Shown here one piece after another: positions 1 to 64,000 of a stretch of DNA of 64,000 nt. The notes under the pieces were generated by a model. It saw nothing but the letters and a program-made list of their open reading frames with translations, did not search any database and was not told where the DNA came from. The stretch comes from Desulfarculaceae bacterium. Its GTDB lineage: Bacteria; Desulfobacterota; Desulfarculia; Desulfarculales; Desulfarculaceae. The stretch spans positions 62,001-126,000 of the forward strand of contig JAHLKT010000008.1 in NCBI GenBank assembly GCA_020444545.1, read 5' to 3'. Every line of letters begins with the position of its first letter. The first letter of the stretch is position 1. The position numbers were made by a program, and so were the translations under genes.

Positions 1-188
1 AGAAAAGTCGTCTTCCCCGTACCCCAAGGGGAGTCAATTGCCAAAACAAAGGGTTGGGTCACGGTTCGCGCCAACTGGCTCAGCGTCGAAGCAAGCGGTT
101 CCCGACCTAAGTGATCCTCTTCAAAGGAAACCAAATTTTTCTCGGCTTTTGTAAGTAGGCTTTTCACGGAAGAGTCTGTGCTAGCCAT
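1..188 (-). CDS. KAP-family P-loop NTPase, N-terminal part only (runs off the window)
   Basis: The reading frame opens at an ATG at 188 and continues without a stop to the window edge, giving 62 codons. Its last visible residues form a Walker A motif (SPWGTGKTTF) preceded by a short hydrophobic beta strand (FVLAID), the arrangement typical of KAP P-loop NTPases, which are often membrane-linked and found in defence or mobile contexts. A G-rich stretch just upstream can act as ribosome binding site. The gene is clearly AT-richer than its neighbours, which suggests transfer. The KAP assignment rests on the Walker A context alone; another AAA/STAND-type NTPase is possible. Confidence 0.62.
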   Translation of the reverse strand, partial: MASTDSSVKSLLTKAEKNLVSFEEDHLGREPLASTLSQLARTVTQPFVLAIDSPWGTGKTTF

Positions 189-343
189 GTAAGCCCCCCT
201 TCGCTTCTCGACCTGTCAGGTTTCGCTCAGTTCCACCAAATTACACTATTTCTCTAAAAAATTTAAAGCGGCGCGTTCTGGCGAGTCGCGGCCGCCTGCC
301 GGTTATTCTTCCCTTCCTCCCCGGACCCTTCTAAGATGAGTAC

Positions 344-2329
344 ATGGAAGGCGTGCTGCTCAAAGACATCGTGATCATCTACGCCCTGGCCGCCGGGGTG
401 GTCTACCTGTTCCATAAGGTCAAGCTGCCCCCGGTGGTGGGGTTCCTGCTCACCGGCGTGCTGGCCGGTCCCCACGGCTTCGGGCTCATCTCCTCGGTGC
501 ACGAGGTGGAGACCCTGGCCGAGATCGGCATCATCCTCCTGCTGTTCACCATCGGCCTGGAGTTCTCCGCCACCCAGCTAAAACAAATGCGGCGGCCCGC
601 CTTACTCGGCGGCGCGCTCCAGGTGGGGCTCACCGTGGCGGCCAGCGCGGGCGCGGCCCTGGCCCTGGGCGAGACCCCGGGCCAGGCGGTGTTCATCGGC
701 TTCGTGGTGGCCCTGTCCAGCACGGCCATCGTGCTAAAGCTCCTGCAAGACCGCGCCGCCCTGGACGGCCCCAGCGGGCGCACCTCCCTGGGCATCCTCA
801 TCTTCCAGGACGTGGCCGTGGTGGGCATGTTGTTGGCCATGCCCTTTTTGGCCACCGTCCCGGCCGGGGCCCAGCCCATGGGCGAAGTGGGCTGGGAGCT
901 TCTGCTCAAGGGCCTGGCGGCCATGGCCATCATCCTGGTGGGGGCCCGCTGGGTCTTCCCGGGGCTCATGGACCGCATGGCCGCCACCCGCAACCGCGAG
1001 CTGTTCATCATCGCGGTGGTGGTGGTGCTCTTCGGGGTGGCCTGGCTCACCTCCTGGGCAGGGCTGTCGCTCGCCCTGGGCGCGTTTTTGGCCGGGCTCA
1101 TCCTGGCCGGCTCGCGCTATTCCCACCAGGCCATCGGCAGCGTCATCCCCATGCGGGACCTGTTCACCAGCCTGTTCTTCGTCTCCATCGGCATGCTCTT
1201 GGACCTGGGCTTCCTCTTGGCCCATCCCGGCTGGGTGGCCCTGGGCACCGGGCTGGTTATCCTGGGCAAGGGCGTCCTGGCCGGGGGCGCGGCCCTGGCG
1301 CTCCGCCTGCCGCTCCGGGTGGCCTTGGGGGTGGGGCTCACCCTGGCCCAGGTGGGCGAGTTCTCCTTTGTCCTGGCCCGGGGGGGCATCAAGCTGGGAC
1401 TCTTATCGGCCAACGCCTACCAGCTCATGCTGGACGTGGCGGTCCTCACCATGGCCCTGACCCCGGCCATGGTCTGGCTGGGCCAGCGCCTGGCCCGGCG
1501 CACCCCTCTGCTCACCCGCCTACACCACGGCGGCCGGGCCGAGGCTCAGGCCCAGGAGCACGGGGTGCCCGAGATGGTGGGCCACGTCATCGTGGTGGGC
1601 TACGGCATCAATGGCCAGAACGTGACCCGCGCGGCCCGCTCGGCGGGCATCCCCTACGTGGTGGTGGAGATGAACTCCTCCACGGTGAACCGCGAGGAGG
1701 CCAAGGGCGAACCCATCATCTTCGGCGACGCCATGAACCACGCGGTGCTGGAGCACGCGGGGCTCTCCAAGGCGCGGGTGCTGGTGGTGGCCATCGCCGA
1801 CCCGGTGGCCGCCCGCCACATCGTGGCCACGGCCAAGGACCTGAACCCGGCCCTGTACGTCATCGCGCGCACCCGCTTCTTGCAGGAGATGGAGGCGCTC
1901 TACGAGCTGGGGGCCGACGAGGTGGTGCCCGAGGAATACGAAACCGCGGTGGAGATCTTCGCGCGGGTGCTCAGACGCTTTCTGGTGCCCCAGGACGAGA
2001 TCGAGCGCCAGGTGGCCGCGCTACGGGCCGAGGGCTACGAGATGCTGCGCACCCTGGCCACCCCCGGCGGGGCCCAGCAGGAGATCTGCCGCATGATCCC
2101 GGACGTGAACATCGCCACCTTGCAGGTGAACCCCGGCGCGGTCAGCGTGGGCCGCTCCATCGCCGAGCTGGCCATGAGGCAGCGCCACGGGGTCACCGTC
2201 CTGGCGGTGCGCCACGGCGACGAGACCGTGGCCAACCCCCCGGCCGCCACGGTTCTGAACGAGGGCGACTACCTGGTGCTCCTGGCCGATCCCGAAGCCT
2301 TGGAAGGGGTGCGGGCGCTGTTTAGATAG
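344..2329 (+). CDS. Kef-type (CPA2) cation/proton antiporter with RCK domains
   Basis: A 661-residue inner-membrane antiporter of the monovalent cation:proton antiporter-2 family. The first ~385 residues form about twelve hydrophobic segments, including the family signature around residues 60-75 (IGIILLLFTIGLEFS). A TrkA-N/RCK nucleotide-binding domain starts near residue 415 with the Rossmann motif VIVVGYGINGQN, and a TrkA-C domain occupies about 575-661. Length and order match KefB/KefC/YbaL proteins, which exchange K+ or Na+ for protons under control of NAD(H) or glutathione adducts. The ion is not readable from sequence. No strong ribosome site precedes the ATG. The gene is monocistronic and convergent with higBA. 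Confidence 0.9.
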   Translation: MEGVLLKDIVIIYALAAGVVYLFHKVKLPPVVGFLLTGVLAGPHGFGLISSVHEVETLAEIGIILLLFTIGLEFSATQLKQMRRPALLGGALQVGLTVAASAGAALALGETPGQAVFIGFVVALSSTAIVLKLLQDRAALDGPSGRTSLGILIFQDVAVVGMLLAMPFLATVPAGAQPMGEVGWELLLKGLAAMAIILVGARWVFPGLMDRMAATRNRELFIIAVVVVLFGVAWLTSWAGLSLALGAFLAGLILAGSRYSHQAIGSVIPMRDLFTSLFFVSIGMLLDLGFLLAHPGWVALGTGLVILGKGVLAGGAALALRLPLRVALGVGLTLAQVGEFSFVLARGGIKLGLLSANAYQLMLDVAVLTMALTPAMVWLGQRLARRTPLLTRLHHGGRAEAQAQEHGVPEMVGHVIVVGYGINGQNVTRAARSAGIPYVVVEMNSSTVNREEAKGEPIIFGDAMNHAVLEHAGLSKARVLVVAIADPVAARHIVATAKDLNPALYVIARTRFLQEMEALYELGADEVVPEEYETAVEIFARVLRRFLVPQDEIERQVAALRAEGYEMLRTLATPGGAQQEICRMIPDVNIATLQVNPGAVSVGRSIAELAMRQRHGVTVLAVRHGDETVANPPAATVLNEGDYLVLLADPEALEGVRALFR

Positions 2330-2342
2330 GAGTTGGTCGGGC

Positions 2343-2657
2343 CTAGCCGCCGGCCGAGCTGCCCGAACCCCGCAGGGGCTTGACGCTGTCCCAGTCGCTA
2401 CGGGAGCGTTGGGCCAGCCACAGGTCGTGATTCTTCTGCAAATTCAGCCAAAAGTCCGGGGTGGTATCCAGGGCGATGGAGAGCAGCATGGCCATCTCCG
2501 GGCTGACCCCCGCCCGTTGGTTGACGATCATGGAGATGGTCTTGCGCGATACCCCCACCGCCTCGGCCAGCTCGGTGTTGGAGATGCCCAGCGGTTCCAG
2601 ATAGCGGCGCTTGAGGATGCCCCCGGGGTGGCTGGGCTGGCGCTTACGTATACGCAT
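2343..2657 (-). CDS. higA: HigA-type antitoxin, XRE-family HTH
   Basis: A 104-residue protein starting [13 protein letters not shown], the usual opening of HigA antitoxins (HPGxxL), followed by a helix-turn-helix of the XRE class at about residues 28-75 ([19 protein letters not shown]). It should bind and neutralise the HigB toxin encoded immediately upstream and repress the pair. The start at 2657 is chosen because AAGGAGA lies just upstream; a longer in-frame extension would run through the toxin gene's end. It follows higB by 13 nt, giving the toxin-first order usual for higBA. Confidence 0.88.
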
Positions 2658-2670
2658 GGGCTCGTCTCCT

Positions 2671-2949
2671 TTAGTGGGGTTGCTGGTAGTCGACATCATA
2701 GGCGTTGCCGTTTTCAAACCGGAAAATCACCCGCCAGGGCCCGTTGACGTCCACCGACCAGAATCCCGCCTCCTTGGGGTGCCAGGGGTGCAGGCGCAAA
2801 CCCGGCGCGTCCATGTCCTCCACCACAACCGCCGCGTCCAACATGTCCAGAATGTCGCCCAGCTTGGCCGCGTGCTTGGGTTGTATGCCCTTTTTGCTGC
2901 CTTCGTAGAAAAAAGTTTCCAAACCCTTATGGGCAAAACCTTTAATCAA
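2671..2949 (-). CDS. higB: HigB-type toxin, RelE superfamily mRNA interferase
   Basis: A 92-residue protein beginning (TTG) [14 protein letters not shown] and ending with the HigB signature [19 protein letters not shown]. Family members cleave mRNA on the ribosome. The TTG at 2949 is preferred because it gives the family length of about 92 residues and the correct first strand. An in-frame ATG further upstream would add residues encoded across the operator palindrome, which is unlikely. A GGGGGG run lies just upstream as ribosome site. It forms a two-gene operon with higA. The rare start codon fits low toxin translation. Confidence 0.85.
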
Positions 2950-2971
2950 TACGGACCCCCCAGCGCATTTA

Positions 2972-2992
2972 GTGTAACCACACAGGTTACAC
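2972..2992. promoter_or_regulatory. HigA operator: perfect 8-bp inverted repeat
   Basis: GTGTAACC and GGTTACAC form a perfect inverted repeat separated by 5 bp, placed 23 bp upstream of the higB start. HigA-family antitoxins autoregulate by binding palindromes at the operon promoter, so this is the probable operator. Confidence 0.65.
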
Positions 2993-3047
2993 ATGTCAAC
3001 CGGCTAAATTTTGCATTGAAAGCCAAGGCTGGCGAGTCGCCCCAGCC

Positions 3048-3695
3048 TTAAACCATCCCCAGCCTCGCCGCCGTTGCCGCCGCCGTCACCCTATCTTCCA
3101 CCCCCAGCTTTTCAAAAATATGGGTGACGTGGGTCTTGATGGTGTGGGGGCTGAGGCCCAGGACGCGGGCGATCTCGGGGTTACTAAAGCCCTGGGCCAG
3201 CAGGGAGAGCACCTGGCGCTGGCGGGAGGTGAGGCCCTCTGCGGGCAGGGGGGCCAGGCCATCGCCCACCGCGTTTTCCAGGCGGCCCAGATAGCGCTCC
3301 AAGCGGGCCTGGTCCTGCTTTTGGCCGGTGATGGCAAATCCCAGCTTGACCACGTAGCGGACCTGGCCGTCCGGCCCGGTGATGGGCCAGGAGTGCACCC
3401 GCCGCCATTCGTGGCCGCGCTGGGGCAGGGGGATCAGCTTCTCGCGCACCGCCGGGCGGTTGCTCTCGAAAGTTTGGCTGATGGGGCAGTCCGGGCAAGG
3501 GCCCGAGCGGTGGAAAAAGGCTTCGTAACACACCCGGCCCACCAGGTTCTCGGGACCCCAGACGTGGGCCTCGCTGCCGAAGGTGTTGCACCACACCACC
3601 CGGTAGTCGCGGTCCAGCACCTGCACCGGATCGTCGATGCTGTCAAATATGGCCTGGGTGAAGCCGTCCATCGCCATATCCGCCTGGGCGGGCAT
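3048..3695 (-). CDS. PAS domain-LuxR family transcriptional regulator
   Basis: A 215-residue one-component regulator. A PAS domain covers residues ~10-125 and carries the CYEAFFHRSGPCPDCP motif; this Cys/His pattern is common in deltaproteobacterial PAS sensors and could hold a metal or respond to redox, though that is not shown here. A LuxR-type helix-turn-helix covers ~155-215 (LTSRQRQVLSLLAQGFSNPEI, then SPHTIKTHVTHIFEKL). There is no receiver domain. It lies divergent from the outer-membrane protein gene at 3992, a possible target. A TTGACA promoter lies upstream. Confidence 0.85.
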   Translation of the reverse strand: MPAQADMAMDGFTQAIFDSIDDPVQVLDRDYRVVWCNTFGSEAHVWGPENLVGRVCYEAFFHRSGPCPDCPISQTFESNRPAVREKLIPLPQRGHEWRRVHSWPITGPDGQVRYVVKLGFAITGQKQDQARLERYLGRLENAVGDGLAPLPAEGLTSRQRQVLSLLAQGFSNPEIARVLGLSPHTIKTHVTHIFEKLGVEDRVTAAATAARLGMV

Positions 3696-3742
3696 GATCG
3701 TCCTCCGCTTGGCCTTCCCCGCCGGGCGCGGGGTTGATTACA

Positions 3743-3770
3743 ATCATGTCACGCCGGGCGCGCATGTCAA
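3743..3770 (-). promoter_or_regulatory. Sigma-70-type promoter for the PAS-LuxR gene
   Basis: On the minus strand a perfect -35 TTGACA (3765-3770) is followed after 16 bp by CATGAT (3743-3748), about 50 bp before the ATG at 3695. The -10 box matches 4 of 6 positions. Confidence 0.45.
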
Positions 3771-3991
3771 GCCCATGCCGGAGCCGCCCGGACGGGTGCA
3801 CTCAGCGGCCCGGTTCCGCCCCGCGCCCACCCCTGGCCAGCAGACCGAAATGCGGCCAAACACTACAAAATGTTGTGGTGCTTGCGGTTTGAGTTGTGCT
3901 ATCTAGGGTGAGAAGGCGTGTCCGCCGTCACGGGTTAATTTAGGCTTGGAGTGCACCGGCGGCATGGGCGGCACCCTCGGGAGGAAACGGC

Positions 3992-4825
3992 ATGGCCAAG
4001 AAAATCCTGCTCATCGCCCTGGCTCTCATCCTGTTGGGCGCGGCTCCGGCCGCCGCCGCCGAGATGGGCAGCTCCTACTACTTCATCAAAAAGGGCATGT
4101 TCGAGATCGGCTTGCAGGGTGGCTATGCCAACTCCACCAAGATGAAGGACACCACTCTGACCTCCCACGGCACCGGGGGCAACATCCTCGCGCCCAAGAG
4201 CGACGTGGAGGTAAAGCAGGACACCACCATAGGCGCGATCATCACCTACGGGGTCATCGACCGCATCAACGTGTGGGCCGAGCTGGGCACCACCCTGGAC
4301 GGCCGCCTGAGCGGCGCGGTGCAGGTGCCGGGCTACGGCACCTACCAGGTGGAGAGCACCCTGGGCGGGGTCTTCTCCTGGGCCTTCGGCGTCAAAGGGC
4401 AGATATATCAGCAAAAGAAGAAAAAGGGCTTCGGCGTGGCGGCCAGCCTGCGCTACTACCGCTACGACGACCGTTCGGCCGACTCCTGGACCGTCACCGG
4501 CGGCGACGTAAGCACCGCCGGGCTTTCCACCGACACCAAGTACAGCTATTGGCAGGCCGATGCCACCGTGAGCGCCTACTGGCTGTTCAAGAGCTGGGTG
4601 CCCTACGTGGGCATGAAGTACTCCTACGCCGAGGGGAGCCTCACCGGCAACTGGCGGCTTTCCCAGGACAACCGGGGCAGCGTGGACACCACCTACGAGC
4701 CCGAGATGGAGCTGGGCTTCTTCGCGGGCGTGGACTTCTTCCTGGGCAAGAACTGGCGCCTCAACGTGCAAGGCAACTTCTACAACACCACCGCCCTGTA
4801 CGTGGGCGGCAGCTACATCTTCTAA
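3992..4825 (+). CDS. Outer-membrane beta-barrel protein
   Basis: A 277-residue exported protein with a clear Sec signal peptide (MAKKILLIALALILLGAAPAAAA, cleavage near residue 23). The mature part alternates polar and hydrophobic residues as in small porin-like barrels, is rich in Gly/Tyr/Trp/Ser, and ends in YVGGSYIF, with the C-terminal Phe that BAM recognises. No particular OMP family could be named. A strong GGAGG lies 8-10 nt before the ATG. It sits alone between the divergent PAS-LuxR regulator and the radical SAM gene. The cargo or role is unknown. Confidence 0.75.
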   Translation: MAKKILLIALALILLGAAPAAAAEMGSSYYFIKKGMFEIGLQGGYANSTKMKDTTLTSHGTGGNILAPKSDVEVKQDTTIGAIITYGVIDRINVWAELGTTLDGRLSGAVQVPGYGTYQVESTLGGVFSWAFGVKGQIYQQKKKKGFGVAASLRYYRYDDRSADSWTVTGGDVSTAGLSTDTKYSYWQADATVSAYWLFKSWVPYVGMKYSYAEGSLTGNWRLSQDNRGSVDTTYEPEMELGFFAGVDFFLGKNWRLNVQGNFYNTTALYVGGSYIF

Positions 4826-4911
4826 CCATCCGGCCAATTGATGAGCAAAACGTCACCGGCGGGGCCAGGGCCGTTGCTTGGCCTGGCCGCCCGGCCGTGG
4901 CAGGATAAGCC

Positions 4912-6243
4912 ATGCCCGACGTAGTGCTCATAAACCCGTCCTGGGGCGGCGCGGTATCCAAGCGGGGCAACCGCTACAACCGGCGCTGGCCTCCCCTGGA
5001 TTTGCTGAACCTGGCCGCCATCCTCCGGGCCCAGGGGGCCACGGTGGAGCTGATCGACGCCCGCGCGGTGCCCACCTCGCCCTCGGTGATCAAGGCCCTG
5101 GCCGCCCGGGCCGACACCGCTTTCATCACCTCCAGCCCCCTGGACCGCTGGCAATGCCCCAACCTGGAGTTGGCCGCCTTTGATGAGCTGGCCCAGAGCC
5201 TGAACCACCCCGGCCTGGTGGTGCTGGGGGTGCACGGCACCGTGAGCCCCAAGGAAGTGCTGGAGGCCACCGGGGCCTGGGCCCTGGTGCGCGGCGAGCC
5301 CGAGACCGCCGCCGCCGCCCTGGCCGCGGGCCAATCGCGCGCCGGCACCCCGGGCGCGGCCTGGCTGGCGGGTGGCGAGCTCAGGCTCGGCCCCGAGCCC
5401 CAGCCGGTGGACCTGGCCGCCTTGTCGATGCCCGCCTTTGACCTGGCCCCGCCCGCGCTCTATGAGTACGAGGTGCTGGGCCCGGACTTCGCGCTCATCG
5501 AGAGCAGCCGGGGCTGCCCCTTTTCCTGCCGCTTTTGTCTAAAGGAAATGTACGGGCCGGGCATGCGCTACAAGGCCCTGGAGCGGGTGTTGGCCGAGGT
5601 GGAGGCGGTGGCCCGCCTGGGGGCCAAAAACTTCTACTTCATGGACCTGGAGCTCACGGCCAACCGCTCCCGCGCCCTGGAGCTGTGCGCCGCGCTGGCC
5701 GAGCTCAACCACGGCATGGCCTGGTGCTGCCAGACCCGGGTGGACACGGTGGACCCCGAGGTGCTCTCGGCCCTGGCCAAGGCGGGCTGCCGCCTGGTGC
5801 ACTACGGCGTCGAGTCGGGCTCCCTGCCGGTCCTCCAGCGCCTGGGCAAGAAGATCACGCCGGATCAGGTGCGCACCGCCGTGGCCCGGACCGTGGAGGC
5901 GGGCATGCAGGCGGCCTGCTTTTTCATGCTGGGCTTCCCCGGCGAGACCGACGCCGACCGCGCCGCCACCCTGGCCCTGGCCAAGAGCCTGCCCGCGGGC
6001 ATGGCCTCTTTCCACCTGGCCACCCCCTACCCGGCCACCGGCCTGGCCGCCGACTGCCCCGGCCTGCCCCCTTGGTCCGAGTTCGACAGCGAGCACTTCT
6101 CCCGCGAGGAGCTGGAGGCCTGGCGCAGGAAGGCCTACCTGGGCTTCTACCTCAACCCCAAGCGCATCACCCAGCTGCTCAGCCACGGCGGCCCGCAGCT
6201 CATCAAGCGGGGCGCCAAGCTCTTCACCAACTTCTTGAAGTAA
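4912..6243 (+). CDS. Radical SAM protein with B12-binding-type N-terminal domain
   Basis: A 443-residue protein. Residues ~1-150 form a Rossmann-like cobalamin-binding-type domain of the sort fused to many radical SAM enzymes (VVLINPSWGG, then a region ending in VVLGVHGT). The radical SAM core starts near residue 195 with the cluster motif CPFSCRFC at about 203-210 and continues through GVESG and MLGFPGETDAD. Such class B enzymes methylate or rearrange unreactive carbon in lipids, cofactors or natural products. The DxHxxG motif for base-off B12 is not obvious, so B12 may not be bound. No pathway partner is adjacent; the substrate cannot be assigned. Confidence 0.8.
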   Translation: MPDVVLINPSWGGAVSKRGNRYNRRWPPLDLLNLAAILRAQGATVELIDARAVPTSPSVIKALAARADTAFITSSPLDRWQCPNLELAAFDELAQSLNHPGLVVLGVHGTVSPKEVLEATGAWALVRGEPETAAAALAAGQSRAGTPGAAWLAGGELRLGPEPQPVDLAALSMPAFDLAPPALYEYEVLGPDFALIESSRGCPFSCRFCLKEMYGPGMRYKALERVLAEVEAVARLGAKNFYFMDLELTANRSRALELCAALAELNHGMAWCCQTRVDTVDPEVLSALAKAGCRLVHYGVESGSLPVLQRLGKKITPDQVRTAVARTVEAGMQAACFFMLGFPGETDADRAATLALAKSLPAGMASFHLATPYPATGLAADCPGLPPWSEFDSEHFSREELEAWRRKAYLGFYLNPKRITQLLSHGGPQLIKRGAKLFTNFLK

Positions 6244-6302
6244 ACGGCGGCCGCGCCGACCAGCCCCCCGGCTAAACCAGCAACCTATCAATTAAATTAA
6301 TG

Positions 6303-6334
6303 ATTGTTGGGTTTCGCTTCGCTCTACCCAACAT
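6303..6334. repeat. Short hairpin repeat, copy 1
   Basis: ATTGTTGGGTTTCGCTTCGC continues to CTCTACCCAACATG; TTGGGT pairs with ACCCAA around a loop. The same sequence with one change in the core (CTCTATCCAAC) recurs at 6535-6567, 230 bp downstream. Confidence 0.7.
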
Positions 6335-6534
6335 GGAAGATAAGGCGTTTTTTTGCCGAGGTCACCCAGGGCCGGCATAAGGCCTGAGGCAAATTAGGGG
6401 GGTTCGTTGGCGGGACGGTCTCGCGGACTTGGGCAAGCGGAGGTAGGTTCGACAAAATGTTGGCAGGCCGGCGAGAGGCAGGCCGGGGCGGCGCGGGGAG
6501 ATGCCGGCCCAGAGGCGACCCCGACGAGGTAGGT

Positions 6535-6567
6535 ATTGTTGGGTTTCGCTTCGCTCTATCCAACCTA
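6535..6567. repeat. Short hairpin repeat, copy 2
   Basis: Direct copy of the element at 6303-6334 with a C-to-T change in the second arm, which weakens its pairing. About 25 consecutive core bases are otherwise identical. Confidence 0.7.
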
Positions 6568-6639
6568 GGTTGAGCTAATTCCCTGAAATAGCCGACCAGC
6601 CCCAGCGGCACAGCCAGGGAGCCGCCAGCAAGGCGCCGG

Positions 6640-6700
6640 ACGAGCGAGACCCGCAGGCGTATATGCCAATACGCCGAGGAGGCGAGCGACGCCCGCGACG
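6640..6700. repeat. REP-like palindromic element
   Basis: A GC-rich interval centred on the perfect inverted repeat GGCGTAT/ATACGCC at 6656-6675, flanked by GCGAGCGA-type arms. On the minus strand the core reads CCTCGGCGTATTGG, then CATATACGCCT, very close to the core of the element at 28640-28712. This suggests a dispersed genomic palindromic repeat. Confidence 0.5.
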
Positions 6701-6830
6701 CAGCATAGCCGACCCCAAGCTGGGGCCGCCAAATGGTTTCTGCGGGAGCAACGGTGGTTAGTTGGAGTGCCCTGGTCGCCCGACCTGCTCTGCCAGCAGC
6801 GGCACGCTGCCTGGCGAAGCCGCCGCGCTA

Positions 6831-8510
6831 CTACGGGACTCTGATTAGAACGTAGGTCTTGAGCTCACCCGCCTGCTTGAGCATGTCGCCCCTGACCAGC
6901 GCCTTCATCTTGCTGGGGAAGGGGCCGATGAGCAGGCGGTGCCACTTGCCGCTGTTGGGCGAGCGCCAGGCCCAGACCCGGGCCGGGTGCCCCTTGGAGG
7001 CCCACTGGTCGCGGGCGGTGAGGGCCAGCTTGGCCTTGCGGTTGGAGGCGAGCTGCAAGTACCAGCCCCGGGGCGGGCGGCCCATGTCCGCGCCCGCTGG
7101 GACGGGCGGCGCGTCCGAGACCTTGGGGGCCGGGGTGGCCGCTGAGGCCTTGGCCGCCGGGGCGGCCGGGGGAGTGGCCGAAACCTTGGGCGCGGACTTT
7201 GCCTTGGGAGCCGGCTTCGGCTCGGGCTTGAGCTCGGGTTTGGGAGCAGGCGCGGCCTCGGCCTGAGCCATGGGGGCTGGTTTGGGCTCCGGTTGGGGCG
7301 TGGGCTCCATCTTGGGTTCGGGCTTGGGTTCCGGCTTTGCTTCCGGCTGAGGGGCCGGCGCGGGCTTCAGCTTGGGCGCTGGTGTGGGCACCGGTTTGGG
7401 TGCGGGCTTCGGCTCCGGCTTGGGGGCCGGTTGGGGCTTGGCCTTGGGCCGCGTCGGGGGCGCGGGCGGGGCCGGGGGCGCGGGGGCCGGAAACGCGCCG
7501 TTCTTGGCCAGGCGGTCCACCTGGCCGGATTTGAGGGCCAACAGGCTCACCAGCATCCGGTCCTTCACCGCCGAGGAGCCGGGGTCCAGACGGGCGGCGT
7601 GGTGGAAGCTCACCACCGCCGCGCTATGGTCGCCCCGCGCCTGCTGCACCTGGCCCAGGGTGTCCCACACCGCCGGGTTGTCGGGCGCGAGCCGGGCGGC
7701 CCGCTTGGCCAGGGCCAGGGCCTGGTCCAGGTCGCCCTTTTGGTGCACCAGGGCCCAGGCCAGGTTGTTCATGAACACCGGATCGTCGGGCGCGGCGGAC
7801 AGGGCCCGGCGGTAGAGCACCACCGCCTGGTCGTTCTGGCCCATGGAAGCCAACAGGGTGGCCTTGTCATTGAGCACCGCCGGGTCGTCCGGGGTCCACT
7901 CCAGGGCGCGGTCATAGTCCTTCAGCGCCCCGGCCTTGTCGCCCAGGCCCAGGCGGCACAGGGCCATCAGGTGCCAGGAGGCCGAGGCCGCCGGGTGCAG
8001 CTCCAGGTCCAGCTTGAGCTGCTCGATGGCCTGTTTGTACTTGCCTTGCCCGTAGAGCTTCTTGGCCTGGCGGCGGAAAGCGTCGCTGGTCAGCATGGCC
8101 AGGGCGCTGCCCTTGTTCAGGGCAAAGGGGCGGCTGACCTGGCCCAAACGGAGGCCGCCCACCGCCGAGCTCATGGCCGGGGGAAGCTGGGCCCGGGGCA
8201 GGCAGTCGGCCTGGGTGGTGGCGTAGCCTTTGTTGTTGCGCACCATGTTCAGGGCCACGGTCTGGAAGGGCTGCCCCTGCTTGAGTAGCTCCCGGGCCTC
8301 TTTCATCAGGGTGTGGTTGTCGGTCCAGAACACCCACAGGCACACCCGCTCCGCCGGTCCCGGCGGGGTGGCGGGCAACAGGCCGGTGGCCGTGGCCTTG
8401 GGCGGCGGGGGGCTGTCCGCGGCCTTGTCGGCCGGGGCCGAGGCGCAGGCCGGGGCCAGGAACAGGGCCAGGGCCAAGGCCCAAGCGGCTATGCGGGTGA
8501 ATGCGCGCAT
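6831..8510 (-). CDS. TPR-SPOR envelope protein with PPIase-like N-terminal region
   Basis: A 559-residue exported protein. The signal peptide spans ~1-24 (MRAFTRIAAWALALALFLAP, then AC at a weak lipobox). Residues ~45-130 resemble a parvulin-type peptidyl-prolyl isomerase (GQPFQTVALNMVRN, later GLRLGQVSRPFALNKG), but the usual catalytic residues are not evident. Several TPR units follow at ~135-290, then a very Pro/Lys/Ala-rich linker (~310-460, KPEPKPAPKP-like repeats). A SPOR peptidoglycan-binding domain ends the protein (~480-559, GWYLQLASNRKAKLA). The start at 8510 gives the signal peptide; the longer frame reads into plsC in another phase. A scaffold role at the septal or denuded peptidoglycan is likely. 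Confidence 0.8.
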   Translation of the reverse strand: MRAFTRIAAWALALALFLAPACASAPADKAADSPPPPKATATGLLPATPPGPAERVCLWVFWTDNHTLMKEARELLKQGQPFQTVALNMVRNNKGYATTQADCLPRAQLPPAMSSAVGGLRLGQVSRPFALNKGSALAMLTSDAFRRQAKKLYGQGKYKQAIEQLKLDLELHPAASASWHLMALCRLGLGDKAGALKDYDRALEWTPDDPAVLNDKATLLASMGQNDQAVVLYRRALSAAPDDPVFMNNLAWALVHQKGDLDQALALAKRAARLAPDNPAVWDTLGQVQQARGDHSAAVVSFHHAARLDPGSSAVKDRMLVSLLALKSGQVDRLAKNGAFPAPAPPAPPAPPTRPKAKPQPAPKPEPKPAPKPVPTPAPKLKPAPAPQPEAKPEPKPEPKMEPTPQPEPKPAPMAQAEAAPAPKPELKPEPKPAPKAKSAPKVSATPPAAPAAKASAATPAPKVSDAPPVPAGADMGRPPRGWYLQLASNRKAKLALTARDQWASKGHPARVWAWRSPNSGKWHRLLIGPFPSKMKALVRGDMLKQAGELKTYVLIRVP

Positions 8511-8560
8511 GAATCGGATTATAGGGGCTGGGGCCCGCCCGTGGCAACGGCGGGGAAAGC

Positions 8561-9316
8561 TCAGGCGGCCAGGCGCGACTGCTCCAGGCTGTCGGAGAGC
8601 ACCCGGTGCACCTCGGCCATCAGGGTCTTGGAGTTCTTTTTCACCGCCGGGTCGTCCACCACGGGCAACACCCGCACGCTGATGTGGCCGGGCCGGATGT
8701 CCAGGCTCTTGGCGGCCAGGACCTTGGCCGCGCCCTCGATGGCGATGGGCAAAACGTCGGCCCCGGCCTGGGAGGCCAGCACAAAGGCGCCGCGCTTGAA
8801 CTCGCCCAGGCGGCCATCGGCCGAGCGGGTGCCCTCGGCAAAAAACAGCACCGCGCTGCCCCCCTTGATGCGCTCCACCGCCTGGCGCATGAGCACCCCG
8901 GCCTGGCCGCCGGTGCCACGCTCCACGAAGATGTAGCCCGCCTTTTTCATGGCATAGCCCCACAGGGGCACCTTGCCCAGCTCGGCCTTGACCACGAACT
9001 TGAAGTCCACGGGCAGGCGGGCCAAGAGAGCCAGGATGTCGAACATGCTGGTGTGGTTGCACACCAAAACCAGGGGCTCGGTGCGGTTGGCCGGGGGCAG
9101 GTTCTCCGCGCCGATGAGATCGGCCTTCACCCGGCAGCCCCACAGCAGCACCCGCGCCCAGATCTGGGCGGAGTAGAAGTGGGTGGCCCGGCCGGTGGAA
9201 TCGAACAGGAACAGGATGATGGCCCAGGTGCTAAACACCGCGGTCATGGTCAGAACGTATACATAGGCCCACAGGAGCCAGAGGCGGTGGGCCGCCCCGG
9301 ACAAGGGATTACTCAC
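8561..9316 (-). CDS. plsC: 1-acyl-sn-glycerol-3-phosphate acyltransferase
   Basis: A 251-residue integral or peripheral membrane acyltransferase that makes phosphatidic acid. Motif I is CNHTSMFD (HX4D) near residue 80 and motif III is FFAEGTRS near 150. One or two N-terminal membrane segments (LLWAYVYVLTMTAVFSTWAI) precede them. The GTG at 9316 overlaps the fabH stop by 4 nt (GTGA), which fixes the start and implies translational coupling. With fabH it links fatty-acid initiation to phospholipid acylation. Confidence 0.9.
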   Translation of the reverse strand: MSNPLSGAAHRLWLLWAYVYVLTMTAVFSTWAIILFLFDSTGRATHFYSAQIWARVLLWGCRVKADLIGAENLPPANRTEPLVLVCNHTSMFDILALLARLPVDFKFVVKAELGKVPLWGYAMKKAGYIFVERGTGGQAGVLMRQAVERIKGGSAVLFFAEGTRSADGRLGEFKRGAFVLASQAGADVLPIAIEGAAKVLAAKSLDIRPGHISVRVLPVVDDPAVKKNSKTLMAEVHRVLSDSLEQSRLAA

Positions 9317-10314
9317 AACTGGCAGCTCCACTCCACCAAAGAGGCCCCCCAGGTGAGGCCCGCGCCGAAAGTTACCATCAAGAGCTTGTCGCAAGGGGCC
9401 AGGCAGCCGGCCCGGGCGGCCTCGGCCAGAGCCATCGGGATCGAGGCCGAGGAGGTGTTGCCGTACTTCTCGATGGTGGTGAAGACCTTTTCCTGGGCCA
9501 TGCCCAAGCGCTGGGCCAAGGCGTTGATGATGCGGATGTTGGCCTGGTGGGGCACCATCAGGGCCAGCTCGCTCACCTCCACGCCGGCCTTTTCCAGGGT
9601 CCAGCGGGTGATCTCCTCCAGGCACTCCACCGCCTTCTTGAACAGCTTCTGGCCGTCCATGACCAGGTAGTAGGGCTTGAGGTCGCCCACTCCGGGCACC
9701 ACCTCCAGGCCCTGGCGCGCCTCGGGCAGGTCCACCGAGTAGAGCAGGTTGCCGAAGGAGCCGTCGGAGCGCAGGTGGATGGAGCGGATGCCGGTGTCCT
9801 TTTCGGTGCGGCTGAGCACCACCGCCCCGGCCCCGTCGCCCAGGAGCACGCAGGTGCCCCGGTCGTTCCAGTTGGTCACCGAGGAAAGCACCTCGGCCCC
9901 TATCACCAGGGCGTTCTCCGCCTCGCCGCAGCGGATGGCGTTGTTGGCCACGCTGAGGGCGTAGATGAAGCCCGAGCAGCCGGCGGACACGTCCATGCTG
10001 GCCGCCCGCTTGGCCCCGATTTTTTCCTGGATGAAGCAGGCGCAGGAGGGGAACTGGCGGTCCGGGGTCACCGTGCCCACCACCACCAGGTCCAAATCGC
10101 CCGGGTCCACCCCTGCGGCCTCCAGGGCCTGGCGGGCGGCGCGGGCGCCCATCTCGCTGGTTCTCACTCCGTTGGTGGCGATGCGCCGTTCCTTGATGCC
10201 GGTGCGGCGGGTGATCCAGTCGTCGCTGGTGTCCACCACCTTTTCCAGGTCTTGGTTGGTCAACACGGCCTCGGGAGTGTAAGACCCGGTGCCTCTGACT
10301 TCGGCGTTGTACAT
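9313..10314 (-). CDS. fabH: 3-oxoacyl-ACP synthase III (KAS III)
   Basis: A 333-residue condensing enzyme that joins acetyl-CoA to malonyl-ACP to begin fatty-acid synthesis. The N terminus (GSYTPEAVLTNQDLE, DDWITRRTGIKERR) is canonical. The nucleophile is Cys113 in SAGCSGF, the His is in PHQANIRI near 254, and the Asn in EKYGNTSSAS near 285. Length matches the family. It is the first gene of the fabH-plsC unit; the TPR/SPOR gene follows after a 50-bp gap. Confidence 0.95.
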   Translation of the reverse strand: MYNAEVRGTGSYTPEAVLTNQDLEKVVDTSDDWITRRTGIKERRIATNGVRTSEMGARAARQALEAAGVDPGDLDLVVVGTVTPDRQFPSCACFIQEKIGAKRAASMDVSAGCSGFIYALSVANNAIRCGEAENALVIGAEVLSSVTNWNDRGTCVLLGDGAGAVVLSRTEKDTGIRSIHLRSDGSFGNLLYSVDLPEARQGLEVVPGVGDLKPYYLVMDGQKLFKKAVECLEEITRWTLEKAGVEVSELALMVPHQANIRIINALAQRLGMAQEKVFTTIEKYGNTSSASIPMALAEAARAGCLAPCDKLLMVTFGAGLTWGASLVEWSCQL

Positions 10315-10711
10315 GTTGGGGCCTCGGGCCTTTCCCTGGCGGGAGAAAGCCGGTTAATCGACGCTGGGCCGCCCGGCCCCGCGCCCGGCGAAGGAGCGGA
10401 ATGTGGGGCCGGAGCAGAGCAGAGGTTCACCGGGGCAGGCGGCGGCGCGAGAAATTAAACAATACCCATAACCCCTAGGGGTTCCTTGGCGGCCAATAGT
10501 ACCATCCCGGCCGGGAAAAGCCCAGCCCGCTTTTGCCAAAAACCCCGGCGCGATGCGGGTGAATACAATTCATCCCCATGGGGTCGGGGCCTCGGCTTGC
10601 TGGGGGTTGACTGGGGCGGGCGCCCCCGTGCAAACTGGACAACCAAGGGGTTCTGCACGGCCAAGGGCCGGACCAATCTATTGCTCTGGGGGTGAGCAAG
10701 GAACCAATACC
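10315..10711. other. Intergenic region between fabH and the small secreted protein cluster
   Basis: No gene is recognised in these 397 bp. It must carry divergent promoters for fabH and for the + strand cluster, but no convincing -35/-10 pair was found. A perfect 14-bp palindrome AACCCCTAGGGGTT lies at 10470-10483 and could be an operator. Confidence 0.5.
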
Positions 10712-11077
10712 GTGAAGGCAGCAGTGTGCATGGCCGCTTTGGCGGCCTTGCTGTTCGTTGCGGCCCCTTTGCCCCAGGCGGCCACCACCACCCTTCTTTT
10801 GCAGGTCTCCAACGCCACCGGCCACGGCCTCAAGATCCAGGCGGGCGGCTCTTGGTTCAACTCCACTCAGATCATTCCCAACGGCGGCCAGCACCCCTTT
10901 AACATCCAGTTGAGCGCCCGCTTCATGACCGAGCGGCGCTACCCGGTCTCCGCCGAGATCTACAACAGCGAAACCAACCAACTGATGGGCGCCGGGGAAA
11001 TCCTGCTCGGCCGCCTGCCCCGAGGGCCTCAATTGCCAGGCAGACGCCCGGCCGGGGCACCTGCCGGTTGTTCATAA
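10712..11077 (+). pseudogene. Small secreted protein, first of three, apparently frameshifted at its C terminus
   Basis: From the GTG at 10712 (AAGGAA upstream) a Sec signal peptide (VKAAVCMAALAALLFVAAPLP) leads into a beta-rich segment LLLQVSNATGHGLKIQAGG like the two genes that follow. After about residue 100 the frame turns Arg/Pro-rich (GRLPRGPQLPGRRPAGAPAG). The neighbouring frames give AACPEGLNCQADA and then GTCRLFITVGQ with a stop at 11089-11091. These resemble the Cys-containing tails of the next two proteins, the third of which also ends in GQ. One or two small indels, or sequencing errors, would explain this. No function is known. Confidence 0.55.
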
Positions 11078-11122
11078 CCGTGGGGCAATAGCTTATTGCC
11101 CTAGTGCAAGGGGGTAATGCAC

Positions 11123-11548
11123 ATGAAGAGGATTTCGTGCCTGGTTGTCCTGGCGGTTCTCCTCTTGGCAGCGGCCCCGGCGGCCCCGGCGGCCGAAACC
11201 ACCATGCTCATGAAGTTCACCAACCAGACCAAGGCGCCGGTGAAGGTGACCATGTTGGGAGAGGGCTACTCGGCCAGCCAGACCGCAGCCCCGGGCAAGA
11301 GCGTCACCTTCAGCACAACCGACAAGGCCTGGCTGGATCGCCACCACGCCTACGCCTATACCTTCATGGCCCGCAGCGAAGAGCCGGGCAACATCAACTG
11401 CCGGTGGCAGGTCGCCCTGGGCAATATCTGGACCACGGACCCGATGGTGGTCAGCTGCGACGCCAACATCAACTTCGGGGACTGCAAGGTGACCAAGCAC
11501 AAGCGCTCCATGGCCAAATGCATCGTCGGGATAAGCACCTCGGACTAA
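11123..11548 (+). CDS. Small secreted protein, second of three
   Basis: A 141-residue exported protein with signal peptide MKRISCLVVLAVLLLAAAPAAP (cleavage near 24). The mature part is a predicted beta-sandwich (TTMLMKFTNQTKAPVKVTML) with four cysteines in the second half (INCRW, VSCD, DCKV, AKC), suggesting disulfides in the periplasm or outside. The ATG at 11123 is preferred over 11117 because AAGGGGG lies 8 nt before it. Its architecture parallels the genes at 10712 and 11663. No database family is recognised; a fold similar to thaumatin-like or Mth938-like small sandwiches cannot be tested here. Confidence 0.65.
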   Translation: MKRISCLVVLAVLLLAAAPAAPAAETTMLMKFTNQTKAPVKVTMLGEGYSASQTAAPGKSVTFSTTDKAWLDRHHAYAYTFMARSEEPGNINCRWQVALGNIWTTDPMVVSCDANINFGDCKVTKHKRSMAKCIVGISTSD

Positions 11549-11662
11549 AAAAACGAGCCGCCGATACGCGGGGCGCGGCGTCCTCAAGACCGGGACGCGC
11601 GCCCCTCTTTTGTGCCATAATCAGGCCGTACACCCCCGCGGTCCGCGGAAAGAGCAATTGCG

Positions 11663-12091
11663 GTGCGCTACCTGCCCCTGCTGTGCCTGGCCTTGGCTCT
11701 GGCCGCCCCTATCCCCTCGGCGGCCGAGGATCAGTTCGGCTCCTTCAACCTCTCGCTGCAAAACGACTCCACGGCCACGGTGGCCTACCGGGTCAACCGG
11801 GGAGATCCCGTGGAGTTGGCCCCAGGCCACGGCGGCACCTGGTCCCAGGGCTTCGACGCCGACGCCCTGGCCGCCAGCCCCACCTACGCCTTCCAGGTGT
11901 CGCTGGCCCCCGTGGGCGGCGGCCCCTCCTGCTCCGCCCGGGTCATGGTGCAGGTAAACGCCTGGGGCGACGACTATCTGTTCTCCTGCGCCCCCCGCCG
12001 CGAGATCCTGGGCCCCTGCCTGATCACCTGCGACTACGACAACGTGGGGCCGGACACCAGCGCCAGCATCACCTACCGCCCCGGCCAATAG
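11663..12091 (+). CDS. Small secreted protein, third of three
   Basis: A 142-residue protein from a GTG at 11663 with GGAAAGAG upstream. It has a signal peptide (MRYLPLLCLALALAAPIPSA) and a beta-rich mature part (FNLSLQNDSTATVAYRVNRG) with four cysteines (PSCSARV, FSCAP, GPCLITCDY). It ends in SITYRPGQ. The shared plan with the two preceding genes (signal, opening strand with an Asn-polar turn, Cys-rich tail) suggests a diverged tandem family. Function unknown. Confidence 0.62.
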   Translation: MRYLPLLCLALALAAPIPSAAEDQFGSFNLSLQNDSTATVAYRVNRGDPVELAPGHGGTWSQGFDADALAASPTYAFQVSLAPVGGGPSCSARVMVQVNAWGDDYLFSCAPRREILGPCLITCDYDNVGPDTSASITYRPGQ

Positions 12092-12163
12092 GTCTTTCCC
12101 GCCCTTGCCGGGGCCGGGCATTTGGGGCTATCCTCGGAACTGTCGCATACCCGAGGAGGCCCC

Positions 12164-13084
12164 TTGCTTTTTCCCGTTTCCGGCGTCGAGACCCCCCTGT
12201 GGCTGCCCCCCCTAGTGGCCTTTGTCATCAGCCTGTTCACCTCCATGGGCGGGGTGAGCGGGGCCTTTCTGCTGCTGCCCTTTCAGATGAGCTTTCTGGG
12301 CTTCACCTCCCCGGCGGTGAGCCCCACCAACCTGGTGTTCAACATCGTGGCCATCCCCGCCGGGGTGTGGCGCTATCTGCGCGAGGGGCGCATGGTCTGG
12401 CCGCTGACCTGGGTGGTCATCGCGGGCACCCTGCCCGGCGTGGTGGCGGGCGGCTTCGTGCGCCTGGAGTGGCTGCCCGATCCCGGCCCCTTCAAGGCCT
12501 TCGTGGGCTGCGTGCTCTTGTACATCGGGGCGCGCATGTTCTGGGACTTGATGGCCCAGCGCCGCAAGGCCCGCGCCGCCCAGCGCCAGCGCACCCCCAT
12601 GCTGGAGGGCCAGCCCGCCTCCTTCATCGTGGAGGACTGCCGCCTGACCCCGCGGCGGCTCAGCTTCCGCTTCGCGGGGCAAGAGTACGCCTGCTCCACC
12701 GTGGGCATCTTCGGCCTGTCCCTGGCCGTGGGCATGGTGGGCGGGGTCTACGGCATCGGGGGTGGGGCCATCGTGGCACCGTTTTTCGTGGCGGTGTTCG
12801 GCCTGCCGGTGCACGCCGTGGCCGGGGCGGCCCTGATGGGCACCTTTGTCACCAGCGTTGTGGGGGTGGCCTTTTACCAGGCCGTGGCCCCCTGGTACGC
12901 CGGGCAGATGGCCGTGGCCCCGGACTGGCTCCTGGGAGCGCTCTTCGGCCTGGGCGGGGTGGCGGGCATGTACTGCGGGGCGCGGCTCCAGCGCTTCGTC
13001 AAGCCAATGTGGCTCAAGCTCATGCTGGGGGTCATTCTCTTGATCGTGGCGGGCAAGTACGTGGGGGGCTATCTGCTGAACTAG
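12164..13084 (+). CDS. TauE/SafE (TSUP) family anion exporter
   Basis: A 306-residue polytopic membrane protein of the sulfite exporter TauE/SafE family, which moves sulfite, sulfonates or other organosulfur anions. It has two homologous halves of about four hydrophobic helices: GGVSGAFLLLPFQMSFLGF early, and GGVYGIGGGAIVAPFFVAVFG near residue 195. They are separated by a cytosolic insert rich in Arg/Gln (~130-180). The TTG at 12164 follows GAGGAGG; a longer start at 12122 lacks a ribosome site. In a sulfur-metabolising bacterium sulfite or sulfoacetate export is plausible, but the substrate is not shown. Confidence 0.82.
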   Translation: MLFPVSGVETPLWLPPLVAFVISLFTSMGGVSGAFLLLPFQMSFLGFTSPAVSPTNLVFNIVAIPAGVWRYLREGRMVWPLTWVVIAGTLPGVVAGGFVRLEWLPDPGPFKAFVGCVLLYIGARMFWDLMAQRRKARAAQRQRTPMLEGQPASFIVEDCRLTPRRLSFRFAGQEYACSTVGIFGLSLAVGMVGGVYGIGGGAIVAPFFVAVFGLPVHAVAGAALMGTFVTSVVGVAFYQAVAPWYAGQMAVAPDWLLGALFGLGGVAGMYCGARLQRFVKPMWLKLMLGVILLIVAGKYVGGYLLN

Positions 13085-13133
13085 GCCCCGCTCCGCATCA
13101 ATGGAAATCAGCGGGGCCGGACCGGACGATTTT

Positions 13134-13865
13134 TTACCCGAAGAGCACCTTGACCAGCCAGTCGACCCCCAAGGCCAGCAGCTTTTCCTCGTCCTCCAAG
13201 GCCTCGGCCACCCGCTCGCCATCAAAGCCGAACTTATCACCAAACCCCGGCGAGGCCGCCAGGGGCCGGAAGGCCTCCAGGTTGTACAGGGCGCTGATAA
13301 AGGCGTGGGTCTGCTGGTCGTTGAGGCTCACCTTGCCCTTGCGGGCCGGGTGCATGAACAGCCCCAGGGCCTGGTTGTTGGCCGCCTGATAAGGGGCCAG
13401 GCCCTGGTCCTCTATCCAGGTTTCTATGGTCAGCTCGTCGGGCTGGTCCCAGCCCAGGCAGCCGGGGGTTTCGCCGCGCAGAAAGACTTCCCTGGGCGGG
13501 CGGCCGCCTTTGCCGGGCTGCACGGCCCGGGCCAGGGGGTAGATGCGGCAGCAGGTGGGGCGGTGGGCGTAGACCGCGCAGCCCTGCTCGCTGACAAAGG
13601 GGCACACGCCCTCGGGAGTCAGGCGGATGCGCAGGGCGGGCCAGCCGGAAACCGGGTCGGCCTCCAGCTCCACGTGCTCTGCCAGCACCTCGGCCGCCGG
13701 GCGGCCCAGGGCGGTGCGCAGGCGCAGAAAGTCGTAGGGCAACAGGGGCAGGCGCTTATCGCGGCAGCAGGAGTTGAAGCAGGCCAGGCCGGGGCGGCAG
13801 GCAAAGCAAAAGGGCTCGTCAACCGACAGGCGTCGGCCGCCCAGGTCGCCGCCCGCCTCGATCAT
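13134..13865 (-). CDS. YkgJ-family cysteine cluster protein
   Basis: A 243-residue cytosolic protein with the YkgJ-type cysteine cluster: C-x2-C, ACFNSCC near residues 18-34 and CAVYAHRPTCCRIYPL near 85-100. These cysteines probably bind zinc or an Fe-S cluster. The C-terminal half (~120-243) is helical and unrecognised. Its ATG overlaps the pdaD stop (TAATG), so the two are translated together, yet no link between this family and polyamines is established. Confidence 0.8.
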   Translation of the reverse strand: MIEAGGDLGGRRLSVDEPFCFACRPGLACFNSCCRDKRLPLLPYDFLRLRTALGRPAAEVLAEHVELEADPVSGWPALRIRLTPEGVCPFVSEQGCAVYAHRPTCCRIYPLARAVQPGKGGRPPREVFLRGETPGCLGWDQPDELTIETWIEDQGLAPYQAANNQALGLFMHPARKGKVSLNDQQTHAFISALYNLEAFRPLAASPGFGDKFGFDGERVAEALEDEEKLLALGVDWLVKVLFG

Positions 13866-14437
13866 TACTTGCCCTCGCCCTCTTCCAGCCACTCCATGAT
13901 CATCACCGCCGCCGACACCGTGGTCACCCACTTGCCGTCCTTGGGGCCCACCGCGGTCTGGGTCAGCTCGGAGGTCTTGACGATCTGGCCGGACATGCGG
14001 AACACCTGCTTCTTCTCGTCCCAGCTCTGGTCCACGTCGAAGTCGATGCCCAGGGTGGTGGCCAACATCTCGGCGGCCAGGTCCTCGGCGTAGTCGCCCG
14101 AGACCTTGGCGCTCTGGCCGAAGCCCTTGTGCTCGCTGAGGTAGCCGTGCAGCTTGCGGTCGCTGGGCAGGGCCAGGCCGATGGAGGAGGAGATGAGCCG
14201 GTGGGGCTCGTTGGTCTCGTTGCGGGCCATGACGCAGAACAGGATCTGGCCGGGCACCAGCATGTTCTGCCCCTTTTGTCGGCTGATGAGCTTGCATTCC
14301 GGCGGGAAGATGGAGGACACGTGCACCAGGTTCTGGTTGGCGATGCCCGCCGCCCGAAGAGCCAACTCGAAGCTGGCCAACTGCTCCTTGTGCGTACCCT
14401 TACCCCGGGTCAGGTAAATGTATTTGGGCACCAGCAC
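13865..14437 (-). CDS. pdaD: Pyruvoyl-dependent arginine decarboxylase
   Basis: A 190-residue proenzyme that cleaves itself to form a pyruvoyl group and then decarboxylates arginine to agmatine. The self-cleavage site is Ser41-Ser42 in NLVHVSSIFPPECK, the family's conserved serinolysis position. The rest (GQILFCVMARNETNEP, later KVSGDYAEDLAAEM) matches PvlArgDC. It is divergent from speB-speY, and the three complete a route from arginine through agmatine and putrescine to homospermidine. A promoter is visible upstream. Confidence 0.93.
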   Translation of the reverse strand: MLVPKYIYLTRGKGTHKEQLASFELALRAAGIANQNLVHVSSIFPPECKLISRQKGQNMLVPGQILFCVMARNETNEPHRLISSSIGLALPSDRKLHGYLSEHKGFGQSAKVSGDYAEDLAAEMLATTLGIDFDVDQSWDEKKQVFRMSGQIVKTSELTQTAVGPKDGKWVTTVSAAVMIMEWLEEGEGK

Positions 14438-14486
14438 GGCGACCTCCTCTGTGAAAGGGCTTATTGCTTTGTATAATTAAGCTACT

Positions 14487-14515
14487 CTTATGGCCGTGGG
14501 GGGGTGTTTCGTCAA
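14487..14515 (-). promoter_or_regulatory. Promoter for pdaD
   Basis: On the minus strand TTGACG (14510-14515) and CATAAG (14487-14492) are separated by 17 bp, 50 bp before the pdaD ATG. On the plus strand a TATAAT at 14472-14477 may serve speB, but no good -35 was found for it. Confidence 0.42.
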
Positions 14516-14606
14516 TACCCCGGGGGCATTTTTGTAGGCGCGGCCCATCTGGCGCCAGGGGCGCCTCCTGCTATACTGCAAGAATCCTACTTGCCGGGAG
14601 AGTCCC

Positions 14607-15485
14607 TTGGAGCCCAAACGTTGTAAAGTGCTCACCTTCGGCGGGGTGAAGCAGCCCCGGATCGAAGACTGCCGGGCGGCGATCATCCCCGCCCCCCTGG
14701 AGGTCACGGTGACCTATGGCGAGGGCGCGGCCCAGGGCCCCCTGGCCATCATCAGCGCCTCGGCCAACATGGAGCTCTACGACGAGGTGCTGGACGCGGT
14801 GCCCATGGACCACGGCATCTACACCCACTCCCGGGTGGAGACCTCGGGCGCTCTGGACATCTCTTTGGCCCGCATCAAGGAAGCGGTGACCGACGAGCTG
14901 GACAACGGCCGTTTGCCCGTGGTGCTGGGCGGCGAACACACCGTCACCGTGGGCGCGCTGCGGGCCCTGGTGGACCACTACGGCCCCACCTTCACCGTGC
15001 TGGTGCTGGACGCCCACCTGGACATGCGCGACCAGTACGAGGGCGCCAAGCTGAGCCACGCCACGGTGAGCCGCCGGGCCCTGGACATGGGCCTGGACGT
15101 GCGCTGGGTGGGGGCCCGCTCCTGCTCCGAAGGCGAGGCCGTTTTCATCAAGGAACATGGCTTGAAGCCCATGTGGGCCCATCAGGTGCACGCCGATCCC
15201 CTGTGGGTGGACCGCGCCCTGGAGGGCCTCAGCGGCCCGGTTTACATCAGCCTGGACGTGGACGGCCTGGACGCCTCGCTCATGCCCGCCACCGGCACCC
15301 CCGAGCCCGGCGGACTGGACTTCGTGCAGGTGAGCAACTGGCTGGAGGCGGTGTGCGCCCGCCACGAGGTGCTGGGCCTGGACATGGTGGAGCTGGCCCC
15401 CCTGGCCGGCATGACCGCCCCGGACTTCACCGCCGCCCGCCTGCTCTACCGTGCCCTGGGCCTTATCTTCCGAGGAAAGAAATGA
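14607..15485 (+). CDS. speB: Agmatinase
   Basis: A 292-residue ureohydrolase that turns agmatine into putrescine and urea using two Mn2+. Metal-binding motifs are GGEHTVT near residue 110, DAHLDMR near 135 and [20 protein letters not shown] near 215-235. The TTG at 14607 follows GGGAGAG. It overlaps speY by ATGA and is divergent from pdaD, which supplies its substrate. Confidence 0.93.
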
Positions 15486-16555
15486 GCCGCAAGCTAGCCG
15501 GCCCGGCCATCGCGCCGCGCCCCCTGGACAAGGGCCTGTCCACCGTGCAGTTGGTGGACAACTACTTTTTGGCCTACAACGCCGCCCGCCTGCGCGAGGC
15601 CTGCCAGCTCTGGGCCAAGCGCATGGCCGCGCCCGACGTGACCGTCGGCCTCACCCTCACCGGGGCCCTGACCCCCGCCGGGCTGGGGCCCTCCTGCCTG
15701 GTGCCCCTGGTGCGGCGCGGCCTGGTGGACTTCATCATCAGCACCGGGGCCAACCTCTACCACGACGCCCACTTCGCCCTGGGCCTCTCGCTGCACCGCT
15801 CCAGCCCCTTTGCCGACGACACCGCGCTCCGCGAAAAGGGCCTGGTGCGCATCTACGACATCGTGATGGATTACACGGTCTTGCTCAAGACCGACAGCTT
15901 CTTCCGCGAGATGATGCAGGCGCCGGAGTTCCAGCGGCCCCTGGGCACCGCGGAGTTCCACTATTTGGCCGGCAAGTACCTGGCCGAGCGCCAGCGCATC
16001 CTGGGCGGGGGCGACTCCAGCCTGCTGGCCGCCTGCCATGAGATGGAGGTGCCGGTCTACGCCGCCAGCCCGGGCGATTCCAGCATCGGCATGAACGCGG
16101 CCGCCCTGGCCCTCAAGGGCTCGGGCTTCGCCTGGGACGTCAACCGCGACGTGAACGAGACCGCCGGTTTGGTGCTTCGGGCCAAGCGGGGCGGGGGCAA
16201 GACCGGGGTGGCCATCCTGGGCGGCGGCGCGCCCAAGAACTTCATGCTCCAGACCGAGCCCCACATCCAGGAGGTGTTGGGCATCGACGAGAAGGGGCAC
16301 GACTACTTCTTGCAGATCACCGACGCCCGGCCCGACACCGGCGGCCTGAGCGGGGCCACGCCTTCGGAGGCGGTGAGCTGGGGCAAGGTGGACCCCGAGG
16401 GCCTGCCCGGCACCGTGGTCTGCTACACCGACACCACCATCGCCCTGCCGGTGATCACCAGCTACCTCTTCGAGGCGGTGGGTTCCCGCGAGCCCAAGCG
16501 CCTCTACGCCCACCGCGACGAGGCCCTGGAGCTGCTGCGCCAGGAGGCGGGCTAG
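15482..16555 (+). CDS. speY: Deoxyhypusine synthase-like homospermidine synthase (SpeY type)
   Basis: A 357-residue NAD-dependent aminobutyl transferase. The motif [14 protein letters not shown] near residue 290 holds the lysine that forms the enzyme-aminobutyl intermediate in deoxyhypusine synthases. NAD-binding stretches such as [11 protein letters not shown] near 85 and [16 protein letters not shown] near 245 are present. Bacteria lack eIF5A, and bacterial homologues next to polyamine genes make homospermidine from putrescine and spermidine or two putrescines. The ATG overlaps the speB stop, which fixes the start and shows coupling. Confidence 0.85.
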
Positions 16556-17592
16556 GACACCGCGATCCGGTCCAGCACCCAGCCGCGCTGCCAGCGGGCG
16601 GCGCGGTGGAAGCAGGCCCAGGGGGTGTTCGGGAAATCGGGCGCCCCGGCGTAGGCCAGGAACCACTCGTTCTCCCAGCCCGGCGCGCCCAGGCTCTCCG
16701 GGTCCAGCACCTCGCCCAGGGCCTGGTTAATCCACTCGTCGGGATCATAGGCCCAGTCGCGGCCCAGGCCCGCGAACATGTCGCCGAAGACTTCTTCCCA
16801 TTTGCGGTAGCGGGCCTTGCGCGAGGCCTCCTTGTAGTTGAAGCACTGCTCCAGGCGGGGGCGGATATGCCCGAAGACCCCGTTAGGGGTTTCGCCGGGG
16901 TGCTGCTCCTGGTACAGCAGGCCGAAGATCGTCTCCGCCGCCTGCATGTACAGCGCGGGGTTGTCGTGCTCCACGGTGCGCTCGCCGCCCTCGCGGCGGT
17001 CGGCAGTGGCCTTCCAGCGCCGGTAGGGCAAATCGGGCAAGAAGCCAACCTGGCCGTGCCCCACCTTCCAGACCGCGTGGGCCGCGATCTGGTCCTTTAG
17101 CTCCTTTTTCCACTCGCCCTTTTTCATCACCCACACCTCGTGCACGTCGTTCTCCTGGCCCAGGCGGCCGGAGAAGTCGCTGTGGCTCCAGGTGTCGGCA
17201 TAGGTGTGCAGGGCCACCCCCATGCGGCACAGGCGCAGGGTGCGGTTGCCGCTCGGGGCCAGGGCCGCGGCCATCAGCTCCCGGGCCAGGGGCGAGTCCG
17301 GGGTGGTGATGAAATCGTCCTTGGGCGAGTCCACCGGGCGCGGCGGCAGGAAGTGGAAGGGGATGTAGACCTTGCGCTGGTTGTCCCAGGAGGTGGTCTT
17401 GAGCACCACGCCGGTCCAGTCGTTGGCCGTGAACAGGGGGTTGAACACGTAGCCCCCCACCAGAATGGGCCGCCCGTCAGTGGCGTCGTCCACGTAGTTG
17501 CTGGCGTAGGCCAGGGTTACGGCGTCCTCCAGGGAAAACCCGGCGGTCCGGGCCAACACCGCGACGCAGTAGTAGTGAAAGTCCCTCTGCAT
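16552..17592 (-). CDS. DUF6765 family protein
   Basis: A 346-residue protein opening [19 protein letters not shown], the characteristic start of DUF6765 proteins. Conserved His/Asp clusters ([27 protein letters not shown]) look like an HD- or phospholipase C-like metal site, so a hydrolase is possible but unproven. AGGAG precedes the ATG. It lies 11 bp behind the metallophosphoesterase gene and its end overlaps the convergent speY end by 4 bp. Confidence 0.72.
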
Positions 17593-17603
17593 GGCTAACG
17601 CTC

Positions 17604-19058
17604 CTAGGGGGTCCGGCCGGTCTCGCGGCCGGTTTTGAAGCTACGGTGACCGGTCCAGGTATCGAACTCCGGCCCGTCGGGCTTGTTGCCCTTCTCATCC
17701 AACAGCTCCTCGGGCTTGTAGATCACCACCCAGGTCATGTCCCCCCAGGCCTGGAAATCGCAACCCTCTAGGCAGTGATGTTGGCGCCGCCGCCAGGTGC
17801 CGGAGTTCAGGTAGGCCCGCTCCACCCTGGGTTCCTGGCCGGCCGGCCCGGCGCAAGCGGCCGCCCCTCCCTTGCGGGTCTTCTTTTTTCGAGGGGGCAC
17901 GATGGCCAGGGGAGTCTGCAAGGGGTTGTGAGTGTGGCCCATGACCACGTACCGGAAGCGTCCCTGCCCCCCGGGGTCGTAGCGCTCCAGCAGGTCGGCC
18001 GCCCCCTCGGCGTGGCGGTCGCGGGGGTTGTACTTGAGCCTAAGGCGGGAAACCCAGCATAGCAGACGGCCCAGGGCCAAACAGCGGGCCCACTTGAGCA
18101 GGCGGAAGGAAATTTGCAACTTGTCCGCCTCGTCAAAGATATTGGCCGTGCGGTCGTGGAGCTTCATCCAGTCCTTGACGAATTGCAGGTTTTCGAATTC
18201 CTCCAGGGCCTGGTCAATGCCCTTTTCGATGGCCTCTTCCAGGTTGGGAAAGAGCTCCACCTGGTTGGTCAGCCACTCGGTGGTGGCAGTGATGGGGCGC
18301 ACGTCGCCCAGCTCCCGGAAGTTCTTTTCCAGTCTTTCTTGGTCATCCGAGGGGCAGCCTCCGCATTCCCGCACCTGTTCCTTCACCACGAAAGGCAGGC
18401 GGCTGATGAGCATGGTGGTGATGGGGTCGCCGATGGGCACGGCGTCGTGGGGGGCCTGGTCCAGGCAGCCCACCTTCTCGTAATTGTGCTTATCAAATTG
18501 GTGACCGTGCAGGGCCAAGACCCCGTGGGCCTCGTCCTCCAGCATCACCTCGAATCGCTCGCTGGATTCTTCCATGCCCAAGGCCAGACGGGCTACGGCG
18601 CGGGTGATGGGAAACAGGTTCACCAGGCGATCGTGATTGCCCGCGAGGTAGACTAGCTCCACCTTTATGCCATTGGCCGAATCGGCTCCGCGCTCCCGCC
18701 GGATCTTTTCCTCCACCTGCAAAAGCACATCCCTCAGAGCCTTGAGCTGGGCATGGCTATTATCGATCACCCTCATCAGGACCTTGAACACCTGCTTTTC
18801 CAGCACCGCCGGGGGCGGCGGCGGCACGTCCCAGGGGGTCGGCACACTGTGGCCGTTCTCCTTCTCAGTGAACCAGTATTTGGTGCGCAGCACATCGAAG
18901 ACATCTCCCAGAAGCACCACCTTGATTTCAGTAACTTCGTGGCGGCGGCCAGCCATCCAGGCCAAGTCCTCGGCAAAGGTTTTAAAGGCTTCCGGGGACA
19001 CGTTGGCCCCGCCCACCGTGCCGTCCACCAGGTGCAGGTCGGAAATAAACACCAGCAT
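17604..19058 (-). CDS. Calcineurin-like metallophosphoesterase
   Basis: A 484-residue protein with the metallophosphoesterase motifs in order: FISDLHLVDG at residues 4-13, LGDVFD near 50, AGNHDR near 150, LHGHQFD near 195 and VMGHTHNP near 400. These bind two metal ions. The long helical insertion between the last two motifs is unusual and could be a substrate cap. The ATG at 19058 starts the first strand and follows GGGGGGAAAAG. It is co-transcribed with the DUF6765 gene. The substrate is unknown (phosphodiester, nucleotide or phospholipid). Confidence 0.82.
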   Translation of the reverse strand: MLVFISDLHLVDGTVGGANVSPEAFKTFAEDLAWMAGRRHEVTEIKVVLLGDVFDVLRTKYWFTEKENGHSVPTPWDVPPPPPAVLEKQVFKVLMRVIDNSHAQLKALRDVLLQVEEKIRRERGADSANGIKVELVYLAGNHDRLVNLFPITRAVARLALGMEESSERFEVMLEDEAHGVLALHGHQFDKHNYEKVGCLDQAPHDAVPIGDPITTMLISRLPFVVKEQVRECGGCPSDDQERLEKNFRELGDVRPITATTEWLTNQVELFPNLEEAIEKGIDQALEEFENLQFVKDWMKLHDRTANIFDEADKLQISFRLLKWARCLALGRLLCWVSRLRLKYNPRDRHAEGAADLLERYDPGGQGRFRYVVMGHTHNPLQTPLAIVPPRKKKTRKGGAAACAGPAGQEPRVERAYLNSGTWRRRQHHCLEGCDFQAWGDMTWVVIYKPEELLDEKGNKPDGPEFDTWTGHRSFKTGRETGRTP

Positions 19059-19323
19059 TTTTATCTTTTCCCCCCGATTGCGGACCTGCGTTCCCCCCCA
19101 AAAAGCGCGCACGCCCGGCCGCGACGCAAGTCATCGCAACCGGGCGGACCCTGACCGGTTAGGCCGAAATGGGCTCAATCGCCGCTATTCACCTGGACTA
19201 TAGGTTGATTGCCGCCGGACGGTCAACATTAATCTTGCCGCTCCCCGGAGCCTATGTTATGGATGAAATCCGCTGCACGACATTTCGTATAGACCCTGGT
19301 GCCCCAGGGGTCGGAGCCGGTCC

Positions 19324-19746
19324 ATGTATCTCATCAACGAGGTCTCCCGCAAGGTGGACCTTAGCCAGAAACGCATCCGCGAGTACGAGAAGGAAGGCTT
19401 CATCCGCCCCCAGCGGGAGGCCAACACCAACAACCGCCTTTACAGCGACTTCGAGGTCACCCAGATCCAGCGGATCAACTACCTGATCCACGAGCGGGGC
19501 TTCACCCTGGCCTGCCTGCGCAACCTCATGGTGCTGGCCCCCTGCTGGAACATCTTCGAGTGTCCGGACAAGAGCTCCTGCGCCGCCTACGAGGATCCCC
19601 GCCTGGCCTGCTGGCGGGTGCGCCAGAGCCGCCAGACCCTGTGCCCCGGCCCCTGCGAGCACTGCGCGGTGTACCTGAACCGCGACTTCCAGGCCCAGCG
19701 GGTGCTGGAGCCCTCGGGCAACCCGCCGGTGCCCAAGGAGGAGTGA
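19324..19746 (+). CDS. MerR-family regulator with cysteine-rich C terminus
   Basis: A 140-residue protein. Residues 1-70 are a MerR winged helix (MYLINEVSRKVDLSQKRIRE, then EKEGFIRPQREANTNNRLY). The tail, ~78-120, contains six cysteines in the pattern PCWNIFEC, SSCAAY, ACW, CPGPCEHC, suited to binding a metal or Fe-S cluster. Its stop overlaps the mobA start (TGATG), so it probably controls molybdenum-cofactor use or senses metal or redox state. The spacing of the cysteines does not match CueR, ZntR or SoxR. Confidence 0.83.
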   Translation: MYLINEVSRKVDLSQKRIREYEKEGFIRPQREANTNNRLYSDFEVTQIQRINYLIHERGFTLACLRNLMVLAPCWNIFECPDKSSCAAYEDPRLACWRVRQSRQTLCPGPCEHCAVYLNRDFQAQRVLEPSGNPPVPKEE

Positions 19747-20360
19747 TGCAGGCCCTGCTCACCGGCGCGGTGCTGGCCGGAGGGCCGGGCAGCCGGCTGG
19801 GCGGGAACAAGCCCACGCGCGAGCTGGCCGGGCGCCGCCTCATCGACATCGCGCTGCAAAGGGCGCGGGAGGTCTGCCCCCAGGTGGTGGTGGTCACCGC
19901 CGACGCGGCCGACTTCGCGGAGCTGGACTGCCCGGTCATCGCCGACCGCTGGCCGGGCCAGGGGCCCCTGGCCGCGTTGGCCACCCTGTTTCTCGACACC
20001 CCGGCCACCTCGGCCCTGATGCTGCCGGTGGACGCCCCCCTGGTGCGCCCCGCCCTGCTCCGGCGCGTGCTCGAGCTCAGCCCCGGCCAGAGCGCCGTGG
20101 CCCCCCAGGGGCCGGGCGGGGTGGAGGCGCTCATGTCCTGGTACTCCCGCGACTGCCTGGAGCCCGCCCTGGCCATGCTCAAGGAAGGCGAGCGCCGCCT
20201 GCGCCTGCTTTTGGGCCGGGTGGAGGGCCGGGTCATGACCCGGACGGAGGTGGCCGAGGTGGACCCGGACGACCTGAGCTTCATCAACGTGAACTTCCCC
20301 GAGGACCTGGAGCGGGCCCGGCGGGTGGCCGCCCGGCGTGGGCTGTTTGACACACCCTGA
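19746..20360 (+). CDS. mobA: Molybdenum cofactor guanylyltransferase
   Basis: A 204-residue nucleotidyltransferase that attaches GMP to molybdopterin, making the guanine dinucleotide cofactor used by formate dehydrogenases and other DMSO-reductase family enzymes. The nucleotide-binding signature is LAGGPGSRLGGNKPTRE at residues 9-25, followed by MLPVDAPLVRPALL near 95 and INVNFPEDLERA near 180. It is translationally coupled to the MerR gene. CTP- or other NTP-specific relatives (MocA) are the alternative. Confidence 0.87.
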   Translation: MQALLTGAVLAGGPGSRLGGNKPTRELAGRRLIDIALQRAREVCPQVVVVTADAADFAELDCPVIADRWPGQGPLAALATLFLDTPATSALMLPVDAPLVRPALLRRVLELSPGQSAVAPQGPGGVEALMSWYSRDCLEPALAMLKEGERRLRLLLGRVEGRVMTRTEVAEVDPDDLSFINVNFPEDLERARRVAARRGLFDTP

Positions 20361-20505
20361 GGTATTGGTTGTGGGTCTTTACGCCCACCCGGTTGTTATC
20401 AGGGATCATTCTCTGGCCGCGGAGGCCGGGGAACCCATTTGGCATGACCACTAAAAACAGTTAGTTAGCCTGAATTTTTTCCTTTTTCCCCAAAAAATAC
20501 GAGCC

Positions 20506-20520
20506 TGGCACGCCCTTTGC
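20506..20520 (+). promoter_or_regulatory. Sigma-54 (-24/-12) promoter for lpxC
   Basis: TGGCACGCCCTTTGC matches the sigma-54 consensus TGGCACG-N4-TTGC, with GG and GC separated by exactly 10 bp. Transcription would start near 20531, about 34 bp before the lpxC ATG. An enhancer-binding activator such as the NtrX encoded at 27249 would be needed. Confidence 0.75.
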
Positions 20521-20564
20521 GTATTTCCTGCCCCAGAGTTATGTCCGCACTTGGAGCCAACCAC

Positions 20565-21494
20565 ATGAACCGACACCAGCGCACATTGATGCGCCCTGTA
20601 TCCTGCACCGGGATCGGACTGCACAGCGGAAAGACCGTCAACCTCTGCCTGCGCCCGGCCGAGCCGGACACGGGCATCATGTTCAAGCGCACCGACCTGC
20701 CCGCCTCCCCCCTGATTCCCGCCGACGTGAACAACGTGGTGGGCACCGACCTGTCCACCACCGTGGGCGTGGACGACGTGCGCGTCTCCACCGTGGAGCA
20801 CCTGCTCTCGGCCGTTTCCGGCCTGGGGGTGGACAATATACTGGTCGAGGTGGACGCCCCCGAGATCCCCATCATGGACGGCTCGGCCGCGCCCTTCGTG
20901 TTCCTCATGCGCGGCGCGGGCTTCGTGTCCCAGGGCCGCCCCCGGCAGTATTACAAGGTCAAGCGCGAGGTCGAGGTCAAGGTAAACGGCAAGAGCGTCA
21001 AGGTGAGCCCCAGCGACAAGCTGAAGGTCTCCTTTGCCATCGAGTTCGATCATCCGCTCATCAAATGCCAGGACATGGCCTTTGTCATGGACGAAAAATC
21101 CTATGACAAGGACATCTCCCGGGCGCGCACCTTCGGATTCCTCCGGGACATGCGCTATCTGCACGAGAACGGCCTAGCCCTGGGCGGCAGCCTGGACAAC
21201 GCCGTGGTCCTGGACGACTACCGGGTGCTCAACGACGACGGCCTGCGCTTCACCGACGAGTTCGTGCGCCACAAGGTGCTGGACTTCCTGGGCGATCTGG
21301 CCATGGTCGGGCGGCCGATCGTGGGCAGCTTCACGGCCCACAAGTCGGGCCACGAGCTGAACAACCAGCTCTTCCGCAAGTTCCTGGCCGACCCCACCGC
21401 CTGGCAGCTGGTCACCCCGGAGCCGGCCCGCATCAAGGAGCCGGTCTTGGAGCCCATGCCCCTGTTCGAGGGAGCGGCCCAGGCCACGGCCTAA
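20565..21494 (+). CDS. lpxC: UDP-3-O-acyl-N-acetylglucosamine deacetylase
   Basis: A 309-residue zinc amidase that performs the committed step of lipid A synthesis. With the start at 20565 (GGAG upstream) the catalytic Glu and zinc His fall at E78-H79 (STVEHLLSAV), exactly the classical numbering. The second zinc site is RHKVLDFLGD near 220 and the general acid His is in AHKSGHELNN near 250. An upstream ATG at 20541 lies only about 10 nt from the predicted transcript start, so it is unlikely. The gene stands alone between the sigma-54 promoter and a strong terminator. Confidence 0.95.
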   Translation: MNRHQRTLMRPVSCTGIGLHSGKTVNLCLRPAEPDTGIMFKRTDLPASPLIPADVNNVVGTDLSTTVGVDDVRVSTVEHLLSAVSGLGVDNILVEVDAPEIPIMDGSAAPFVFLMRGAGFVSQGRPRQYYKVKREVEVKVNGKSVKVSPSDKLKVSFAIEFDHPLIKCQDMAFVMDEKSYDKDISRARTFGFLRDMRYLHENGLALGGSLDNAVVLDDYRVLNDDGLRFTDEFVRHKVLDFLGDLAMVGRPIVGSFTAHKSGHELNNQLFRKFLADPTAWQLVTPEPARIKEPVLEPMPLFEGAAQATA

Positions 21495-21515
21495 AGACCC
21501 AACTCAGCAATACTC

Positions 21516-21548
21516 AGCGCCCCGGTGTCAAAGCCGGGGCGCTTTTTT
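21516..21548 (+). terminator. Rho-independent terminator of lpxC
   Basis: A 10-bp GC stem (AGCGCCCCGG / CCGGGGCGCT) with an 8-nt loop is followed by TTTTTT. Its stem-loop is the reverse complement of the one at 23510-23537 except for one base. Confidence 0.9.
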
Positions 21549-21719
21549 GTGGGCCAAGTTTGTGAGACGCCTTCCTGGGCCGTGGCCGAGGCTTGCGCTC
21601 TAATTGCCCCCAGCGAACCACCGCTGGGAGGCGCCATGTTCACGGGCCAGGGCAAGGTTGAGATAGGCTACAAATGAGTTACCTTCGGGGGGAGCCAAGC
21701 CTGTAACGCGTGTAGGCAA

Positions 21720-22379
21720 ATGAACGGCCGGGAGTTTTTTCTGAGCTCCGGGCCGGGGCAGGACTCCACCACGGACATGCCCGAACCGCCCCTGCACCCC
21801 AACTGCGGCTGCAAGTTGCAGCCCATAGTCGACGTGGCCCGCGCGGCCAGCCGGCCCGAGGACTGGGGACAGGAGGACGAGACTACGGGCGACAGCGAGG
21901 TCTCGCTGCGGGAGGAGGAGCGAGCGGAAGGCGGCCAAGGGGAAAACCCCGAACTGTTCAAAGACCATTATGTGGGCCTGACCTGGCGCAGGGGACGAAT
22001 TTCAAACGGCCCGGTGCATGGCAATTTCTGCGGAGAATACTGGACCTACGGACAGGACACGCGCGATGCAAACTATGTGGAAAATGATGAAATAAAACCC
22101 ACCGACGACATGGATACGGCTTGTTCCGTGCACGACACCGAGTATGTAGACGGCAATAAGGATCAGGCGAACCGCAACCTGGTGGCGGCCCTGCGGGCCT
22201 TGCCGGAAGACCCCCGCAAGTGGGAAAAGAGGCCGCCGAGCCGCAAACTCGAGGAGGCCAGGAAATACCGCAAGTGGGCCCTATGGTATTTTGAAAACGA
22301 AGTTGCCAGGGTCGAGCAGGAAGCCCGGGATAGATACGAGTGGGGCTATGACGCCGAGGGGGGCGGTCATGATTATTAA
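21720..22379 (+). CDS. MuF-tail / phospholipase A2-like toxin remnant
   Basis: The 219-residue frame carries PPLHPNCGCKLQP (~23-35), the His/Cys signature at the end of Mu gpF/SPP1 gp7-like head proteins and MuF toxins. Near residues 97-142, GPVHGNFCGEYW and then DMDTACSVHDTEY resemble the calcium loop and CxxHDxxY active site of phospholipase A2. In-frame sequence upstream (VTFGGSQACNACRQ) completes the MuF CxxC. That segment follows a TGA at 21675 and a short ATG-initiated run at 21636 with GGAGG before it, so the 5' end is broken or lost. It overlaps the lipoprotein gene by 11 bp and looks horizontally acquired. Confidence 0.6.
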   Translation: MNGREFFLSSGPGQDSTTDMPEPPLHPNCGCKLQPIVDVARAASRPEDWGQEDETTGDSEVSLREEERAEGGQGENPELFKDHYVGLTWRRGRISNGPVHGNFCGEYWTYGQDTRDANYVENDEIKPTDDMDTACSVHDTEYVDGNKDQANRNLVAALRALPEDPRKWEKRPPSRKLEEARKYRKWALWYFENEVARVEQEARDRYEWGYDAEGGGHDY

Positions 22380-23475
22380 GAGAGTTATTTTACCTGTTAT
22401 CTTTTTATCTGTTCTTACCGGGGTGCTTCTCGCAGGCTGTTTCTCATCCAACAAACCTATCCCCTCGGTGCCCAAGTCACCGTGGATAAGGGACGCGGTG
22501 TTTGCCCCGGACGGGAAAACCATTTTCCTCACTTTTAAAAGCAACAACATTTCGGGTCTGTTCGCTATGGATTTAAGCGGCAAGGTAACGACTTGGTTAG
22601 TCGAAGGCCGGCCGGGAGCCAGAATTTACGAGCCCACCGTATCTCCGGATGGCCGCTATGTGGCCTTGGTCATGTCTGGCCGTGACCATTTTGGTGATCT
22701 TTATCTGATTGATGCAAAAGGAGGCGCTCTCCGGCGGTTGACCTCTGGGTCGAACCATGACCGCAGTCCGCGCTTTTCCCGCGACGGCAAGCGCATCTAT
22801 TTTCTACGCCACGACTCCGGGGGTGAATTCCCTGCCTATGACGCACCAGGAGGATGGGACAGCGACGTCTTTTCACTAACCCTGGCCACGGGTGAAACCA
22901 GCCGGATCACTCATCAGAACTTCCATCATTTGAGGCAACTATTCGTTTTTCCTCACGACCGGTTTTTTCTAATCAACACCCCGGATTTTTGGAAAACCGG
23001 TTACGTACTATGGAGGATCAGCCTGCGCGACCCGAATCAGCGCCAGCCGGTGGAGCCGAACATGAGCGCCTTTACCCGCTCACCCAACACACGGTTTCAT
23101 GATGGCGATGTTTTATCTGCCTATTGGGGAGTAGTCCTGTCCCGGAACGGACATTATCTGGTTTTCGCCTGGCATGTGCCCAAGGAGGGTGAAGCAGCTC
23201 TTTGGGCCTACTCCAGGCTCTATTTCTGCTCTTTAGGCGACATGAAAGGCCATAGGGTCCCGGGCCTGCAAACCGGCTCGATCCCTCTGGACATCTCGCC
23301 GGACAACCAGTGGGTGCTTTTTTCCGGCCCCTCGGGCCACCAGCCCATGGCCGGCGGGGTGCTGCCCCAAACCAACCTGTACATGATCCGGCGCGACGGC
23401 AGCGGGCTGAAAAACTTCAGCCTGGACTTCTCCGCCGTGCTGGGCCGGGAGCCGGTCAACTCCAAGCTGCCGTAG
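22369..23475 (+). CDS. WD40/TolB-like beta-propeller lipoprotein
   Basis: A 368-residue lipoprotein: the signal peptide ends in LLAGC (Cys22 lipidated). The body contains PD40/TolB-like blades with repeated SPDG and DGK turns (FAPDGKTIFL, VSPDGRYVAL, FSRDGKRIYF, ISPDNQWVLF). It starts inside the last codons of the MuF/PLA2-like gene with a GAGGGGGG ribosome site, which implies coupled translation. As the overlapping partner of a putative phospholipase toxin, a periplasmic immunity role is an attractive inference; a generic envelope propeller is the alternative. It is AT-richer than the flanks. Confidence 0.7.
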   Translation: MIIKRVILPVIFLSVLTGVLLAGCFSSNKPIPSVPKSPWIRDAVFAPDGKTIFLTFKSNNISGLFAMDLSGKVTTWLVEGRPGARIYEPTVSPDGRYVALVMSGRDHFGDLYLIDAKGGALRRLTSGSNHDRSPRFSRDGKRIYFLRHDSGGEFPAYDAPGGWDSDVFSLTLATGETSRITHQNFHHLRQLFVFPHDRFFLINTPDFWKTGYVLWRISLRDPNQRQPVEPNMSAFTRSPNTRFHDGDVLSAYWGVVLSRNGHYLVFAWHVPKEGEAALWAYSRLYFCSLGDMKGHRVPGLQTGSIPLDISPDNQWVLFSGPSGHQPMAGGVLPQTNLYMIRRDGSGLKNFSLDFSAVLGREPVNSKLP

Positions 23476-23509
23476 GGAGAAAAATAATCCCACCGCCAGC
23501 CCACAAATA

Positions 23510-23542
23510 AGCGCCCCGGCTTTGACGCCGGGGCGCTTTTTT
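23510..23542 (+). terminator. Rho-independent terminator after the lipoprotein gene
   Basis: An 11-bp stem (AGCGCCCCGGC / GCCGGGGCGCT) with a 6-nt loop followed by TTTTTT. It may act in both directions because an A-rich stretch precedes it and the convergent GFA gene ends at 23576. Confidence 0.88.
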
Positions 23543-23575
23543 GGGGCTTCGGTTGCGGGCCGCCTGTCCGCGCCC

Positions 23576-24040
23576 TTAGGGCTTTTGGCTCTCCAGGGCG
23601 TAGAGGGCGTAGGTCTGGCTGGTGGTCAGCTTGGGCCTTTGCCCAGCAAAGGTGTAATAGGGCGGCTTCTCGTCGTAGGAAACCTCGTTGATCATCTTGA
23701 AGTTGTCCACCCCGGCCTCGTAGAGCAGGCCCACCGACACCACGCAGCTATTCTCCTTGCTCTTCCAGAGCTCCTTCTCGAACTTGTAGTGCAGGCGGGT
23801 GCCGCACTTGCCGCAGAAGTGCCAGGTGGCCCAGGTCGCGGGCTTGTAGGCCTTCACCAGCTCCGCGCCCTTGACGATCTTCACGTCGTTGCAGCTCGCC
23901 CCGAAGCCGGGGCCGCTGTGGATGAACTGGCAGGTGGCGCAGTGGCAGGCGGTGAAGCCGGGGGCTACGTCATAGGCTTCCAGCACCACTCCCTTGCAGC
24001 GGCAGGTGGCGGTGACCTTGGGTATTTTCTGCTCGGCCAT
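23576..24040 (-). CDS. GFA-fold zinc protein (glutathione-dependent formaldehyde-activating-like), cytosolic
   Basis: A 154-residue protein of the GFA/CENP-V fold with three zinc cysteine sets: CRCKG near 13-15, CHCATC near 32-37 and FCGKCGTRLHY near 95-100. Family members are annotated as formaldehyde-glutathione adduct formers, but many only share the zinc fold. It lies 2 bp behind the Tat-exported paralogue at 24043 and has no signal peptide itself. Confidence 0.82.
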   Translation of the reverse strand: MAEQKIPKVTATCRCKGVVLEAYDVAPGFTACHCATCQFIHSGPGFGASCNDVKIVKGAELVKAYKPATWATWHFCGKCGTRLHYKFEKELWKSKENSCVVSVGLLYEAGVDNFKMINEVSYDEKPPYYTFAGQRPKLTTSQTYALYALESQKP

Positions 24041-24042
24041 GC

Positions 24043-24687
24043 TTACACCCCCTTGTTCCCGGCAGGCCCGGTGGCCATCTTCAGGCTCTGGATCATCTGG
24101 CCCGAGGAAAACTTCTTGGTCTCGTGGAAGCTGTAGTAGTCCGGCTTCATGTCAAAAAAGACCTCGTTTTCCATGAGCATGTCCTTGGGGATGAGGGGAT
24201 AGAGCAGGCCCACCGACACGTTGTAGCGGTCGCTCGCGGTGCTGGGCACCTTGTCGCCCAGGGCGTAGAAGAGCCGGGAGCCGCAATTGGAGCAGAAGTG
24301 CCAGGCGGTCCAGCCCTTGGGCATGGTCCCCTTCTTGTTGCCCTGCCCGTGCTCCACCGGGAACTCGGTGACGTACTGCCTGCCGTCGATGACCTGGATA
24401 TCCGCGCAGTCCGCCCCGTACCAGGGGCCGTTGTGCAGCAGCTGGCAGGTGTCGCAGTGGCAGACCGTGAAGCGGGTGTCCAGCTTGACCAGCTTGAGCA
24501 CCACCTTTTTGCAATGACACGACGCGATGACCTCGGGCTTGATGTCCTCGCTCATGCGTTTTTCCTTGGCGGGCAGCCCGCTGGCCATGGCCGGGGACGG
24601 CTGGTTCAAAACGGCGCTGCCCAAGCCCAGCACCGCTCCGCCGATGGCCACGTTCTTGATGAATTTTCTTCGGTCAATTCCCGCCAT
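24043..24687 (-). CDS. Tat-exported GFA-fold zinc protein
   Basis: A 214-residue protein with a twin-arginine signal (DRRKFIKNVAIGGAVLGLGS, residues 5-24) followed by a GFA domain with CHCKK near 57, CHCDTC near 76-81 and FCSNCGSRLFY near 130. The ATG at 24687 is chosen because GGGAG lies 8-9 nt upstream; the ATG at 24705 has no ribosome site. Export by Tat implies folding with its metal in the cytosol and a periplasmic role, which is unusual for this family. It forms an operon with its cytosolic paralogue. Confidence 0.82.
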   Translation of the reverse strand: MAGIDRRKFIKNVAIGGAVLGLGSAVLNQPSPAMASGLPAKEKRMSEDIKPEVIASCHCKKVVLKLVKLDTRFTVCHCDTCQLLHNGPWYGADCADIQVIDGRQYVTEFPVEHGQGNKKGTMPKGWTAWHFCSNCGSRLFYALGDKVPSTASDRYNVSVGLLYPLIPKDMLMENEVFFDMKPDYYSFHETKKFSSGQMIQSLKMATGPAGNKGV

Positions 24688-24976
24688 TTCATTCTCCCTG
24701 TTCATGCTGATTGTGGGGCAGCCGCCGGGCTCAGCTACATCTCGGGCCTAGCGATCATCGGAAAGTCCTACATCCAACATTCTATTATTTCGCAACTTGC
24801 CTGGTCAACGCGGCCTTTACCCGGCCGATGCCCCTAACTAATCGGTATTGGTGGGCCACGCCCGCGCGGGGGCCGCCCGCCCCGGTTCCCGGGCATACCC
24901 CCGCTTGCCTCGGCCCGGCACCTCGCGTAACATAGCTTTGACTTTGCATTAATCCCCGCAGCCCACACGAGGGGCC
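24688..24976. other. Divergent intergenic region
   Basis: No gene or convincing promoter motif is seen between the Tat-GFA gene and ntrY. Confidence 0.4.
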
Positions 24977-27238
24977 ATGGTCGCCGACACCACCGCCCAG
25001 GCCGAGCGCGCCAAGGAGCTCAAGCGCCGCAAGCGCGAGCGCATCATCATCGTGGTCACCCTTTTCCTGGTGGCCATAATCACCTACGTGGAGACCCAGG
25101 TGGTGGACATGGCCCAGGGACAGCCCCTGGGCTCCTCGGTGCTGGTCTTCGCCCTGATCAACTTGAACGCCCTGCTGCTTCTGCTGGTCATCTTCCTGGT
25201 GTTCAGGAACCTGGTGAAGATGACCATGGAGCGGCGCAAGGGCATCTGGGGGGCGCGCCTGCGCACCAAATTGGTGGCCACCTTCGTGCTCTTGTCCCTG
25301 GCCCCCACGGTGCTCTTGTTGTTCGCGGCCATCCAGTTCGTGGGCGCGTCCATGGAGTATTGGTTCAGCGCCCAGGTGGAAAAGAGCCTCTTCGACGCCA
25401 TGGAGGTGTCGGACGCCTACAACCAGCAGCTGGCCTCGGAGTCCAGCCACTTCGCCGGGGTGCTGGCCGCGGAGCTGCAACGCCGGGGCTACCGGCTGAA
25501 CAAGCCCGACGAGAAGCTCACCAAGCTTTTGGAGCACCGCCGCGAGCTATTCGACCTGGCCGGGGCCAAGGTGCTCTCCGATGAGCTCAAGGTCTTGGCC
25601 GAGGCCACCCAGAGCGGCACCCATCCCTCCCATCTCCACGGCCTGCCCATGGAGATGGTGAGCCGCTCCATCTCCACCGGCCTGCCGCTGACCCATCTCC
25701 AGCCCGCGCCCACCGGCGATTTCGCGGCGGCCATCCAGCCGGTGTTGCAGGCGCGCAAGGGCATGAAGGGCAAGGTGATCGGCGCGGTGGTGGCCTATCA
25801 GCTCCTGCCGCCGGGCTCCCTGGCCCGCAGCTCCCAGGTGCGCAAGGGCCTGGAGGGCTACCGTCAGCTCAAGGCCTTCAAGGAGCCCATCCGCACCAAC
25901 CTGTTCATCACCCTGAGCATCGTCACCATCCTCATCGTGTTCGTGGCCACCTGGCTGGGCTTCCGCCTGGCCAAGACCATCACCGAACCCTTGCGCGAGG
26001 TGGCCGACGGCACCCAGCGGGTGGCGGGCGGGGACTACGCCGTGCACATCTCGGCCGAGGCCCCGGACGAGATCGGCACCCTGATCAACGCCTTCAACCG
26101 CATGACCGCCGACCTGCGCACCTCCAAGGCCCGCCTGGACGAGGCCCAGGCCGAGATGCGCCGCACCAACCTGGAGCTGGACCGGCGCCGCCGCTACATG
26201 GAGATCGTACTCAAAAGCGTGGCCGCCGGGGTCATCACCGTGGACGCCGAGGGCAAGGTGACCACCATCAACCCCTCGGCCGAGCGCCTGTTGGGCATGC
26301 AGGCCGGCGCGGCGGTGGGCCGCCCCTGGACCGAGCTGGTCAACCAGGACAACCGCCAAGTGATCCAGGGGCTCATCGCGGGGCTGCCCCCCGGCGGGGC
26401 GGGCACCGTGGATCATCAGGTGCGCCTGACCATAAACGGGGAGCCCATGTCGCTCATGGTGCACATCGGCCTGCTCAGGGACGAGACCGGGCGCAACCTG
26501 GGCATGGTGGTGGTGTTCGAGGACCTGAGCGAGCTGGAAAAGGCCCAGCGCATGGCCGCCTGGCGCGAGGTGGCCCGGCGCATCGCCCACGAGGTTAAAA
26601 ACCCGCTCACCCCCATCAAGCTCAGCGCCCAGCGCCTCATGCGGCGCTACGGCGGCGACGTGGCCGAGGGCGACACGGTGTTCGACGAGTGCACCCGCAC
26701 CATCGTGCAGCAGGTGGAGGAGCTGCGCCGCCTGGTCAACGAGTTCTCCAACTTCGCCCGCCTGCCCAGCGCCAGCCCCGCGCCCGCCGATCTCACGGCC
26801 ATCGCGGCCGACGCGGTGAGCCTGTTCAAGCAGGCCCACCCCGAGGTCTCCATCGAGCTGGAGCTGGAGGGCAAGATCCCCATCTTCGAGCTGGACCGCG
26901 AGCAGATGTCCCGGGTCTTGATCAACCTCTTGGACAACGCGGTGGCCGCGGTGGAGAAAAGCGAGCCGCCCCGCCAGGTGGTGGTGCGCCTGAGCTATGA
27001 TGAGATATTGAACATGGTGCGCCTGGAGGTGGAGGACAGCGGGCCGGGGGTTTCGCCGGAAGACAAGATCCGCCTCTTCGAGCCCTACTTCTCCACCAAG
27101 AAGGGCGGCACCGGCCTGGGGCTCACCATCGTCAGCACCATCGTCACCGACCACAACGGCTACGTGCGGGTGCAGGACAACCAGCCCAACGGGGCCCGCC
27201 TAATCGTGGAGCTGCCCGCGCGCGGGGCCAAGAGTTAG
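24977..27238 (+). CDS. ntrY: NtrY-like sensor histidine kinase
   Basis: A 753-residue membrane kinase. Two N-terminal helices (~22-40, ~55-78), a third at ~95-120 and a fourth at ~310-332 enclose a periplasmic domain (~120-310). HAMP follows at ~333-390, PAS at ~410-515, and HisKA has the phosphorylated His near residue 538 in ARRIAHEVKNPLTPIKLSAQ, the NtrY signature. The ATPase domain (~640-750) has LLDNAVAAV and GTGLGLTIV. It is followed after 10 bp by its response regulator. The signal is unknown; nitrogen or envelope stress sensing is usual for relatives. Confidence 0.92.
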   Translation: MVADTTAQAERAKELKRRKRERIIIVVTLFLVAIITYVETQVVDMAQGQPLGSSVLVFALINLNALLLLLVIFLVFRNLVKMTMERRKGIWGARLRTKLVATFVLLSLAPTVLLLFAAIQFVGASMEYWFSAQVEKSLFDAMEVSDAYNQQLASESSHFAGVLAAELQRRGYRLNKPDEKLTKLLEHRRELFDLAGAKVLSDELKVLAEATQSGTHPSHLHGLPMEMVSRSISTGLPLTHLQPAPTGDFAAAIQPVLQARKGMKGKVIGAVVAYQLLPPGSLARSSQVRKGLEGYRQLKAFKEPIRTNLFITLSIVTILIVFVATWLGFRLAKTITEPLREVADGTQRVAGGDYAVHISAEAPDEIGTLINAFNRMTADLRTSKARLDEAQAEMRRTNLELDRRRRYMEIVLKSVAAGVITVDAEGKVTTINPSAERLLGMQAGAAVGRPWTELVNQDNRQVIQGLIAGLPPGGAGTVDHQVRLTINGEPMSLMVHIGLLRDETGRNLGMVVVFEDLSELEKAQRMAAWREVARRIAHEVKNPLTPIKLSAQRLMRRYGGDVAEGDTVFDECTRTIVQQVEELRRLVNEFSNFARLPSASPAPADLTAIAADAVSLFKQAHPEVSIELELEGKIPIFELDREQMSRVLINLLDNAVAAVEKSEPPRQVVVRLSYDEILNMVRLEVEDSGPGVSPEDKIRLFEPYFSTKKGGTGLGLTIVSTIVTDHNGYVRVQDNQPNGARLIVELPARGAKS

Positions 27239-27248
27239 GAAAGATCGT

Positions 27249-28613
27249 TTGCAAGGGCAAGTTTGCATAGTCGATGACGAGGCCTCCATCCGCTCCAGCC
27301 TGGGCGGCATCTTGGCCGACGAGGGCTACGAGGTGCTAGAGGCGGCCGACGGCGAGGCGGCCCTGGCCCTTTTGGAGACCGAGTCGCCGGATTTGATGCT
27401 GTTGGACGTGTGGCTGCCGGGCATGGACGGCCTTGCCGTGTTGGAGCGGGTCAAGAAGCGCTATTTGAGCCTGCCGGTGATCATGATCTCGGGCCACGGC
27501 ACGGTGGAGACCGCAGTCAAGGCCACCCGCCTGGGGGCCTTCGACTTCATCGAGAAGCCGCTGGACATGGACAAGATCCTGCTCAGCGCGCGCAACGCCA
27601 TCACCATGAGCCGCCTGGCCGAGGAGAACCTGCTGCTCCGCTCCAAGGCCGAGCCGCCTTCTCTCACCGGCTCCAGCGAGGCCATCGGCCGCATCCGCTC
27701 GGCCATCGAGCGGGTGGCCCCCTCGGACTCCTGGGTGCTCATAACCGGGGACAACGGCACCGGCAAGGAGCTGGTGGCCCACGCCATCCACCGCCTGAGC
27801 CCCCGCGAGTGCTATCCCTTCGTGGACGTGAACTGCGCGGCCATCCCCGAGGAGCTCATCGAGAGCGAGCTGTTCGGCCACGAGAAGGGCGCCTTCACCG
27901 GGGCCACCGGCAAAAAGCGGGGCAAGTTCGACCTGGCCCACCAAGGCACCATCTTTTTGGACGAGATCGCGGACATGAGCCTGAAGACCCAGGCCAAGAT
28001 TCTGCGTATCTTGCAGGAGCAGCGCTTCGAGCGGGTGGGCGGCACCAAGACCATCGCGGTGGACGTGCGGGTGTTGGCCGCCACCAACAAGGAATTAAAG
28101 GCCGAGATCGCGGCGGGCCGCTTCCGCGAGGACCTTTTCTACCGCCTCAACGTGATCCCCATCCACGTGCCGCCGCTCAAGGAGCGCAGCGAGGACATCC
28201 CCGAGCTGGTGGCCGACTTCCTGGGCCATCTGGCCATGAAGCACAACCAGCCGGTCAAGCGCTTCACCCCCGAGGCCTTGGAAGTACTCAAGGCCCAGCC
28301 CTGGCCGGGCAACGTGCGCGAGCTCAAGAACCTGGTGGAGCGGCTGTGGATTCTCTGCCCCCACGAGGAGGTCGGCCTGGAGGACCTGCCCGTGGAGATG
28401 AGCGGAGCCCCCGCGCCGGGCCCGGAGCAGGCCCAGCTCTTCGCGGGCGACTTCAAGTCCGCGCGCGCCGCCTTTGAGAAAGCCTACCTGGAGGCCAAGC
28501 TGAGCGATAACCAGGGCAACGTTTCGCGCACCGCCGAGGAGGTGGGGCTGGAGCGCAGCCATCTGCACAAGAAGCTCAAGACGCTGGGGATAAAGGCGGC
28601 CAACGGCGACTGA
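27249..28613 (+). CDS. ntrX: NtrX-like sigma-54-dependent response regulator
   Basis: A 454-residue three-domain regulator. The receiver (1-120) has the acidic pocket VDDE and phospho-acceptor Asp near residue 52 in LMLLDVWLPG. The AAA+ domain (~140-375) has Walker A GDNGTGKE, the sigma-54 contact loop GAFTGA and Walker B IFLDEIADM. A Fis-type HTH (~410-450) ends the protein (NVSRTAEEVGLERSHLHKKL). The TTG start at 27249 follows AGGAAAG. It can activate sigma-54 promoters such as the one before lpxC, though that link is inference. Confidence 0.92.
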   Translation: MQGQVCIVDDEASIRSSLGGILADEGYEVLEAADGEAALALLETESPDLMLLDVWLPGMDGLAVLERVKKRYLSLPVIMISGHGTVETAVKATRLGAFDFIEKPLDMDKILLSARNAITMSRLAEENLLLRSKAEPPSLTGSSEAIGRIRSAIERVAPSDSWVLITGDNGTGKELVAHAIHRLSPRECYPFVDVNCAAIPEELIESELFGHEKGAFTGATGKKRGKFDLAHQGTIFLDEIADMSLKTQAKILRILQEQRFERVGGTKTIAVDVRVLAATNKELKAEIAAGRFREDLFYRLNVIPIHVPPLKERSEDIPELVADFLGHLAMKHNQPVKRFTPEALEVLKAQPWPGNVRELKNLVERLWILCPHEEVGLEDLPVEMSGAPAPGPEQAQLFAGDFKSARAAFEKAYLEAKLSDNQGNVSRTAEEVGLERSHLHKKLKTLGIKAANGD

Positions 28614-28639
28614 CTTTCAGCGGGTGCCTATTGCTGCCT

Positions 28640-28712
28640 GCGGCGCTTGTTTCGCGATTTGACTCCCTCGACGTATTGTTTATACGCCTCGGTCGACAAA
28701 TCGCTGCAACCG
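28640..28712. repeat. REP-like palindromic element
   Basis: Long inverted repeat: GCGATTTG at 28654-28661 pairs with CAAATCGC at 28697-28704, with an inner hairpin CGTATTGTTTATACG. Its core CCTCGACGTATTGTTTATAC followed by GCCT resembles the element at 6640-6700, so the two are probably copies of one dispersed repeat. Confidence 0.5.
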
Positions 28713-28804
28713 CGCGCCTCGCCAACGCACTAGGCCCCCGCAAGGCTGGTCCCTTTTTTTACGATCCCTGCTGATGCGAACGGATTCCTGAAGGACGCCG
28801 CCCG

Positions 28805-28843
28805 TTAAACAAAACGCCCGCTTCCCAACTGGGAAGCGGGCGT
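28805..28843 (-). terminator. Rho-independent terminator of the PEP-CTERM gene
   Basis: A 13-bp stem (ACGCCCGCTTCCC / GGGAAGCGGGCGT) with loop AACT at 28814-28843; read on the minus strand it is followed by TTTTGTTT. It ends 20 bp past the stop of the gene at 28864. Confidence 0.8.
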
Positions 28844-28863
28844 CGAATTTTTTGCGGGCCCGA

Positions 28864-29547
28864 TCAGGCGGTCTTGGGCTTGGCCTTCCTGCGGCGGCGC
28901 AGATAGCCCACCGTGCCCAACAGGGCGCTGCCCATCAGGAGCATGCTGCCCGGCTCCGGCGCGGCGGCCCCGCCGCCCTGGGCGACGAAAAGCACGTCCT
29001 GGTGCTTGTGGCTGGTGCCGTACTGGAAGTCGTTCTTGAAGGTGTAGGAGCTGAAGTCCACCTTGGAAGCCTCGCCCAGCATGGTGTAGTACAGGTCGGT
29101 CACGTAGTTGCGCTGCCAGCGGCTGCCCGACACCCCGGTGAGGGCGAAGTCGTCGAACAGGGTCCACAGGGCCGCCTGCACCGCGGTGGCGGTCTCCTTG
29201 GCGTAGGCGCCGTCCACCGTGGTCAGGGAGGGCGAGTAGTTCTCCATGATCCAGGCGGCCTGGTAGAGAGACTCGTACTTGTCGTAATCGAAGTTGGTCA
29301 GGGACTGCACGTTGTACTCGCCGCCCACTCCTGAGGTGAGCAGGTCGGCGCAGTAGGCGGCCAGGGACTCCTTCTCGTCCCAGGAGACCTTGAACTCGCT
29401 GGCGGTGGCGCTGGTGCGGTGCCAGCCCACGTAGCCCTCCACCTTCAGGCCCGGGATTTGGGTGCCCTCGTAGCCGATGCTGTCGGCCAGGGCCACGCCG
29501 GGCAGCATCGCCAGGGCCAACAGCAATACGAAGATTATCTTTTTCAT
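28864..29547 (-). CDS. PEP-CTERM sorting-domain surface protein
   Basis: A 227-residue exported protein: Sec signal MKKIIFVLLLALAMLPGVALA, and a C-terminal sorting tail APEPGSMLLMGSALLGTVGY followed by RRRRKAK. The tail predicts processing by exosortase and attachment to surface polysaccharide. The mature domain has AAYCADLL near 70 and AVQAALWTLFDD near 130. This Cys...Gln pattern resembles thioester-forming (TED) adhesion domains, but the thioester is inferred. GAGGA precedes the ATG at 29547. No exosortase gene is in the window. Confidence 0.83.
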   Translation of the reverse strand: MKKIIFVLLLALAMLPGVALADSIGYEGTQIPGLKVEGYVGWHRTSATASEFKVSWDEKESLAAYCADLLTSGVGGEYNVQSLTNFDYDKYESLYQAAWIMENYSPSLTTVDGAYAKETATAVQAALWTLFDDFALTGVSGSRWQRNYVTDLYYTMLGEASKVDFSSYTFKNDFQYGTSHKHQDVLFVAQGGGAAAPEPGSMLLMGSALLGTVGYLRRRRKAKPKTA

Positions 29548-29706
29548 GGCTGCGTCCTCGCTTACGGGTGCTTGTGGCCACGCCGGGCCGCGGGCCCGTC
29601 CAATGGGCTCCGCTTTTCCTTTAGCCAATTTCCTCGGGGGCAGAACGAGAAGAATGGAAGCTACATAAAGGCTACACCAATTCGGCCGGTGAGCAAAGCC
29701 TTCCGA

Positions 29707-30939
29707 TCAGGCCGCCTTCCGGTTGGGCACCAGGAGCATGAGCCCCACCGCCGCCAGGGCCAGAGCCACGTCGATGCCGAAACTAACGCCGTAGCCGCCG
29801 GTGTAATCGCGCAGCAGCCCGGCCACCCAGTGCACGCAGATGGAGCCCAGGCCGTTGAACACGGTCCAGGCGCCGATGACCGTGGCCATGATCTGGCGCG
29901 GGAAGTAGTCGCCCGAGCAGGCCCCGTAGATGGGGAAGTTGGCCCCGAAGAAAAAGGCCAGCACCCCCACCAGCACGCACAGGGCCTGCCAGTCGCCGCC
30001 CCAGAGCAGGATGCCCAGGATGGAGGCGGCGATACAGCTGTTGGAGATGAGGATGGTGTTGCGCCGCCCCAGCTTGTCCGACAAGGGCAGCACCACGATC
30101 ACCCCCAGCACCTGGGACAGGCCGTGGATGGTGGCCAGCTGCGAGGCCGAGGCCAGGGGCACCCCCAGGGAGTGCTGGGCGTAGTCCACCATGAAGGTGG
30201 TCACGCCGTAGATGGCGTAGACCACGCAAAAATACGACAGGCCGATGACCCAGAACAGGCGCTGCTTGAACACCTGGGCCAGCAGGCCGGGCTCCCAGGC
30301 CGAGGCCCCGCCGGCGGCGGGTTTTTCGTAGGGCTGCGCCTCGCCCCAGGGCCGCAGGCCGATCTCCTCGGGGCTGCTCCTGACCAAGAGCAGGTTGACC
30401 ACCACCATGCTCAGCGCGGCCCCGCCCAATATCCACCAGGCCCAGCGCCAGTTGAGCGCGGCCACGATGAGCGGGAACAGGGCCCCCATGCAGGCCAGGC
30501 CCAGGCCGTAGCCGGTGGAGAAGATGCCCAGGAACAGGCCCCGCCGCCGGGGAGCCACCCAGCGCTGCACCAGGGCCATGAGCGGGGCCCAGAAGCCGGT
30601 GGCCCCCAGCCCGGCCAAGGCGAAGGCCCCCGACGCGCCGGCCAGCCCGCCGGCCCAGCCCATGCCCATGAGCCCGACGCCCAGGATCAGGGCGCAGACC
30701 GTGACCACCACCCGGCTGCCGAAGCGGTCGTTGAGGTAGCCCGCCACCGGGGTGAAGATCAGGTACACCAGCAGGTAGGCGTTGTAGATGGTGCCCCCGG
30801 CCGCCCGGGAGAGGCCCAGCGGCTCCAGCATGGAGGGCAGCACCACCCCGTAGCCCAGGCGGGCCGAGAAGTTTATGAACAGGTTGGCGAAGCTGACGGC
30901 CAGGATGATCCAGGCCCAATGGATGACAGCGCGCGGCAC
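29707..30939 (-). CDS. MFS transporter
   Basis: A 410-residue carrier with about 12 hydrophobic segments in two halves. The loop 2-3 MFS signature is GYLNDRFGSRV near residue 68, and the matching loop in the second half is LSDKLGRRNTI near 275. It resembles the oxalate/formate antiporter or monocarboxylate branches, but the substrate cannot be named. The GTG start at 30939 follows GGAGGG. It is directly followed upstream by tRNA-Pro. Confidence 0.83.
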   Translation of the reverse strand: MPRAVIHWAWIILAVSFANLFINFSARLGYGVVLPSMLEPLGLSRAAGGTIYNAYLLVYLIFTPVAGYLNDRFGSRVVVTVCALILGVGLMGMGWAGGLAGASGAFALAGLGATGFWAPLMALVQRWVAPRRRGLFLGIFSTGYGLGLACMGALFPLIVAALNWRWAWWILGGAALSMVVVNLLLVRSSPEEIGLRPWGEAQPYEKPAAGGASAWEPGLLAQVFKQRLFWVIGLSYFCVVYAIYGVTTFMVDYAQHSLGVPLASASQLATIHGLSQVLGVIVVLPLSDKLGRRNTILISNSCIAASILGILLWGGDWQALCVLVGVLAFFFGANFPIYGACSGDYFPRQIMATVIGAWTVFNGLGSICVHWVAGLLRDYTGGYGVSFGIDVALALAAVGLMLLVPNRKAA

Positions 30940-30970
30940 GGCTCAGCTGGCCCTCCGCTGGGGGTGAAAT

Positions 30971-31047
30971 TGGTCGGGGCGCCCGGATTTGAACCGGGGA
31001 CCCCCTGCGCCCAAGGCAGGTGCGCTGCCCGACTGCGCCACGCCCCG
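30971..31047 (-). tRNA. tRNA-Pro (UGG)
   Basis: A complete cloverleaf on the minus strand: acceptor stem CGGGGCG/CGCCCCG, D arm GGCGCAGTCGGGCAGC, anticodon stem CCTGC/GCAGG with loop CTTGGGC (anticodon TGG), T arm CCCCGGTTCAAATCCGGG, and encoded CCA. Confidence 0.96.
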
Positions 31048-31064
31048 ACCTGAATTCTCTATAG

Positions 31065-31661
31065 TTAGTCCCGCAAAAACCCGCCCAGCCCCTTGGCCAG
31101 CTCGCGTAGGGCCTGGCCCCGGTGGCTGATGGCGTTCTTCTGGCCGGGCCCCAGCTGGGCCACGGTCAGTCCTTGCTCCGGCAGCTCGAACAGCGGGTCG
31201 TAGCCAAAGCCGCTGTCGCCCGCCGGGGCCAGGGCGATGCGCCCCTCCAGGCGGCCGCGGGCGATCAGCTCGGCCCCGTCCGGCCGGCGGCAGAGCATTA
31301 CGCACACGAAGGCCGCGCCGCGCTCGTCCACCGGCACGCCTTCCATGGCGGCCAGGAGCTTGGCGTTGTTGGCCGCGTCGTCCGCGTGCCCGCCGGCGTA
31401 GCGGGCGCTGTGCACCCCCGGCGCGCCCTCCAGGGCGGCCACCACCAGGCCCGAGTCGTCGGCCAGGGCGGGCCGCCCCAGGGCCTGGCTAACCGCCACG
31501 GCTTTGAGCCGCGCATTGTCCTCGAAGGTGTCGCCGGTTTCGGGAACGTCTTCGGTAAAGCCCAGCTCGGCGGCGGTGACCACCTCGATGCCCATGGGCG
31601 CGCACATGGCCTTGATCTCGGCCAGCTTGCCCTTGTTGCCCGAGGCCAAGACCAGTTGCAA
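31065..31661 (-). CDS. rdgB: XTP/dITP diphosphatase (non-canonical purine NTP pyrophosphatase)
   Basis: A 198-residue Ham1/RdgB enzyme that hydrolyses dITP, ITP and XTP to monophosphates, keeping deaminated purines out of nucleic acids. Motifs: LASGNKGKLAEI at 5-16, ALADDSGLVV near 68 with the catalytic Asp, and GFGYDPLF near 150. The TTG at 31661 follows GGAGG and lies 2 bp after the rph stop, so the rph-rdgB pair is an operon, a common arrangement. Confidence 0.93.
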   Translation of the reverse strand: MQLVLASGNKGKLAEIKAMCAPMGIEVVTAAELGFTEDVPETGDTFEDNARLKAVAVSQALGRPALADDSGLVVAALEGAPGVHSARYAGGHADDAANNAKLLAAMEGVPVDERGAAFVCVMLCRRPDGAELIARGRLEGRIALAPAGDSGFGYDPLFELPEQGLTVAQLGPGQKNAISHRGQALRELAKGLGGFLRD

Positions 31662-31663
31662 GG

Positions 31664-32347
31664 CTAGGCCTCCAGGGCGGCGCGCTGAGCCGCGAAAATC
31701 TCTTGCCCCGCCGTTTCGCCCGCTTTTACCAGGGCGTCCAGCTCGGCCGGGGAAAACACCCCGTGCTCGCCGGTGCCCTGCACCTCCACCAGGCCCTCGG
31801 GCGTGAGCACCAGGTTGAGGTCCAGCTCGGCGGTGGAGTCCTCGGCGTAGCACAGGTCCAACAGCAGCGAGCCCTCCACCCGGCCCAGGCTGATGGCTCC
31901 CACCTGCCTGGCGGGCGCGACGCCCAAACCCCGCAGCGCGGCGGCCAGGGCCACCCAGCCCCCGCAGATGGAGGCGCAGCGGGTGCCGCCGTCGGCCACC
32001 AGCACGTCGCAGTCCACGGTGATGGTGTAGCCGTCCAGGCTCTCCAGCTCCACGGCGGCCCGGAGGCTGCGCCCGATGAGGCGGCTGATCTCCTGGGCCC
32101 GGCCCCCGGTGCGGTGGTCGCGGCCGGTGCGGGTGTTGGTGGACCGGGGCAGCATGGCGTACTCGGCGGTCACCCAGCCCCGCCCGCTGCCCTCCAGCCA
32201 ACGCTTGACGCCCTTTTCCACCGAGGCGGTGCAGTGCACCTTGGTGTTGCCCAGCTCGGCCAGGCAGCTTCCTTCGGCATAGGGGTTCACCCCGGGCTTA
32301 AGGCTCAGGGGACGCATCTGCATGGGCTGGCGGCCGTCGGGTCGCAC
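31664..32347 (-). CDS. rph: Ribonuclease PH
   Basis: A 227-residue phosphorolytic 3'-to-5' exoribonuclease that trims tRNA 3' ends. It starts (GTG at 32347) with RPDGRQPMQMRPLS, the usual family opening, after AAAGGAGAA. Motifs include GSCLAELGNTKVHCTASVE near 30, the Arg-rich RSTNTRTGRDHRTGGRAQEI near 75-95 and DCDVLVADGGTRCASI near 120. It lies beside two tRNA genes and upstream of rdgB. Confidence 0.93.
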   Translation of the reverse strand: MRPDGRQPMQMRPLSLKPGVNPYAEGSCLAELGNTKVHCTASVEKGVKRWLEGSGRGWVTAEYAMLPRSTNTRTGRDHRTGGRAQEISRLIGRSLRAAVELESLDGYTITVDCDVLVADGGTRCASICGGWVALAAALRGLGVAPARQVGAISLGRVEGSLLLDLCYAEDSTAELDLNLVLTPEGLVEVQGTGEHGVFSPAELDALVKAGETAGQEIFAAQRAALEA

Positions 32348-32501
32348 GATTTCTCCTTTTTGGCGGGAAGCTGAGTGGGCTAAATCTAGCCTAGCCCCCA
32401 TGGGGTGTCAACCTGGCGGCGCGGCTGGACAAACGCCGTCTTGCCCGGGGCGCGCCAGGCGGTTGACGCCCGGCGAGGCTTGGCTTATTGTTGGTGGCCA
32501 C

Positions 32502-32586
32502 GGGAGCGTGGTGGAATTGGTATACACGCTGGCCTTAGGAGCCAGTGCCGCAAGGCATGGGGGTTCGAGTCCCCCCGCTCCCACCA
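32502..32586 (+). tRNA. tRNA-Leu (UAG)
   Basis: An 85-nt class II tRNA: acceptor GGGAGCG/CGCTCCC, D arm TGGAATTGGTATACACG, anticodon stem CTGGC/GCCAG with loop CTTAGGA (anticodon TAG), a variable arm TGCCGCAAGGCA, T arm GGGGGTTCGAGTCCCCC, and encoded CCA. An AT-rich foreign-looking gene follows. Confidence 0.96.
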
Positions 32587-32665
32587 GAGGAACGCACTAT
32601 TTCAGGCTTCGAGCGCTTAGCCCACCTTTAATACAGATATATTCCAGTCTATGTAAGCAACGGCC

Positions 32666-33457
32666 TTAATTCCCAGACATTTGACCCCATGAATGCAACT
32701 CTAACCCGAATACCCTTTTTTCCCTGTGGTATTCAAAAAGCTTAGGCCTTTGGCTCATTGATTGCGACCACTCCACAATCATTCGCTTATGTTTCTCTTT
32801 GGTTCGGCAACCAAAATACACATCTGTCAGCGCCCCGCTTGGGAATATATGGCTTTTACCGCCTCCCTGGATCTGGATAATTCTCCACTCTTTTTCATAT
32901 TTCCAACCAGAGTGTTTCGAATAGAAAATTGCCTTAATCAATTCCCGATCAGGAGTGTCCGGCCCGGTAAATGTAGGACAAACATCAAGGTACTCTACTT
33001 TGTTTGCTCTACCGAAAAATTCATTATTACAATCAAAGCAAAGACAAACTCCTTCATGGCTACTGCCGTAATGCGACCACATCAATAAATTATCAGGAAC
33101 TTCAGTCAAACAAAGGATACCATGTTGGTTAAATCTCGTTTTTAGACTGTCATAAATATGCTCAGGGTTAACATTCTCATATTGCCTCTCTTTAATCCTA
33201 GTTTTAGCAAGACCTCTCCGTTGCTTCCTGTTAAATCCAGGATGCATTCTCTTAACGTGACCAGGCATAAAATCTCTCCAACGTTCTTTGTTTTTTGTAA
33301 ACCTAACTATCTCTACGTTACATTCAAACGGATCGTTAAAGTCCTTAGGTGATGAAAAGTATAGTTTCCTTTCCGTAAATATCGGTCTTATACGTTGGTC
33401 GATCGTTTGGTCTGATAGCGGACAATATTTAAATAAATAATTCGGAAAATTCGACAT
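32666..33457 (-). CDS. DUF2971 domain protein
   Basis: A 263-residue cytosolic protein with the DUF2971 landmarks: LFKYCPLSD near 9, KLYFSSPKDFNDPFECNVE near 33-52, CLTEVPDNLLMWSHYGSSHE near 125-150, and EKEWRII near 195. The domain's activity is unknown; members occur widely in accessory regions and near defence genes. The ATG at 33457 is preferred over 33475 because a G-rich ribosome site precedes it. GC content is much lower than in surrounding genes, and it sits just behind tRNA-Leu, so it probably arrived by transfer. Confidence 0.82.
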   Translation of the reverse strand: MSNFPNYLFKYCPLSDQTIDQRIRPIFTERKLYFSSPKDFNDPFECNVEIVRFTKNKERWRDFMPGHVKRMHPGFNRKQRRGLAKTRIKERQYENVNPEHIYDSLKTRFNQHGILCLTEVPDNLLMWSHYGSSHEGVCLCFDCNNEFFGRANKVEYLDVCPTFTGPDTPDRELIKAIFYSKHSGWKYEKEWRIIQIQGGGKSHIFPSGALTDVYFGCRTKEKHKRMIVEWSQSMSQRPKLFEYHREKRVFGLELHSWGQMSGN

Positions 33458-33537
33458 GATCCCGCCCCCAATCATTTGCAGATTTAATATAGCTTAACTG
33501 GTTCTTACCATTATTCACAATTTTACCTAGACCAAAG

Positions 33538-33585
33538 GAAGTCCGGCAAGGAGAGGGGCGACTCCTTGCCGGACTTCTTTTTTTA
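33538..33585 (+). terminator. Strong rho-independent terminator without an obvious + strand gene
   Basis: A 16-bp stem (GAAGTCCGGCAAGGAG / CTCCTTGCCGGACTTC) with an 8-nt loop, then a T tract. The nearest upstream + strand gene is tRNA-Leu, about 950 bp away across the AT-rich DUF2971 segment. Confidence 0.85.
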
Positions 33586-33709
33586 CGGACCCGCAACCCC
33601 CCACCCCTGGGAGAGTGCCGGGCCGCCCCGAAACGAGGCGGCCCGGCTTAGAAGGCCTTTTCCGTCCCGCCGGGTCCGTTCAACAGGAGGGGAAAGGCCC
33701 GCAAGGGGC

Positions 33710-33799
33710 TTATTCTCTGGCCCGCAAGGCCATGCCGCCTCTCGGGCACAGGGCCAACATCAGGGCGACCGCCAAGATGTTGCGAAGCGGCGTTCTCAT
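33710..33799 (-). CDS. Possible 29-residue hydrophobic peptide
   Basis: A short frame MRTPLRNILAVALMLALCPR continuing to ALRARE, with a strong GGAAGGA ribosome site 6-8 nt before the ATG. It has a positively charged start and a hydrophobic stretch as in a signal peptide or toxic peptide. Downstream, a GC-rich hairpin lies at about 33619-33647. There is no recognised family; it could be the remains of a larger exported protein. Confidence 0.32.
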   Translation of the reverse strand: MRTPLRNILAVALMLALCPRGGMALRARE

Positions 33800-33965
33800 C
33801 TGGTTCCTTCCATGGCTATGGATCAGCTTCGGGATAACAACGGGGCGTGTTTCCTCCCTCGTTGTGATCCCAAGCTAATACAGCCTCGAGAAGGGCGGTT
33901 AGGAGCTTTGGCGCGAATGGCCTAAGGATTTGGCGCAAAAATTTTCAGGCGGGATCCCGGCGGGT

Positions 33966-34649
33966 CTAGTTTTCGAGCTTTCGGCTGGCCAGCCAGTCGT
34001 CCAGGGAGACTATCCCCTCTTTGAGGGCATAGCGCACCAGGTCGACCAGGTTGTCGATGTCCAGTTTTTCCATAAGGTTGCGGCGGTGGGTCTCCACGGT
34101 CTTGACCCCCAGGTGCAGCGTCTCGGCGATCTGGGCGGTGCTTTTGCCCTCGGCCAGGAGCTGGAGCACCTCGCGCTCGCGGGGGCTGAGCACGCTGGCC
34201 GGCAGATGGGCCCGCTCCAGGTCCAGGCGCCCCACGAAGCCGTCCACCACCACCTCGGCCACCTCGGGGCTGATGTATCCCCGGCCCTGGGCCACCAGGC
34301 TGATGGCGTTGATCAGCTCCCCGGCCGAGCAGTCCTTGAGCAGATAGCCCCGCGCCCCGGCCTCGAGCATACCGGCCACGAAACGGGGGTCGCGGTGCAT
34401 GGACAGGGCCAGCACCCGGGCCTCGGAACCCTGGCTCAGGAGCTTGCGAGTGGCCTCGATGCCGTTGAGCCCGGGCATGGACACGTCCATGAGCACCACC
34501 CCGGGTTGCAGCCGCTGGCAGAGCTGCACCGCCTGGTGGCCGTGCTCGGCCTCGCCCACCACCTCCAGGCCGGGCTCCTCGTCCAGCAGGCTCTTGATGC
34601 CTTCCCGCATGATCTTGTGGTCGTCCACCAGGAGTATGCGCACGGTCAT
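33966..34649 (-). CDS. NarL/FixJ-family response regulator
   Basis: A 227-residue regulator: receiver domain 1-120 (VDDHKIMREG, phospho-Asp in VVLMDVSMPGLNG near 55, Lys in YLLKDCSAGE) and LuxR-type HTH ~155-215 (LSPREREVLQLLAEGKSTAQ then TVETHRRNLMEKL). Its ATG overlaps the end of the kinase gene by 4 bp, so they form one two-component operon. Confidence 0.93.
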   Translation of the reverse strand: MTVRILLVDDHKIMREGIKSLLDEEPGLEVVGEAEHGHQAVQLCQRLQPGVVLMDVSMPGLNGIEATRKLLSQGSEARVLALSMHRDPRFVAGMLEAGARGYLLKDCSAGELINAISLVAQGRGYISPEVAEVVVDGFVGRLDLERAHLPASVLSPREREVLQLLAEGKSTAQIAETLHLGVKTVETHRRNLMEKLDIDNLVDLVRYALKEGIVSLDDWLASRKLEN

Positions 34650-36415
34650 GGCTTGGTCTCCGCGCCGGGGGTCAGGGGCAGGGTGAGCACCAGGCGGGCC
34701 CCGGGCCGCCCGCTTTCCAGGGAAAGGCGGCCGCCCATGTGCTCGGCCCGCTGTTGAATGGAAAACAGGCCCAGCCCCCCGCTGCGGGGCCGCAGGGCCT
34801 GCTCCGGGTCCAGGCCCCGGCCGTCGTCCTCCACGCTCAGGCGCACCGCGCCGTCCTCCTGGGCCAGCTCCAGGCGCACCCGGAGGGCCCCGGCGTGCTT
34901 GGCCACGTTGTGCAGCAGCTCGCCCGCCGCGCGGTAGAGGAAGGCCCGGGTCTCCTGGTCCAGGACCGGGGGATCGCCCTGGCGGACATATTCGGCCTTG
35001 AGGCCGTGCAGGCGGGTGGTCTCCTCGGCCAGCCCGGACAAGGCGGCCTCCAGGCCGATCTCATCCAGCACGCGGGGGCTCAAGCGGCTGGTCAGGCTGC
35101 GGGTGTCGGCGATGGCCTGCTCCAAGAGGCCCAGGAGCACGCTCAGGGGCTTTAGCACCGCCTCGCCGCCCTTGTCCATCAGGCGGGTCAGCTTGAGCTT
35201 GCACACCGCCAGATACTGGCCCACCCCGTCGTGCAGGTCCTGGGCCAGGCGGCGGCGCTCCCGCTCCTCGGTGCGCGAGAGCTGCACGGCCAACTCGCGC
35301 AGCTGCTCGGAGCGCCGCACGATCTCTTCCTGGGCCCGCTTCTGCTCGGTGACGTCGCGGGCGATGCCCCGGAAACCGGTGGCCTTGCCCCGCGCGCCCT
35401 TGACCAGGGATATGGAAACCTCGATGATCCGGCGGGAACCGTCCTTGCGCCATAGCTCCCAGTCCAGGGCCGCGGCGGCCTCCCCGGTCTGGTACACCCG
35501 GCGGAAGGTCTGGCTCACCTCGGCGGACGCCTGGGGGCTCATGTAGGCCCGGTTGTTCAGGCCGGTCAGCTCCTCGGGGGTGTAGCCGGTTATGCGGCAG
35601 AGGGCCTGGTTGAAGAAGGTGAGGTTGCCCCTCAGGTCCACCTCGTAGTAGCCCTCCTCCATGTCTTGCAGGATGGTGCGGTGCTTCTCCTCGCTGCGCA
35701 CCAGGGCGCTCTCCACCCCACGCAGATGCAGGGCCACCGACAGGGCGGCGCACAGGGACATGCCCATGCTGCAAAGCCAGAACACCTTGAAGGGCAGCAG
35801 GCCGGGCAGGCCCAGGGAGGTCAGGGCGTCCACGATGCCCCCGGCCACCATCATGGCCACGCCCACGGTGAGGGGGCGCAAAAAAACCGGCCGCTTGGGG
35901 CCGGGCCACCAGCGGAAGTACATGGAGTAGAAGTAGAGCACCCCCAGGGTCATGCCGTAGTAGTAGATCAGCGGCTTGACCAGCCAGGAGCTGGGGCGCA
36001 GCACCCCGGGGTGGCCCGAGGCCTCCAGGGGCAGGGATAGCACCGCCGGGGTGCGCCACAGGAGCAGCAGCAGGCTCAGGCTTATGGCGGCGGCCAGGGT
36101 GACGGTGAAGAAAGGCCCCGGCCGCCTCCCGCCCAGATGGGCCGCCACCCAGGACCAGGTGAAGGGCATCCACACCACCGAGGCCAGCATGAGGCCGTAG
36201 CCCAGCAGGATGGTGTTGGACGAGAGCTGGAGGGCGTAGACCAGGTATCCCAGGAAAAAGCCGGCCAGGGCCAGGTAGAACAGGCCCAGACTGCTGAGGA
36301 TCTTGAGGCGGGGGTTGAACCAATGCAACAGGAGGCAGGCCATCAACAACAGGGTGTTGACAGCCAGACCCATGGCCGGACCCAGGCTATAGCCGGGCAC
36401 CAAGACTGGCAGCAT
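34646..36415 (-). CDS. Membrane sensor histidine kinase with PAS domain (HisKA_3 type)
   Basis: A 589-residue kinase. Residues 1-225 contain about seven hydrophobic helices, like the 7TM input domain of some histidine kinases. A PAS/PAC unit spans ~240-365 (GNLTFFNQALCRITGYTPEE, FRGIARDVTEQ). The HisKA_3 dimerisation helix has the phospho-His in RRLAQDLHDGVGQYLAVCKL near 392, and the ATPase domain lies at ~470-580 with DDGRGLDPEQ and GGLGLFSIQQRAEH. It pairs with the overlapping NarL-type regulator. The signal and regulon are unknown. Confidence 0.9.
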   Translation of the reverse strand: MLPVLVPGYSLGPAMGLAVNTLLLMACLLLHWFNPRLKILSSLGLFYLALAGFFLGYLVYALQLSSNTILLGYGLMLASVVWMPFTWSWVAAHLGGRRPGPFFTVTLAAAISLSLLLLLWRTPAVLSLPLEASGHPGVLRPSSWLVKPLIYYYGMTLGVLYFYSMYFRWWPGPKRPVFLRPLTVGVAMMVAGGIVDALTSLGLPGLLPFKVFWLCSMGMSLCAALSVALHLRGVESALVRSEEKHRTILQDMEEGYYEVDLRGNLTFFNQALCRITGYTPEELTGLNNRAYMSPQASAEVSQTFRRVYQTGEAAAALDWELWRKDGSRRIIEVSISLVKGARGKATGFRGIARDVTEQKRAQEEIVRRSEQLRELAVQLSRTEERERRRLAQDLHDGVGQYLAVCKLKLTRLMDKGGEAVLKPLSVLLGLLEQAIADTRSLTSRLSPRVLDEIGLEAALSGLAEETTRLHGLKAEYVRQGDPPVLDQETRAFLYRAAGELLHNVAKHAGALRVRLELAQEDGAVRLSVEDDGRGLDPEQALRPRSGGLGLFSIQQRAEHMGGRLSLESGRPGARLVLTLPLTPGAETKP

Positions 36416-36593
36416 TTTTCCCCCTTGCAGGCCAGCGCCGGAACGCCCGGAACAGTGGACCCCGTAAGCGCGATGGGCGAGCCGGCCACCCGGTCCGGCA
36501 CGGCCCCCGCCGCCCCGGCCCGGATTCCACCATCCATCACCATAAGATGACCGTGGGTCCCGTGTAAATTAGTAATGACCTATGTTGGGGAAT

Positions 36594-37103
36594 TTATTGA
36601 AGTGCCGCCGCCGCCGCCATGGCCCCCCGCAGCTCCTTGACCCGCGCCAGGCCCCGCTCCACCGCCCTGCGCTCCTCCGGGCTCCAGGCCCGTAGGCGGG
36701 CCTTTTGCTCGGGGCAGAGATACCAGGTGCAGACCCAGGGGCGGCTGAGGCGGGGCAGGCGGCAGCCCTTGGGGCCCAGGTGGGCGCAGGGGCCGCCGGG
36801 CTCGGCCCTGAGCTGGGCCACGGGCAGGGCCTGGCCGCTCAGGTGCATGAAAAGCAGGTCCGGGAAATCGGCCCACACCCGGGCCCGCACACAGCAGGGC
36901 TCCAGGCAGCGGGGGCAGGTTGCTCCGCAGAGCCGCTCCATGGCCGGCTCCAGGGAGTCCAGGGCCCGGGCCAGCTCTTCGGCCAGGGCGCGGGCCGGGC
37001 CCATGCCCTGCCCGGCGCACAGGCGCAGGAGGGCGGCGTTGGCCTCGGCCCAAAGCTCCGGCGCGGCCCAGGGCGGACCCGCGTATGGCGGTTGGTTATT
37101 CAT
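36594..37103 (-). CDS. Cysteine-cluster protein (YkgJ-like)
   Basis: A 169-residue cytosolic protein with clustered cysteines: LCGATCPRCLEPCCVRA near 60-72, GPCAHLGPKGCRLPRLSRPW near 105-125 and VCTWYLCPEQ near 127. The spacing resembles the YkgJ/UPF0153 metal-binding proteins, as at 13134, but similarity outside the cysteines is low. The ATG at 37103 is supported by loss of charge pattern upstream; the ribosome site is weak. It stands alone between the two-component operon and DUF1289. Confidence 0.65.
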   Translation of the reverse strand: MNNQPPYAGPPWAAPELWAEANAALLRLCAGQGMGPARALAEELARALDSLEPAMERLCGATCPRCLEPCCVRARVWADFPDLLFMHLSGQALPVAQLRAEPGGPCAHLGPKGCRLPRLSRPWVCTWYLCPEQKARLRAWSPEERRAVERGLARVKELRGAMAAAAALQ

Positions 37104-37217
37104 GCGCGGCACTCGGCCCGCATTATAGCAGGGCCGCTTGACGCGCCGCGCCGGCGTGCTAGGCTGCCCGCCAGACAAGGCAACTCTTCTTCGGGCCATT
37201 GGGCAAAGGAAGCGGGC

Positions 37218-37457
37218 ATGAAAAAGAAGGGCTCAGGCAGCGCGGACTCGCCGGGGAGCAAGCCGACCCTGGCGGAATGCGCCGCGGATTCGCCCTGCAC
37301 CGGGTATTGCGTGCTGGACGGGCAAGATGTGTGCGAAGGTTGCGGCCGCACCATCGAGGAGATCGTGACTTGGAGTTCCTTGGACGCGGCCAGCCGCCGC
37401 GAGGTGTTAGAGCGCCTGGCGCGGGAAAAGGAAACGGGCTCTCGGTCTAGTGAATGA
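37218..37457 (+). CDS. DUF1289 family small cysteine protein
   Basis: A 79-residue protein with the DUF1289 core SPCTGYCVLDGQDVCEGCGR at about 25-44 followed by TIEEIVTWSSLDAASRREVL. The four cysteines likely bind zinc or Fe-S. A Lys/Ser-rich tail precedes the domain. Its end overlaps by 11 bp the convergent gene at 37447. Confidence 0.85.
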   Translation: MKKKGSGSADSPGSKPTLAECAADSPCTGYCVLDGQDVCEGCGRTIEEIVTWSSLDAASRREVLERLAREKETGSRSSE

Positions 37458-37779
37458 CCAGGGGCTTGTCCGGCGCGCCGGGGGGAGGCGCGATGAGCTT
37501 CTCGCCGGGGTTGGCCGCCTCCCAATGGGCAGCCAGGCCCAGGGCCCGCTCGCGGTTGTCCCCGCCCAGCTTGGAGCCCTCGAAGGCCAGCCAGCTGATG
37601 GTGGCCCGGGTGGGCAGCTCGGATTTCTCCACCACCTCCAGGACCTCCCCGGGCGGGAACTCCAGGAGCATCTCCATGGCGGCCATGCAGGTGGCGGCCA
37701 TCACCTCCCAGTCGCCCTGACGGGCTTCCAGGGCCTTGACGGCATGAAACAGGTTTTCCCAAGCGGTGGTGATTTCCAC
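37447..37779 (-). CDS. Unknown soluble helical protein, copy 2 of a duplicated cassette
   Basis: A 110-residue cytosolic protein, predicted helical, clearly paralogous to the gene at 38084: TAWENLFHAVKALEARQGDW versus RAWENLYHAAKALEQGRGDW, and AAMEMLLEFPPGEV, LPTRATISWLAFEGSKLGG in both with few changes. No known family is recognised. It follows a 48-residue membrane protein, as does its paralogue, and both pairs lie downstream of a cobalamin riboswitch. Whether the downstream pair shares that transcript is inferred from the lack of an evident terminator between them. Confidence 0.75.
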   Translation of the reverse strand: MEITTAWENLFHAVKALEARQGDWEVMAATCMAAMEMLLEFPPGEVLEVVEKSELPTRATISWLAFEGSKLGGDNRERALGLAAHWEAANPGEKLIAPPPGAPDKPLVIH

Positions 37780-37801
37780 GGTCGGCTTTCCGGGTGGGCG
37801 C

Positions 37802-37948
37802 TTAGCGCTGGGCGGCGGCCTGGGCCTGGGTGGCGCTCACGATCTCCGAGAGCGGCTGACGCGCTTGCCAGACCAGAGGCAGGCTGAACAGGACCATGGC
37901 CGCCAGGCTAAGGACCAATATGGTGTTGATGGAGCGGGCGTTGATCAC
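37802..37948 (-). CDS. 48-residue single-pass membrane protein, copy 2
   Basis: Starts at GTG 37948 behind GGGAGAAG. Residues ~8-28 are one transmembrane helix (ILVLSLAAMVLFSLPLVW) preceded by ARSIN and followed by a polar Gln/Ala-rich tail. It aligns end to end with the 48-residue protein at 38440 (R-x-I, L...M.L.SL.L.W). It is followed by its soluble partner after 22 bp. No known family; too short for most gene callers. Confidence 0.65.
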   Translation of the reverse strand: MINARSINTILVLSLAAMVLFSLPLVWQARQPLSEIVSATQAQAAAQR

Positions 37949-38083
37949 GATGTCTTCTCCCGGCGCGGCCCTCCCCTCCGGGGCGGTGTCACGCGCAGCT
38001 GTGCCTTTTTTTACAAAGTTACCCCCCCACCGAAAGCTCGTCAAGGAGAGGAGGAGGCGGGCCTCCGGCGGGGGGGAATTGAA

Positions 38084-38443
38084 TTAAGCCTGCGGCCGGG
38101 CCTCCTGGTCCGGGGCTGGCGGGGCGATGACCCTCTGCCCCAGGTTGAGCGCCTCCCAGTGCAGGGCCAGGGTGGCGGCGCTCTCGCGGTAGGGCCCGCC
38201 CAGCCGGGCGCCCTCGAAGGCCAGCCAGCTCACCACCGCCCGGGTGGGCAGATCCGATTGCTCCACCAGGGCCACCACCTGCCCCGGCGGGAACTCCAAA
38301 AGCATCTCCATGGCCGCCCGGCAGGCGATGGTCGCCTCCCGCCAGTCGCCCCGGCCCTGCTCCAGAGCCTTGGCCGCATGGTAGAGGTTTTCCCAGGCCC
38401 GCGTGGCCTCCCAGCGGTTTTCCCGCCCCTGCGCCTGGTTCAT
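38084..38443 (-). CDS. Unknown soluble helical protein, copy 1 of a duplicated cassette
   Basis: A 119-residue protein (MNQAQGRENRWEATRAWENL then YHAAKALEQGRGDW) sharing more than half its residues with the gene at 37447, including AAMEMLLEFPPGQV and LPTRAVVSWLAFEGARLGG. Its ATG overlaps the stop of the membrane peptide gene (ATGA), so the two are translationally coupled. It is the second gene under the cobalamin riboswitch. Nothing in the sequence shows an enzyme motif; a small helical adaptor or B12-linked regulator is conceivable. Confidence 0.78.
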   Translation of the reverse strand: MNQAQGRENRWEATRAWENLYHAAKALEQGRGDWREATIACRAAMEMLLEFPPGQVVALVEQSDLPTRAVVSWLAFEGARLGGPYRESAATLALHWEALNLGQRVIAPPAPDQEARPQA

Positions 38444-38586
38444 GGCCGCACCAGCCCCTGGGCCAGGTCCCCCATTGGCCAGGGGGTCGCCCCGGCCGAC
38501 ATTTCCCAGAGCAGGCCCAGGCTGGCCAGGAGCATGACCAGCAGGCAGGACCACAAAACTCCGTCAATCCACCTTCCGTCCAACAA
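38440..38586 (-). CDS. 48-residue single-pass membrane protein, first gene behind the riboswitch
   Basis: Starts at TTG 38586, 5 nt after GGAGGG. One transmembrane helix (VLWSCLLVMLLASLGLLW) follows DGRWIDG, then a short Pro/Trp-containing tail ending GLVRP. It is the same length as its paralogue at 37802. The size recalls CbtB-like cobalamin transport subunits, but the His-rich CbtB tail is absent. The alternative TTG at 38583 would remove one residue. Confidence 0.65.
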   Translation of the reverse strand: MLDGRWIDGVLWSCLLVMLLASLGLLWEMSAGATPWPMGDLAQGLVRP

Positions 38587-38591
38587 AACGA

Positions 38592-38615
38592 CCCTCCGCT
38601 TTATTTGCCGGAGGG
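38592..38615 (-). promoter_or_regulatory. Hairpin that can hide the first gene's ribosome site
   Basis: On the minus strand CCCTCCG pairs with CGGAGGG across a 10-nt AT-rich loop. The second arm is the Shine-Dalgarno of the gene starting at 38586. It lies directly after the terminator, so translation could be controlled too. Confidence 0.5.
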
Positions 38616-38621
38616 CCGCGA

Positions 38622-38660
38622 ATAAAAAAGCCCCCCGGACCGTTAAAGGTTCGGGGGGCT
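38622..38660 (-). terminator. Intrinsic terminator in the riboswitch expression platform
   Basis: Minus strand: AGCCCCCCGAACC pairs with GGTCCGGGGGGCT, followed by TTTTTTATT. It lies about 100 nt past the cobalamin aptamer and 36 bp before the first gene. Confidence 0.88.
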
Positions 38661-38756
38661 GCACCCAGCTTGCTTGGCCGCCCAGAAACGGAGCCCGCGC
38701 GGGGCCCCGCCAAGGCGGGCGCCGCGGCCGGTCCGGGCCGGCGCATCGGGTTCCTG

Positions 38757-38905
38757 GCAGGTTCGGCAGGTCTTCTGGCTTCCGGTTCTTCCTAGTCCCC
38801 GCGCCTTCCCGCCGCGCTGTGCGCGGCAGTGGCATCAAGGCGGGTTTCGTCCCCGGTTACAGCGGCGGGACCGCGACGGATTCGCACCGTCTTCCCTATT
38901 AAATC
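38757..38905 (-). ncRNA. Cobalamin riboswitch aptamer
   Basis: Read on the minus strand it has the conserved parts in order: GGGAA near 38896, GGTGCGAATCC, CGCTGTAACCG near 38858, GATGCCACTG near 38830, GGGAAGGCG, and the B12 box AGCCAGAAGACCTGCC at 38766-38781. These form the adenosyl/methylcobalamin aptamer core. Bound cobalamin normally represses downstream genes, here through the following terminator. Confidence 0.93.
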
Positions 38906-38934
38906 AAATGATGCCGATCCTGGTATGTGGGGAC

Positions 38935-38963
38935 ATTGTAGAACGGGATGGACAGGGGGTCAA
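38935..38963 (-). promoter_or_regulatory. Sigma-70 promoter of the riboswitch transcript
   Basis: Minus strand TTGACC (38958-38963), a 17-bp spacer and TACAAT (38935-38940). Transcription would begin near 38928, just before the aptamer. Confidence 0.72.
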
Positions 38964-38975
38964 GAATTGTCGGAC

Positions 38976-39245
38976 CTAATCCGGCAGCTGGCGGCGGGCC
39001 AAAATGGCGGCGGCCAGGATGAGCAGGCAGAGCAGCGCCGCGCCCAGGGCCAGGCGGGGCCGCCCGGCCGCCCAGAGCCCCGCCGCGCCCATGACCCCCT
39101 GCACCACGATTCCCGCCCGCACCGTCCAGCGGGCCACCGCCTTGCGGCGGCGCATGGCCGGGTCCATCTCTTCCTCCCAGCGCCGGCGGGAGGCGGACAG
39201 GGCGCGGTTGATCTCTTCCAGGGACTGGGGCTGATCTTGGTCCAT
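38976..39245 (-). CDS. Small two-helix membrane protein
   Basis: An 89-residue protein with a charged amphipathic N terminus (SLEEINRALSASRRRWEEEM) and two hydrophobic helices at ~43-60 and ~66-84. GGAGGT precedes the ATG by 9 nt. No family is recognised. It lies upstream of the riboswitch promoter, so it is probably a separate transcript. Confidence 0.65.
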   Translation of the reverse strand: MDQDQPQSLEEINRALSASRRRWEEEMDPAMRRRKAVARWTVRAGIVVQGVMGAAGLWAAGRPRLALGAALLCLLILAAAILARRQLPD

Positions 39246-39453
39246 GGCGGAGCTACCTCCTGCTTACCATTTAGCCGCACTCCCCCCGCGGCGGTCAAGG
39301 CGGGCCCCGGTCTATGCCGTGGACACCCCGCCCGCCGCTATGCTAAGCAGATAAGTAGACACCTTATAGGCCATTGAGCCCGGGACCGGCCCGCGCCACA
39401 GCCACGCCGCAAGCTTCCCGGCGGGCGGCGGGCCCGGGGGAGGGGGGATTATC

Positions 39454-40101
39454 ATGGGCCAGGAAAGCCGTATCCAGGTTAAGCCGGTGTATGGGGTCAC
39501 CTACGAGCCCGGCTTGGTGGGCTTCTCGCGGGTGGCGGGCGACTTTGTTTCCGACGGCATCAGCATCTTCACCGGCGACGAGGCCATAAGCGGCGTGGCG
39601 GTTACCCACGCCTTTTTGGTGGAGAACGAGGACTACTGCATCGAGGCCACCGGCGAGGGGGTGGTGCGCAACTATCTGGAGGAATACTTCGACGGCAAGC
39701 ACCTGGTCTACTTCCGGCGGCCCAAGGGCCTGACCCCGGACAAGGCCTCCCTGCTCCTGGACGCGGCCCGGGCCAAGCTGGGCCAGGGCTACTCCTACGC
39801 CGGCATCTTCGGCATGCTCATGGACAAGGTCTGCAAAGTGGGCGACTTCATCCCCGGCCTCAACCACTGCCGCAACCCCTTCAACAGCCGCTCCAGCTGG
39901 TTCTGCTCGGAGCTGGTCAGCTTCGCCCTGCACTGCATGCCGGAGTATCGCGGCTCGGAGCTGCTCAAGACCTATCACCCCTCGCGGGTGAGCCCCCAGC
40001 GGCTGTTCGAGAGCGACCTCTTGGAGCCCTGGTCCCTGCGGACGCCCGAAGAGGTGCAAAAGCGCTACCAAGAGTTTATTATCGAACCCACGCCAACCTA
40101 A
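39454..40101 (+). CDS. YiiX/YebB-like permuted NlpC/P60 (papain-like) protein
   Basis: A 215-residue cytosolic protein. A His in GVAVTHAFLVEN near residue 52 and a Cys in SSWFCSELVSFALH near 150 match the circularly permuted papain fold of YiiX-type proteins, with a conserved acidic residue between. Relatives are proposed amidases, acyltransferases or lipid-linked hydrolases; the substrate here is unknown. The ATG follows GGGAGGGGGG. No signal peptide is present. Confidence 0.72.
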   Translation: MGQESRIQVKPVYGVTYEPGLVGFSRVAGDFVSDGISIFTGDEAISGVAVTHAFLVENEDYCIEATGEGVVRNYLEEYFDGKHLVYFRRPKGLTPDKASLLLDAARAKLGQGYSYAGIFGMLMDKVCKVGDFIPGLNHCRNPFNSRSSWFCSELVSFALHCMPEYRGSELLKTYHPSRVSPQRLFESDLLEPWSLRTPEEVQKRYQEFIIEPTPT

Positions 40102-40122
40102 GCCCGAGGCCAAGACCGCCTT

Positions 40123-41784
40123 ATGCCATCGCCAGCCCCGCCCCAGAGTGAGCAAGCCGAGTTCCAGCGCCTTTACATGGACACGCTGCGTTCGCGGCTG
40201 AACATCGGCTTTTTGGCCGGGGTGGTGCTGGTGCCCGCCTTCGCGGTGGTGGACTGGTTGCAGGTGCCGGCCTACTTCGAGCAGTTCCTCACCCTGCGTT
40301 TCATAGCCGCCGCCCTGCTGGGGGTCATGTACCTGCTCAACCGGGTCTACACCGCCCAGGCCTGGCAGGAGGGCCTCACCGTGGCCGCCGCCCTGGCCGT
40401 GGCGGCCATGCTGGAGGTGATGCTGATCAGGATGGGCATGGAGGGGGCGCGCTACTACGCGGGCCTGGGCCTGGTGCTCATCGCCGCCCTGGTGCTCGTC
40501 CCGGTGCGCCCGGCGGTGGCGGGCATCATCGGGGCCGGGATTCTGGCGGTGTACCTGATCCCCCAGGTGCTGCACGACCCGCCCCTGGCCCCGCCGTTGA
40601 TCCTCTTGCACAACAGCGGCACCCTGCTGGCCGCGACCATGCTTTTGCTTCTGGCCAACGGCCTGCACCGCCGGGCCCTGGTGCAGCAGATATGGTCGCG
40701 CCTGGAGGTGCAGCGGCGCGAGCAGGAGCTGGCCGCGCTCAACGCCACCCTGGAGGAGGTGGTGGCCCAGCGCACCGCCGACCTGGCCAGCTCCGAGGCG
40801 CGCTACCGTTCCCTGGTGGAGAGCAACCCCCAGTTCATCTACAGCCTGGACCGGGACGGGGCCTTCACCTTCGTGGGGCCCAAGGTAAAAGAGCTCATGG
40901 GGGTGGAGCCCCACGAGGCCCAGGCGCGTTACTTCATCGACATCGTGCACCCCGAGGACCACTACCACTGCATCAAGGCCTTCAAGGCCCTGCGCGACGA
41001 GGGCAAGATGGTCACCGACGTGGAGTTCCGGGCCATCCGCCCCGACGGCGCGGAGCGCATCTTCGTCGCCTACAACAGCCCGCTCATCGACGCCCAGGGC
41101 CGGGTGACCGGGGTGATCGGCACCGCGGTAGACGTAACCCGCCAGCGGCGCACCGCCGCCGAACGCGAGCAGTACCGCCGCGAGCTTAACCAGACCCTGG
41201 AGCAGCTGGAGACCGCGGCCATGGAGGTGGTGATGGGCCTGGCCGGGGCGGTGGAGGCCAAGGACCCCTACACCCGGGGCCACGCCGACCGGGTGCGCCA
41301 GATCTCCCTGGCCATGGCCCGCGCCGCCGGGCTGGGCCCCGAGGAGCTCACCCGCCTGGAGTTCGCGGCCGAGCTGCACGACGTGGGCAAGATCGGGGTC
41401 AAGGGCGAGATCCTCAACAAGCGCACCCCGCTGACCACCGAGGAGTGCGAGCACATCAAGCGGCACCCGGTGATCGCCGAGATGATTCTCAAGGACGTGG
41501 GGCTGCTGGCCCCGGTGCGCCCCCTCATCCGGGCCCACCACGAGCGCTGGGACGGCAAGGGCTATCCCGACGGCCTGGCCGGGGAGGAGATTCCCTTCCT
41601 GGCCCGGGTCATGGCCGTGGCCGACAGCGTGGACGCCATGCGCACCCAGCGCCCTTACCGCCCGCCGCTCAGCCTGGCCGACACCCTGGAGGAGCTCAAG
41701 CGGGGCTCGGGCGGCCAGTTCGATCCGCGCTGCGTGCAGCTGTTCGAGCAGGTGCTGGAACAAGGCGGCCTGAGCGACCTCTAG
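40123..41784 (+). CDS. Membrane PAS-HD-GYP phosphodiesterase
   Basis: A 553-residue c-di-GMP phosphodiesterase-type protein. Residues ~25-185 hold about six membrane helices, then a coiled coil (~185-225), a PAS/PAC unit (~228-345) and an HD-GYP domain (~365-545). The catalytic motifs are HDVGKIG near 425 and the GYP signature HHERWDGKGYPDGLAGEEIP near 472. It probably lowers c-di-GMP in response to a signal at the PAS domain, affecting motility or biofilm. It follows the YiiX-like gene by 21 bp and may be co-transcribed. Confidence 0.9.
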   Translation: MPSPAPPQSEQAEFQRLYMDTLRSRLNIGFLAGVVLVPAFAVVDWLQVPAYFEQFLTLRFIAAALLGVMYLLNRVYTAQAWQEGLTVAAALAVAAMLEVMLIRMGMEGARYYAGLGLVLIAALVLVPVRPAVAGIIGAGILAVYLIPQVLHDPPLAPPLILLHNSGTLLAATMLLLLANGLHRRALVQQIWSRLEVQRREQELAALNATLEEVVAQRTADLASSEARYRSLVESNPQFIYSLDRDGAFTFVGPKVKELMGVEPHEAQARYFIDIVHPEDHYHCIKAFKALRDEGKMVTDVEFRAIRPDGAERIFVAYNSPLIDAQGRVTGVIGTAVDVTRQRRTAAEREQYRRELNQTLEQLETAAMEVVMGLAGAVEAKDPYTRGHADRVRQISLAMARAAGLGPEELTRLEFAAELHDVGKIGVKGEILNKRTPLTTEECEHIKRHPVIAEMILKDVGLLAPVRPLIRAHHERWDGKGYPDGLAGEEIPFLARVMAVADSVDAMRTQRPYRPPLSLADTLEELKRGSGGQFDPRCVQLFEQVLEQGGLSDL

Positions 41785-41836
41785 CGGCCGGCTCCGCCGG
41801 GCGAGGGCAAATCCCAAAAAAGCAAGCGGACGGGTT

Positions 41837-42862
41837 CTATTCGGCGGGCGTTAGCGGCAGGCTGAGGCTGAAGGCCGCGCCCGAGGGATGGTTTTCGCCC
41901 ACCTCCAGGCGGCCGTGATGGGCCTCGGCGATCTTCATGACCACGGGCAGGCCCAGGCCGGTGCCGCCCTTCTTGGTGGTGAAGAAGGGGGTCAGGATGG
42001 CCTCGCGCTGCTCGGAGGGCACCCCCGGCCCCTGGTCGCTGACCGTGAGCACCACCTCGCCGTCGCGGCGCTGGGCGCTCAGGCGCACCTCCCCGCCCTG
42101 GGGCGAGGCCTGGGCCGCGTTGCCCACCAGGTTTATCAGGGCCTGCTGCAAGCGCTCGGGGTCGGCCGAAACCGCGGGCAGGCCGGCGGGCAGGTCGCTG
42201 ACCAGGCGGGCCTGGTTCTCCTCGGCCAGGGGCGCGGCCACTTCCAATATGCGCTCCACCAAAGGCCCCAGCTCCACCTGCTGTTGGTGCAGCTCCAGGG
42301 GGCGCGAGAAGTCCAGCATCTCCTTGACCATGGACTCCAGGCGGGCGGTCTGCTCCACCACCACCTCCAGCTTGTGGGCCTCGCTGCTGGCCGGGTCCAG
42401 CTTGCGCTTCACCTGGGCCGAGAAGCCGCCGATGGCCATGAGCGGGGTCTTCATGTCATGGGCCACGCTGGCCACGGCCTTGCCCACGGCGGCCAGGTTC
42501 TCCGCCCGCAGGGCCTGGCCCTGGAAGCCCTGCTCCCGGCGGCGCAACCAGCCCACCAACAAGGCCACCACCGCGAACAGGAGCATCTGGGTGCAGGCGG
42601 CGGTGATCTGGGGCGTTTCGAACTTGTGCAGCAGCAGGATGAAGGGCAGATAGAGCCCGCTGGCCGTGGCCGAGGCGACCAGCCCCAACCAGGGGCCCCA
42701 CCAGAAGCTGGTGAGGATGATGGGCAGGAAGTAGAGGTCCTGCAAATAGACGTGGGCCACCGCCTGCTCGGGGGTCAGGCGCAGGTGGAGGTAGGTGATG
42801 ACCGCCAACATGGCCACCACCACGGGCAGGCGGTATCGGGTGTAGCGGGACTGGAAATCCAT
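41837..42862 (-). CDS. Membrane sensor histidine kinase
   Basis: A 341-residue kinase with about four N-terminal membrane helices (~12-105), HisKA with phospho-His in SVAHDMKTPLMAIGGFSAQV near 135, and an HATPase domain (~215-335) with LVGNAAQASPQGG and GTGLGLPVVMKIAEAHHG. No response regulator is adjacent, so its partner lies elsewhere. It precedes no obvious target except the copper-oxidase cluster, which is upstream on the same strand. Confidence 0.88.
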   Translation of the reverse strand: MDFQSRYTRYRLPVVVAMLAVITYLHLRLTPEQAVAHVYLQDLYFLPIILTSFWWGPWLGLVASATASGLYLPFILLLHKFETPQITAACTQMLLFAVVALLVGWLRRREQGFQGQALRAENLAAVGKAVASVAHDMKTPLMAIGGFSAQVKRKLDPASSEAHKLEVVVEQTARLESMVKEMLDFSRPLELHQQQVELGPLVERILEVAAPLAEENQARLVSDLPAGLPAVSADPERLQQALINLVGNAAQASPQGGEVRLSAQRRDGEVVLTVSDQGPGVPSEQREAILTPFFTTKKGGTGLGLPVVMKIAEAHHGRLEVGENHPSGAAFSLSLPLTPAE

Positions 42863-42922
42863 GGCCTCATTATGCCCTGCTTGGGCCCAACAGACCAGAT
42901 ATAGCTTGTGCCCCGGCCTGAA

Positions 42923-43144
42923 TCAGGGCCCGGAGGGAGGCCAGGGCTCCTGGCCGCGCAAATAGGCCCGCCGCGCCCAGTGGAACAGGCCCAGGCCGAA
43001 CAGGGCCAGGATTATCCAGAAGACGATCATCAGGGGGCTGACCAGCCAGCCCAGGCCGTCGGGCGACAAGGCGGAGGCCGGGCCCGCGGCGGACTGGGAG
43101 GCGGCCGCACTCAGGGGTTGCTGCAACAGGGGCGTCAGGTGCAT
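42923..43144 (-). CDS. Small membrane protein of the copper-oxidase cluster
   Basis: A 73-residue protein with one helix (GWLVSPLMIVFWIILALFGL) that mirrors the helix of the SHOCT protein immediately upstream (GWLGGPFMIIFWILLIVAGV). It lacks the C-terminal SHOCT segment, so it looks like a truncated paralogue. Role unknown. Confidence 0.7.
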   Translation of the reverse strand: MHLTPLLQQPLSAAASQSAAGPASALSPDGLGWLVSPLMIVFWIILALFGLGLFHWARRAYLRGQEPWPPSGP

Positions 43145-43189
43145 GGCGCGTCCTTGGGGCAGGCGCGTTAGGGCACCGGGGGCTGTGGC

Positions 43190-43519
43190 TCAGGCCTCCA
43201 GCTCGCGCTTCATGGCCGCGAACTGTTCTTGGTCGATCTCGCCCTTGGCGTAGCGCTCGCGCAGGATGGCCAGAGAGCGGTCTTGGGAGGGGCCGGAAGG
43301 GGCCGCGTGGCCGTCCTTTTTGCTGGCCGCGAAGAGCCACTTGACCAGGGCCACCCCGGCCACGATGAGCAGTATCCAGAAGATGATCATGAAGGGGCCT
43401 CCCAGCCAGCCCATGCCGTACATCATGTGGCCGCCCCAGCCTCCTCCATAGCCGCCGCCCGGGCCGTACTGGGCGGCGGGGGTCAGCAGGGAATCCATGG
43501 CAGTGCTCAAAAAATTCAT
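43190..43519 (-). CDS. SHOCT-domain small membrane protein
   Basis: A 109-residue protein: Gly/Tyr/Met/His-rich N-terminal segment (GGGYGGGWGGHMMYGMGWLG) that could bind copper, one helix (~41-62), and a C-terminal SHOCT motif (LRERYAKGEIDQEQFAAMKR). Its ATG overlaps the stop of the multicopper oxidase gene by ATGA, pointing to shared function in copper handling. Confidence 0.85.
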   Translation of the reverse strand: MNFLSTAMDSLLTPAAQYGPGGGYGGGWGGHMMYGMGWLGGPFMIIFWILLIVAGVALVKWLFAASKKDGHAAPSGPSQDRSLAILRERYAKGEIDQEQFAAMKRELEA

Positions 43520-44940
43520 GCTTTCTCTCCAGCCGGGCCGTAGGCCACCACGTTGGCCATGCCCGCCTCCATGTGATAGAGGTTGTGGCAATGGTGGAAC
43601 CACTGGCCGGGATTGTCGGCCACGAACTCGATGTCCAGCCGCCGCATAGGCTCCACCACGGCGGTGTCCTTGATCAACCAGCGCCCGGGGTCCAGCCCGG
43701 GATTCACGATCCGGAAAAAGTGCCCGTGCAGATGCATGGGGTGGGGCATCATGGAGCGGTTGAAGTAGCTCAGGCGCACCTTGTCGCCGGGCTCCACCAA
43801 CAGGCGCTCGCTGTCCGGGTGGGCCCGTCCGTTGATGCTCCACCAGGACGAATGCATGCCCCCGCTCAAGATTTGGCGGTACCAGCGCCGGGGCTCGCCC
43901 GGGGGGTGGGCCACCGGACGGGCGGCGGCCAGGTCCCAATAGGTGGCCAGGCTCATCTCCCGCCGCCAGGCGGGGGGCTGGGGCTTGGGCTCGGAGCCTT
44001 CGTAAATCACCGGCACGGCCAGGCCGCTCTCGCCCAGGCCGGTGTCATGGGCCTGCAAAAGCCAGGCGCCGGGGTTGCGGGCGATGAACTCCACGTCGGC
44101 CCGTTCGCCCATGGACAAGCGGATCACGTCAAAGGCCTTGGGGGTCACCGGCTGGCCGTCCAGGGCGATCACGGTGAGCTGGTGCCCGGCCAAAGACAGA
44201 TCATAGGCCGTGGCCGAGGAGGCGTTGATCAGCCTCAGGCGCACCTTGTCGCCGCGCCGCAACTTGATGGGCTCGCTGGCCGGGTAGGCCTTGCCGTTGA
44301 CCGCGTAGGCGCCGTACCAGGGCTCGGCGGGGGGGCCGCCCCGGTTGCGGCGACCCATCATGCCCCGGCCCATCATGCCGCCGCTGGGCGGGCGGCGGCG
44401 CGGGGAGGCGGGCCCTCCCCCGTCCACCGTGGCCCAGTCGGCCAACAAGAGCACTTCCTCGCGGTCCCAGCCGCCCACCGGGCGGGCCGGGTCGATGATC
44501 AAGGCGCCGTAGAGCCCCTGGTCCAGCTGATAGCCGGAGTGGGAGTGATAAAAGAAGGTGCCAGCCGGACGGGCGGTGAATTGGTAGGTGTATCGCCCGC
44601 CCGGCGGCACGGCGGCCTGGGTCAGGCCGGGCACCCCGTCCATGGGGTTGGGCACGGGGAGGCCGTGCCAATGGATGGTCGTGGGGTGAGGTAGGCTATT
44701 TTTTAAAGTTACCCGAAGGCGTTGCCCCTCCCGCACCCTAAGGACGGGTCCCGGTGACTGGCCGTTGAAACTGAAGGCCTTGAACTCCGCTCCTTGGCCC
44801 AGGTTCACCATGCTCTCCTGGGCGCTCAGGGTCGTCTCTCGGGCGCCGTCCGCCCGCGCGCTCATTGGCCAGAGCCCGGCCGACGCCCCGGCCAGGGCGG
44901 TCAGCGAGGTCTGCAAGAAGCGGCGGCGGCTCAGTTCCAT
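43516..44940 (-). CDS. Tat-exported multicopper oxidase (CopA/CueO-like)
   Basis: A 474-residue periplasmic oxidase. Twin-arginine signal SRRRFLQTSLTALAGASAG at 4-22. Copper motifs: HWHG near 93, FFYHSHSGYQLDQGLYGALI near 125, HPMHLHGHFF near 405 and WFHHCHNLYHMEAGM near 452, giving the type 1 and trinuclear sites. A Met/Arg-rich loop (GGMMGRGMMGRRN) near 190 recalls the Met-rich cuprous-ion site of CueO. It probably oxidises Cu(I) for copper resistance. First gene of a three-gene unit with the SHOCT and 73-residue proteins. Confidence 0.92.
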   Translation of the reverse strand: MELSRRRFLQTSLTALAGASAGLWPMSARADGARETTLSAQESMVNLGQGAEFKAFSFNGQSPGPVLRVREGQRLRVTLKNSLPHPTTIHWHGLPVPNPMDGVPGLTQAAVPPGGRYTYQFTARPAGTFFYHSHSGYQLDQGLYGALIIDPARPVGGWDREEVLLLADWATVDGGGPASPRRRPPSGGMMGRGMMGRRNRGGPPAEPWYGAYAVNGKAYPASEPIKLRRGDKVRLRLINASSATAYDLSLAGHQLTVIALDGQPVTPKAFDVIRLSMGERADVEFIARNPGAWLLQAHDTGLGESGLAVPVIYEGSEPKPQPPAWRREMSLATYWDLAAARPVAHPPGEPRRWYRQILSGGMHSSWWSINGRAHPDSERLLVEPGDKVRLSYFNRSMMPHPMHLHGHFFRIVNPGLDPGRWLIKDTAVVEPMRRLDIEFVADNPGQWFHHCHNLYHMEAGMANVVAYGPAGEKA

Positions 44941-45089
44941 GAAGCGATCCTGGTCTGGAGGAACGGGTTCTTGCCCCCAATTTCTGCAGCAGCCGTGCCA
45001 GGCTACGGCCCGTGGGGAAGATACCGTTATTTGGATGTGATAACAGGATGATGCCCGGGGAGAGCGGGCAGGGCTCCGGGCGGGGGGCT

Positions 45090-45104
45090 GGGTAATTTTT
45101 ACCC
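45090..45104. promoter_or_regulatory. Small dyad upstream of the copper-oxidase genes
   Basis: GGGTAATTTTTACCC is an inverted repeat, and GGGTAA recurs at 45120-45127. A second dyad GTTAT/ATAAC lies around 45027-45045. Either could be an operator for the oxidase operon or the gene at 45137; this is inference. Confidence 0.3.
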
Positions 45105-45136
45105 GCCGTGCTTTGGAGGCGGGTAATCCTTTTTCG

Positions 45137-45319
45137 CTATCCCAGTTCGAACCTGGTCAGATCGGCCTCGGCCTGGGCCACCGCCTCCTCGGCGGCCTCC
45201 AGGCGCTCGAACTGCCAGGGCCGCACCGAATGGGCGGGCATGGCCGCCTGGGCCTGGGCCAGATCCTCGCGGGCCCGGGCCAGGCGCGCTTCCAACTCTT
45301 GCCGTTTGTCCTCGCTCAT
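45137..45319 (-). CDS. Small coiled-coil protein
   Basis: A 60-residue, highly charged Ala/Glu/Arg-rich helix (KRQELEARLARAREDLAQAQ then ERLEAAEEAVAQAEADLTRF), with GGGGAGAG before the ATG. No family is recognised. It is probably monocistronic between the oxidase cluster and the amidohydrolase gene. Confidence 0.55.
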   Translation of the reverse strand: MSEDKRQELEARLARAREDLAQAQAAMPAHSVRPWQFERLEAAEEAVAQAEADLTRFELG

Positions 45320-45377
45320 GCCTCTCCCCGTTTGCTAGTTCTATTGTGAAACCAAATGCGGGGGTCAGACAAGCCCG

Positions 45378-46538
45378 TCAGGCCAGATAAGTCTTCACCG
45401 CTTGCAGAAAAACCGCCACGCCCACGGCCAGGGCGTCCTCGTCCAGGTCGAAGCTGGAGGCGTGCAGGGGCGCGCCCTTGCCGCCCGGCCCGCAGCCCAG
45501 GCGGATCATGGCCCCGGGCACCGCGGCGGTGAAAAAGGCGAAGTCCTCCGAGCCGGTGACCGGCGAGGCCTGGTACACGTTATCGGCCCCCACCACCGTC
45601 TCGGCCATGGCCTGCATGAAGGCGGCCACCTCGGGGTCGTTGTAACAGGCCGGGAACACCTCGTTGATCGTGAGCTCGCTGGTCACCCCGAAGGCGGCGG
45701 CGTTGCCTTCCACCATCTCGCGCAAACGGCGCTGCAACAGGTCCTGGCTGGGCCGGTTCATGGCCCGGATGCAGCCGTCCAGCTCGGCGTGGTCGGGGAT
45801 CACGTTGCTGGCCGCGCCCGCGCTCAGGCGGCCCACGGTGATCACCCCCGCCTCCAGGGGGTTGAGGTTGCGCCCCACGATGGACTGCAAGCCGGCCACC
45901 AGATTGGCCGCGGCCACGATGGGGTCGATGCCTTCCTGGGGCCGCGCGCCGTGGGCTCCCCGCCCGCTGATGCGCAGCTTGAAGATGTCGTTGGAGGCGT
46001 GGCTCTGGCCGAAGGTGACGCCCACCTGGCCCGCCGGGCGGCTGGGGGTCACATGGGCCGCGATCACCCGGTCCACCTTGGGGTTGTCCAGCACCCCGCG
46101 CTCCACCATCATGCGCGCCCCTTGGCCGGTCTCCTCGGCGGGCTGGAACAACAGCTTGAGGCTGCCGCGCATGGTTTGGTTGAGGCCCGAGGCCAAGACC
46201 TCGCGGGCCACCCCCAGTAATATGGCGGTGTGGCCGTCGTGGCCGCAGGCGTGCATCAGGCCGGGACACTGGGACTTGTACTCCGCCTCGCCCTGCTCGC
46301 TTACCGGCAGGGCGTCGATGTCCGCCCGGATGGCCAGGCAGGGGCCCTCGCTGGCCCCCCGGATAAGCCCCACCGCGCCGGTCATGCCCTCCAGGCCAGA
46401 GGCCTCGGCTCCCATCTCGCTCAGCAGCTCGATGATGCGGGCGGTGGTGCGCTCTTCCTGGAGCGAGAGCTCGGGGTGCATGTGCAGCTCGCGCCGCATG
46501 GCGCTGAGCCACGAGCGGCTTTCGGCGGACAGCTCCAT
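45378..46538 (-). CDS. M20 family amidohydrolase (hippurate/N-acyl amino acid hydrolase type)
   Basis: A 386-residue di-metal hydrolase of the M20D group, which cleaves N-acyl amino acids and related amides. The metal and catalytic motifs are HACGHDGH near 98-105, FQPAEETGQGA near 130, AHVTPSRPAG near 162 and TGSEDFAFF near 345. It is the last gene of the long minus-strand block, 9 bp after the 2-hydroxyacid dehydrogenase, so it may release an acid from an amide for entry to the pathway. Confidence 0.88.
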   Translation of the reverse strand: MELSAESRSWLSAMRRELHMHPELSLQEERTTARIIELLSEMGAEASGLEGMTGAVGLIRGASEGPCLAIRADIDALPVSEQGEAEYKSQCPGLMHACGHDGHTAILLGVAREVLASGLNQTMRGSLKLLFQPAEETGQGARMMVERGVLDNPKVDRVIAAHVTPSRPAGQVGVTFGQSHASNDIFKLRISGRGAHGARPQEGIDPIVAAANLVAGLQSIVGRNLNPLEAGVITVGRLSAGAASNVIPDHAELDGCIRAMNRPSQDLLQRRLREMVEGNAAAFGVTSELTINEVFPACYNDPEVAAFMQAMAETVVGADNVYQASPVTGSEDFAFFTAAVPGAMIRLGCGPGGKGAPLHASSFDLDEDALAVGVAVFLQAVKTYLA

Positions 46539-46547
46539 GGATGCCTC

Positions 46548-47495
46548 TCAGTTCACCGGGAAGGGCGGCTCGCGCCCCTCCAAGACGGCGGCCAGGTTCT
46601 CCACCGTGGTCATGCCCGTGGCCAGCAGGGCCTCGCGGGAGTAGCCGGCCAGGTGGGGGGTGATGATCACCGAGGGCAGCTCCCGTAGCGGGGTGTCCAC
46701 GCTGGGCTCGTCCCGGAGCACGTCCAGGGCCGCGCCCGCCGGGCGGCCGTCCTTGAGCGCCCGGTACAGGGCCTGTTCGTCCACCACCCCGCCCCGCCCC
46801 AGGTTGAGCAGAAAGGCGGTGGGCTTCATCAAGGCCAGCTCGCGCTCGCCGATGAGGTTGGTGGTCTCGGGGGTGATGGGGGTCAAGAGCACCACGAAGT
46901 CGGCCCGCGCCAAGAGATCCTCCAGGCTGGTCAGCTCCACCCCCAGGGGCCCGGCGATCTCCGGGCGCTGGGTGCGGGTGGCGGCCAGGAGCTTCATGCC
47001 CAGGCCTCCGGCCAGCTTGGCCAGGGTGCGGCCGATCTTGCCCAGGCCCACGATGCCCATGGTCTTGTCGCTCACCTGGCCGCCCACCATGATGGGCCAC
47101 TCACCGGCGGCGGTGGCCCCGGCGGCGCGGGGGAGCTCGCGGGCCAGGGAGAAGCACAGGCCCAGGGCCGCCTCGGCCACGGCCAGGGCGTTGCCGCCCG
47201 GCGCGTTGCACACCCGGATGCCCCGCTGGGTGGCCGCCTCCCGGTCGATGTGGTGGAAGCCCGCCCCGTGCATGCACACCACCTTGAGGCGGGGGGCGAG
47301 GTCGTAGATGTCAGGGCCGATGGGGTCCAAGCCGGCCACGATGCCCACCACGTCGGCCAGGCGCGCGGCCGAGCAGTCGCGGCCGGTGCGTAGGCCCATG
47401 GGGTGCAGGTCCACTTCGTAGCCCCGGGCGCGCAGCCACTCCACCGGCTCGGGGGAGTAATGGCCGAAGGTGGCGGAAAAGGAAACTATCTTCAT
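46548..47495 (-). CDS. D-2-hydroxyacid dehydrogenase, NAD-dependent
   Basis: A 315-residue enzyme of the phosphoglycerate dehydrogenase family. NAD motif GIVGLGKIGRTLAKLAGGLG near 147-166, catalytic Arg in LNLGRGGVVDE near 230, Glu in LRDEPSVD near 260 and His in TPHLAGYSRE near 282. It lacks regulatory ACT domains, so a catabolic 2-hydroxyacid/2-oxoacid step is more likely than serine synthesis. It lies within the long operon, between the quinone oxidoreductase and amidohydrolase. Confidence 0.87.
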   Translation of the reverse strand: MKIVSFSATFGHYSPEPVEWLRARGYEVDLHPMGLRTGRDCSAARLADVVGIVAGLDPIGPDIYDLAPRLKVVCMHGAGFHHIDREAATQRGIRVCNAPGGNALAVAEAALGLCFSLARELPRAAGATAAGEWPIMVGGQVSDKTMGIVGLGKIGRTLAKLAGGLGMKLLAATRTQRPEIAGPLGVELTSLEDLLARADFVVLLTPITPETTNLIGERELALMKPTAFLLNLGRGGVVDEQALYRALKDGRPAGAALDVLRDEPSVDTPLRELPSVIITPHLAGYSREALLATGMTTVENLAAVLEGREPPFPVN

Positions 47496-47570
47496 GGGTG
47501 CGTCCTCTCAGTGGTGTTGCTCCCGGCCTCGCGTGCCGGGTCTGGCAAGATTATGCTGCCCGAAACGCGA

Positions 47571-48554
47571 TCAGTCCACCGTGAGGATGATTTTGCCGGT
47601 GTTGAGGTTGGCCTCCATGCGCTGGTGGGCCTCCGCCGCCTGGCCCCAGGGCATCACCGAGTCGATCACCGGCTTCAGCTCGCCCGCCTCGAAGTGGGGC
47701 AGCCAGCGCCGGCTGAAGTCTGCGATGAGCTTGGCGCGGTAGTCCAGGCTGCGGGCCCTGAGGGTGGAGCCCATTATCTTGAGGCGCTTGCCCAGGATGA
47801 GGCGCAGGTTCACCTTGTCCGCCTCGCCGCCCCCGATGAGGGCCAGCATGACCATGCGGCCCTCCCGAGCCAGGGCCTCCAGGTTGCGGCCGAAGTACGG
47901 CGCGCCGATGAAGTCCAGCAGGCCCACCGGCCCCGCGCCGCCGGTGGCCTCCTTGGCCACGGCCACGAAGTCCTGTTCCTTGTAGTTGATGCCCACCTCG
48001 GCCCCCAGGGAGCGGCAGGTGGCCAGCTTGGCCTCGCTGCTGGCGGTGACCATCACCCGCGCCCCGGCCGCGCGGGCCAGCTGGGTGGCGGCGGTGCCCA
48101 CCCCCGAGGCCCCGGCGTGGATCAACACCCACTCCTCGGCCTCCAGGCCCATGAGCCAGAACAGGGCCTGGTGGGCGGTGAGGAACACCTCGGCCATGCC
48201 GGCGGCCTGGGTGTAGTCCAGGCCCTCGGGGATGGGCATGGCCAGGCGCTCGTCCATGGCGCAGTATTCGGCGTAGGCCCCGCCGGAGACGATGCTGAAC
48301 ACGCTCTCACCCACGGTGCACAGGGAGCAGCCCGACCCCAGGGCGACCACCTCCCCGGCCAGCTCCAGGCCCATGATCTCACTCTCGCCCTTGGGCGGGG
48401 GGTAGAGCCCCTTGCGTTGCAGGGTGTCGGCCCGGTTCACCCCCACGGCCTTCACCTTGACCAGCACCTCGCGCTCGCGCAGCTCGGGCTGGGGGGCCTC
48501 GCCCAGGTGCATCTGTTCCGGCCCGCCGAACTCCTTTAACAAGATGGCTCGCAT
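47571..48554 (-). CDS. NAD(P)H:quinone oxidoreductase-like, zinc-free MDR family
   Basis: A 327-residue medium-chain dehydrogenase/reductase of the quinone oxidoreductase/PIG3 branch. GVNRADTLQRKGLYPPP near 38-54 is the family signature, and LIHAGASGVGTAATQLARAA near 145 is the NADPH fold. The zinc ligands of alcohol dehydrogenases are absent. In this operon it may reduce an enoyl or quinoid intermediate; its natural substrate is unknown. Confidence 0.85.
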   Translation of the reverse strand: MRAILLKEFGGPEQMHLGEAPQPELREREVLVKVKAVGVNRADTLQRKGLYPPPKGESEIMGLELAGEVVALGSGCSLCTVGESVFSIVSGGAYAEYCAMDERLAMPIPEGLDYTQAAGMAEVFLTAHQALFWLMGLEAEEWVLIHAGASGVGTAATQLARAAGARVMVTASSEAKLATCRSLGAEVGINYKEQDFVAVAKEATGGAGPVGLLDFIGAPYFGRNLEALAREGRMVMLALIGGGEADKVNLRLILGKRLKIMGSTLRARSLDYRAKLIADFSRRWLPHFEAGELKPVIDSVMPWGQAAEAHQRMEANLNTGKIILTVD

Positions 48555-48613
48555 GCTCTTCCTCCCCGGCCCGTTGGCCGTCGCGGTGAGTAGTCTAGGT
48601 TGCAGTCCCTATT

Positions 48614-49057
48614 CTACTCCTCCGCCACGGGCACAAACTCATAAGCCACCCGCCCGCCGGGCAGGCTGAGCGCCCGGGTGGTCACTTCGCAGCCGGGCTC
48701 CACCCCCGGCCCGAAGGAGCTGAGCCTCCCGAAGAGCTTGTAGTCGCCATAGTCGGCCACGGCGATGGCATAGGGCAGGTCTTCCTCGAAGCCCTGGGGC
48801 GCGAAGCGCAGCACGCTGTAGGTGGCCAGGGTGCCGGTGCCGCTCACCTCGAACCACTCCATGGGCCCGGCTTCGGCGCAGTCCGGGCAGCCGGCCCGGG
48901 GCGGGAAGAAATGCTTGCCGCAGCCGGGGCACTTGGTGCCGCAGACCTTGCCCTCTTCCAGGCGGTCGATGAAGTCGTTGACCTTGGTGGTGGAGGTGAA
49001 GCCCTTCCAGCCGAAACGCTCGAAGCGCACGTCCTTCTCCTTTTTAACCTTGCCCAT
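48614..49057 (-). CDS. DUF35/OB-fold zinc-ribbon protein, thiolase partner
   Basis: A 147-residue acyl-CoA-associated protein: rubredoxin-like zinc ribbon (CGTKCPGCGKHFFPPRAGCP then DC) near 37-60 followed by an OB fold (~62-140). Such proteins form complexes with SCP2-type thiolases and hold or channel the acyl-CoA. The start lies 3 bp after the thiolase stop, so it is the partner of the gene at 49061. Confidence 0.9.
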   Translation of the reverse strand: MGKVKKEKDVRFERFGWKGFTSTTKVNDFIDRLEEGKVCGTKCPGCGKHFFPPRAGCPDCAEAGPMEWFEVSGTGTLATYSVLRFAPQGFEEDLPYAIAVADYGDYKLFGRLSSFGPGVEPGCEVTTRALSLPGGRVAYEFVPVAEE

Positions 49058-49060
49058 GCC

Positions 49061-50215
49061 TCACCTCCCCATGACCAGCACGTTGGCGTAGAGGCCCACG
49101 CCGCCCACGTTGTGCACCAGGCCGATGCCGGGGTCCTTCACCTGCATGTCCCCCGCCTCGCCCCGGAGCTGCAACACGATGGTGCGCATCTGGCTGCCCC
49201 CGGTGGCTCCGATGGGATGGCCCTTGCTCAAGAGGCCGCCGTCCACGTTCACCGGGATGGAGCCGTCCAGGTAGGTCTGCTTGGAGCGGATCAGCTCCGG
49301 GCCGCCGCCGGGCTCGGCGAAGCCCAGGTTCTCGTAGGCCATCATCTCGGCGATGGTGAAGCAATCGTGCACCTCGGCCACGTCGATGTCCCCCGGGCCC
49401 ACCCCGGCCATCTTGTAGGCCGAGGCCGCCGCCTGGCGGGCCACGTCGAAGCCGCTGAACTCATCGCGCAGGGCCAGGTTCACCGGGGCCGAGGCCGAGC
49501 CCAGGCCCATCAGCCACACCGGCTTTTCGATGCCCAGCTCGCGCACCTTGGCCTCGCTGGCCAGGATCAGGGCGCTGGAGCCGTCGGCGTTGGCGCAGCA
49601 GTCCATCACCTTCAGCGGGTCGGCCACCGGGTCGGCGGCCAGGCACTGCTCCAGGTCCACCGCCTTGCGGTACACCGCCTTCTGGTTGATCTGGCCGTAG
49701 GTGGCGGCCTTGACGCGGATGAGGGCCAGGTCTTCTTCGGTGGTGCCGTAGCGGGCCATGTGCCCCCGCGCGAACATGGCGTAGTAGGCGGGCATCATGG
49801 TGCCGAAGGGGCTCTCCCACTGGATGTCCGCGCCCCGGCCCATGCGCTCCTGGGTCTCGGAGCTGGAGATTTCGCTCATCTTCTGGAAGCCCAGCACCAT
49901 CATGGTCTCGTGCAGGCCGCCGGAGATCATGCCGTAGGCCATGCGCACCCCGGTGGTGCTGGAGCAGCACAGGCTCTCCACGTAGGCGGTGGGCTGGGGG
50001 TTCAGGCCGCAGTACTCGGCGATGACCCCGGCCGGGGAGCGCTGGCGGTCGTACTCCGGGGCCGAACAGACCAGCGATCCCTGCACCTCGCCGCGCTCCA
50101 GGCCCGCGTCGTCCATGGCCTCGCGGAAGGCCTCGTAGGCCAGTTCCTTGATGGAGCCGGGATAGCCGCGCACAAAGGCCGACTGCCCCACCCCGATGAT
50201 GGCTACTCTACCCAT
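49061..50215 (-). CDS. SCP2-type thiolase / acetyl-CoA acyltransferase
   Basis: A 384-residue thiolase-fold enzyme (MGRVAIIGVGQSAFVRG). The nucleophile region is ESLCCSSTTGVRMAYGMISG near 88-107, with HDCFTIAEMM near 285 and the family motif GGLLSKGHPIGATGGSQ near 340-356. It lies next to a DUF35 protein, which is typical of non-decarboxylating thiolases or aldolases acting on branched or steroid-type acyl-CoAs. AGGAGAG precedes the ATG. Confidence 0.88.
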   Translation of the reverse strand: MGRVAIIGVGQSAFVRGYPGSIKELAYEAFREAMDDAGLERGEVQGSLVCSAPEYDRQRSPAGVIAEYCGLNPQPTAYVESLCCSSTTGVRMAYGMISGGLHETMMVLGFQKMSEISSSETQERMGRGADIQWESPFGTMMPAYYAMFARGHMARYGTTEEDLALIRVKAATYGQINQKAVYRKAVDLEQCLAADPVADPLKVMDCCANADGSSALILASEAKVRELGIEKPVWLMGLGSASAPVNLALRDEFSGFDVARQAAASAYKMAGVGPGDIDVAEVHDCFTIAEMMAYENLGFAEPGGGPELIRSKQTYLDGSIPVNVDGGLLSKGHPIGATGGSQMRTIVLQLRGEAGDMQVKDPGIGLVHNVGGVGLYANVLVMGR

Positions 50216-50250
50216 GCTGTCTCTCCTTGAGGGGCAATGCGGCGGGGCGC

Positions 50251-51783
50251 TCAGCCCTGTTTTTTGAGAAGCTCTTTCTTGATGCGGCCGATGGCGCTTT
50301 TCTCGAAGCCCTCCACGAACACGATGAAGGCGGGGATCTTGAACTCGGCCAGCTTGCCGGAGCACCAGGCGCGGGCCTCCTCCTCGCTGAGCGACGCGCC
50401 GTCAACCAGCTTGATGAAGGCCTTGACCTCTTCCTCGCCGGTGCCCAAATCGCTGGGCACCCCGATCACCGCCGACTCCTCGATGAGCTCGTGCGCGTTC
50501 AAGACCGCCTCGATCTGGGTTGGGCTGATCAGCTCGCCCCGGCGGCGGATCACTTCCTTTTGGCGGCCCACGAAGTGGATGTAGCCCTCGTCGTCGCGCC
50601 AGCCCACGTCGCCGGTGTGAATCCAGCCGTCCCGCTTGGTCTCGGCGGTCTTTTCCGGGTCGCGGTAATACTCCAGCATCACCGCCGGGTTCTTGATGAT
50701 GATCTCGCCCTGCCCGCCCGGGGCCGCCTCCCGTCCCATGGCGTCCACGATGCGCACCGCGTTGTCCACGGACGGGTCGGGGTGCTCCATGGGAACCCCG
50801 ATGGTGCCGGGCTTCCTAGGCATGGTGCCCTCGCGGGGGCCCATGATGGCCATGGTGGATTCGGTGAGGGAGTAGATGGTCTGAATCTTCAGGCCGAAGC
50901 GCTCTTCAAAGGCGGGGTAGATGTCGGGGGGCACGCTGCCCGCCACCATGGTGCGCACCGTGTGCTCGCGGTCGATGGCCATGGGCTCGCGGGCCCACAC
51001 CCAGGGGGTCACCGCCTGCACCAGCACCATGATGGTGGCCTGGTACTCCACCGCCTGCTCGATGATCCGCGAACCGCTGAAGCGCTCCAGAAGGATCAGG
51101 CTGGCCCCGGCGTTCAACACGCCCATGGTGGAATAGACCTGGGCGTTGGCGTGGAACAGGGGGTTGGGGGTCATCACCCGGTCGGCCGCCTGGATGCCCA
51201 CGGTGTAGGCGTAGGACTGGCCGGTGGTCACCCAGCCGTAGTGGCTGTTCAAGACACCCTTGGGCATGCTGGTGGTGCCCGAGGTGTAGATGCACACGCA
51301 GGGGGCCTGCTCGTCCACCGCTATGTCCAGGGGCGAGCCGTCGCCGGTGAGCAGCGCGCCGAACCATTGGTGGCCCGCGGCCTCGCCTTCCGCGCCGGTG
51401 ACGAAGATCGCGCCCAGGGCCTCCTTGGCGCTGGCCTCCACCTGCTCCAGGAGCGGCAAAAACTTGGGCTCCAGGATCATGGCCTTGGCCCCGGAGTGGC
51501 CCAGGATGTAGCCCATCTCCGCCTCGGTGAACACCGGGTTGATGGGCACCGCCACCGCGCCCAGCATGTTCAGGCCGAACCAGGCGTAGAGGAACTCGGG
51601 CGCGTTGGTCTGCATGATGGCCACGAAGTCGCCCGCGCCCACTCCCCGCGCGGCCAGGCCCCGGGCCGCCTGGTTGATGCGCTCGAACATCGTGGCGTAG
51701 GTGATCTCCTGGCCGCCGAAATACAAAAAGACCTTGTCGGGCTGCTCAGTGGCCCGCTGCTGCCAAAGCTGGGGGATGTTCAC
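50251..51783 (-). CDS. Acyl-CoA synthetase (AMP-forming)
   Basis: A 510-residue adenylate-forming ligase that activates a carboxylic acid with ATP and CoA. Motifs: YTSGTTSMPKG near 172, YSLTESTMA near 310, GWIHTGDVGWRDDEGYIHFV near 395 and the C-terminal catalytic Lys in SAIGRIKKELLKK near 500. The GTG start at 51783 lies 2 bp past the epimerase stop. The acid is unknown; it is probably the operon's transported substrate. Confidence 0.9.
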   Translation of the reverse strand: MNIPQLWQQRATEQPDKVFLYFGGQEITYATMFERINQAARGLAARGVGAGDFVAIMQTNAPEFLYAWFGLNMLGAVAVPINPVFTEAEMGYILGHSGAKAMILEPKFLPLLEQVEASAKEALGAIFVTGAEGEAAGHQWFGALLTGDGSPLDIAVDEQAPCVCIYTSGTTSMPKGVLNSHYGWVTTGQSYAYTVGIQAADRVMTPNPLFHANAQVYSTMGVLNAGASLILLERFSGSRIIEQAVEYQATIMVLVQAVTPWVWAREPMAIDREHTVRTMVAGSVPPDIYPAFEERFGLKIQTIYSLTESTMAIMGPREGTMPRKPGTIGVPMEHPDPSVDNAVRIVDAMGREAAPGGQGEIIIKNPAVMLEYYRDPEKTAETKRDGWIHTGDVGWRDDEGYIHFVGRQKEVIRRRGELISPTQIEAVLNAHELIEESAVIGVPSDLGTGEEEVKAFIKLVDGASLSEEEARAWCSGKLAEFKIPAFIVFVEGFEKSAIGRIKKELLKKQG

Positions 51784-51785
51784 GG

Positions 51786-52208
51786 CTAGTCTCCGGTAAT
51801 CTCGCGGGAGCGCTCCACCAGTTCGGTGAGCACGTTCTGGGTGTCGGCCGGTTGCAGGAAGATGATGCGCGAGTCGTCGCCGCCCGGACGGGGGCCGCTG
51901 TCGCGCAGGGCCACGCCCGTGGCCTCGCACTGGGCCATGGCCTCTTCCAGGCTCTCCACCCGGTAGGCGATGTGGTGGAAGCCGGGGCCCTTGTCCTCAA
52001 GGAACTGGCCGATGCGTCCGGCCCCCGGCGCGGTGGGCTCCAACAGCTCCATGAGTACCTCGCCCACCGGCAGGAAGGCGATGCGCACGGAGATGTCCTC
52101 CAGGGTTTCGATCTTGATCGGCTTGAGGCCGAAGGCCTTCTCGAAAAGCTTCAGGGCGGGCTCCAGTTGGTGCACCGCGATCCCGATGTGGTCTATCTTT
52201 TTCAGCAT
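51786..52208 (-). CDS. mce: Methylmalonyl-CoA epimerase
   Basis: A 140-residue VOC-fold metalloenzyme that interconverts (2R)- and (2S)-methylmalonyl-CoA. Metal ligands are H in KKIDHIGIAV, E in VLMELLEP, H in GFHHIAYRVE and E in VLTELVE. It lies between the mutase small subunit and the acyl-CoA ligase, matching a role in the mutase pathway. Confidence 0.9.
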   Translation of the reverse strand: MLKKIDHIGIAVHQLEPALKLFEKAFGLKPIKIETLEDISVRIAFLPVGEVLMELLEPTAPGAGRIGQFLEDKGPGFHHIAYRVESLEEAMAQCEATGVALRDSGPRPGGDDSRIIFLQPADTQNVLTELVERSREITGD

Positions 52209-52224
52209 GATCTTTTTCCCCGCC

Positions 52225-52620
52225 TCAGCGCGGCAGATGTTTTTCCAGGGCCGTGAGGATGCTGGGCAGGCTGGCTCCGGGCCCGAATATTTCCTTGACC
52301 CCCATCTCCTTCAGTTTCCCCGCGTCGTCCGGCGGTATGATGCCTCCGCCGAACACCGGGATGTCCCCGGCCCCCTGCTCCTTGAGCAGGTCCAGGGTCT
52401 TGCCGAAGAGGGTCATGTGCGCCCCCGAGAGGATGCTCAGGCCGATCAGGTCCACATCCTCCTGGATGGCGGTGCTCACTATCTGGGCGGGGGTCACCCG
52501 CCGTCCGGTGTAGATGACCTCGTAGCCCGCGTCCCTCAGGCCCATGGAGACCACCCGCGCCCCCCGGTCGTGGCCGTCCAGGCCCGGCTTGGCCATCAGC
52601 ACCCTATGCTTGCGTGCCAT
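52225..52620 (-). CDS. B12-binding small subunit of acyl-CoA mutase
   Basis: A 131-residue Rossmann-like cobalamin domain with the base-off B12 motif KPGLDGHDRGARV at 12-24 (His ligand), GLSILSGAH near 58 and FGGGIIPPDD near 90. It matches the C-terminal domain of methylmalonyl-CoA mutase as a separate polypeptide. It follows the large subunit after 16 bp. Confidence 0.92.
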   Translation of the reverse strand: MARKHRVLMAKPGLDGHDRGARVVSMGLRDAGYEVIYTGRRVTPAQIVSTAIQEDVDLIGLSILSGAHMTLFGKTLDLLKEQGAGDIPVFGGGIIPPDDAGKLKEMGVKEIFGPGASLPSILTALEKHLPR

Positions 52621-52636
52621 TATTTATGCTCCTCCC

Positions 52637-54310
52637 CTACAGCCCGCTCTCGCGGTACAGGCCGAAGACCTGGCCCATGGTGCCGCAGATCTCGCCAATG
52701 GTGGCGTAGGCCTCCACCGCGGCGGTGATGGCGGGCACGGTGTTGACGCCCTCGCGGGCCGCGGCGGCCACCCCCTCCAGGGCCGCGTCCACCTTGGCCT
52801 GGTCCCGCGAGGCGCGCAGGGCTTTTAGCTTGGCGATCTGGCGCTCCTGGGCCTCTGCCGGGGGCCGGAAGATGGCGATGGGCGGATCATCCTCCTCGGT
52901 GAAGGCGTTGACCCCCACCACCACCTGCTCGCCCGCGTCCACCTTGGTCTGCCACTCGTAGGCGGTCTCGTCGATGGCCCGGCGGAACCACTGGTTGTCG
53001 ATGCACTTGACCGCGCCGCCTTGGCTCTCCACCTCGGCCAGGAGCTCGCGCACCTTGGCCTCGATCTGCTCGGTGAGGCTCTCCAAGAAGTAGGAGCCGC
53101 CCAGGGGGTCGATGGTGTCGGCCAGGCCGGTCTCGTGGGCGATGATCTGCTGGGTGCGCAGGGCCAGCTTCACCGACTCCTCGGTGGGGGTGCAGAAGGC
53201 CTCATCGTAGGAGCAGGGGAACAGGCTCTGGCAACCGCCCAGCACCCCGGCCAAACACTCGATGGCCACCCGCACCACGTTGTTCATGGGCTGCTGGGCG
53301 GTGAGGGTGCTGCCCGCGGTGAAGTTAACCAGGCTCAGGCCCAGCTTGTCCGGGTCGCTCACCCCGTAGCGCTCCTTGGCCAGGCGGGCCCAGAGGCGGC
53401 GCATAACCCGGAACTTGGCGATCTCCTCCATGAAGTTCATGTTGCAGCTCATGAAGGCCGAGAGCTGAGGCAGCACCGCATCCAGGTTTGCCCCCCGCCG
53501 GGCCACCTCATCCAGATAGGCCAGGCCGTCGGCCAGGCTGAAGGCCACCTCCTGCACCGCGTCCGAGCCCGCCTCCCTCAGGTGGTAGCCGCACAGGGTG
53601 AGCGGCAGCCAGTTGGGATGGTGGTTGGCGCAGTACTCGATGAGGTCGCAGCTCAGGCGCAGCGAGGGCTCGGGCGGGTAGATGTAGGTGCCCCGGGAGA
53701 TGAACTCCTTGAGGATGTCGTTCTGGATGCGCAGGGTGATCTGGTCGGGGTCCACCCCCTGCTTCTTGGCCAGGGCGATGAACATGGCCAGGCCCACCAC
53801 GCTCATGGCGTTGGCCACCAACGATATCTGGCGGGGCTGGTCCAGGGGGATGCCCTCGAACACCGTCTCCAGGTCTTGCAGCGAATCCAGGGCCACCCCG
53901 ATGCGCCCCACCTCGCCGTCGGCCAGGGGGTCGTCCGAGTCCAGGCCCAGCTGGGTGGGCAGGTCCAGGGCGATGGAGATGCCCGCCCCGCCCTGGGCCA
54001 GGAGGTAGCGGTAGCGCTTGTTGGCCTCGGCCGCGTCGCCGAAACCGGCGTACTGCATGAACAGCCAGGGAGCCGCGCGGTAGCCCAGGGGGTCCTTGCC
54101 CCGGGTGAAGGGGAAGCGGCCCGGGAAACCCAGGTCCTCCACGTAGTCCTGGCCCGCCGCCTCCACGTCCAAGGGCGTGTAGAGCCGCTTCACCGGGATG
54201 CCCGAGGGCGTGGCGAAGCTGTCCTTGCGCTCGCCCCGGGCCTGGAGCGCCTTGGCCACCGGCCCCTCTTCCCACAGGCTCAGTTGTTCGCCTAGTCGGT
54301 CTTTGCTCAT
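52637..54310 (-). CDS. Acyl-CoA mutase large subunit (methylmalonyl-CoA mutase family)
   Basis: A 557-residue TIM-barrel subunit that rearranges acyl-CoA carbon skeletons using adenosylcobalamin. The substrate region reads [20 protein letters not shown] rather than the usual TIRQYAGF; the Tyr is kept, but Thr and Arg before it are replaced. [12 protein letters not shown] near 200 keeps the Arg associated with the methylmalonyl carboxylate, and GYHLREAGS near 235 keeps the His. So methylmalonyl-CoA is possible, but a different substrate is open. Starts with [15 protein letters not shown]. Confidence 0.88.
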
Positions 54311-54357
54311 GGCGTCTTTCTCTATAAGGCGGGCCGAGGGTTCACGGCCCGCCGGTC

Positions 54358-55131
54358 TCAGGCGGAGAAGACTCCGCCGTTCACGTCCAGGGTGACCCCC
54401 ACCACGAAGCCGGCCTCGGCCGAGCAGAGGTAGAGCACCGCGCCCACGATCTCGCCGACCTCGGGCAAACGGCCCATGGGGATGCCCGCGATGAACTGGG
54501 CCCGCTGCTCGTCGGTCTTGCGCTCGTCCCACATCTTCTGGATGCGCGCGCCGCTCAGCACCAGGGCCGGGGCCACCGCGTTAACGTTGATGCCGAAGGG
54601 AGCCAGCTCCTGGCCCACGTGGCGGGTCAGGGCGATGATGCCGCCCTTGGCGGCCACGTACTGCACCGGGGTGAACTTGCCCCCGGCGCGGGCGGTGATG
54701 GAGCTGAGGTTCACGATCTTGCCCGAGCGGGCCTGCTTCATTATCCTGGCCGCCGCCCGGGTGCACAGGAAAGTGCCCTTGAGGTTGAGCTCCACCACCT
54801 TGTCCCAGTCGGCGGTCTCCACCTCGTCTACCGGGGCCTGGGGCACGCCCATGCTGCCCCCGGCGTTGTTTATCAGGATGTCCAGGGAGCCCCACTTGCT
54901 CAGGGCTGCGTCCATCAGGGCCTGAACCGAGGCCTCGTCGGTCACGTCGCAGGCCAGGCCCATGGCCTCGCCGCCATTGGCGCATATCTCCGCCGCCGCC
55001 GCCGAGGCCAGGGCCCCGTCCACATCGGCCAGGAGCACCCGCGCCCCCTCGGCGGCCAGGGCCGCCCCGAAGGCGCTGCCGAAGCCGCCGCCCCCGCCGG
55101 TGACCACGGCGGTCTTGTCCTTGAAGCGCAT
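54358..55131 (-). CDS. SDR family oxidoreductase
   Basis: A 257-residue short-chain dehydrogenase. NAD(P) motif TGGGGGFGSAFG at 11-22, NNAGGSMG near 88, catalytic Ser in NLSSITARA near 142 and Tyr/Lys in YVAAKGG near 157. An Asp after the second strand (LLADVDG) suggests NAD rather than NADP. It probably oxidises a hydroxyacyl-CoA or related alcohol of the operon's pathway. Confidence 0.87.
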   Translation of the reverse strand: MRFKDKTAVVTGGGGGFGSAFGAALAAEGARVLLADVDGALASAAAAEICANGGEAMGLACDVTDEASVQALMDAALSKWGSLDILINNAGGSMGVPQAPVDEVETADWDKVVELNLKGTFLCTRAAARIMKQARSGKIVNLSSITARAGGKFTPVQYVAAKGGIIALTRHVGQELAPFGINVNAVAPALVLSGARIQKMWDERKTDEQRAQFIAGIPMGRLPEVGEIVGAVLYLCSAEAGFVVGVTLDVNGGVFSA

Positions 55132-55144
55132 CGCAAGTCCCTCC

Positions 55145-57184
55145 TTAGTCGTCCAGCCAGGGCATGGGCGGCAGGGGCACCTCCAGGGCGTACTCGAACA
55201 GGAACTTGATCGCCACCGGGGCCACGATGGCCAGGGGCACGATCAGCTTGGGGTTGCGCTCGCCCAGCAGGTAGCAGAAGCCCAGGATGCCGGCCACCGA
55301 GGAGATCATGAAGCCCAGGAGATCCAGGCCCAGCAGATACAGGCCCATGCCGCCCACATAGGCGCTCACCCGCCTGACCGCGGTGATCTTCACCTGCGAG
55401 TAGCCCAGCGTGCTCCGCTTGCGCCACTGGTTGAACGCCAGGCACACGCAGAGCACGCTGCCCAGCAGGAGCAGGGTGTTGGGGAACAACAGGGCCGAGA
55501 CCCCGAAGCCGCCCGGCGTCTCGATCTGGCTGGGGAAGAGATAGAAGTAGCACCAGCCGAACACGGCCAGGATGACCAGGGTGCCGGTGATCTGGAAGAC
55601 GAAGTTGGAGACCCGCACGTGGCCTTCCACCTTTTCCGGCACCGCCGGTTCCAGGTGGGTGGTGGCCTCGCAGGCGGCCGCGTCGGCCTCGGCCTTGCGC
55701 TCGCGGTGGCGGAAACGGCTGTAGAGAATGGTGCCCACCGAGAGGAAGGTGAAGATCCACAGGCCGATGGACAGGGGGCTCTCGAACAGGAAGCCGTAGT
55801 GCCCCTGGCTGATCTGCATGGCCCGCCGGAAGTTGTCTTCGAGCAGCGGCCCCAGGATGAAGCCGATGAGGAAGGTGGCCCGGGGGAAGTTGAGCTTGTT
55901 CAGGGCGTAGCCGATGAGCCCGAAGGTGAAGGCCACCCCCACGTCGAACAGGCTCTGGTTGAAGGCGTAGGAGCCCACCGCGCACAGCACCAGCATCAGG
56001 GGGAAGATCACCGTGACCCGGAGCGAGGCCGCCCGGGTGAACACCGGCAAAAGCCCCCGCGCGATGCAGTAGAGCAGCATGTTGGCCATGAGCAGGCCGG
56101 CGTACACGCCGTAGACCACGTTGGGCGCCTCTTGGAAGATCAAGGGCCCGGGGGTCAGGTCGTGGATGAGGAAGGCCCCCACCAGGATGGCCGCCTCCAC
56201 GTCGCCGGGCACGCCCAGGCCCAGCAGGGGCACCAGGTTGGCCCCGCTCACCGCGTTGTTGCCCGACTCCGCCCCGGCGATGCCCTCCACCGAGCCGTGG
56301 CCGAACTCCTCGCGGTGCTTACTCTGCCGCCAGGCGGCGTCGTAGCCCATGAAGGCGCCCAAGGTGGGTCCCAGGCCGGGGATGATGCCGATGCAGGTGC
56401 CCAAGAGCGAGCCGCTGACCATGGGCCGCACCATGAGCTTCCAGTCGCGCCGGGTGATGCGGGTGTCGTCCTTGCAGGTGGGCGGCGGGATATGGGCCTG
56501 CACCTGGCGCACCCGCTGTTCGTACTGGGCCATGATCTCGGGGATGGTCAACAGGCCGATCAGCATGGGGATCAGGCTGATGCCGTCCACCAGCTCGTTC
56601 AGGTCGAAGGTGAGCCGGGGCAGCGAGGTGCTGGGGTCCAGGCCGATCAGAGCGATCAGGAGCCCCATGACCGCCGTGATCAGGCCCTTCAACAGGCTCT
56701 TGCCCGAGGCCGGGCCCACGATGGTCAGGGCCATGACCGCCACCGCGGTGAACTCGCCGGGGCCGAACTGCAAGGCCACCCGGGCCAGGTTCACCGCCAG
56801 GAGGATCAGGATGATGTCGGAGAAGGTGTCGCCGATCACCGAGGCGGTCAGGGAAATTTTCAGAGCTTTGATGGCCTTGCCCGCTTTGGCCAGGGCATGG
56901 CCGTCGGCTACAGTGGCCGCGGCCGCCGATGTTCCCGGCGCGCACAGCAATATGGCCGATATGGAGCCGCCGAAGATGCCGCCCTTGTAGGCCCCCATGA
57001 GCATCATCAGGCTGGGGATGGGGGGAAGGGTCAGGGTGAGGGGGATGACCATGGCGATGCCCATGGTGGCCGTGAGCCCGGGTATGGAGCCCAACACGAT
57101 GCCCGCCGCCACCCCGCAGACCAGATAGATCAGGTTGGCGGGGGCCAGCACATCCGCGAATCCGTTTAGCAGTAATTCAAGCAT
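55145..57184 (-). CDS. Tripartite tricarboxylate transporter, TctA-TctB fusion
   Basis: A 679-residue membrane protein. Residues ~1-495 are a full TctA permease, with about 12 helices and the repeat GIVLGSIPGLTATMGIAMVI near 29 and GTCIGIIPGLGPTLGAFMGY near 262. After a charged linker (~485-520), four helices (~525-675) match the small TctB subunit. The two are normally separate genes, so this is a fusion in the order A-B. Its binding protein TctC is encoded upstream at 57391. Confidence 0.9.
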   Translation of the reverse strand: MLELLLNGFADVLAPANLIYLVCGVAAGIVLGSIPGLTATMGIAMVIPLTLTLPPIPSLMMLMGAYKGGIFGGSISAILLCAPGTSAAAATVADGHALAKAGKAIKALKISLTASVIGDTFSDIILILLAVNLARVALQFGPGEFTAVAVMALTIVGPASGKSLLKGLITAVMGLLIALIGLDPSTSLPRLTFDLNELVDGISLIPMLIGLLTIPEIMAQYEQRVRQVQAHIPPPTCKDDTRITRRDWKLMVRPMVSGSLLGTCIGIIPGLGPTLGAFMGYDAAWRQSKHREEFGHGSVEGIAGAESGNNAVSGANLVPLLGLGVPGDVEAAILVGAFLIHDLTPGPLIFQEAPNVVYGVYAGLLMANMLLYCIARGLLPVFTRAASLRVTVIFPLMLVLCAVGSYAFNQSLFDVGVAFTFGLIGYALNKLNFPRATFLIGFILGPLLEDNFRRAMQISQGHYGFLFESPLSIGLWIFTFLSVGTILYSRFRHRERKAEADAAACEATTHLEPAVPEKVEGHVRVSNFVFQITGTLVILAVFGWCYFYLFPSQIETPGGFGVSALLFPNTLLLLGSVLCVCLAFNQWRKRSTLGYSQVKITAVRRVSAYVGGMGLYLLGLDLLGFMISSVAGILGFCYLLGERNPKLIVPLAIVAPVAIKFLFEYALEVPLPPMPWLDD

Positions 57185-57390
57185 GGCTATCTCGCAGGCC
57201 CCTGCCGGGGCCCCTTAGCGGCCGCGAATCCTTGGTTTAAGAATAAGGGTGATCCCTCGCCTGGTGACCCAGGGGAGGGAACTCCGCCCTGGGGGGCCGG
57301 GTTCCGGGGCGGCCGGAAACGGCGGGCGGAGAAAATGGTTTTGCGTTGCTTCAGCGGCAAGGAACCACCCATGCGTGCATCAGGTCCGGG

Positions 57391-58362
57391 TTACTTCTTG
57401 CCCAGGCCCAAGGCCTTCAGGTCGCGGCCCATCTCGTCGTAGCCCTTGAGGCAGAACTTCTCGTAATCCGGGCCGCTCATGAACATGGGGGCCATGCCCA
57501 GATCCACCATCTTCTTCTGGATGACCTTGTCGGCCACGGCGGCCTTGAAGGCGGCCTGCAGCTTGGCGCGGCGGTCGGCCTTGATGCCGGCAGGAGCGGC
57601 GAAGCCCAGCCAGGAGTCGATGTCGGTCTTGTAGCCCAGCTCCCGCAGGGTGGGCACGTCGGGCAGCAGAGGCCAGCGCACCGGCGAGCAGGAGGCCAGC
57701 ATACGCATCTGGCCGGTCTTCACCTGGGGAGCGATGTCCATGGGGTTGCCCACGATCAGGTCCACGTGGCCGCCCAAGAGGGCCACGGTGGTCTCCTTGC
57801 CCGACTTGTAGCGGACCCAGACCACGTTATCCATCTTCTTGCCGGTGACCGCGGCCAGGCGGGGGAAGATGAGGTACTGCACCGGGCTGGGGGTGGCCAT
57901 GGTGATGCGCTTGCCGCTCTCGATGGCCTTCATCAGGTCGCCGAAGGTCTTGTAGGGGCTGTCGGCCTTTACCGCGATGCCGTAGAGATAGCGGCACACG
58001 CCGGCGATGAAGGCGAAGTCCTTGATCTTGTAGTTGACCTTCATCAGGTGGGGCGCCACGCCCATGGGCGAGAAGCTGGTCACGCCGATGGTGTAGCCGT
58101 TGGGCTTGCGGGTGGCCAGGTAGGTGGGGCCCACGGTTCCGCCGCCGCCGGCCTTGTTGACCACGGTGATGGGCTGGCCCAGGGGCTTCTCGGCAACTGA
58201 GCAGAGCAGGCGGCTGGTCAGGTCGGTGGTGCCGCCCGCGCCGTAGTTGACGATGAAGGTGATGGGTTTGTCGGGGTACTTGGCCAGAGCCGCGCCGCCG
58301 CCCAAAAGCAGCATGAGCATGGCGGCCAAGGCCATGAAAGTTGCCAATCTGAAGCTCCGCAT
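57391..58362 (-). CDS. TctC-type substrate-binding protein of the TTT transporter
   Basis: A 323-residue periplasmic binding protein with signal peptide (ATFMALAAMLMLLLGGGAAL, residues 7-26) and the family's opening YPDKPITFIVNYGAGGTTDL near 29-48. It captures a carboxylate and delivers it to the TctA-TctB fusion. The 206-bp gap to the permease gene holds no seen gene. The substrate is unknown; the family takes citrate, terephthalate, glutamate and many aromatic or aliphatic acids. Confidence 0.9.
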   Translation of the reverse strand: MRSFRLATFMALAAMLMLLLGGGAALAKYPDKPITFIVNYGAGGTTDLTSRLLCSVAEKPLGQPITVVNKAGGGGTVGPTYLATRKPNGYTIGVTSFSPMGVAPHLMKVNYKIKDFAFIAGVCRYLYGIAVKADSPYKTFGDLMKAIESGKRITMATPSPVQYLIFPRLAAVTGKKMDNVVWVRYKSGKETTVALLGGHVDLIVGNPMDIAPQVKTGQMRMLASCSPVRWPLLPDVPTLRELGYKTDIDSWLGFAAPAGIKADRRAKLQAAFKAAVADKVIQKKMVDLGMAPMFMSGPDYEKFCLKGYDEMGRDLKALGLGKK

Positions 58363-58455
58363 TATCCTCTCCTTTGTTATGCGGTTTTACCAACCCGCCT
58401 TATTGCCAAGGCGATAAGTCTCCCTCTCCCACGGGCCGGAACTCCCGGCCCGGTT

Positions 58456-59421
58456 TCACACCAGGCGTTTTTTCTCCAGGCAGAACCCCACGGCCTGCAT
58501 GATCCGGAGCATGTAGCGGTCGCGCTCCTTGCATACCTCGGCATAGGGGCGGCCGGAGTAGTCGTAGAAGCCCTTGCCGCTCTTGGCCCCCAGCTCGCCC
58601 TTGTCCAGGTGCTCGTAGAGCGCCTTGGGGCGATCCTCGATGGGCGGATCGAAGAACTCCTTGTCCAACAGGTTGCGCGCGCTCAGGTCCAGGCCGGTGA
58701 AGTCCACCCGCTGCACCAGGCCCAGGAGCATCATGCGTGGGGCTATGGAGGCCTTCACCGCCAGGTCCAGGTCCTCGGGGCTCACGTAGCCCTCTTCCAG
58801 CAAAAAGAAAACCTCGCGGTTCAGGTGCCTTTGCAGCCGGTTGATCAAAAAGCCCGGCACGTAGCGCTCGATCTCCACCGGCAGCTTGCCCAGCTTCCTG
58901 AGCAGGGCCAGGGTCAGCTCCACGGTGGCCGGGTCCACCCCCGGGTCCTTGACCACCTCCACCAGGGGGATGATGTGGGGCGGGGCGAACCAGTGGGCGA
59001 TGATCGAGCGGGGCAAAAGCTCCGGCGGGGCCAGGGGGTAGATGTTCAGGGTGGAGGTGTTGCTCCACAGCAGAGCGTGGCTCGGCGCGTTGGCTAGGAC
59101 TTCCGCGAAGACCTGGGTTTTCACCTCGCGGTTTTCCAGCACCGCCTCCACCACGATGTCCGCCGAGGCCACCGCCTCGGCGATGGAGCCCGCGTAGGTG
59201 ACGCGCCCGGCGGCGGCCTCGGCCTCGGCCGGGTCCAGGCCGGTCAGATCCACCAGGTTTTCCAGGGTGGCGGCGATGGTGGCCGCGCAGATCTCGGCCG
59301 CCTCGGGGCGGGGATCATAGCCCACCACCGGGTAGCCGCCCTGGGCAAAGGCCAGAGCCAGGCCCGGGCCCATGGTGCCCAGGCCGATCACCGCGATGCT
59401 TTTCACTTGCTCCAGGTTCAT
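58456..59421 (-). CDS. 3-hydroxyacyl-CoA dehydrogenase
   Basis: A 321-residue NAD-dependent enzyme. The Rossmann motif IAVIGLGTMGPGLALAFAQG lies at about 8-27, the catalytic His in SIIAHWFAPPHIIPLVEVV near 148, and ERYVPGFLINRLQRHLNREV near 185 is the family signature. The ATG at 59421 follows GGGGAAGTG; a longer frame crosses the LacI operator. First gene of the long operon, 102 bp downstream of the regulator gene. Confidence 0.88.
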   Translation of the reverse strand: MNLEQVKSIAVIGLGTMGPGLALAFAQGGYPVVGYDPRPEAAEICAATIAATLENLVDLTGLDPAEAEAAAGRVTYAGSIAEAVASADIVVEAVLENREVKTQVFAEVLANAPSHALLWSNTSTLNIYPLAPPELLPRSIIAHWFAPPHIIPLVEVVKDPGVDPATVELTLALLRKLGKLPVEIERYVPGFLINRLQRHLNREVFFLLEEGYVSPEDLDLAVKASIAPRMMLLGLVQRVDFTGLDLSARNLLDKEFFDPPIEDRPKALYEHLDKGELGAKSGKGFYDYSGRPYAEVCKERDRYMLRIMQAVGFCLEKKRLV

Positions 59422-59448
59422 GCTTTCACTTCCCCACGGTACGTATCC

Positions 59449-59460
59449 GCAAACGTTTGC
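59449..59460. promoter_or_regulatory. LacI-family operator, site 1
   Basis: Perfect palindrome GCAAACGTTTGC, 28 bp before the hydroxyacyl-CoA dehydrogenase start. It has the central CG typical of LacI/GalR operators and is identical to site 2. Confidence 0.8.
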
Positions 59461-59523
59461 AGCCGAGTGCAAAATTTTTTCATGCCTTGCGGCCCCTGCG
59501 CCGCCCCCCTTGTCGCCGGCGGC

Positions 59524-60543
59524 TCAGGCCTTGGGGGCCTGGTACACGCCGGTGGATTCCCGTATCACCAAAGAGGACGGAATGACCACATGCTTCTGCT
59601 GACAGTGGCCTTGCTCAATTAATTCAATGAGATTGACCGCTGCGGCCCGGCCGACCCCCACCACGGGCACCGTGATGGTGGTTAGGGGCGGGTCGGTGAG
59701 CTCCAAAAGGTCCGAGCAGCCGATGGCCATCACCGAGATGTCCTGGGGTATCTTGAGCCCCCGGCTGTGGATCTGGTGCAAGGCTCCGGGGGTGACCGCG
59801 TCGTTGATGCAGATCACCGCGCTGGGCGGCTGGTCCATGTCCAACAGATCGCCCATGAGCCGGAAGCCGTCCGTCTTGGAGAAGTCGCTCTCCTTGACAT
59901 ATTTTTCGTTTAATTCCAAGTTGTTGTCCGCGAAGGCCCGCTTGTAGGCCTCCAGGCGCTCGATGGAGTACTTGGAATTCATGAAGCCCAGGATAAAGGC
60001 GATGCGCCGGTGGCCCAGGCCGATCAGGTAGTTCACCCCCCGGTAGACGTCCTTCAAGTTCTCCGAGCTGACGCTGGAGATGTCTTGCTCCATGCCCGCC
60101 GGGAAGCCGGGCACCACCACTGCGGGGATCTTCTGCTCGATGAGGTAGGGAATGTGCTCGTCGTCGATGCGGTTGGCCACCACCACTATGCCGTCCACCA
60201 GGCGGCGGTGATAGAGGTTGGCGTAGTTGTCCTGGGGGTTGATGTTGAGCATCAGGTGGTAGCCCCCTTGGTTGGCCACCGAGCTCAGCCCAAGCAATAT
60301 ATCGGAATAATAGGGATTCTGGAACGCAAACTCGCTGGCGCGCAGGATGACGACCCCGATGACCCCGATGCGGTTCTGGACCAGGGCCTTGGCCATGGAG
60401 TGGGGGTGGTAGTTCAGCTCGCGGGCCAGCTTGAGGATCTTCTCGCGGGCCTCGGGGTTAACCCCGGGCTGACCGTTGAGCGCCCGCGACACCGAGGAAA
60501 AGGAAACCCCGGCGCGTTTGGCGATTTGCTTGATAGTGGCCAT
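59524..60543 (-). CDS. LacI/GalR-family transcriptional regulator
   Basis: A 339-residue repressor: HTH at 1-50 (MATIKQIAKRAGVSFSSVSR, then hinge helix region SMAKALVQNRIGVIGVV) and a periplasmic-binding-protein-like ligand domain (60-335). Identical palindromes upstream of itself (60588) and of the next gene (59449) indicate autoregulation and control of the operon. The ligand is unknown. LacI-family members usually sense sugars, so control of an acyl-CoA pathway is notable. Confidence 0.92.
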   Translation of the reverse strand: MATIKQIAKRAGVSFSSVSRALNGQPGVNPEAREKILKLARELNYHPHSMAKALVQNRIGVIGVVILRASEFAFQNPYYSDILLGLSSVANQGGYHLMLNINPQDNYANLYHRRLVDGIVVVANRIDDEHIPYLIEQKIPAVVVPGFPAGMEQDISSVSSENLKDVYRGVNYLIGLGHRRIAFILGFMNSKYSIERLEAYKRAFADNNLELNEKYVKESDFSKTDGFRLMGDLLDMDQPPSAVICINDAVTPGALHQIHSRGLKIPQDISVMAIGCSDLLELTDPPLTTITVPVVGVGRAAAVNLIELIEQGHCQQKHVVIPSSLVIRESTGVYQAPKA

Positions 60544-60587
60544 GCCGCGAAAAACAACACCTTTTCATAGGGTCATTCACGTGTATC

Positions 60588-60599
60588 GCAAACGTTTGC
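60588..60599. promoter_or_regulatory. LacI-family operator, site 2
   Basis: Perfect palindrome GCAAACGTTTGC, 45 bp upstream of the regulator's ATG (minus strand). It also lies 85 bp upstream of the + strand HesB-like gene. Confidence 0.8.
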
Positions 60600-60683
60600 A
60601 ACAAGTCAACCCCTAATGTGGCGGCCTGGTGATTTGTGAGGCGGCTTCATTTTCAGGAGAGCGCCTGACGGCGGGAGCATCGG

Positions 60684-61049
60684 ATGGTACAATTGAACAA
60701 GTGGTTTTCCCAGGCGCAACCTGATGTGCGAGTAGAGGCCCCAGTGCAGATACACATAAGCCCCGAAGCCCGCGACTGGCTGACCGCCCACGGCGGCCAG
60801 CTCACCATCGACCCCCCCGCCTCGGGCGGCGGCTGAGCCCCGGCCACCGGGGCGCGGTTCGCGCCCACGCCTCCCCGAGCCGGCACCGAAGGCCTCTACG
60901 GCCGTCACCGCATCGACGGGGTGGAATTGTTCGTCCACCGCAACCTGATGCTCACCGCTCCCCGGCTCACCGTGAGCATGGGCGGCATCTGGCGCTGGCG
61001 CTGGCTGAAGGTGGACGGAGTGGCCCCCCTGGCCGCCTGCGCCATGTAG
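60684..61049 (+). CDS. HesB-like (CC/Se motif type) selenoprotein, in-frame TGA read as Sec
   Basis: One frame runs from ATG 60684 (GGGAG upstream) to TAG 61047, interrupted only by a TGA at 60834-60836. Similarity to the HesB-related (seleno)protein family continues on both sides: VQIHISPEARDWLTAHGGQL before it and YGRHRIDGVELFVHRNL after it. Family members place Cys or Sec at this spot. A SECIS-like hairpin follows the TGA. Reading through gives 121 residues with Sec at 51. A GTG at 60744 would give a more family-like length of 101. The alternative is a gene with a nonsense mutation. Confidence 0.6.
60837..60866 (+). promoter_or_regulatory. Candidate bacterial SECIS hairpin
   Basis: Directly after the TGA, GGGCGC (60850-60855) pairs with GCGCCC (60861-60866) around the loop GGTTC, whose first base lies 20 nt after the TGA. 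Bacterial SECIS elements need an apical loop with a G at its start at about this distance. A competing stem GCCCCGG/CCGGGGC occupies 60837-60853. Confidence 0.5.
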
Positions 61050-61065
61050 GCCCCGAAGGCCCGCC

Positions 61066-62337
61066 CTACTTTTTCTCGGGGATAAGCTTGCTGTCGGGAA
61101 TGAACAGGTAGGCCGCTCCGGCCGCGCCCAGGGCCACGGCCATGAAGCCCCACACCGGCCAGTAGCCCGCCACCCCCTGCATGGTGGTGGGCTCGCCTTC
61201 CACCAAAAATCCGGCCATCTGCATCACCCCCGCCGCGCCCAGCATGGTGTAGAGGTTGATGCCGGTGAGCGCCCGCGCCGCCAGGTGGTCGGGCAGAAGC
61301 TCCTTGATGTGGGGGTACATGATCTGCCCCGCCGAGGTGGCCACGCCCATCCCCAGGAACAAAAGGTCCACCAGCCACCAGGGCGCGCCGTACATCAGAC
61401 CCAGGGTCAGGGTGAGCAGCGCCGAGGCGAACAGGGAAGGCGCGATCACCCACTTGCGCGAGGCCACCACCGAGTCGCTGATGCGGCCCAACAAGGGCAG
61501 TCCCACCATGTAGCCGATGGTGATGAACAACAGGGCGTTGCCCGCCTCCACCGGGGTCATCTTCAGGCCGTAGATGAGATAAGGCCCGGCCCAGAGGCCT
61601 TGCAGGGTGAGGATGCAGCCGTAGCGGAAGAAGGTGGCGAAGCTGATGACCCAGTAGAAGGGCCGCTTGAGCAGGCCGCCCCAGCCCTGGAAAGGGTTCC
61701 GGCTCTGGGGGGCCGCCGGGCGCTCCGCTCCGGGCGGGTAGTCGCGCACCACCAGCCACAGGCAGAAGCCTTGCAGGGCGTTGAGCGCCGCCACGACGAC
61801 AAAGGAGCCGCGCCAGCCCACCGCCTGGGACAACAGCACCAGGGGCGTGGCGGCCAACAGCTGCCCGGCCATGCCCGCTCCCACGATCACCCCGGTGATG
61901 GTGGCGAAGCGGTTGGCCGGGAACCAGGAGCCCACCAGCACCATGGTGCCGATCATGTTGCAGCTCACCCCCGCGCCCATGAGCACCCGGGCCAGGGTAA
62001 GGCTGGCGATGCCCCCGGCAAAGGCGAAGACCAGGGAGCCGGCCACCGCCGAGGCGGCCAGCACGGTCATCACCCGGCGCGAGCCCCAGCGGTCCAGCAC
62101 CATGCCCAAGGGTATCTGGGCCACGGCGAAGGCATAAAAAAAGGCGGCCGAGGCGTCACTGAGCTGGCTGAGGCTGATGTCCAGGTCGCGGGTCAGCTCC
62201 GGCGAGATGACCGTGACCGAGACGCGCAAGAAGGTGGAGAAAAGGAAGCCCCATAGGCACACCACCAGAATGGCCCAGGATCGGCGGTGGTGCCGGGGCG
62301 TACCCGGCGATCGAGTCGTGGTGGCGGCGGGCTCCAT
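61066..62337 (-). CDS. MFS transporter
   Basis: A 423-residue carrier with about 12 helices. The loop 2-3 motif is GMVLDRWGSRRVM near 77 and the second-half counterpart is LLGRISDSVVASRKW near 285. It resembles the phthalate/glucarate or D-galactonate type anion:cation symporter group, but the substrate is not defined. It is convergent with the HesB-like gene, 16 bp apart. Confidence 0.83.
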   Translation of the reverse strand: MEPAATTTRSPGTPRHHRRSWAILVVCLWGFLFSTFLRVSVTVISPELTRDLDISLSQLSDASAAFFYAFAVAQIPLGMVLDRWGSRRVMTVLAASAVAGSLVFAFAGGIASLTLARVLMGAGVSCNMIGTMVLVGSWFPANRFATITGVIVGAGMAGQLLAATPLVLLSQAVGWRGSFVVVAALNALQGFCLWLVVRDYPPGAERPAAPQSRNPFQGWGGLLKRPFYWVISFATFFRYGCILTLQGLWAGPYLIYGLKMTPVEAGNALLFITIGYMVGLPLLGRISDSVVASRKWVIAPSLFASALLTLTLGLMYGAPWWLVDLLFLGMGVATSAGQIMYPHIKELLPDHLAARALTGINLYTMLGAAGVMQMAGFLVEGEPTTMQGVAGYWPVWGFMAVALGAAGAAYLFIPDSKLIPEKK

Positions 62338-62371
62338 TGTTTAGAGATTCTACCCGCCCTCGCCCCGGCAA

Positions 62372-62548
62372 TCACCCCTTTTGATGCGGCCTAGGCGCAA
62401 TCGGCGCGGCGGAGAGCTCGCCGGGTTCCCAGTCGCCCACCGTGCCCCAAAACTCGCCCCCGCAGCCCGCCGTGAGCAGCGCAGCCAGGAGCAGCGCGGC
62501 CAGCCCCAGACGAAGCAGGGTACGCTTTTGCTTGCCAGGAGGGGTCAC
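62372..62548 (-). CDS. Small lipoprotein
   Basis: A 58-residue protein from GTG 62548 with GGGAGG upstream. Positively charged start (TPPGKQKRT), hydrophobic stretch and lipobox LLTAGC near residue 27, leaving about 32 mature residues. No family. It is divergent from another tiny lipoprotein gene. Confidence 0.6.
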   Translation of the reverse strand: MTPPGKQKRTLLRLGLAALLLAALLTAGCGGEFWGTVGDWEPGELSAAPIAPRPHQKG

Positions 62549-62594
62549 TTTCCTATAACCTCCCGTAAGTTTTAGCACTTGCCTGGAGAGGCCC

Positions 62595-62822
62595 ATGACC
62601 GTGCCCCGTTTTCGCAAGTTTTCCCTGGCCTGGCTGCTGCTGGCTTGCCTGTTTTTGGCCCCGGCCTGCAGCGGCGGGGGCGGCGGCGCGGGCGATGCGG
62701 TCAACGACGCGGTGAACGAGACCGCCCAGGACGCGGTGGACATCGTGGACCGCCAGGTGAACACCGTGGCCGATCAAAACATCGATGACATCACCAACAA
62801 CGTCAAGGACGCCGTGAATTAG
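62595..62822 (+). CDS. Small lipoprotein
   Basis: A 75-residue protein with GGAGAG before the ATG, signal MTVPRFRKFSLAWLLLACLF and lipobox-like LAPAC near residue 25. After a Gly run the mature tail is Asp/Val/Asn-rich and helical (DAVNDAVNETAQDAVDIVD). Family unknown; it could be a Lpp-like periplasmic helix. Confidence 0.62.
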   Translation: MTVPRFRKFSLAWLLLACLFLAPACSGGGGGAGDAVNDAVNETAQDAVDIVDRQVNTVADQNIDDITNNVKDAVN

Positions 62823-62826
62823 CCTT

Positions 62827-64000
62827 TTACTTGGCCTTGCCCTTGGCCTGCGGCCCGGCGATCAACAGCGTCTGGTGGGCCGGGTTCAGGTACTTGTCCA
62901 CCGCCGCCTTCACCTGCGCGGCGCTAACCGCCTTCACCTTGGCCGGCACCTGGGTGTAGAAGAGCCAGCCCAGGCCGTTCAGCTCGCCCCCGGCCATGGC
63001 CATGGCCTGAGCGGCGTAGCTTTGCAGGCCGATGGCGTTCTGGCCCAGGTAGTAGGCCTTGGCCCGCTCCATCTCCTTGGGGCTGGGCGCGGCGGAGCGC
63101 ATGGCGCTGATGTGCTCGCCCAGGCCCCCCAGCGCGGCGGGCTCCTTGCCCGGCCCCACGCCCATGTAGAAGCCGAACACGCCGCCGCCCAGGGCGGGGC
63201 TGTAGAAGGGCTGCACCGAGTAGGCCAGGGAGCGCTTGTCGCGTAGGTCGCTGAAGAGCCGCCCGCCCATGCCGCCCATCACCGCGTCGGCCAGCTCCAG
63301 GGGCCAGCGCTTGCCCGAGCCCACCCCGGGCGCGGCGAAACCAATGAGTATCTGGCTCTGGCGGGCCTGCGGCTCGTCGATCAGCTCCTGGCGCGGCTTG
63401 GCCGGGGGCGCCACCGGCGGCACGCTGATCTTGGCCGCCTGGCCGCTCAGCTTGCCCATGAGGCGGGTCACCTCGGCCTTTACCTGCTTGGGGTCCACGT
63501 CGCCCACCACCGAGAGCACGCAGCCGCCCGGCCCCTTGAGACGGGCCATGGCCCCTTGCAGGGCGGCGCGGTCCAGCTTGGCCAGGCTCTCGGGCGTGCC
63601 CAGGGGGTCGTGGCCGTAGGGATGGCCGCCGTAGACCAGGGCGCGGAAGCGCTTGAAGGCCCGCGCGATGGGCGAGTTCATCTGAGCCCGGAGGGCGGCC
63701 AGCTGCTCGGCCTTGGCCTTGGCCACCTGGGCGGCCGGGAAGTCGGCCTTGGTCCACACCTGGGTCATCAGCTCCAGGCCGCGCTTCCAGTCGCGGGCCA
63801 GGAAGCTGCCGGAAAGCCCCGAGCTGCTCTTGCCCGAGAAGCCGCTGAGGCCGGCGGCCATGTCCTCCAGCTCGCGGGTGAGCGCCTCGTAGCTCAGCTC
63901 GCCCGCCCCCCGGGTGACCGAGCGCGACCACAGGGAGTAGAGCCCGGCCTGGCCGGGGCCCTCGGCCGCCTGGCCGCCCGGCGCGGCCAGAAGATAGGCC
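62827..64000 (-). CDS. M16 family metallopeptidase-like protein, C-terminal part (runs off the window)
   Basis: The frame is open from 64000 to the stop at 62827, about 390 residues. It has the two-half M16 fold of the non-catalytic or C-terminal unit: GLYSLWSRSVTRGAGELSYE at the start, YGGHPYGHDPLGTPESL in the middle and the Arg/Tyr motif DLRDKRSLAYSVQPFYSPAL near the end. The zinc motif HXXEH is not in the visible part, so it lies upstream or in a partner. Such proteins act in the periplasm or cytosol on peptides. Confidence 0.85.
   Translation of the reverse strand, partial: AYLLAAPGGQAAEGPGQAGLYSLWSRSVTRGAGELSYEALTRELEDMAAGLSGFSGKSSSGLSGSFLARDWKRGLELMTQVWTKADFPAAQVAKAKAEQLAALRAQMNSPIARAFKRFRALVYGGHPYGHDPLGTPESLAKLDRAALQGAMARLKGPGGCVLSVVGDVDPKQVKAEVTRLMGKLSGQAAKISVPPVAPPAKPRQELIDEPQARQSQILIGFAAPGVGSGKRWPLELADAVMGGMGGRLFSDLRDKRSLAYSVQPFYSPALGGGVFGFYMGVGPGKEPAALGGLGEHISAMRSAAPSPKEMERAKAYYLGQNAIGLQSYAAQAMAMAGGELNGLGWLFYTQVPAKVKAVSAAQVKAAVDKYLNPAHQTLLIAGPQAKGKAK

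Follow-up and report, generated by a model that had tools for sequence, protein, structure and literature searches.

A duplicated pair of orphan genes behind a cobalamin riboswitch in a Desulfarculaceae bacterium, and its possible part in corrinoid or cobalt acquisition

Behind a complete cobalamin riboswitch, a Desulfarculaceae bacterium (GenBank assembly GCA_020444545.1) carries a cassette of two gene pairs, each consisting of a small one-helix membrane protein and a larger helical protein. The cassette lies in a 64,000-nucleotide stretch of contig JAHLKT010000008.1, which is called here the window. From its sequence features it is very probably under B12 control, and the comparative evidence suggests, with a probability of about 0.5, that it serves the acquisition of corrinoid or cobalt as an accessory module repressed by B12, which would be made when B12 is scarce. 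Two orphan families recur behind cobalamin riboswitches, and one of the two does so within operons for chelatases and transporters; this recurrence leads to a specific, testable prediction on components still missing from what is known of how anaerobes acquire B12. In addition, the riboswitch is present at a locus where close relatives do without one.

In the window, the minus strand carries the cassette with its promoter, aptamer and terminator, read downward from position 38963. The features are the following:

38935 to 38963, minus strand: sigma-70-type promoter, TTGACC-17 nt-TACAAT, 10/12 matches to the consensus
38748 to 38933, minus strand: cobalamin riboswitch aptamer RF00174, cmscan 119.9 bits, E 1.7e-29
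38624 to 38660, minus strand: intrinsic terminator (expression platform), fold of -26.1 kcal/mol, kept in genome G049
38588 to 38619, minus strand: hairpin pairing the ribosome-binding site GGAGGG of gene A1, 11-bp stem, -21.5 kcal/mol
38440 to 38586, minus strand: gene A1, 48-residue single-helix membrane protein, TTG start
38084 to 38443, minus strand: gene A2, 119-residue helical protein, ATGA overlap with gene A1
38022 to 38076, minus strand: GC-rich hairpin between the two gene pairs, -35.9 kcal/mol
37802 to 37948, minus strand: gene B1, 48-residue single-helix membrane protein, GTG start
37447 to 37779, minus strand: gene B2, 110-residue five-helix protein, GTG start

The three regulatory elements claimed by the original prediction, i.e., a sigma-70 promoter, a complete cobalamin aptamer and an intrinsic terminator, were all recovered. 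The promoter is the one promoter-like site in the 2 kb scanned, against 0.1 in shuffled sequences, and with no second such site a single transcript is the simplest reading. The aptamer spans positions 1-189 of the Infernal model and is therefore full-length, it scores far above the RF00174 gathering cut-off of 31.5 bits, and it is 82% identical to the aptamer that precedes the orthologous cassette in G049. Between the aptamer and the first gene there is an expression platform, the terminator, with the sequence AGCCCCCCG...CGGGGGGCT followed by TTTTTT; it forms a 9-bp GC stem with inner pairs and a T6 run, and it is conserved in G049. A generic terminator scan was not above chance (1 found versus 1.2 in shuffles), and the fold of the entire leader was no more stable than those of shuffled sequences (z -0.63) because of the high GC content of the leader. 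What carries the case is therefore the covariance model together with conservation. Directly 3′ of the terminator, the hairpin at the ribosome-binding site offers a possible second layer of control; its CCCTCC/GGAGGG arms are found in G049 too, where another fold is the most stable one. The arms of the hairpin between the gene pairs, CCCCCCGCCGG and CGG(T/C)GGGGGGG, are also found in G049, and no T-run follows this hairpin.

The coding part of the cassette agrees well with what had been proposed, namely a 48-residue membrane protein and a helical protein of about 119 residues overlapping by ATGA, followed by a second pair of 48 and 110 residues. The same proposal saw clear paralogy in both members. 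For the larger proteins this holds without reservation, since A2 and B2 are 63% identical (BLASTP E 4e-47). For A1 and B1 the paralogy is real, but it does not emerge from the window alone, in which the two proteins are 27% identical and give no pairwise BLASTP alignment. One small protein of G051, a genome of the same genus, matches both A1 (E 5e-4) and B1 (E 0.003), and the five aligned small proteins have in common the motif M-[IL]-[DN]-x-R-[WS]-I-[DN], after which comes a helix with L-x-W at its end. This intermediate and the common motif indicate that the duplication of the whole pair is real. Compared with G049, copy B (37948-37447) shows dN/dS ratios of 0.40 for gene B1 and 0.12 for gene B2, by which it is judged to be the conserved copy, under purifying selection. 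The membrane protein of copy A gives a ratio of 0.95, nearly neutral, and the first 110-residue copy of G049 is put out of frame by a deletion of 38 nt, which in a draft genome such as this one may be a fault of assembly; copy A looks partly redundant. The cassette is adjoined by a 201-residue open reading frame (window 36594-37199, minus strand) with a cysteine-rich motif, CPRCLEPCC, and no Pfam match; similar proteins also accompany the single-copy 110-residue family genes of same-genus genomes.

None of the four proteins resembles a B12 gene, as had been noted from the letters of the window: the 110-residue family has no convincing match in Pfam or NCBIfam, and the small proteins have none in Pfam. 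All four were also without a match in PADLOC and PHROGs, and a plasmid search was equally empty. A profile search of the 110-residue family against the solved structures of the PDB gave nothing below E 0.1. AlphaFold2 models of 21 family members show five helices (pLDDT 93.1), and Foldseek returned 0 matches to the 110-residue protein in the PDB at E <= 0.001. The DxHxxG corrinoid-binding motif is absent from all 21 members, and the family has no conserved histidine or cysteine; its conserved residues are three tryptophans, several glutamates and one arginine. The highest VIA-align score (Z 6.5, rmsd 3.9 over 97 residues) pointed to the alpha-helical fold of ARPC5, an Arp2/3 subunit, but the identity is 11% and the Foldseek E-value 0.8 or worse. 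A Z of 6.5 falls within the chance range for helical bundles, and this likeness probably has no functional meaning.

A scan of genome contigs with the single protein P0002 gave no relatives, whereas profile searches of whole genomes succeeded. Within the taxonomic family, a cobalamin riboswitch stands upstream of the gene at nine of 19 loci (the window, L036, L042, L044, L047, L048, L049, L050, and L051). Given the 117 cobalamin riboswitches of 20 genomes, chance alone would place about 0.04 loci on the same strand and no more than 3 kb downstream of one. Related sequences are not independent of each other, but when the riboswitch is placed as a label on the tree, five changes are needed, and since at least four of them are forced by well-supported branches, the association is not one inherited accident.

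The operon company of the family points in the same direction. B12 genes share an operon with it at L047, L048, L049, L051, L052, L053, and L054, the window itself not being among these loci. The layouts observed in the relatives are:

G043: behind the riboswitch a TonB-dependent receptor gene and then the family gene; BtuC/BtuD-type genes face the two
G054: behind the riboswitch CbiK, the family gene, a FecCD permease, an ATPase and a binding protein, and last a gene that reads as CbiA
G057 and a second locus of G054: behind the riboswitch a CbiK-Gcw_chp fusion, then the family gene
G053 and G058: the family gene between a gene for a Gcw_chp-type protein and BtuCDF-type genes
G041 (another taxonomic family): the family gene after CobQ and CobA
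G042 and G060: nothing but the family gene behind the riboswitch
G051 (L042): riboswitch, small membrane protein, family gene, NapH-like/HGD-D operon

Among these partners, CbiK, the FecCD permease, the ABC ATPase, the periplasmic binding protein, the TonB-dependent receptor, CobQ and CobA were confirmed with Pfam, while CbiA and some of the transporter genes were assigned by eye or by BLAST to the confirmed ones. Several CbiK-BtuCDF operons exist without the 110-residue gene, so that its role in them would be an accessory rather than a core one. As a separate observation, the fusions of the cobaltochelatase CbiK with a C-terminal Gcw_chp domain (PF09694) are located at L048:8076-9728 (minus strand) and L051:8008-9756 (minus strand), each behind a cobalamin riboswitch.

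The original prediction had offered a B12 uptake, trafficking or salvage module as a reasonable assignment. With its recurrent riboswitches and B12 operon partners the family fits such a role, although many relatives have no B12 link. If the riboswitch behaves as is known for its class, plentiful B12 would occupy the aptamer, the terminator would form and transcription would stop, while at low B12 the polymerase would read through and all four genes would be made. The genomic company suggests that the one-helix protein may sit in the inner membrane as an anchor, and that the helical protein may bind to it or to a nearby transporter or chelatase. The pair could then help the BtuB/TonB, BtuCDF and CbiK machinery in taking up corrinoid or cobalt, in loading the metal or in handing these substrates over. 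In this more specific form, somewhat short of an even chance, the cassette would encode an undescribed B12-repressed two-component import accessory in which a one-helix anchor and a five-helix adaptor act on BtuCDF, TonB or CbiK machinery, the adaptor having been placed under cobalamin riboswitches several times.

Alternatively, the pair might be a response to B12 scarcity rather than a part of uptake, tuning some process that depends on B12 enzymes, in the manner of a switch to B12-independent enzymes. Cobalamin riboswitches also govern B12-independent isozymes, for example nrdDG in relatives, according to the portion of the regulon reconstruction that deals with them (PMC545781). Moreover, the G051 gene heads a NapH-like/HGD-D operon whose counterparts in the genome of the window are riboswitch-led and lack the gene, and at L044 and L050 nothing but the gene follows the riboswitch. 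However, in several genomes the gene is embedded among uptake and chelatase genes, and neither Pfam nor the structure comparison revealed similarity to any enzyme. Such a scarcity response is rather unlikely, if still worth considering beside an accessory of acquisition.

The reading as an acquisition accessory has also to be weighed against the ten family loci of the taxonomic family without a riboswitch, i.e., L037-L040, L041, L043, L045, L046, and two B12-operon loci for which there is none on the contig. The loci L037-L040 belong to four same-genus genomes that carry a single copy of the gene and no riboswitch or remnant of one, even with permissive filters; most species of the genus in fact have no riboswitch at the 110-residue gene, and G051 carries, at L041, a pair without one in addition to its riboswitch-led locus. 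The genes at L043, L045, and L046 adjoin a trmJ-like gene. Overall, members turn up in most genera of the taxonomic family; there is one further occurrence elsewhere in the class, and another class of the phylum has scattered ones. The five relatives outside the class show neither a riboswitch nor a B12 context. The match at L055, which reads as TssG-like by eye, and the other class f3 matches were discarded as chance. The homologues thus proved to be riboswitch- or cobalamin-linked in part, the exceptions being the same-genus, trmJ-adjacent and outside-class relatives. From the riboswitch-free loci of the genus it appears that the pair of the window's genome (G000) and of G049 gained B12 control within the genus, or that the others lost it.

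This distribution might indicate a general five-helix housekeeping family with a function unrelated to B12, the riboswitch being an incidental, recent arrival at a long-standing locus of this lineage. The same-genus single copy, found in a comparable neighbourhood without a riboswitch, the unrelated neighbours in distant relatives and the decaying copy A of G049 are all in agreement with it. Nevertheless, the association with riboswitches recurs with different operon layouts and far beyond chance, and the small membrane protein alone shows the same association, which makes a housekeeping function distinctly unlikely.

The evidence on the small protein comes from its own profile. The 48-residue proteins belong to no Pfam family, and most members of the 110-residue family have no membrane partner. 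In 63 genomes, the best new match of the small-protein profile was a 69-residue protein of G044 (E 6e-4; L106:4584-4793, minus strand), encoded about 0.2 kb behind a cobalamin riboswitch. A similar protein of 74 residues is encoded directly behind a cobalamin riboswitch in G060 (L153:681-905, plus strand), and in G051 the small membrane protein stands between the riboswitch and the 110-residue family gene. The stand-alone proteins of G044 and G060 are 42% identical, have tails rich in cysteine, histidine and proline, and belong to no Pfam family. A profile rebuilt with these three proteins recovered them at E 4e-19, 2e-16, and 5e-12, partly by construction. On such short membrane helices, homology judged from sequence is less certain than for the 110-residue protein. 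Beyond the taxonomic family, the only two matches of the profile lie inside open frames of 602 and 765 residues and were rejected as chance.

In size, in its one helix and in belonging to a cobalamin regulon, the 48-residue protein resembles CbtB, a small protein that takes part in cobalt uptake, and the cassette might accordingly be taken for a small cobalt transporter of the CbtAB kind, all the more so with the cysteine and histidine tails of the riboswitch-linked proteins of G044 and G060. Yet the small proteins had no match to the Pfam CbtB profile at E-values up to 5 (HMMER filters can drop very weak matches), those of the window have no such tail, and the cassette contains no CbtA-like multi-helix partner, so that a CbtAB-type transporter is highly improbable. 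A toxin-antitoxin or phage-derived module, with a small hydrophobic toxin and an overlapping soluble partner, would suit the gene sizes, the ATGA overlap, the duplication and the HicA/HicB-like genes (read by eye) that adjoin the pair at L041 in G051, but it is scarcely credible given that most family members lack the membrane partner, that PADLOC (not a toxin-antitoxin library), PHROGs and the plasmid search gave no match, and that riboswitch control would be odd for such a module.

An accessory of corrinoid or cobalt acquisition can be compared with several described systems. The categories given in the pertinent section of a survey of riboswitch regulons are B12 synthesis, transport of B12 or its precursors, cobalt transport, and B12-independent isozymes (PMC3766115); in the delta-proteobacterial reconstruction, the corresponding section lists cbiK-cbiL, btuCDF, nrdDG, and cbtX as genes under cobalamin riboswitches (PMC545781). 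Neither protein family of the cassette is described in these sections of the two sources. One parallel is that of the Desulfovibrio cbiK-btuCDF regulons, as presented in that section of PMC545781, which combine a riboswitch with cbiK and btuCDF; in G054 the 110-residue gene is inserted between CbiK and BtuC. The differences are that neither the 110-residue family nor the small membrane protein is named in that section, and that the riboswitch of the window controls the orphan cassette only. BtuG and BtuH of Bacteroides are likewise B12 uptake accessories encoded with transport genes (in the relevant passages of PMC6143338 and PMC8941943), but they are described there as surface-exposed or B12-binding, whereas the cassette encodes a predicted inner-membrane-type helix and a soluble helical protein.

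The cassette is one of six cobalamin riboswitch sites in its genome, and most of the 80 further sites in the taxonomic family precede genes of B12 transport or synthesis. At L089:4523-6562 (plus strand), a riboswitch of the window's genome precedes a fusion of a periplasmic binding protein with CbiZ (adenosylcobinamide amidohydrolase), downstream of which there are a second binding protein and BtuCD-type genes. Another stands before a ThiC-like gene followed by CobT, and one more is found at L093. The riboswitch-headed operon at L091:4271-7680 (plus strand) encodes a 296-residue protein, a NapH-like iron-sulfur membrane protein and an HGD-D protein; the 110-residue family gene that heads the operon of this kind in G051 is absent from it. 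Finally, cobalamin riboswitches of 116 and 69 bits stand in tandem at L090:11015-11538 (minus strand) before a TonB-dependent receptor gene, a doubling that is found in several relatives too.

Follow-up and report, generated by a model that had tools for sequence, protein, structure and literature searches.

A divergent, predicted NF041239-family selenoprotein of the Desulfarculaceae that lacks the family's adjacent cysteine, has a C-terminal one and probably has a HesB/IscA fold

Results and discussion

We analysed a 64,000-nucleotide stretch of DNA from a Desulfarculaceae bacterium, referred to below as the window. The gene at 60744-61049, judged by comparison with its relatives, almost certainly encodes a selenoprotein of 101 residues, its in-frame UGA being served by SelB and Sec-tRNA-Sec via a hairpin 20 nt downstream. 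The product is very probably a divergent branch of NF041239, a known, uncharacterised family. What is new here is that the clade around this gene is mostly missing the adjacent cysteine of the family and always has a cysteine near its C-terminus; a kinship with the HesB/IscA fold is also added. The gene has the following features:

60744-61049, + strand: selenoprotein coding sequence, 101 aa, predicted Sec at residue 31; start at GTG preferred, ATG 60684 possible
60684-60743, + strand: possible N-terminal extension of 20 codons, leader-like (untranslated) by comparison with the nearest relative
60834-60836, + strand: in-frame UGA (TGA), predicted to be read as selenocysteine
60850-60866, + strand: SECIS hairpin, its stem counted as 7 bp closing the 3-nt loop GUU, or as 6 bp closing GGUUC
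61038-61040, + strand: codon for Cys99, conserved near the C-terminus and proposed to pair with Sec
61047-61049, + strand: stop codon TAG

Reading frame and start codon

A reading made from the sequence alone had proposed one frame from 60684 to 61049 with a single TGA. The frame holds, its only internal stop being the TGA at 60834-60836, but a start at ATG 60684 does not fare as well. GTG 60744 is the more likely start, because the 20 extra codons vary about equally at all codon positions and because the relatives have a start codon there. Compared with L016/L029, the closest relative (a MAG of the Desulfarculaceae), these codons carry 5, 5 and 7 changes at codon positions 1, 2 and 3, with one codon changed synonymously and eight non-synonymously; the remainder of the selenoprotein frame does not display such equal change over the three positions. 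At the place of GTG 60744, 17 of the other 18 Sec-encoding relatives have ATG, and the nearest one has GTG.

Evidence for selenocysteine at the UGA

The genome to which the window belongs harbors a tRNA-Sec with anticodon TCA (73.2 bits, G000:C8:13367-13460) together with selA, selB and selD (profile scores of 610, 398 and 379 bits). The selD frame is itself interrupted by one TGA. Within the window, TGA is an ordinary stop that terminates 16 of 32 long ORFs.

Among 98 genomes of relatives we found 20 NF041239 matches, distributed over 17 genomes; three of the 20 genomes of the family (G002, G012 and G017) have no such match. Exactly one TGA, always at the same site, occurs in 19 of the 20 matches. 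The sole stop-free match, L026, has Cys-Cys at the site and, lacking the TGA, stands outside our alignment A1. Six genes come from the genus that the window's genome shares with G001, and in all 15 pairs of these dN is below dS downstream of the UGA (in one example, dN 0.161 and dS 0.492). By this measure, purifying selection acts on the codons that follow the UGA. The sequence-only reading had argued for selenocysteine rather than decay and had named the sel genes and the state of the downstream frame in relatives as the places to look; both came out on the side of selenocysteine, as did the conserved TGA and the covarying hairpin described below.

The SECIS hairpin

The stem-loop downstream of the UGA reads GGGCGC-GGUUC-GCGCCC, and the first base of its loop lies 20 nt after the UGA. 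In a figure legend, PMC13188914 gives as SECIS criteria a loop of 3-9 nt with a G at its first or second position, a stem of 4-16 bp, a distance of 16-37 nt from the UGA and an energy of at most -7.5 kcal/mol. With a 7-bp stem, a GUU loop, a distance of 20 nt and an energy of -12.8, the hairpin of the window lies within these limits. When only perfect stems are considered, the same is true on all four counts for 17 of the 19 Sec genes of the clade, while L015 and L021 fall short of the energy limit. Every one of the 19 genes has such a hairpin, whose loop opens with G[G/U] and begins 17-20 nt after the UGA.

The hairpin stands out from chance. Of 300 synonymously recoded versions of each of the 19 genes, never more than 16 gave one as stable. 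Among 15 distinct hairpins, two-sided changes occur at five of the seven stem pairs, and stem covariation amounts to 0.254 against 0.146 in shuffled alignments, with none of 500 shuffles as high; sliding the partner lowers the score.

A free fold of the 47-nt stretch at 60834-60880 gives no signal over shuffles (z -0.42), since another hairpin, closer to the UGA, prevails. This competitor, at 60837-60853, is the stronger one in the free fold. Withholding the first few nucleotides downstream of the UGA abolishes it and leaves the SECIS hairpin as the best fold; a ribosome that pauses at the codon would presumably cover these nucleotides. The stem-loop that had been noted before is real, including its G-first loop at a fitting distance, but it is narrower than had been stated and is confined to 60850-60866.

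Can the UGA be explained in another way? A gene decayed by a nonsense mutation, with the first 30 residues alone as its product, would account for an in-frame stop taken by itself, and the whole 47 nt after the UGA folding no better than shuffles would suit it as well. We consider decay extremely improbable and reject it because homologs share the identical TGA (19 of 20), the SECIS covaries and selection past the UGA is purifying (dN below dS in 15 of 15 pairs); the genome has the Sec machinery as well. The UGA might also be read in another manner, through a reassigned code (Trp or Gly), through leaky read-through, or as a regulatory stop with a dual product. Read-through of UGA is known in bacteria in general. 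However, the many ORFs of the window that end in TGA rule out a code reassignment, the one Desulfarculaceae match without a stop carries Cys-Cys at this position, and a SECIS together with Sec genes suits selenocysteine, so that this alternative is very improbable, too.

Family assignment

The GTG-start form of the protein matches NF041239 ('CC/Se motif family (seleno)protein') with 49.4 bits at a cut-off of 40; the longer form scores 47.4 bits, and the score in the whole-genome search is 42.9 bits. The match runs across the TGA, aligning residues 1-93 of the 101-aa product with the whole 91-position model, which bears out the earlier claim of family similarity on both sides of the codon. The claim that the gene is 'unannotatable' was too strong, since NCBI has this curated model.

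The earlier suggestion of similarity to TIGR01911 found no such backing. Neither TIGR01911 nor NF038090 matches the window protein at E-values up to 10, and none of 31 aligned members matches them at E up to 0.01. Direct membership of either family is thus ruled out. Among the NCBIfam and Pfam models, none for HesB, IscA or SufA fits the sequence of the window protein directly, nor does any other Pfam model.

NF041239 (Moor_selen_rel) is described as a 'hypothetical protein predicted in Moorella thermoacetica'. The window protein is above its cut-off over the whole model and has Sec at the equivalent Sec/Cys site. It differs in that it reads GGG-U-A there, with neither the second, adjacent Cys of the CC (or CU) pair nor a CxxU motif, and in that the invariant C-terminal Cys of its clade falls outside the model. 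We therefore file it as a divergent NF041239 clade over the cut-off and not as a typical member. A 2026 review (PMC13188914) lists NF041239 apart from the HesB-like TIGR01911, as a hypothetical protein with CxxU. Among the papers searched, this was the only one with the accession, and the accessible part of the review draws no link to HesB.

The window's genome contains one Sec gene of each kind, NF041239 and HesB-like. Its own HesB-like selenoprotein is a separate gene at G000:C1:263380-263640 that belongs to NF038090 and has one in-frame TGA. A further selenoprotein with one in-frame TGA is SelD (G000:C1:335187-336113). The loci of the SelD and HesB-like NF038090 selenoproteins are labelled L039 and L058.

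A C-terminal cysteine, possibly in place of the adjacent one

The 19 Sec proteins form one side of a tree branch (support 92/86). Among their Cys/Sec columns, none but Sec31 and Cys99 is invariant. The adjacent Cys of the family is missing in 18 of the 19, being present only in L009, and a C-terminal Cys, Cys99 in the window protein, occurs in all 19. A Cys among the final eight residues also occurs in three of the 13 other members in the tree (L026, L084 and L086), and the clade is therefore not strictly alone in having a tail Cys. One relative, L056, has neither Cys of the CC motif. Tree and alignments leave out L087, for which the N-terminal part of the frame was not recovered, and the partial L091; L023 (ambiguous bases) was left out of alignment A5 only, and L049, a near-copy of L047, out of A2. 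That the clade largely does without the adjacent Cys while every member has a tail Cys suggests a switch of the Sec partner.

Tandem UGA codons in a sister clade

In a sample of 193 genomes from another order, seven of nine NF041239 matches carry a tandem UGA-UGA at the CC site, which predicts Sec-Sec (L057, L084, L085, L086, L088, L089 and L090). They come from three genera and two families and group on one branch (support 90/80). If bulges are allowed, a hairpin is found 21 nt after the second UGA in all seven; a scan for SECIS elements with perfect stems failed for most of these genes. Only two of the seven hairpins beat 95% of synonymous recodings. The family is credited with one Sec in the text of PMC13188914 available to us, and a literature search on consecutive UGA codons or adjacent Sec-Sec returned no relevant paper. 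The clade would test whether one SECIS serves two adjacent Sec codons.

Gene neighbourhood

The surroundings of the gene in the window are as follows:

59524-60543, - strand: divergent LacI-family regulator gene
60588-60599, no strand: 12-bp palindrome GCAAACGTTTGC between the LacI-family gene and the selenoprotein gene, kept in L029
61066-62337, - strand: convergent MFS transporter gene

The palindrome GCAAACGTTTGC resembles a LacI-type operator and may be one. The convergent MFS gene is present in all seven same-genus loci, the one in the window included; in the other six it was judged by sequence likeness only. The window also contains a cobalamin riboswitch (38748-38933, - strand, 119.9 bits).

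Other arrangements prevail elsewhere in the clade. In 8 of the 19 Sec loci (L061, L062, L066, L068, L069, L071, L072 and L078) the selenoprotein gene directly precedes a gene for a Bax1-I membrane protein, assigned by Pfam in three cases and by sequence likeness in five. Genes for a 2-oxoacid:ferredoxin oxidoreductase then follow in five of the eight (one gene by Pfam, the others by likeness). In the window's genome the Bax1-I gene is on another contig and this order is not kept. L027 (G010:C1:1308219-1308761) has an NF041239 selenoprotein gene with a HesB-like selenoprotein gene directly downstream of it; both proteins of this cluster have one TGA each and a Cys near the C-terminus. Upstream of L028 are genes for two ArsA-type ATPases (one of them checked) and a CstA-like gene. 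L024 has none of the MFS, Bax1-I, HesB-like or CstA-type neighbours, and L023, on a short contig with 1.5-kb flanks, was left out of the survey. The Cys or Cys-less relatives L026, L055 and L056 also lie near CstA genes. The loci listed near CstA (carbon starvation) genes, L063, L074, L075 and L067, comprise three of Cys-type or Cys-less kind and one Sec relative.

Kinship with the HesB/IscA fold

Two AlphaFold models were obtained, with pLDDT values of 81.0 and 82.8. For both, the top nine Foldseek matches are IscA/SufA/HesB-type proteins, followed by a gap to E ~4. The best E-value is 3.5e-3, all are above 0.001, and TM-scores are near 0.5. The matches include 9a4q_B (YneR), which we take to be HesB-type. 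In VIA-align, IscA (1r94) gave the highest Z, 8.6, with an rmsd of 2.7 for 84 aligned residues. Confidence in the models is among the lowest in the Sec loop and in the tail that holds Cys99.

Profile comparison points the same way. With hhalign, the clade aligned to 11 HesB-like selenoproteins at 71-94% with Sec on Sec; scores were 31.7-42.4, and none of 100 column shuffles was as high in any of three alignments. These HesB-like selenoproteins themselves find IscA by sequence and belong to NF038090 (two were tested, including the one in the window's own genome). The layout shared with TIGR01911 and NF038090 (HesB-like, IscA_HesB_Se) does not extend to their UxGP motif and Cys-rich tail, which the window protein lacks. 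A PDB sequence search with the clade profile returned nothing credible. PF01521 has no match in the window's genome, although the HesB-like selenoprotein is encoded there, and this absence therefore carries no weight.

On the strength of the models and the profile comparison, the product is probably an NF041239 protein that has the HesB/IscA fold and has diverged very far in sequence. The label 'HesB-like' from the sequence-only reading is therefore right at the fold level and finds no support in sequence models. A-type carriers (IscA/SufA/HesB) have three conserved Cys ligands. The window protein resembles IscA, SufA and ErpA in predicted fold, but identity is about 12-16% and it has one Sec and one Cys; the canonical three-Cys signature is absent from the window clade, where Sec31 and Cys99 alone are invariant. 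The A-type-carrier fold can serve other roles, DsrR of sulfur oxidisers being an example. DsrR (2k4z) is also alike in fold (Z 7.5, rmsd 3.1, 83 residues), but with 13% identity it has no close sequence relation to the window protein.

Possible function

Because of the fold, we lean towards a carrier. Once the ribosome pauses at the UGA, the hairpin 20 nt downstream would recruit SelB with Sec-tRNA-Sec. Sec31 would occupy the place of the first ligand Cys (or Sec) of HesB-type proteins, and Cys99, three residues from the C-terminus, would lie roughly where their C-terminal ligand cysteines are. A homodimer would combine two Sec with two Cys at a single site, which would suffice to hold a cluster. 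This site could bind an iron-sulfur cluster, a metal ion or a per(thio)selenide and hand it on, with the tail Cys replacing the adjacent Cys of other NF041239 members. Such A-type-carrier-like action is a tentative proposal, with somewhat less than an even chance of being correct. The Bax1-I and 2-oxoacid:ferredoxin oxidoreductase neighbours in related genera would suit an iron-sulfur client, and the gene neighbourhood, which is not kept in the window's genus, counts against our best explanation. That explanation as a whole, a Sec-containing selenoprotein with a HesB/IscA fold and carrier-like action, we hold to be a matter of even chances.

The same residues could instead do redox chemistry. 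In a thiol/selenol redox protein, Sec31 would attack a peroxide, a disulfide or an electrophile, Cys99 would resolve the product as an intramolecular selenenylsulfide that thioredoxin reduces, and neither metal nor cluster would be bound. Most selenoproteins are thought to have redox functions, as stated in PMC13188914 in the part available to us. The single Sec and the single Cys that are invariant in all 19 proteins would suit a redox pair, and adjacent UC, CC and UU pairs occur in other family members. However, the predicted fold is that of cluster carriers and not that of a thioredoxin-like enzyme, and the window protein has neither a UxxC nor a CxxU motif. A redox role thus seems possible, at clearly less than an even chance.

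Returning to the carrier, one may go further and picture a HesB-fold homodimer whose metal or Fe-S site is built from two Sec and two Cys. The family would then have used four sets of ligands at the same position: Cys-Cys, Sec-Cys, Sec-Sec (through a tandem UGA) and Sec together with a distant Cys in the tail. This is speculative, and we regard it as unlikely. If it is true, Sec-ligated iron-sulfur clusters would be the natural counterparts of the clusters that have been substituted with selenium artificially. The partner switch in the Desulfarculaceae would be a clean natural experiment. An orphan selenoprotein family gains a likely fold, that of HesB/IscA, and with it the testable idea that Sec may act as a ligand of a cluster or metal, and not only as a redox catalyst.
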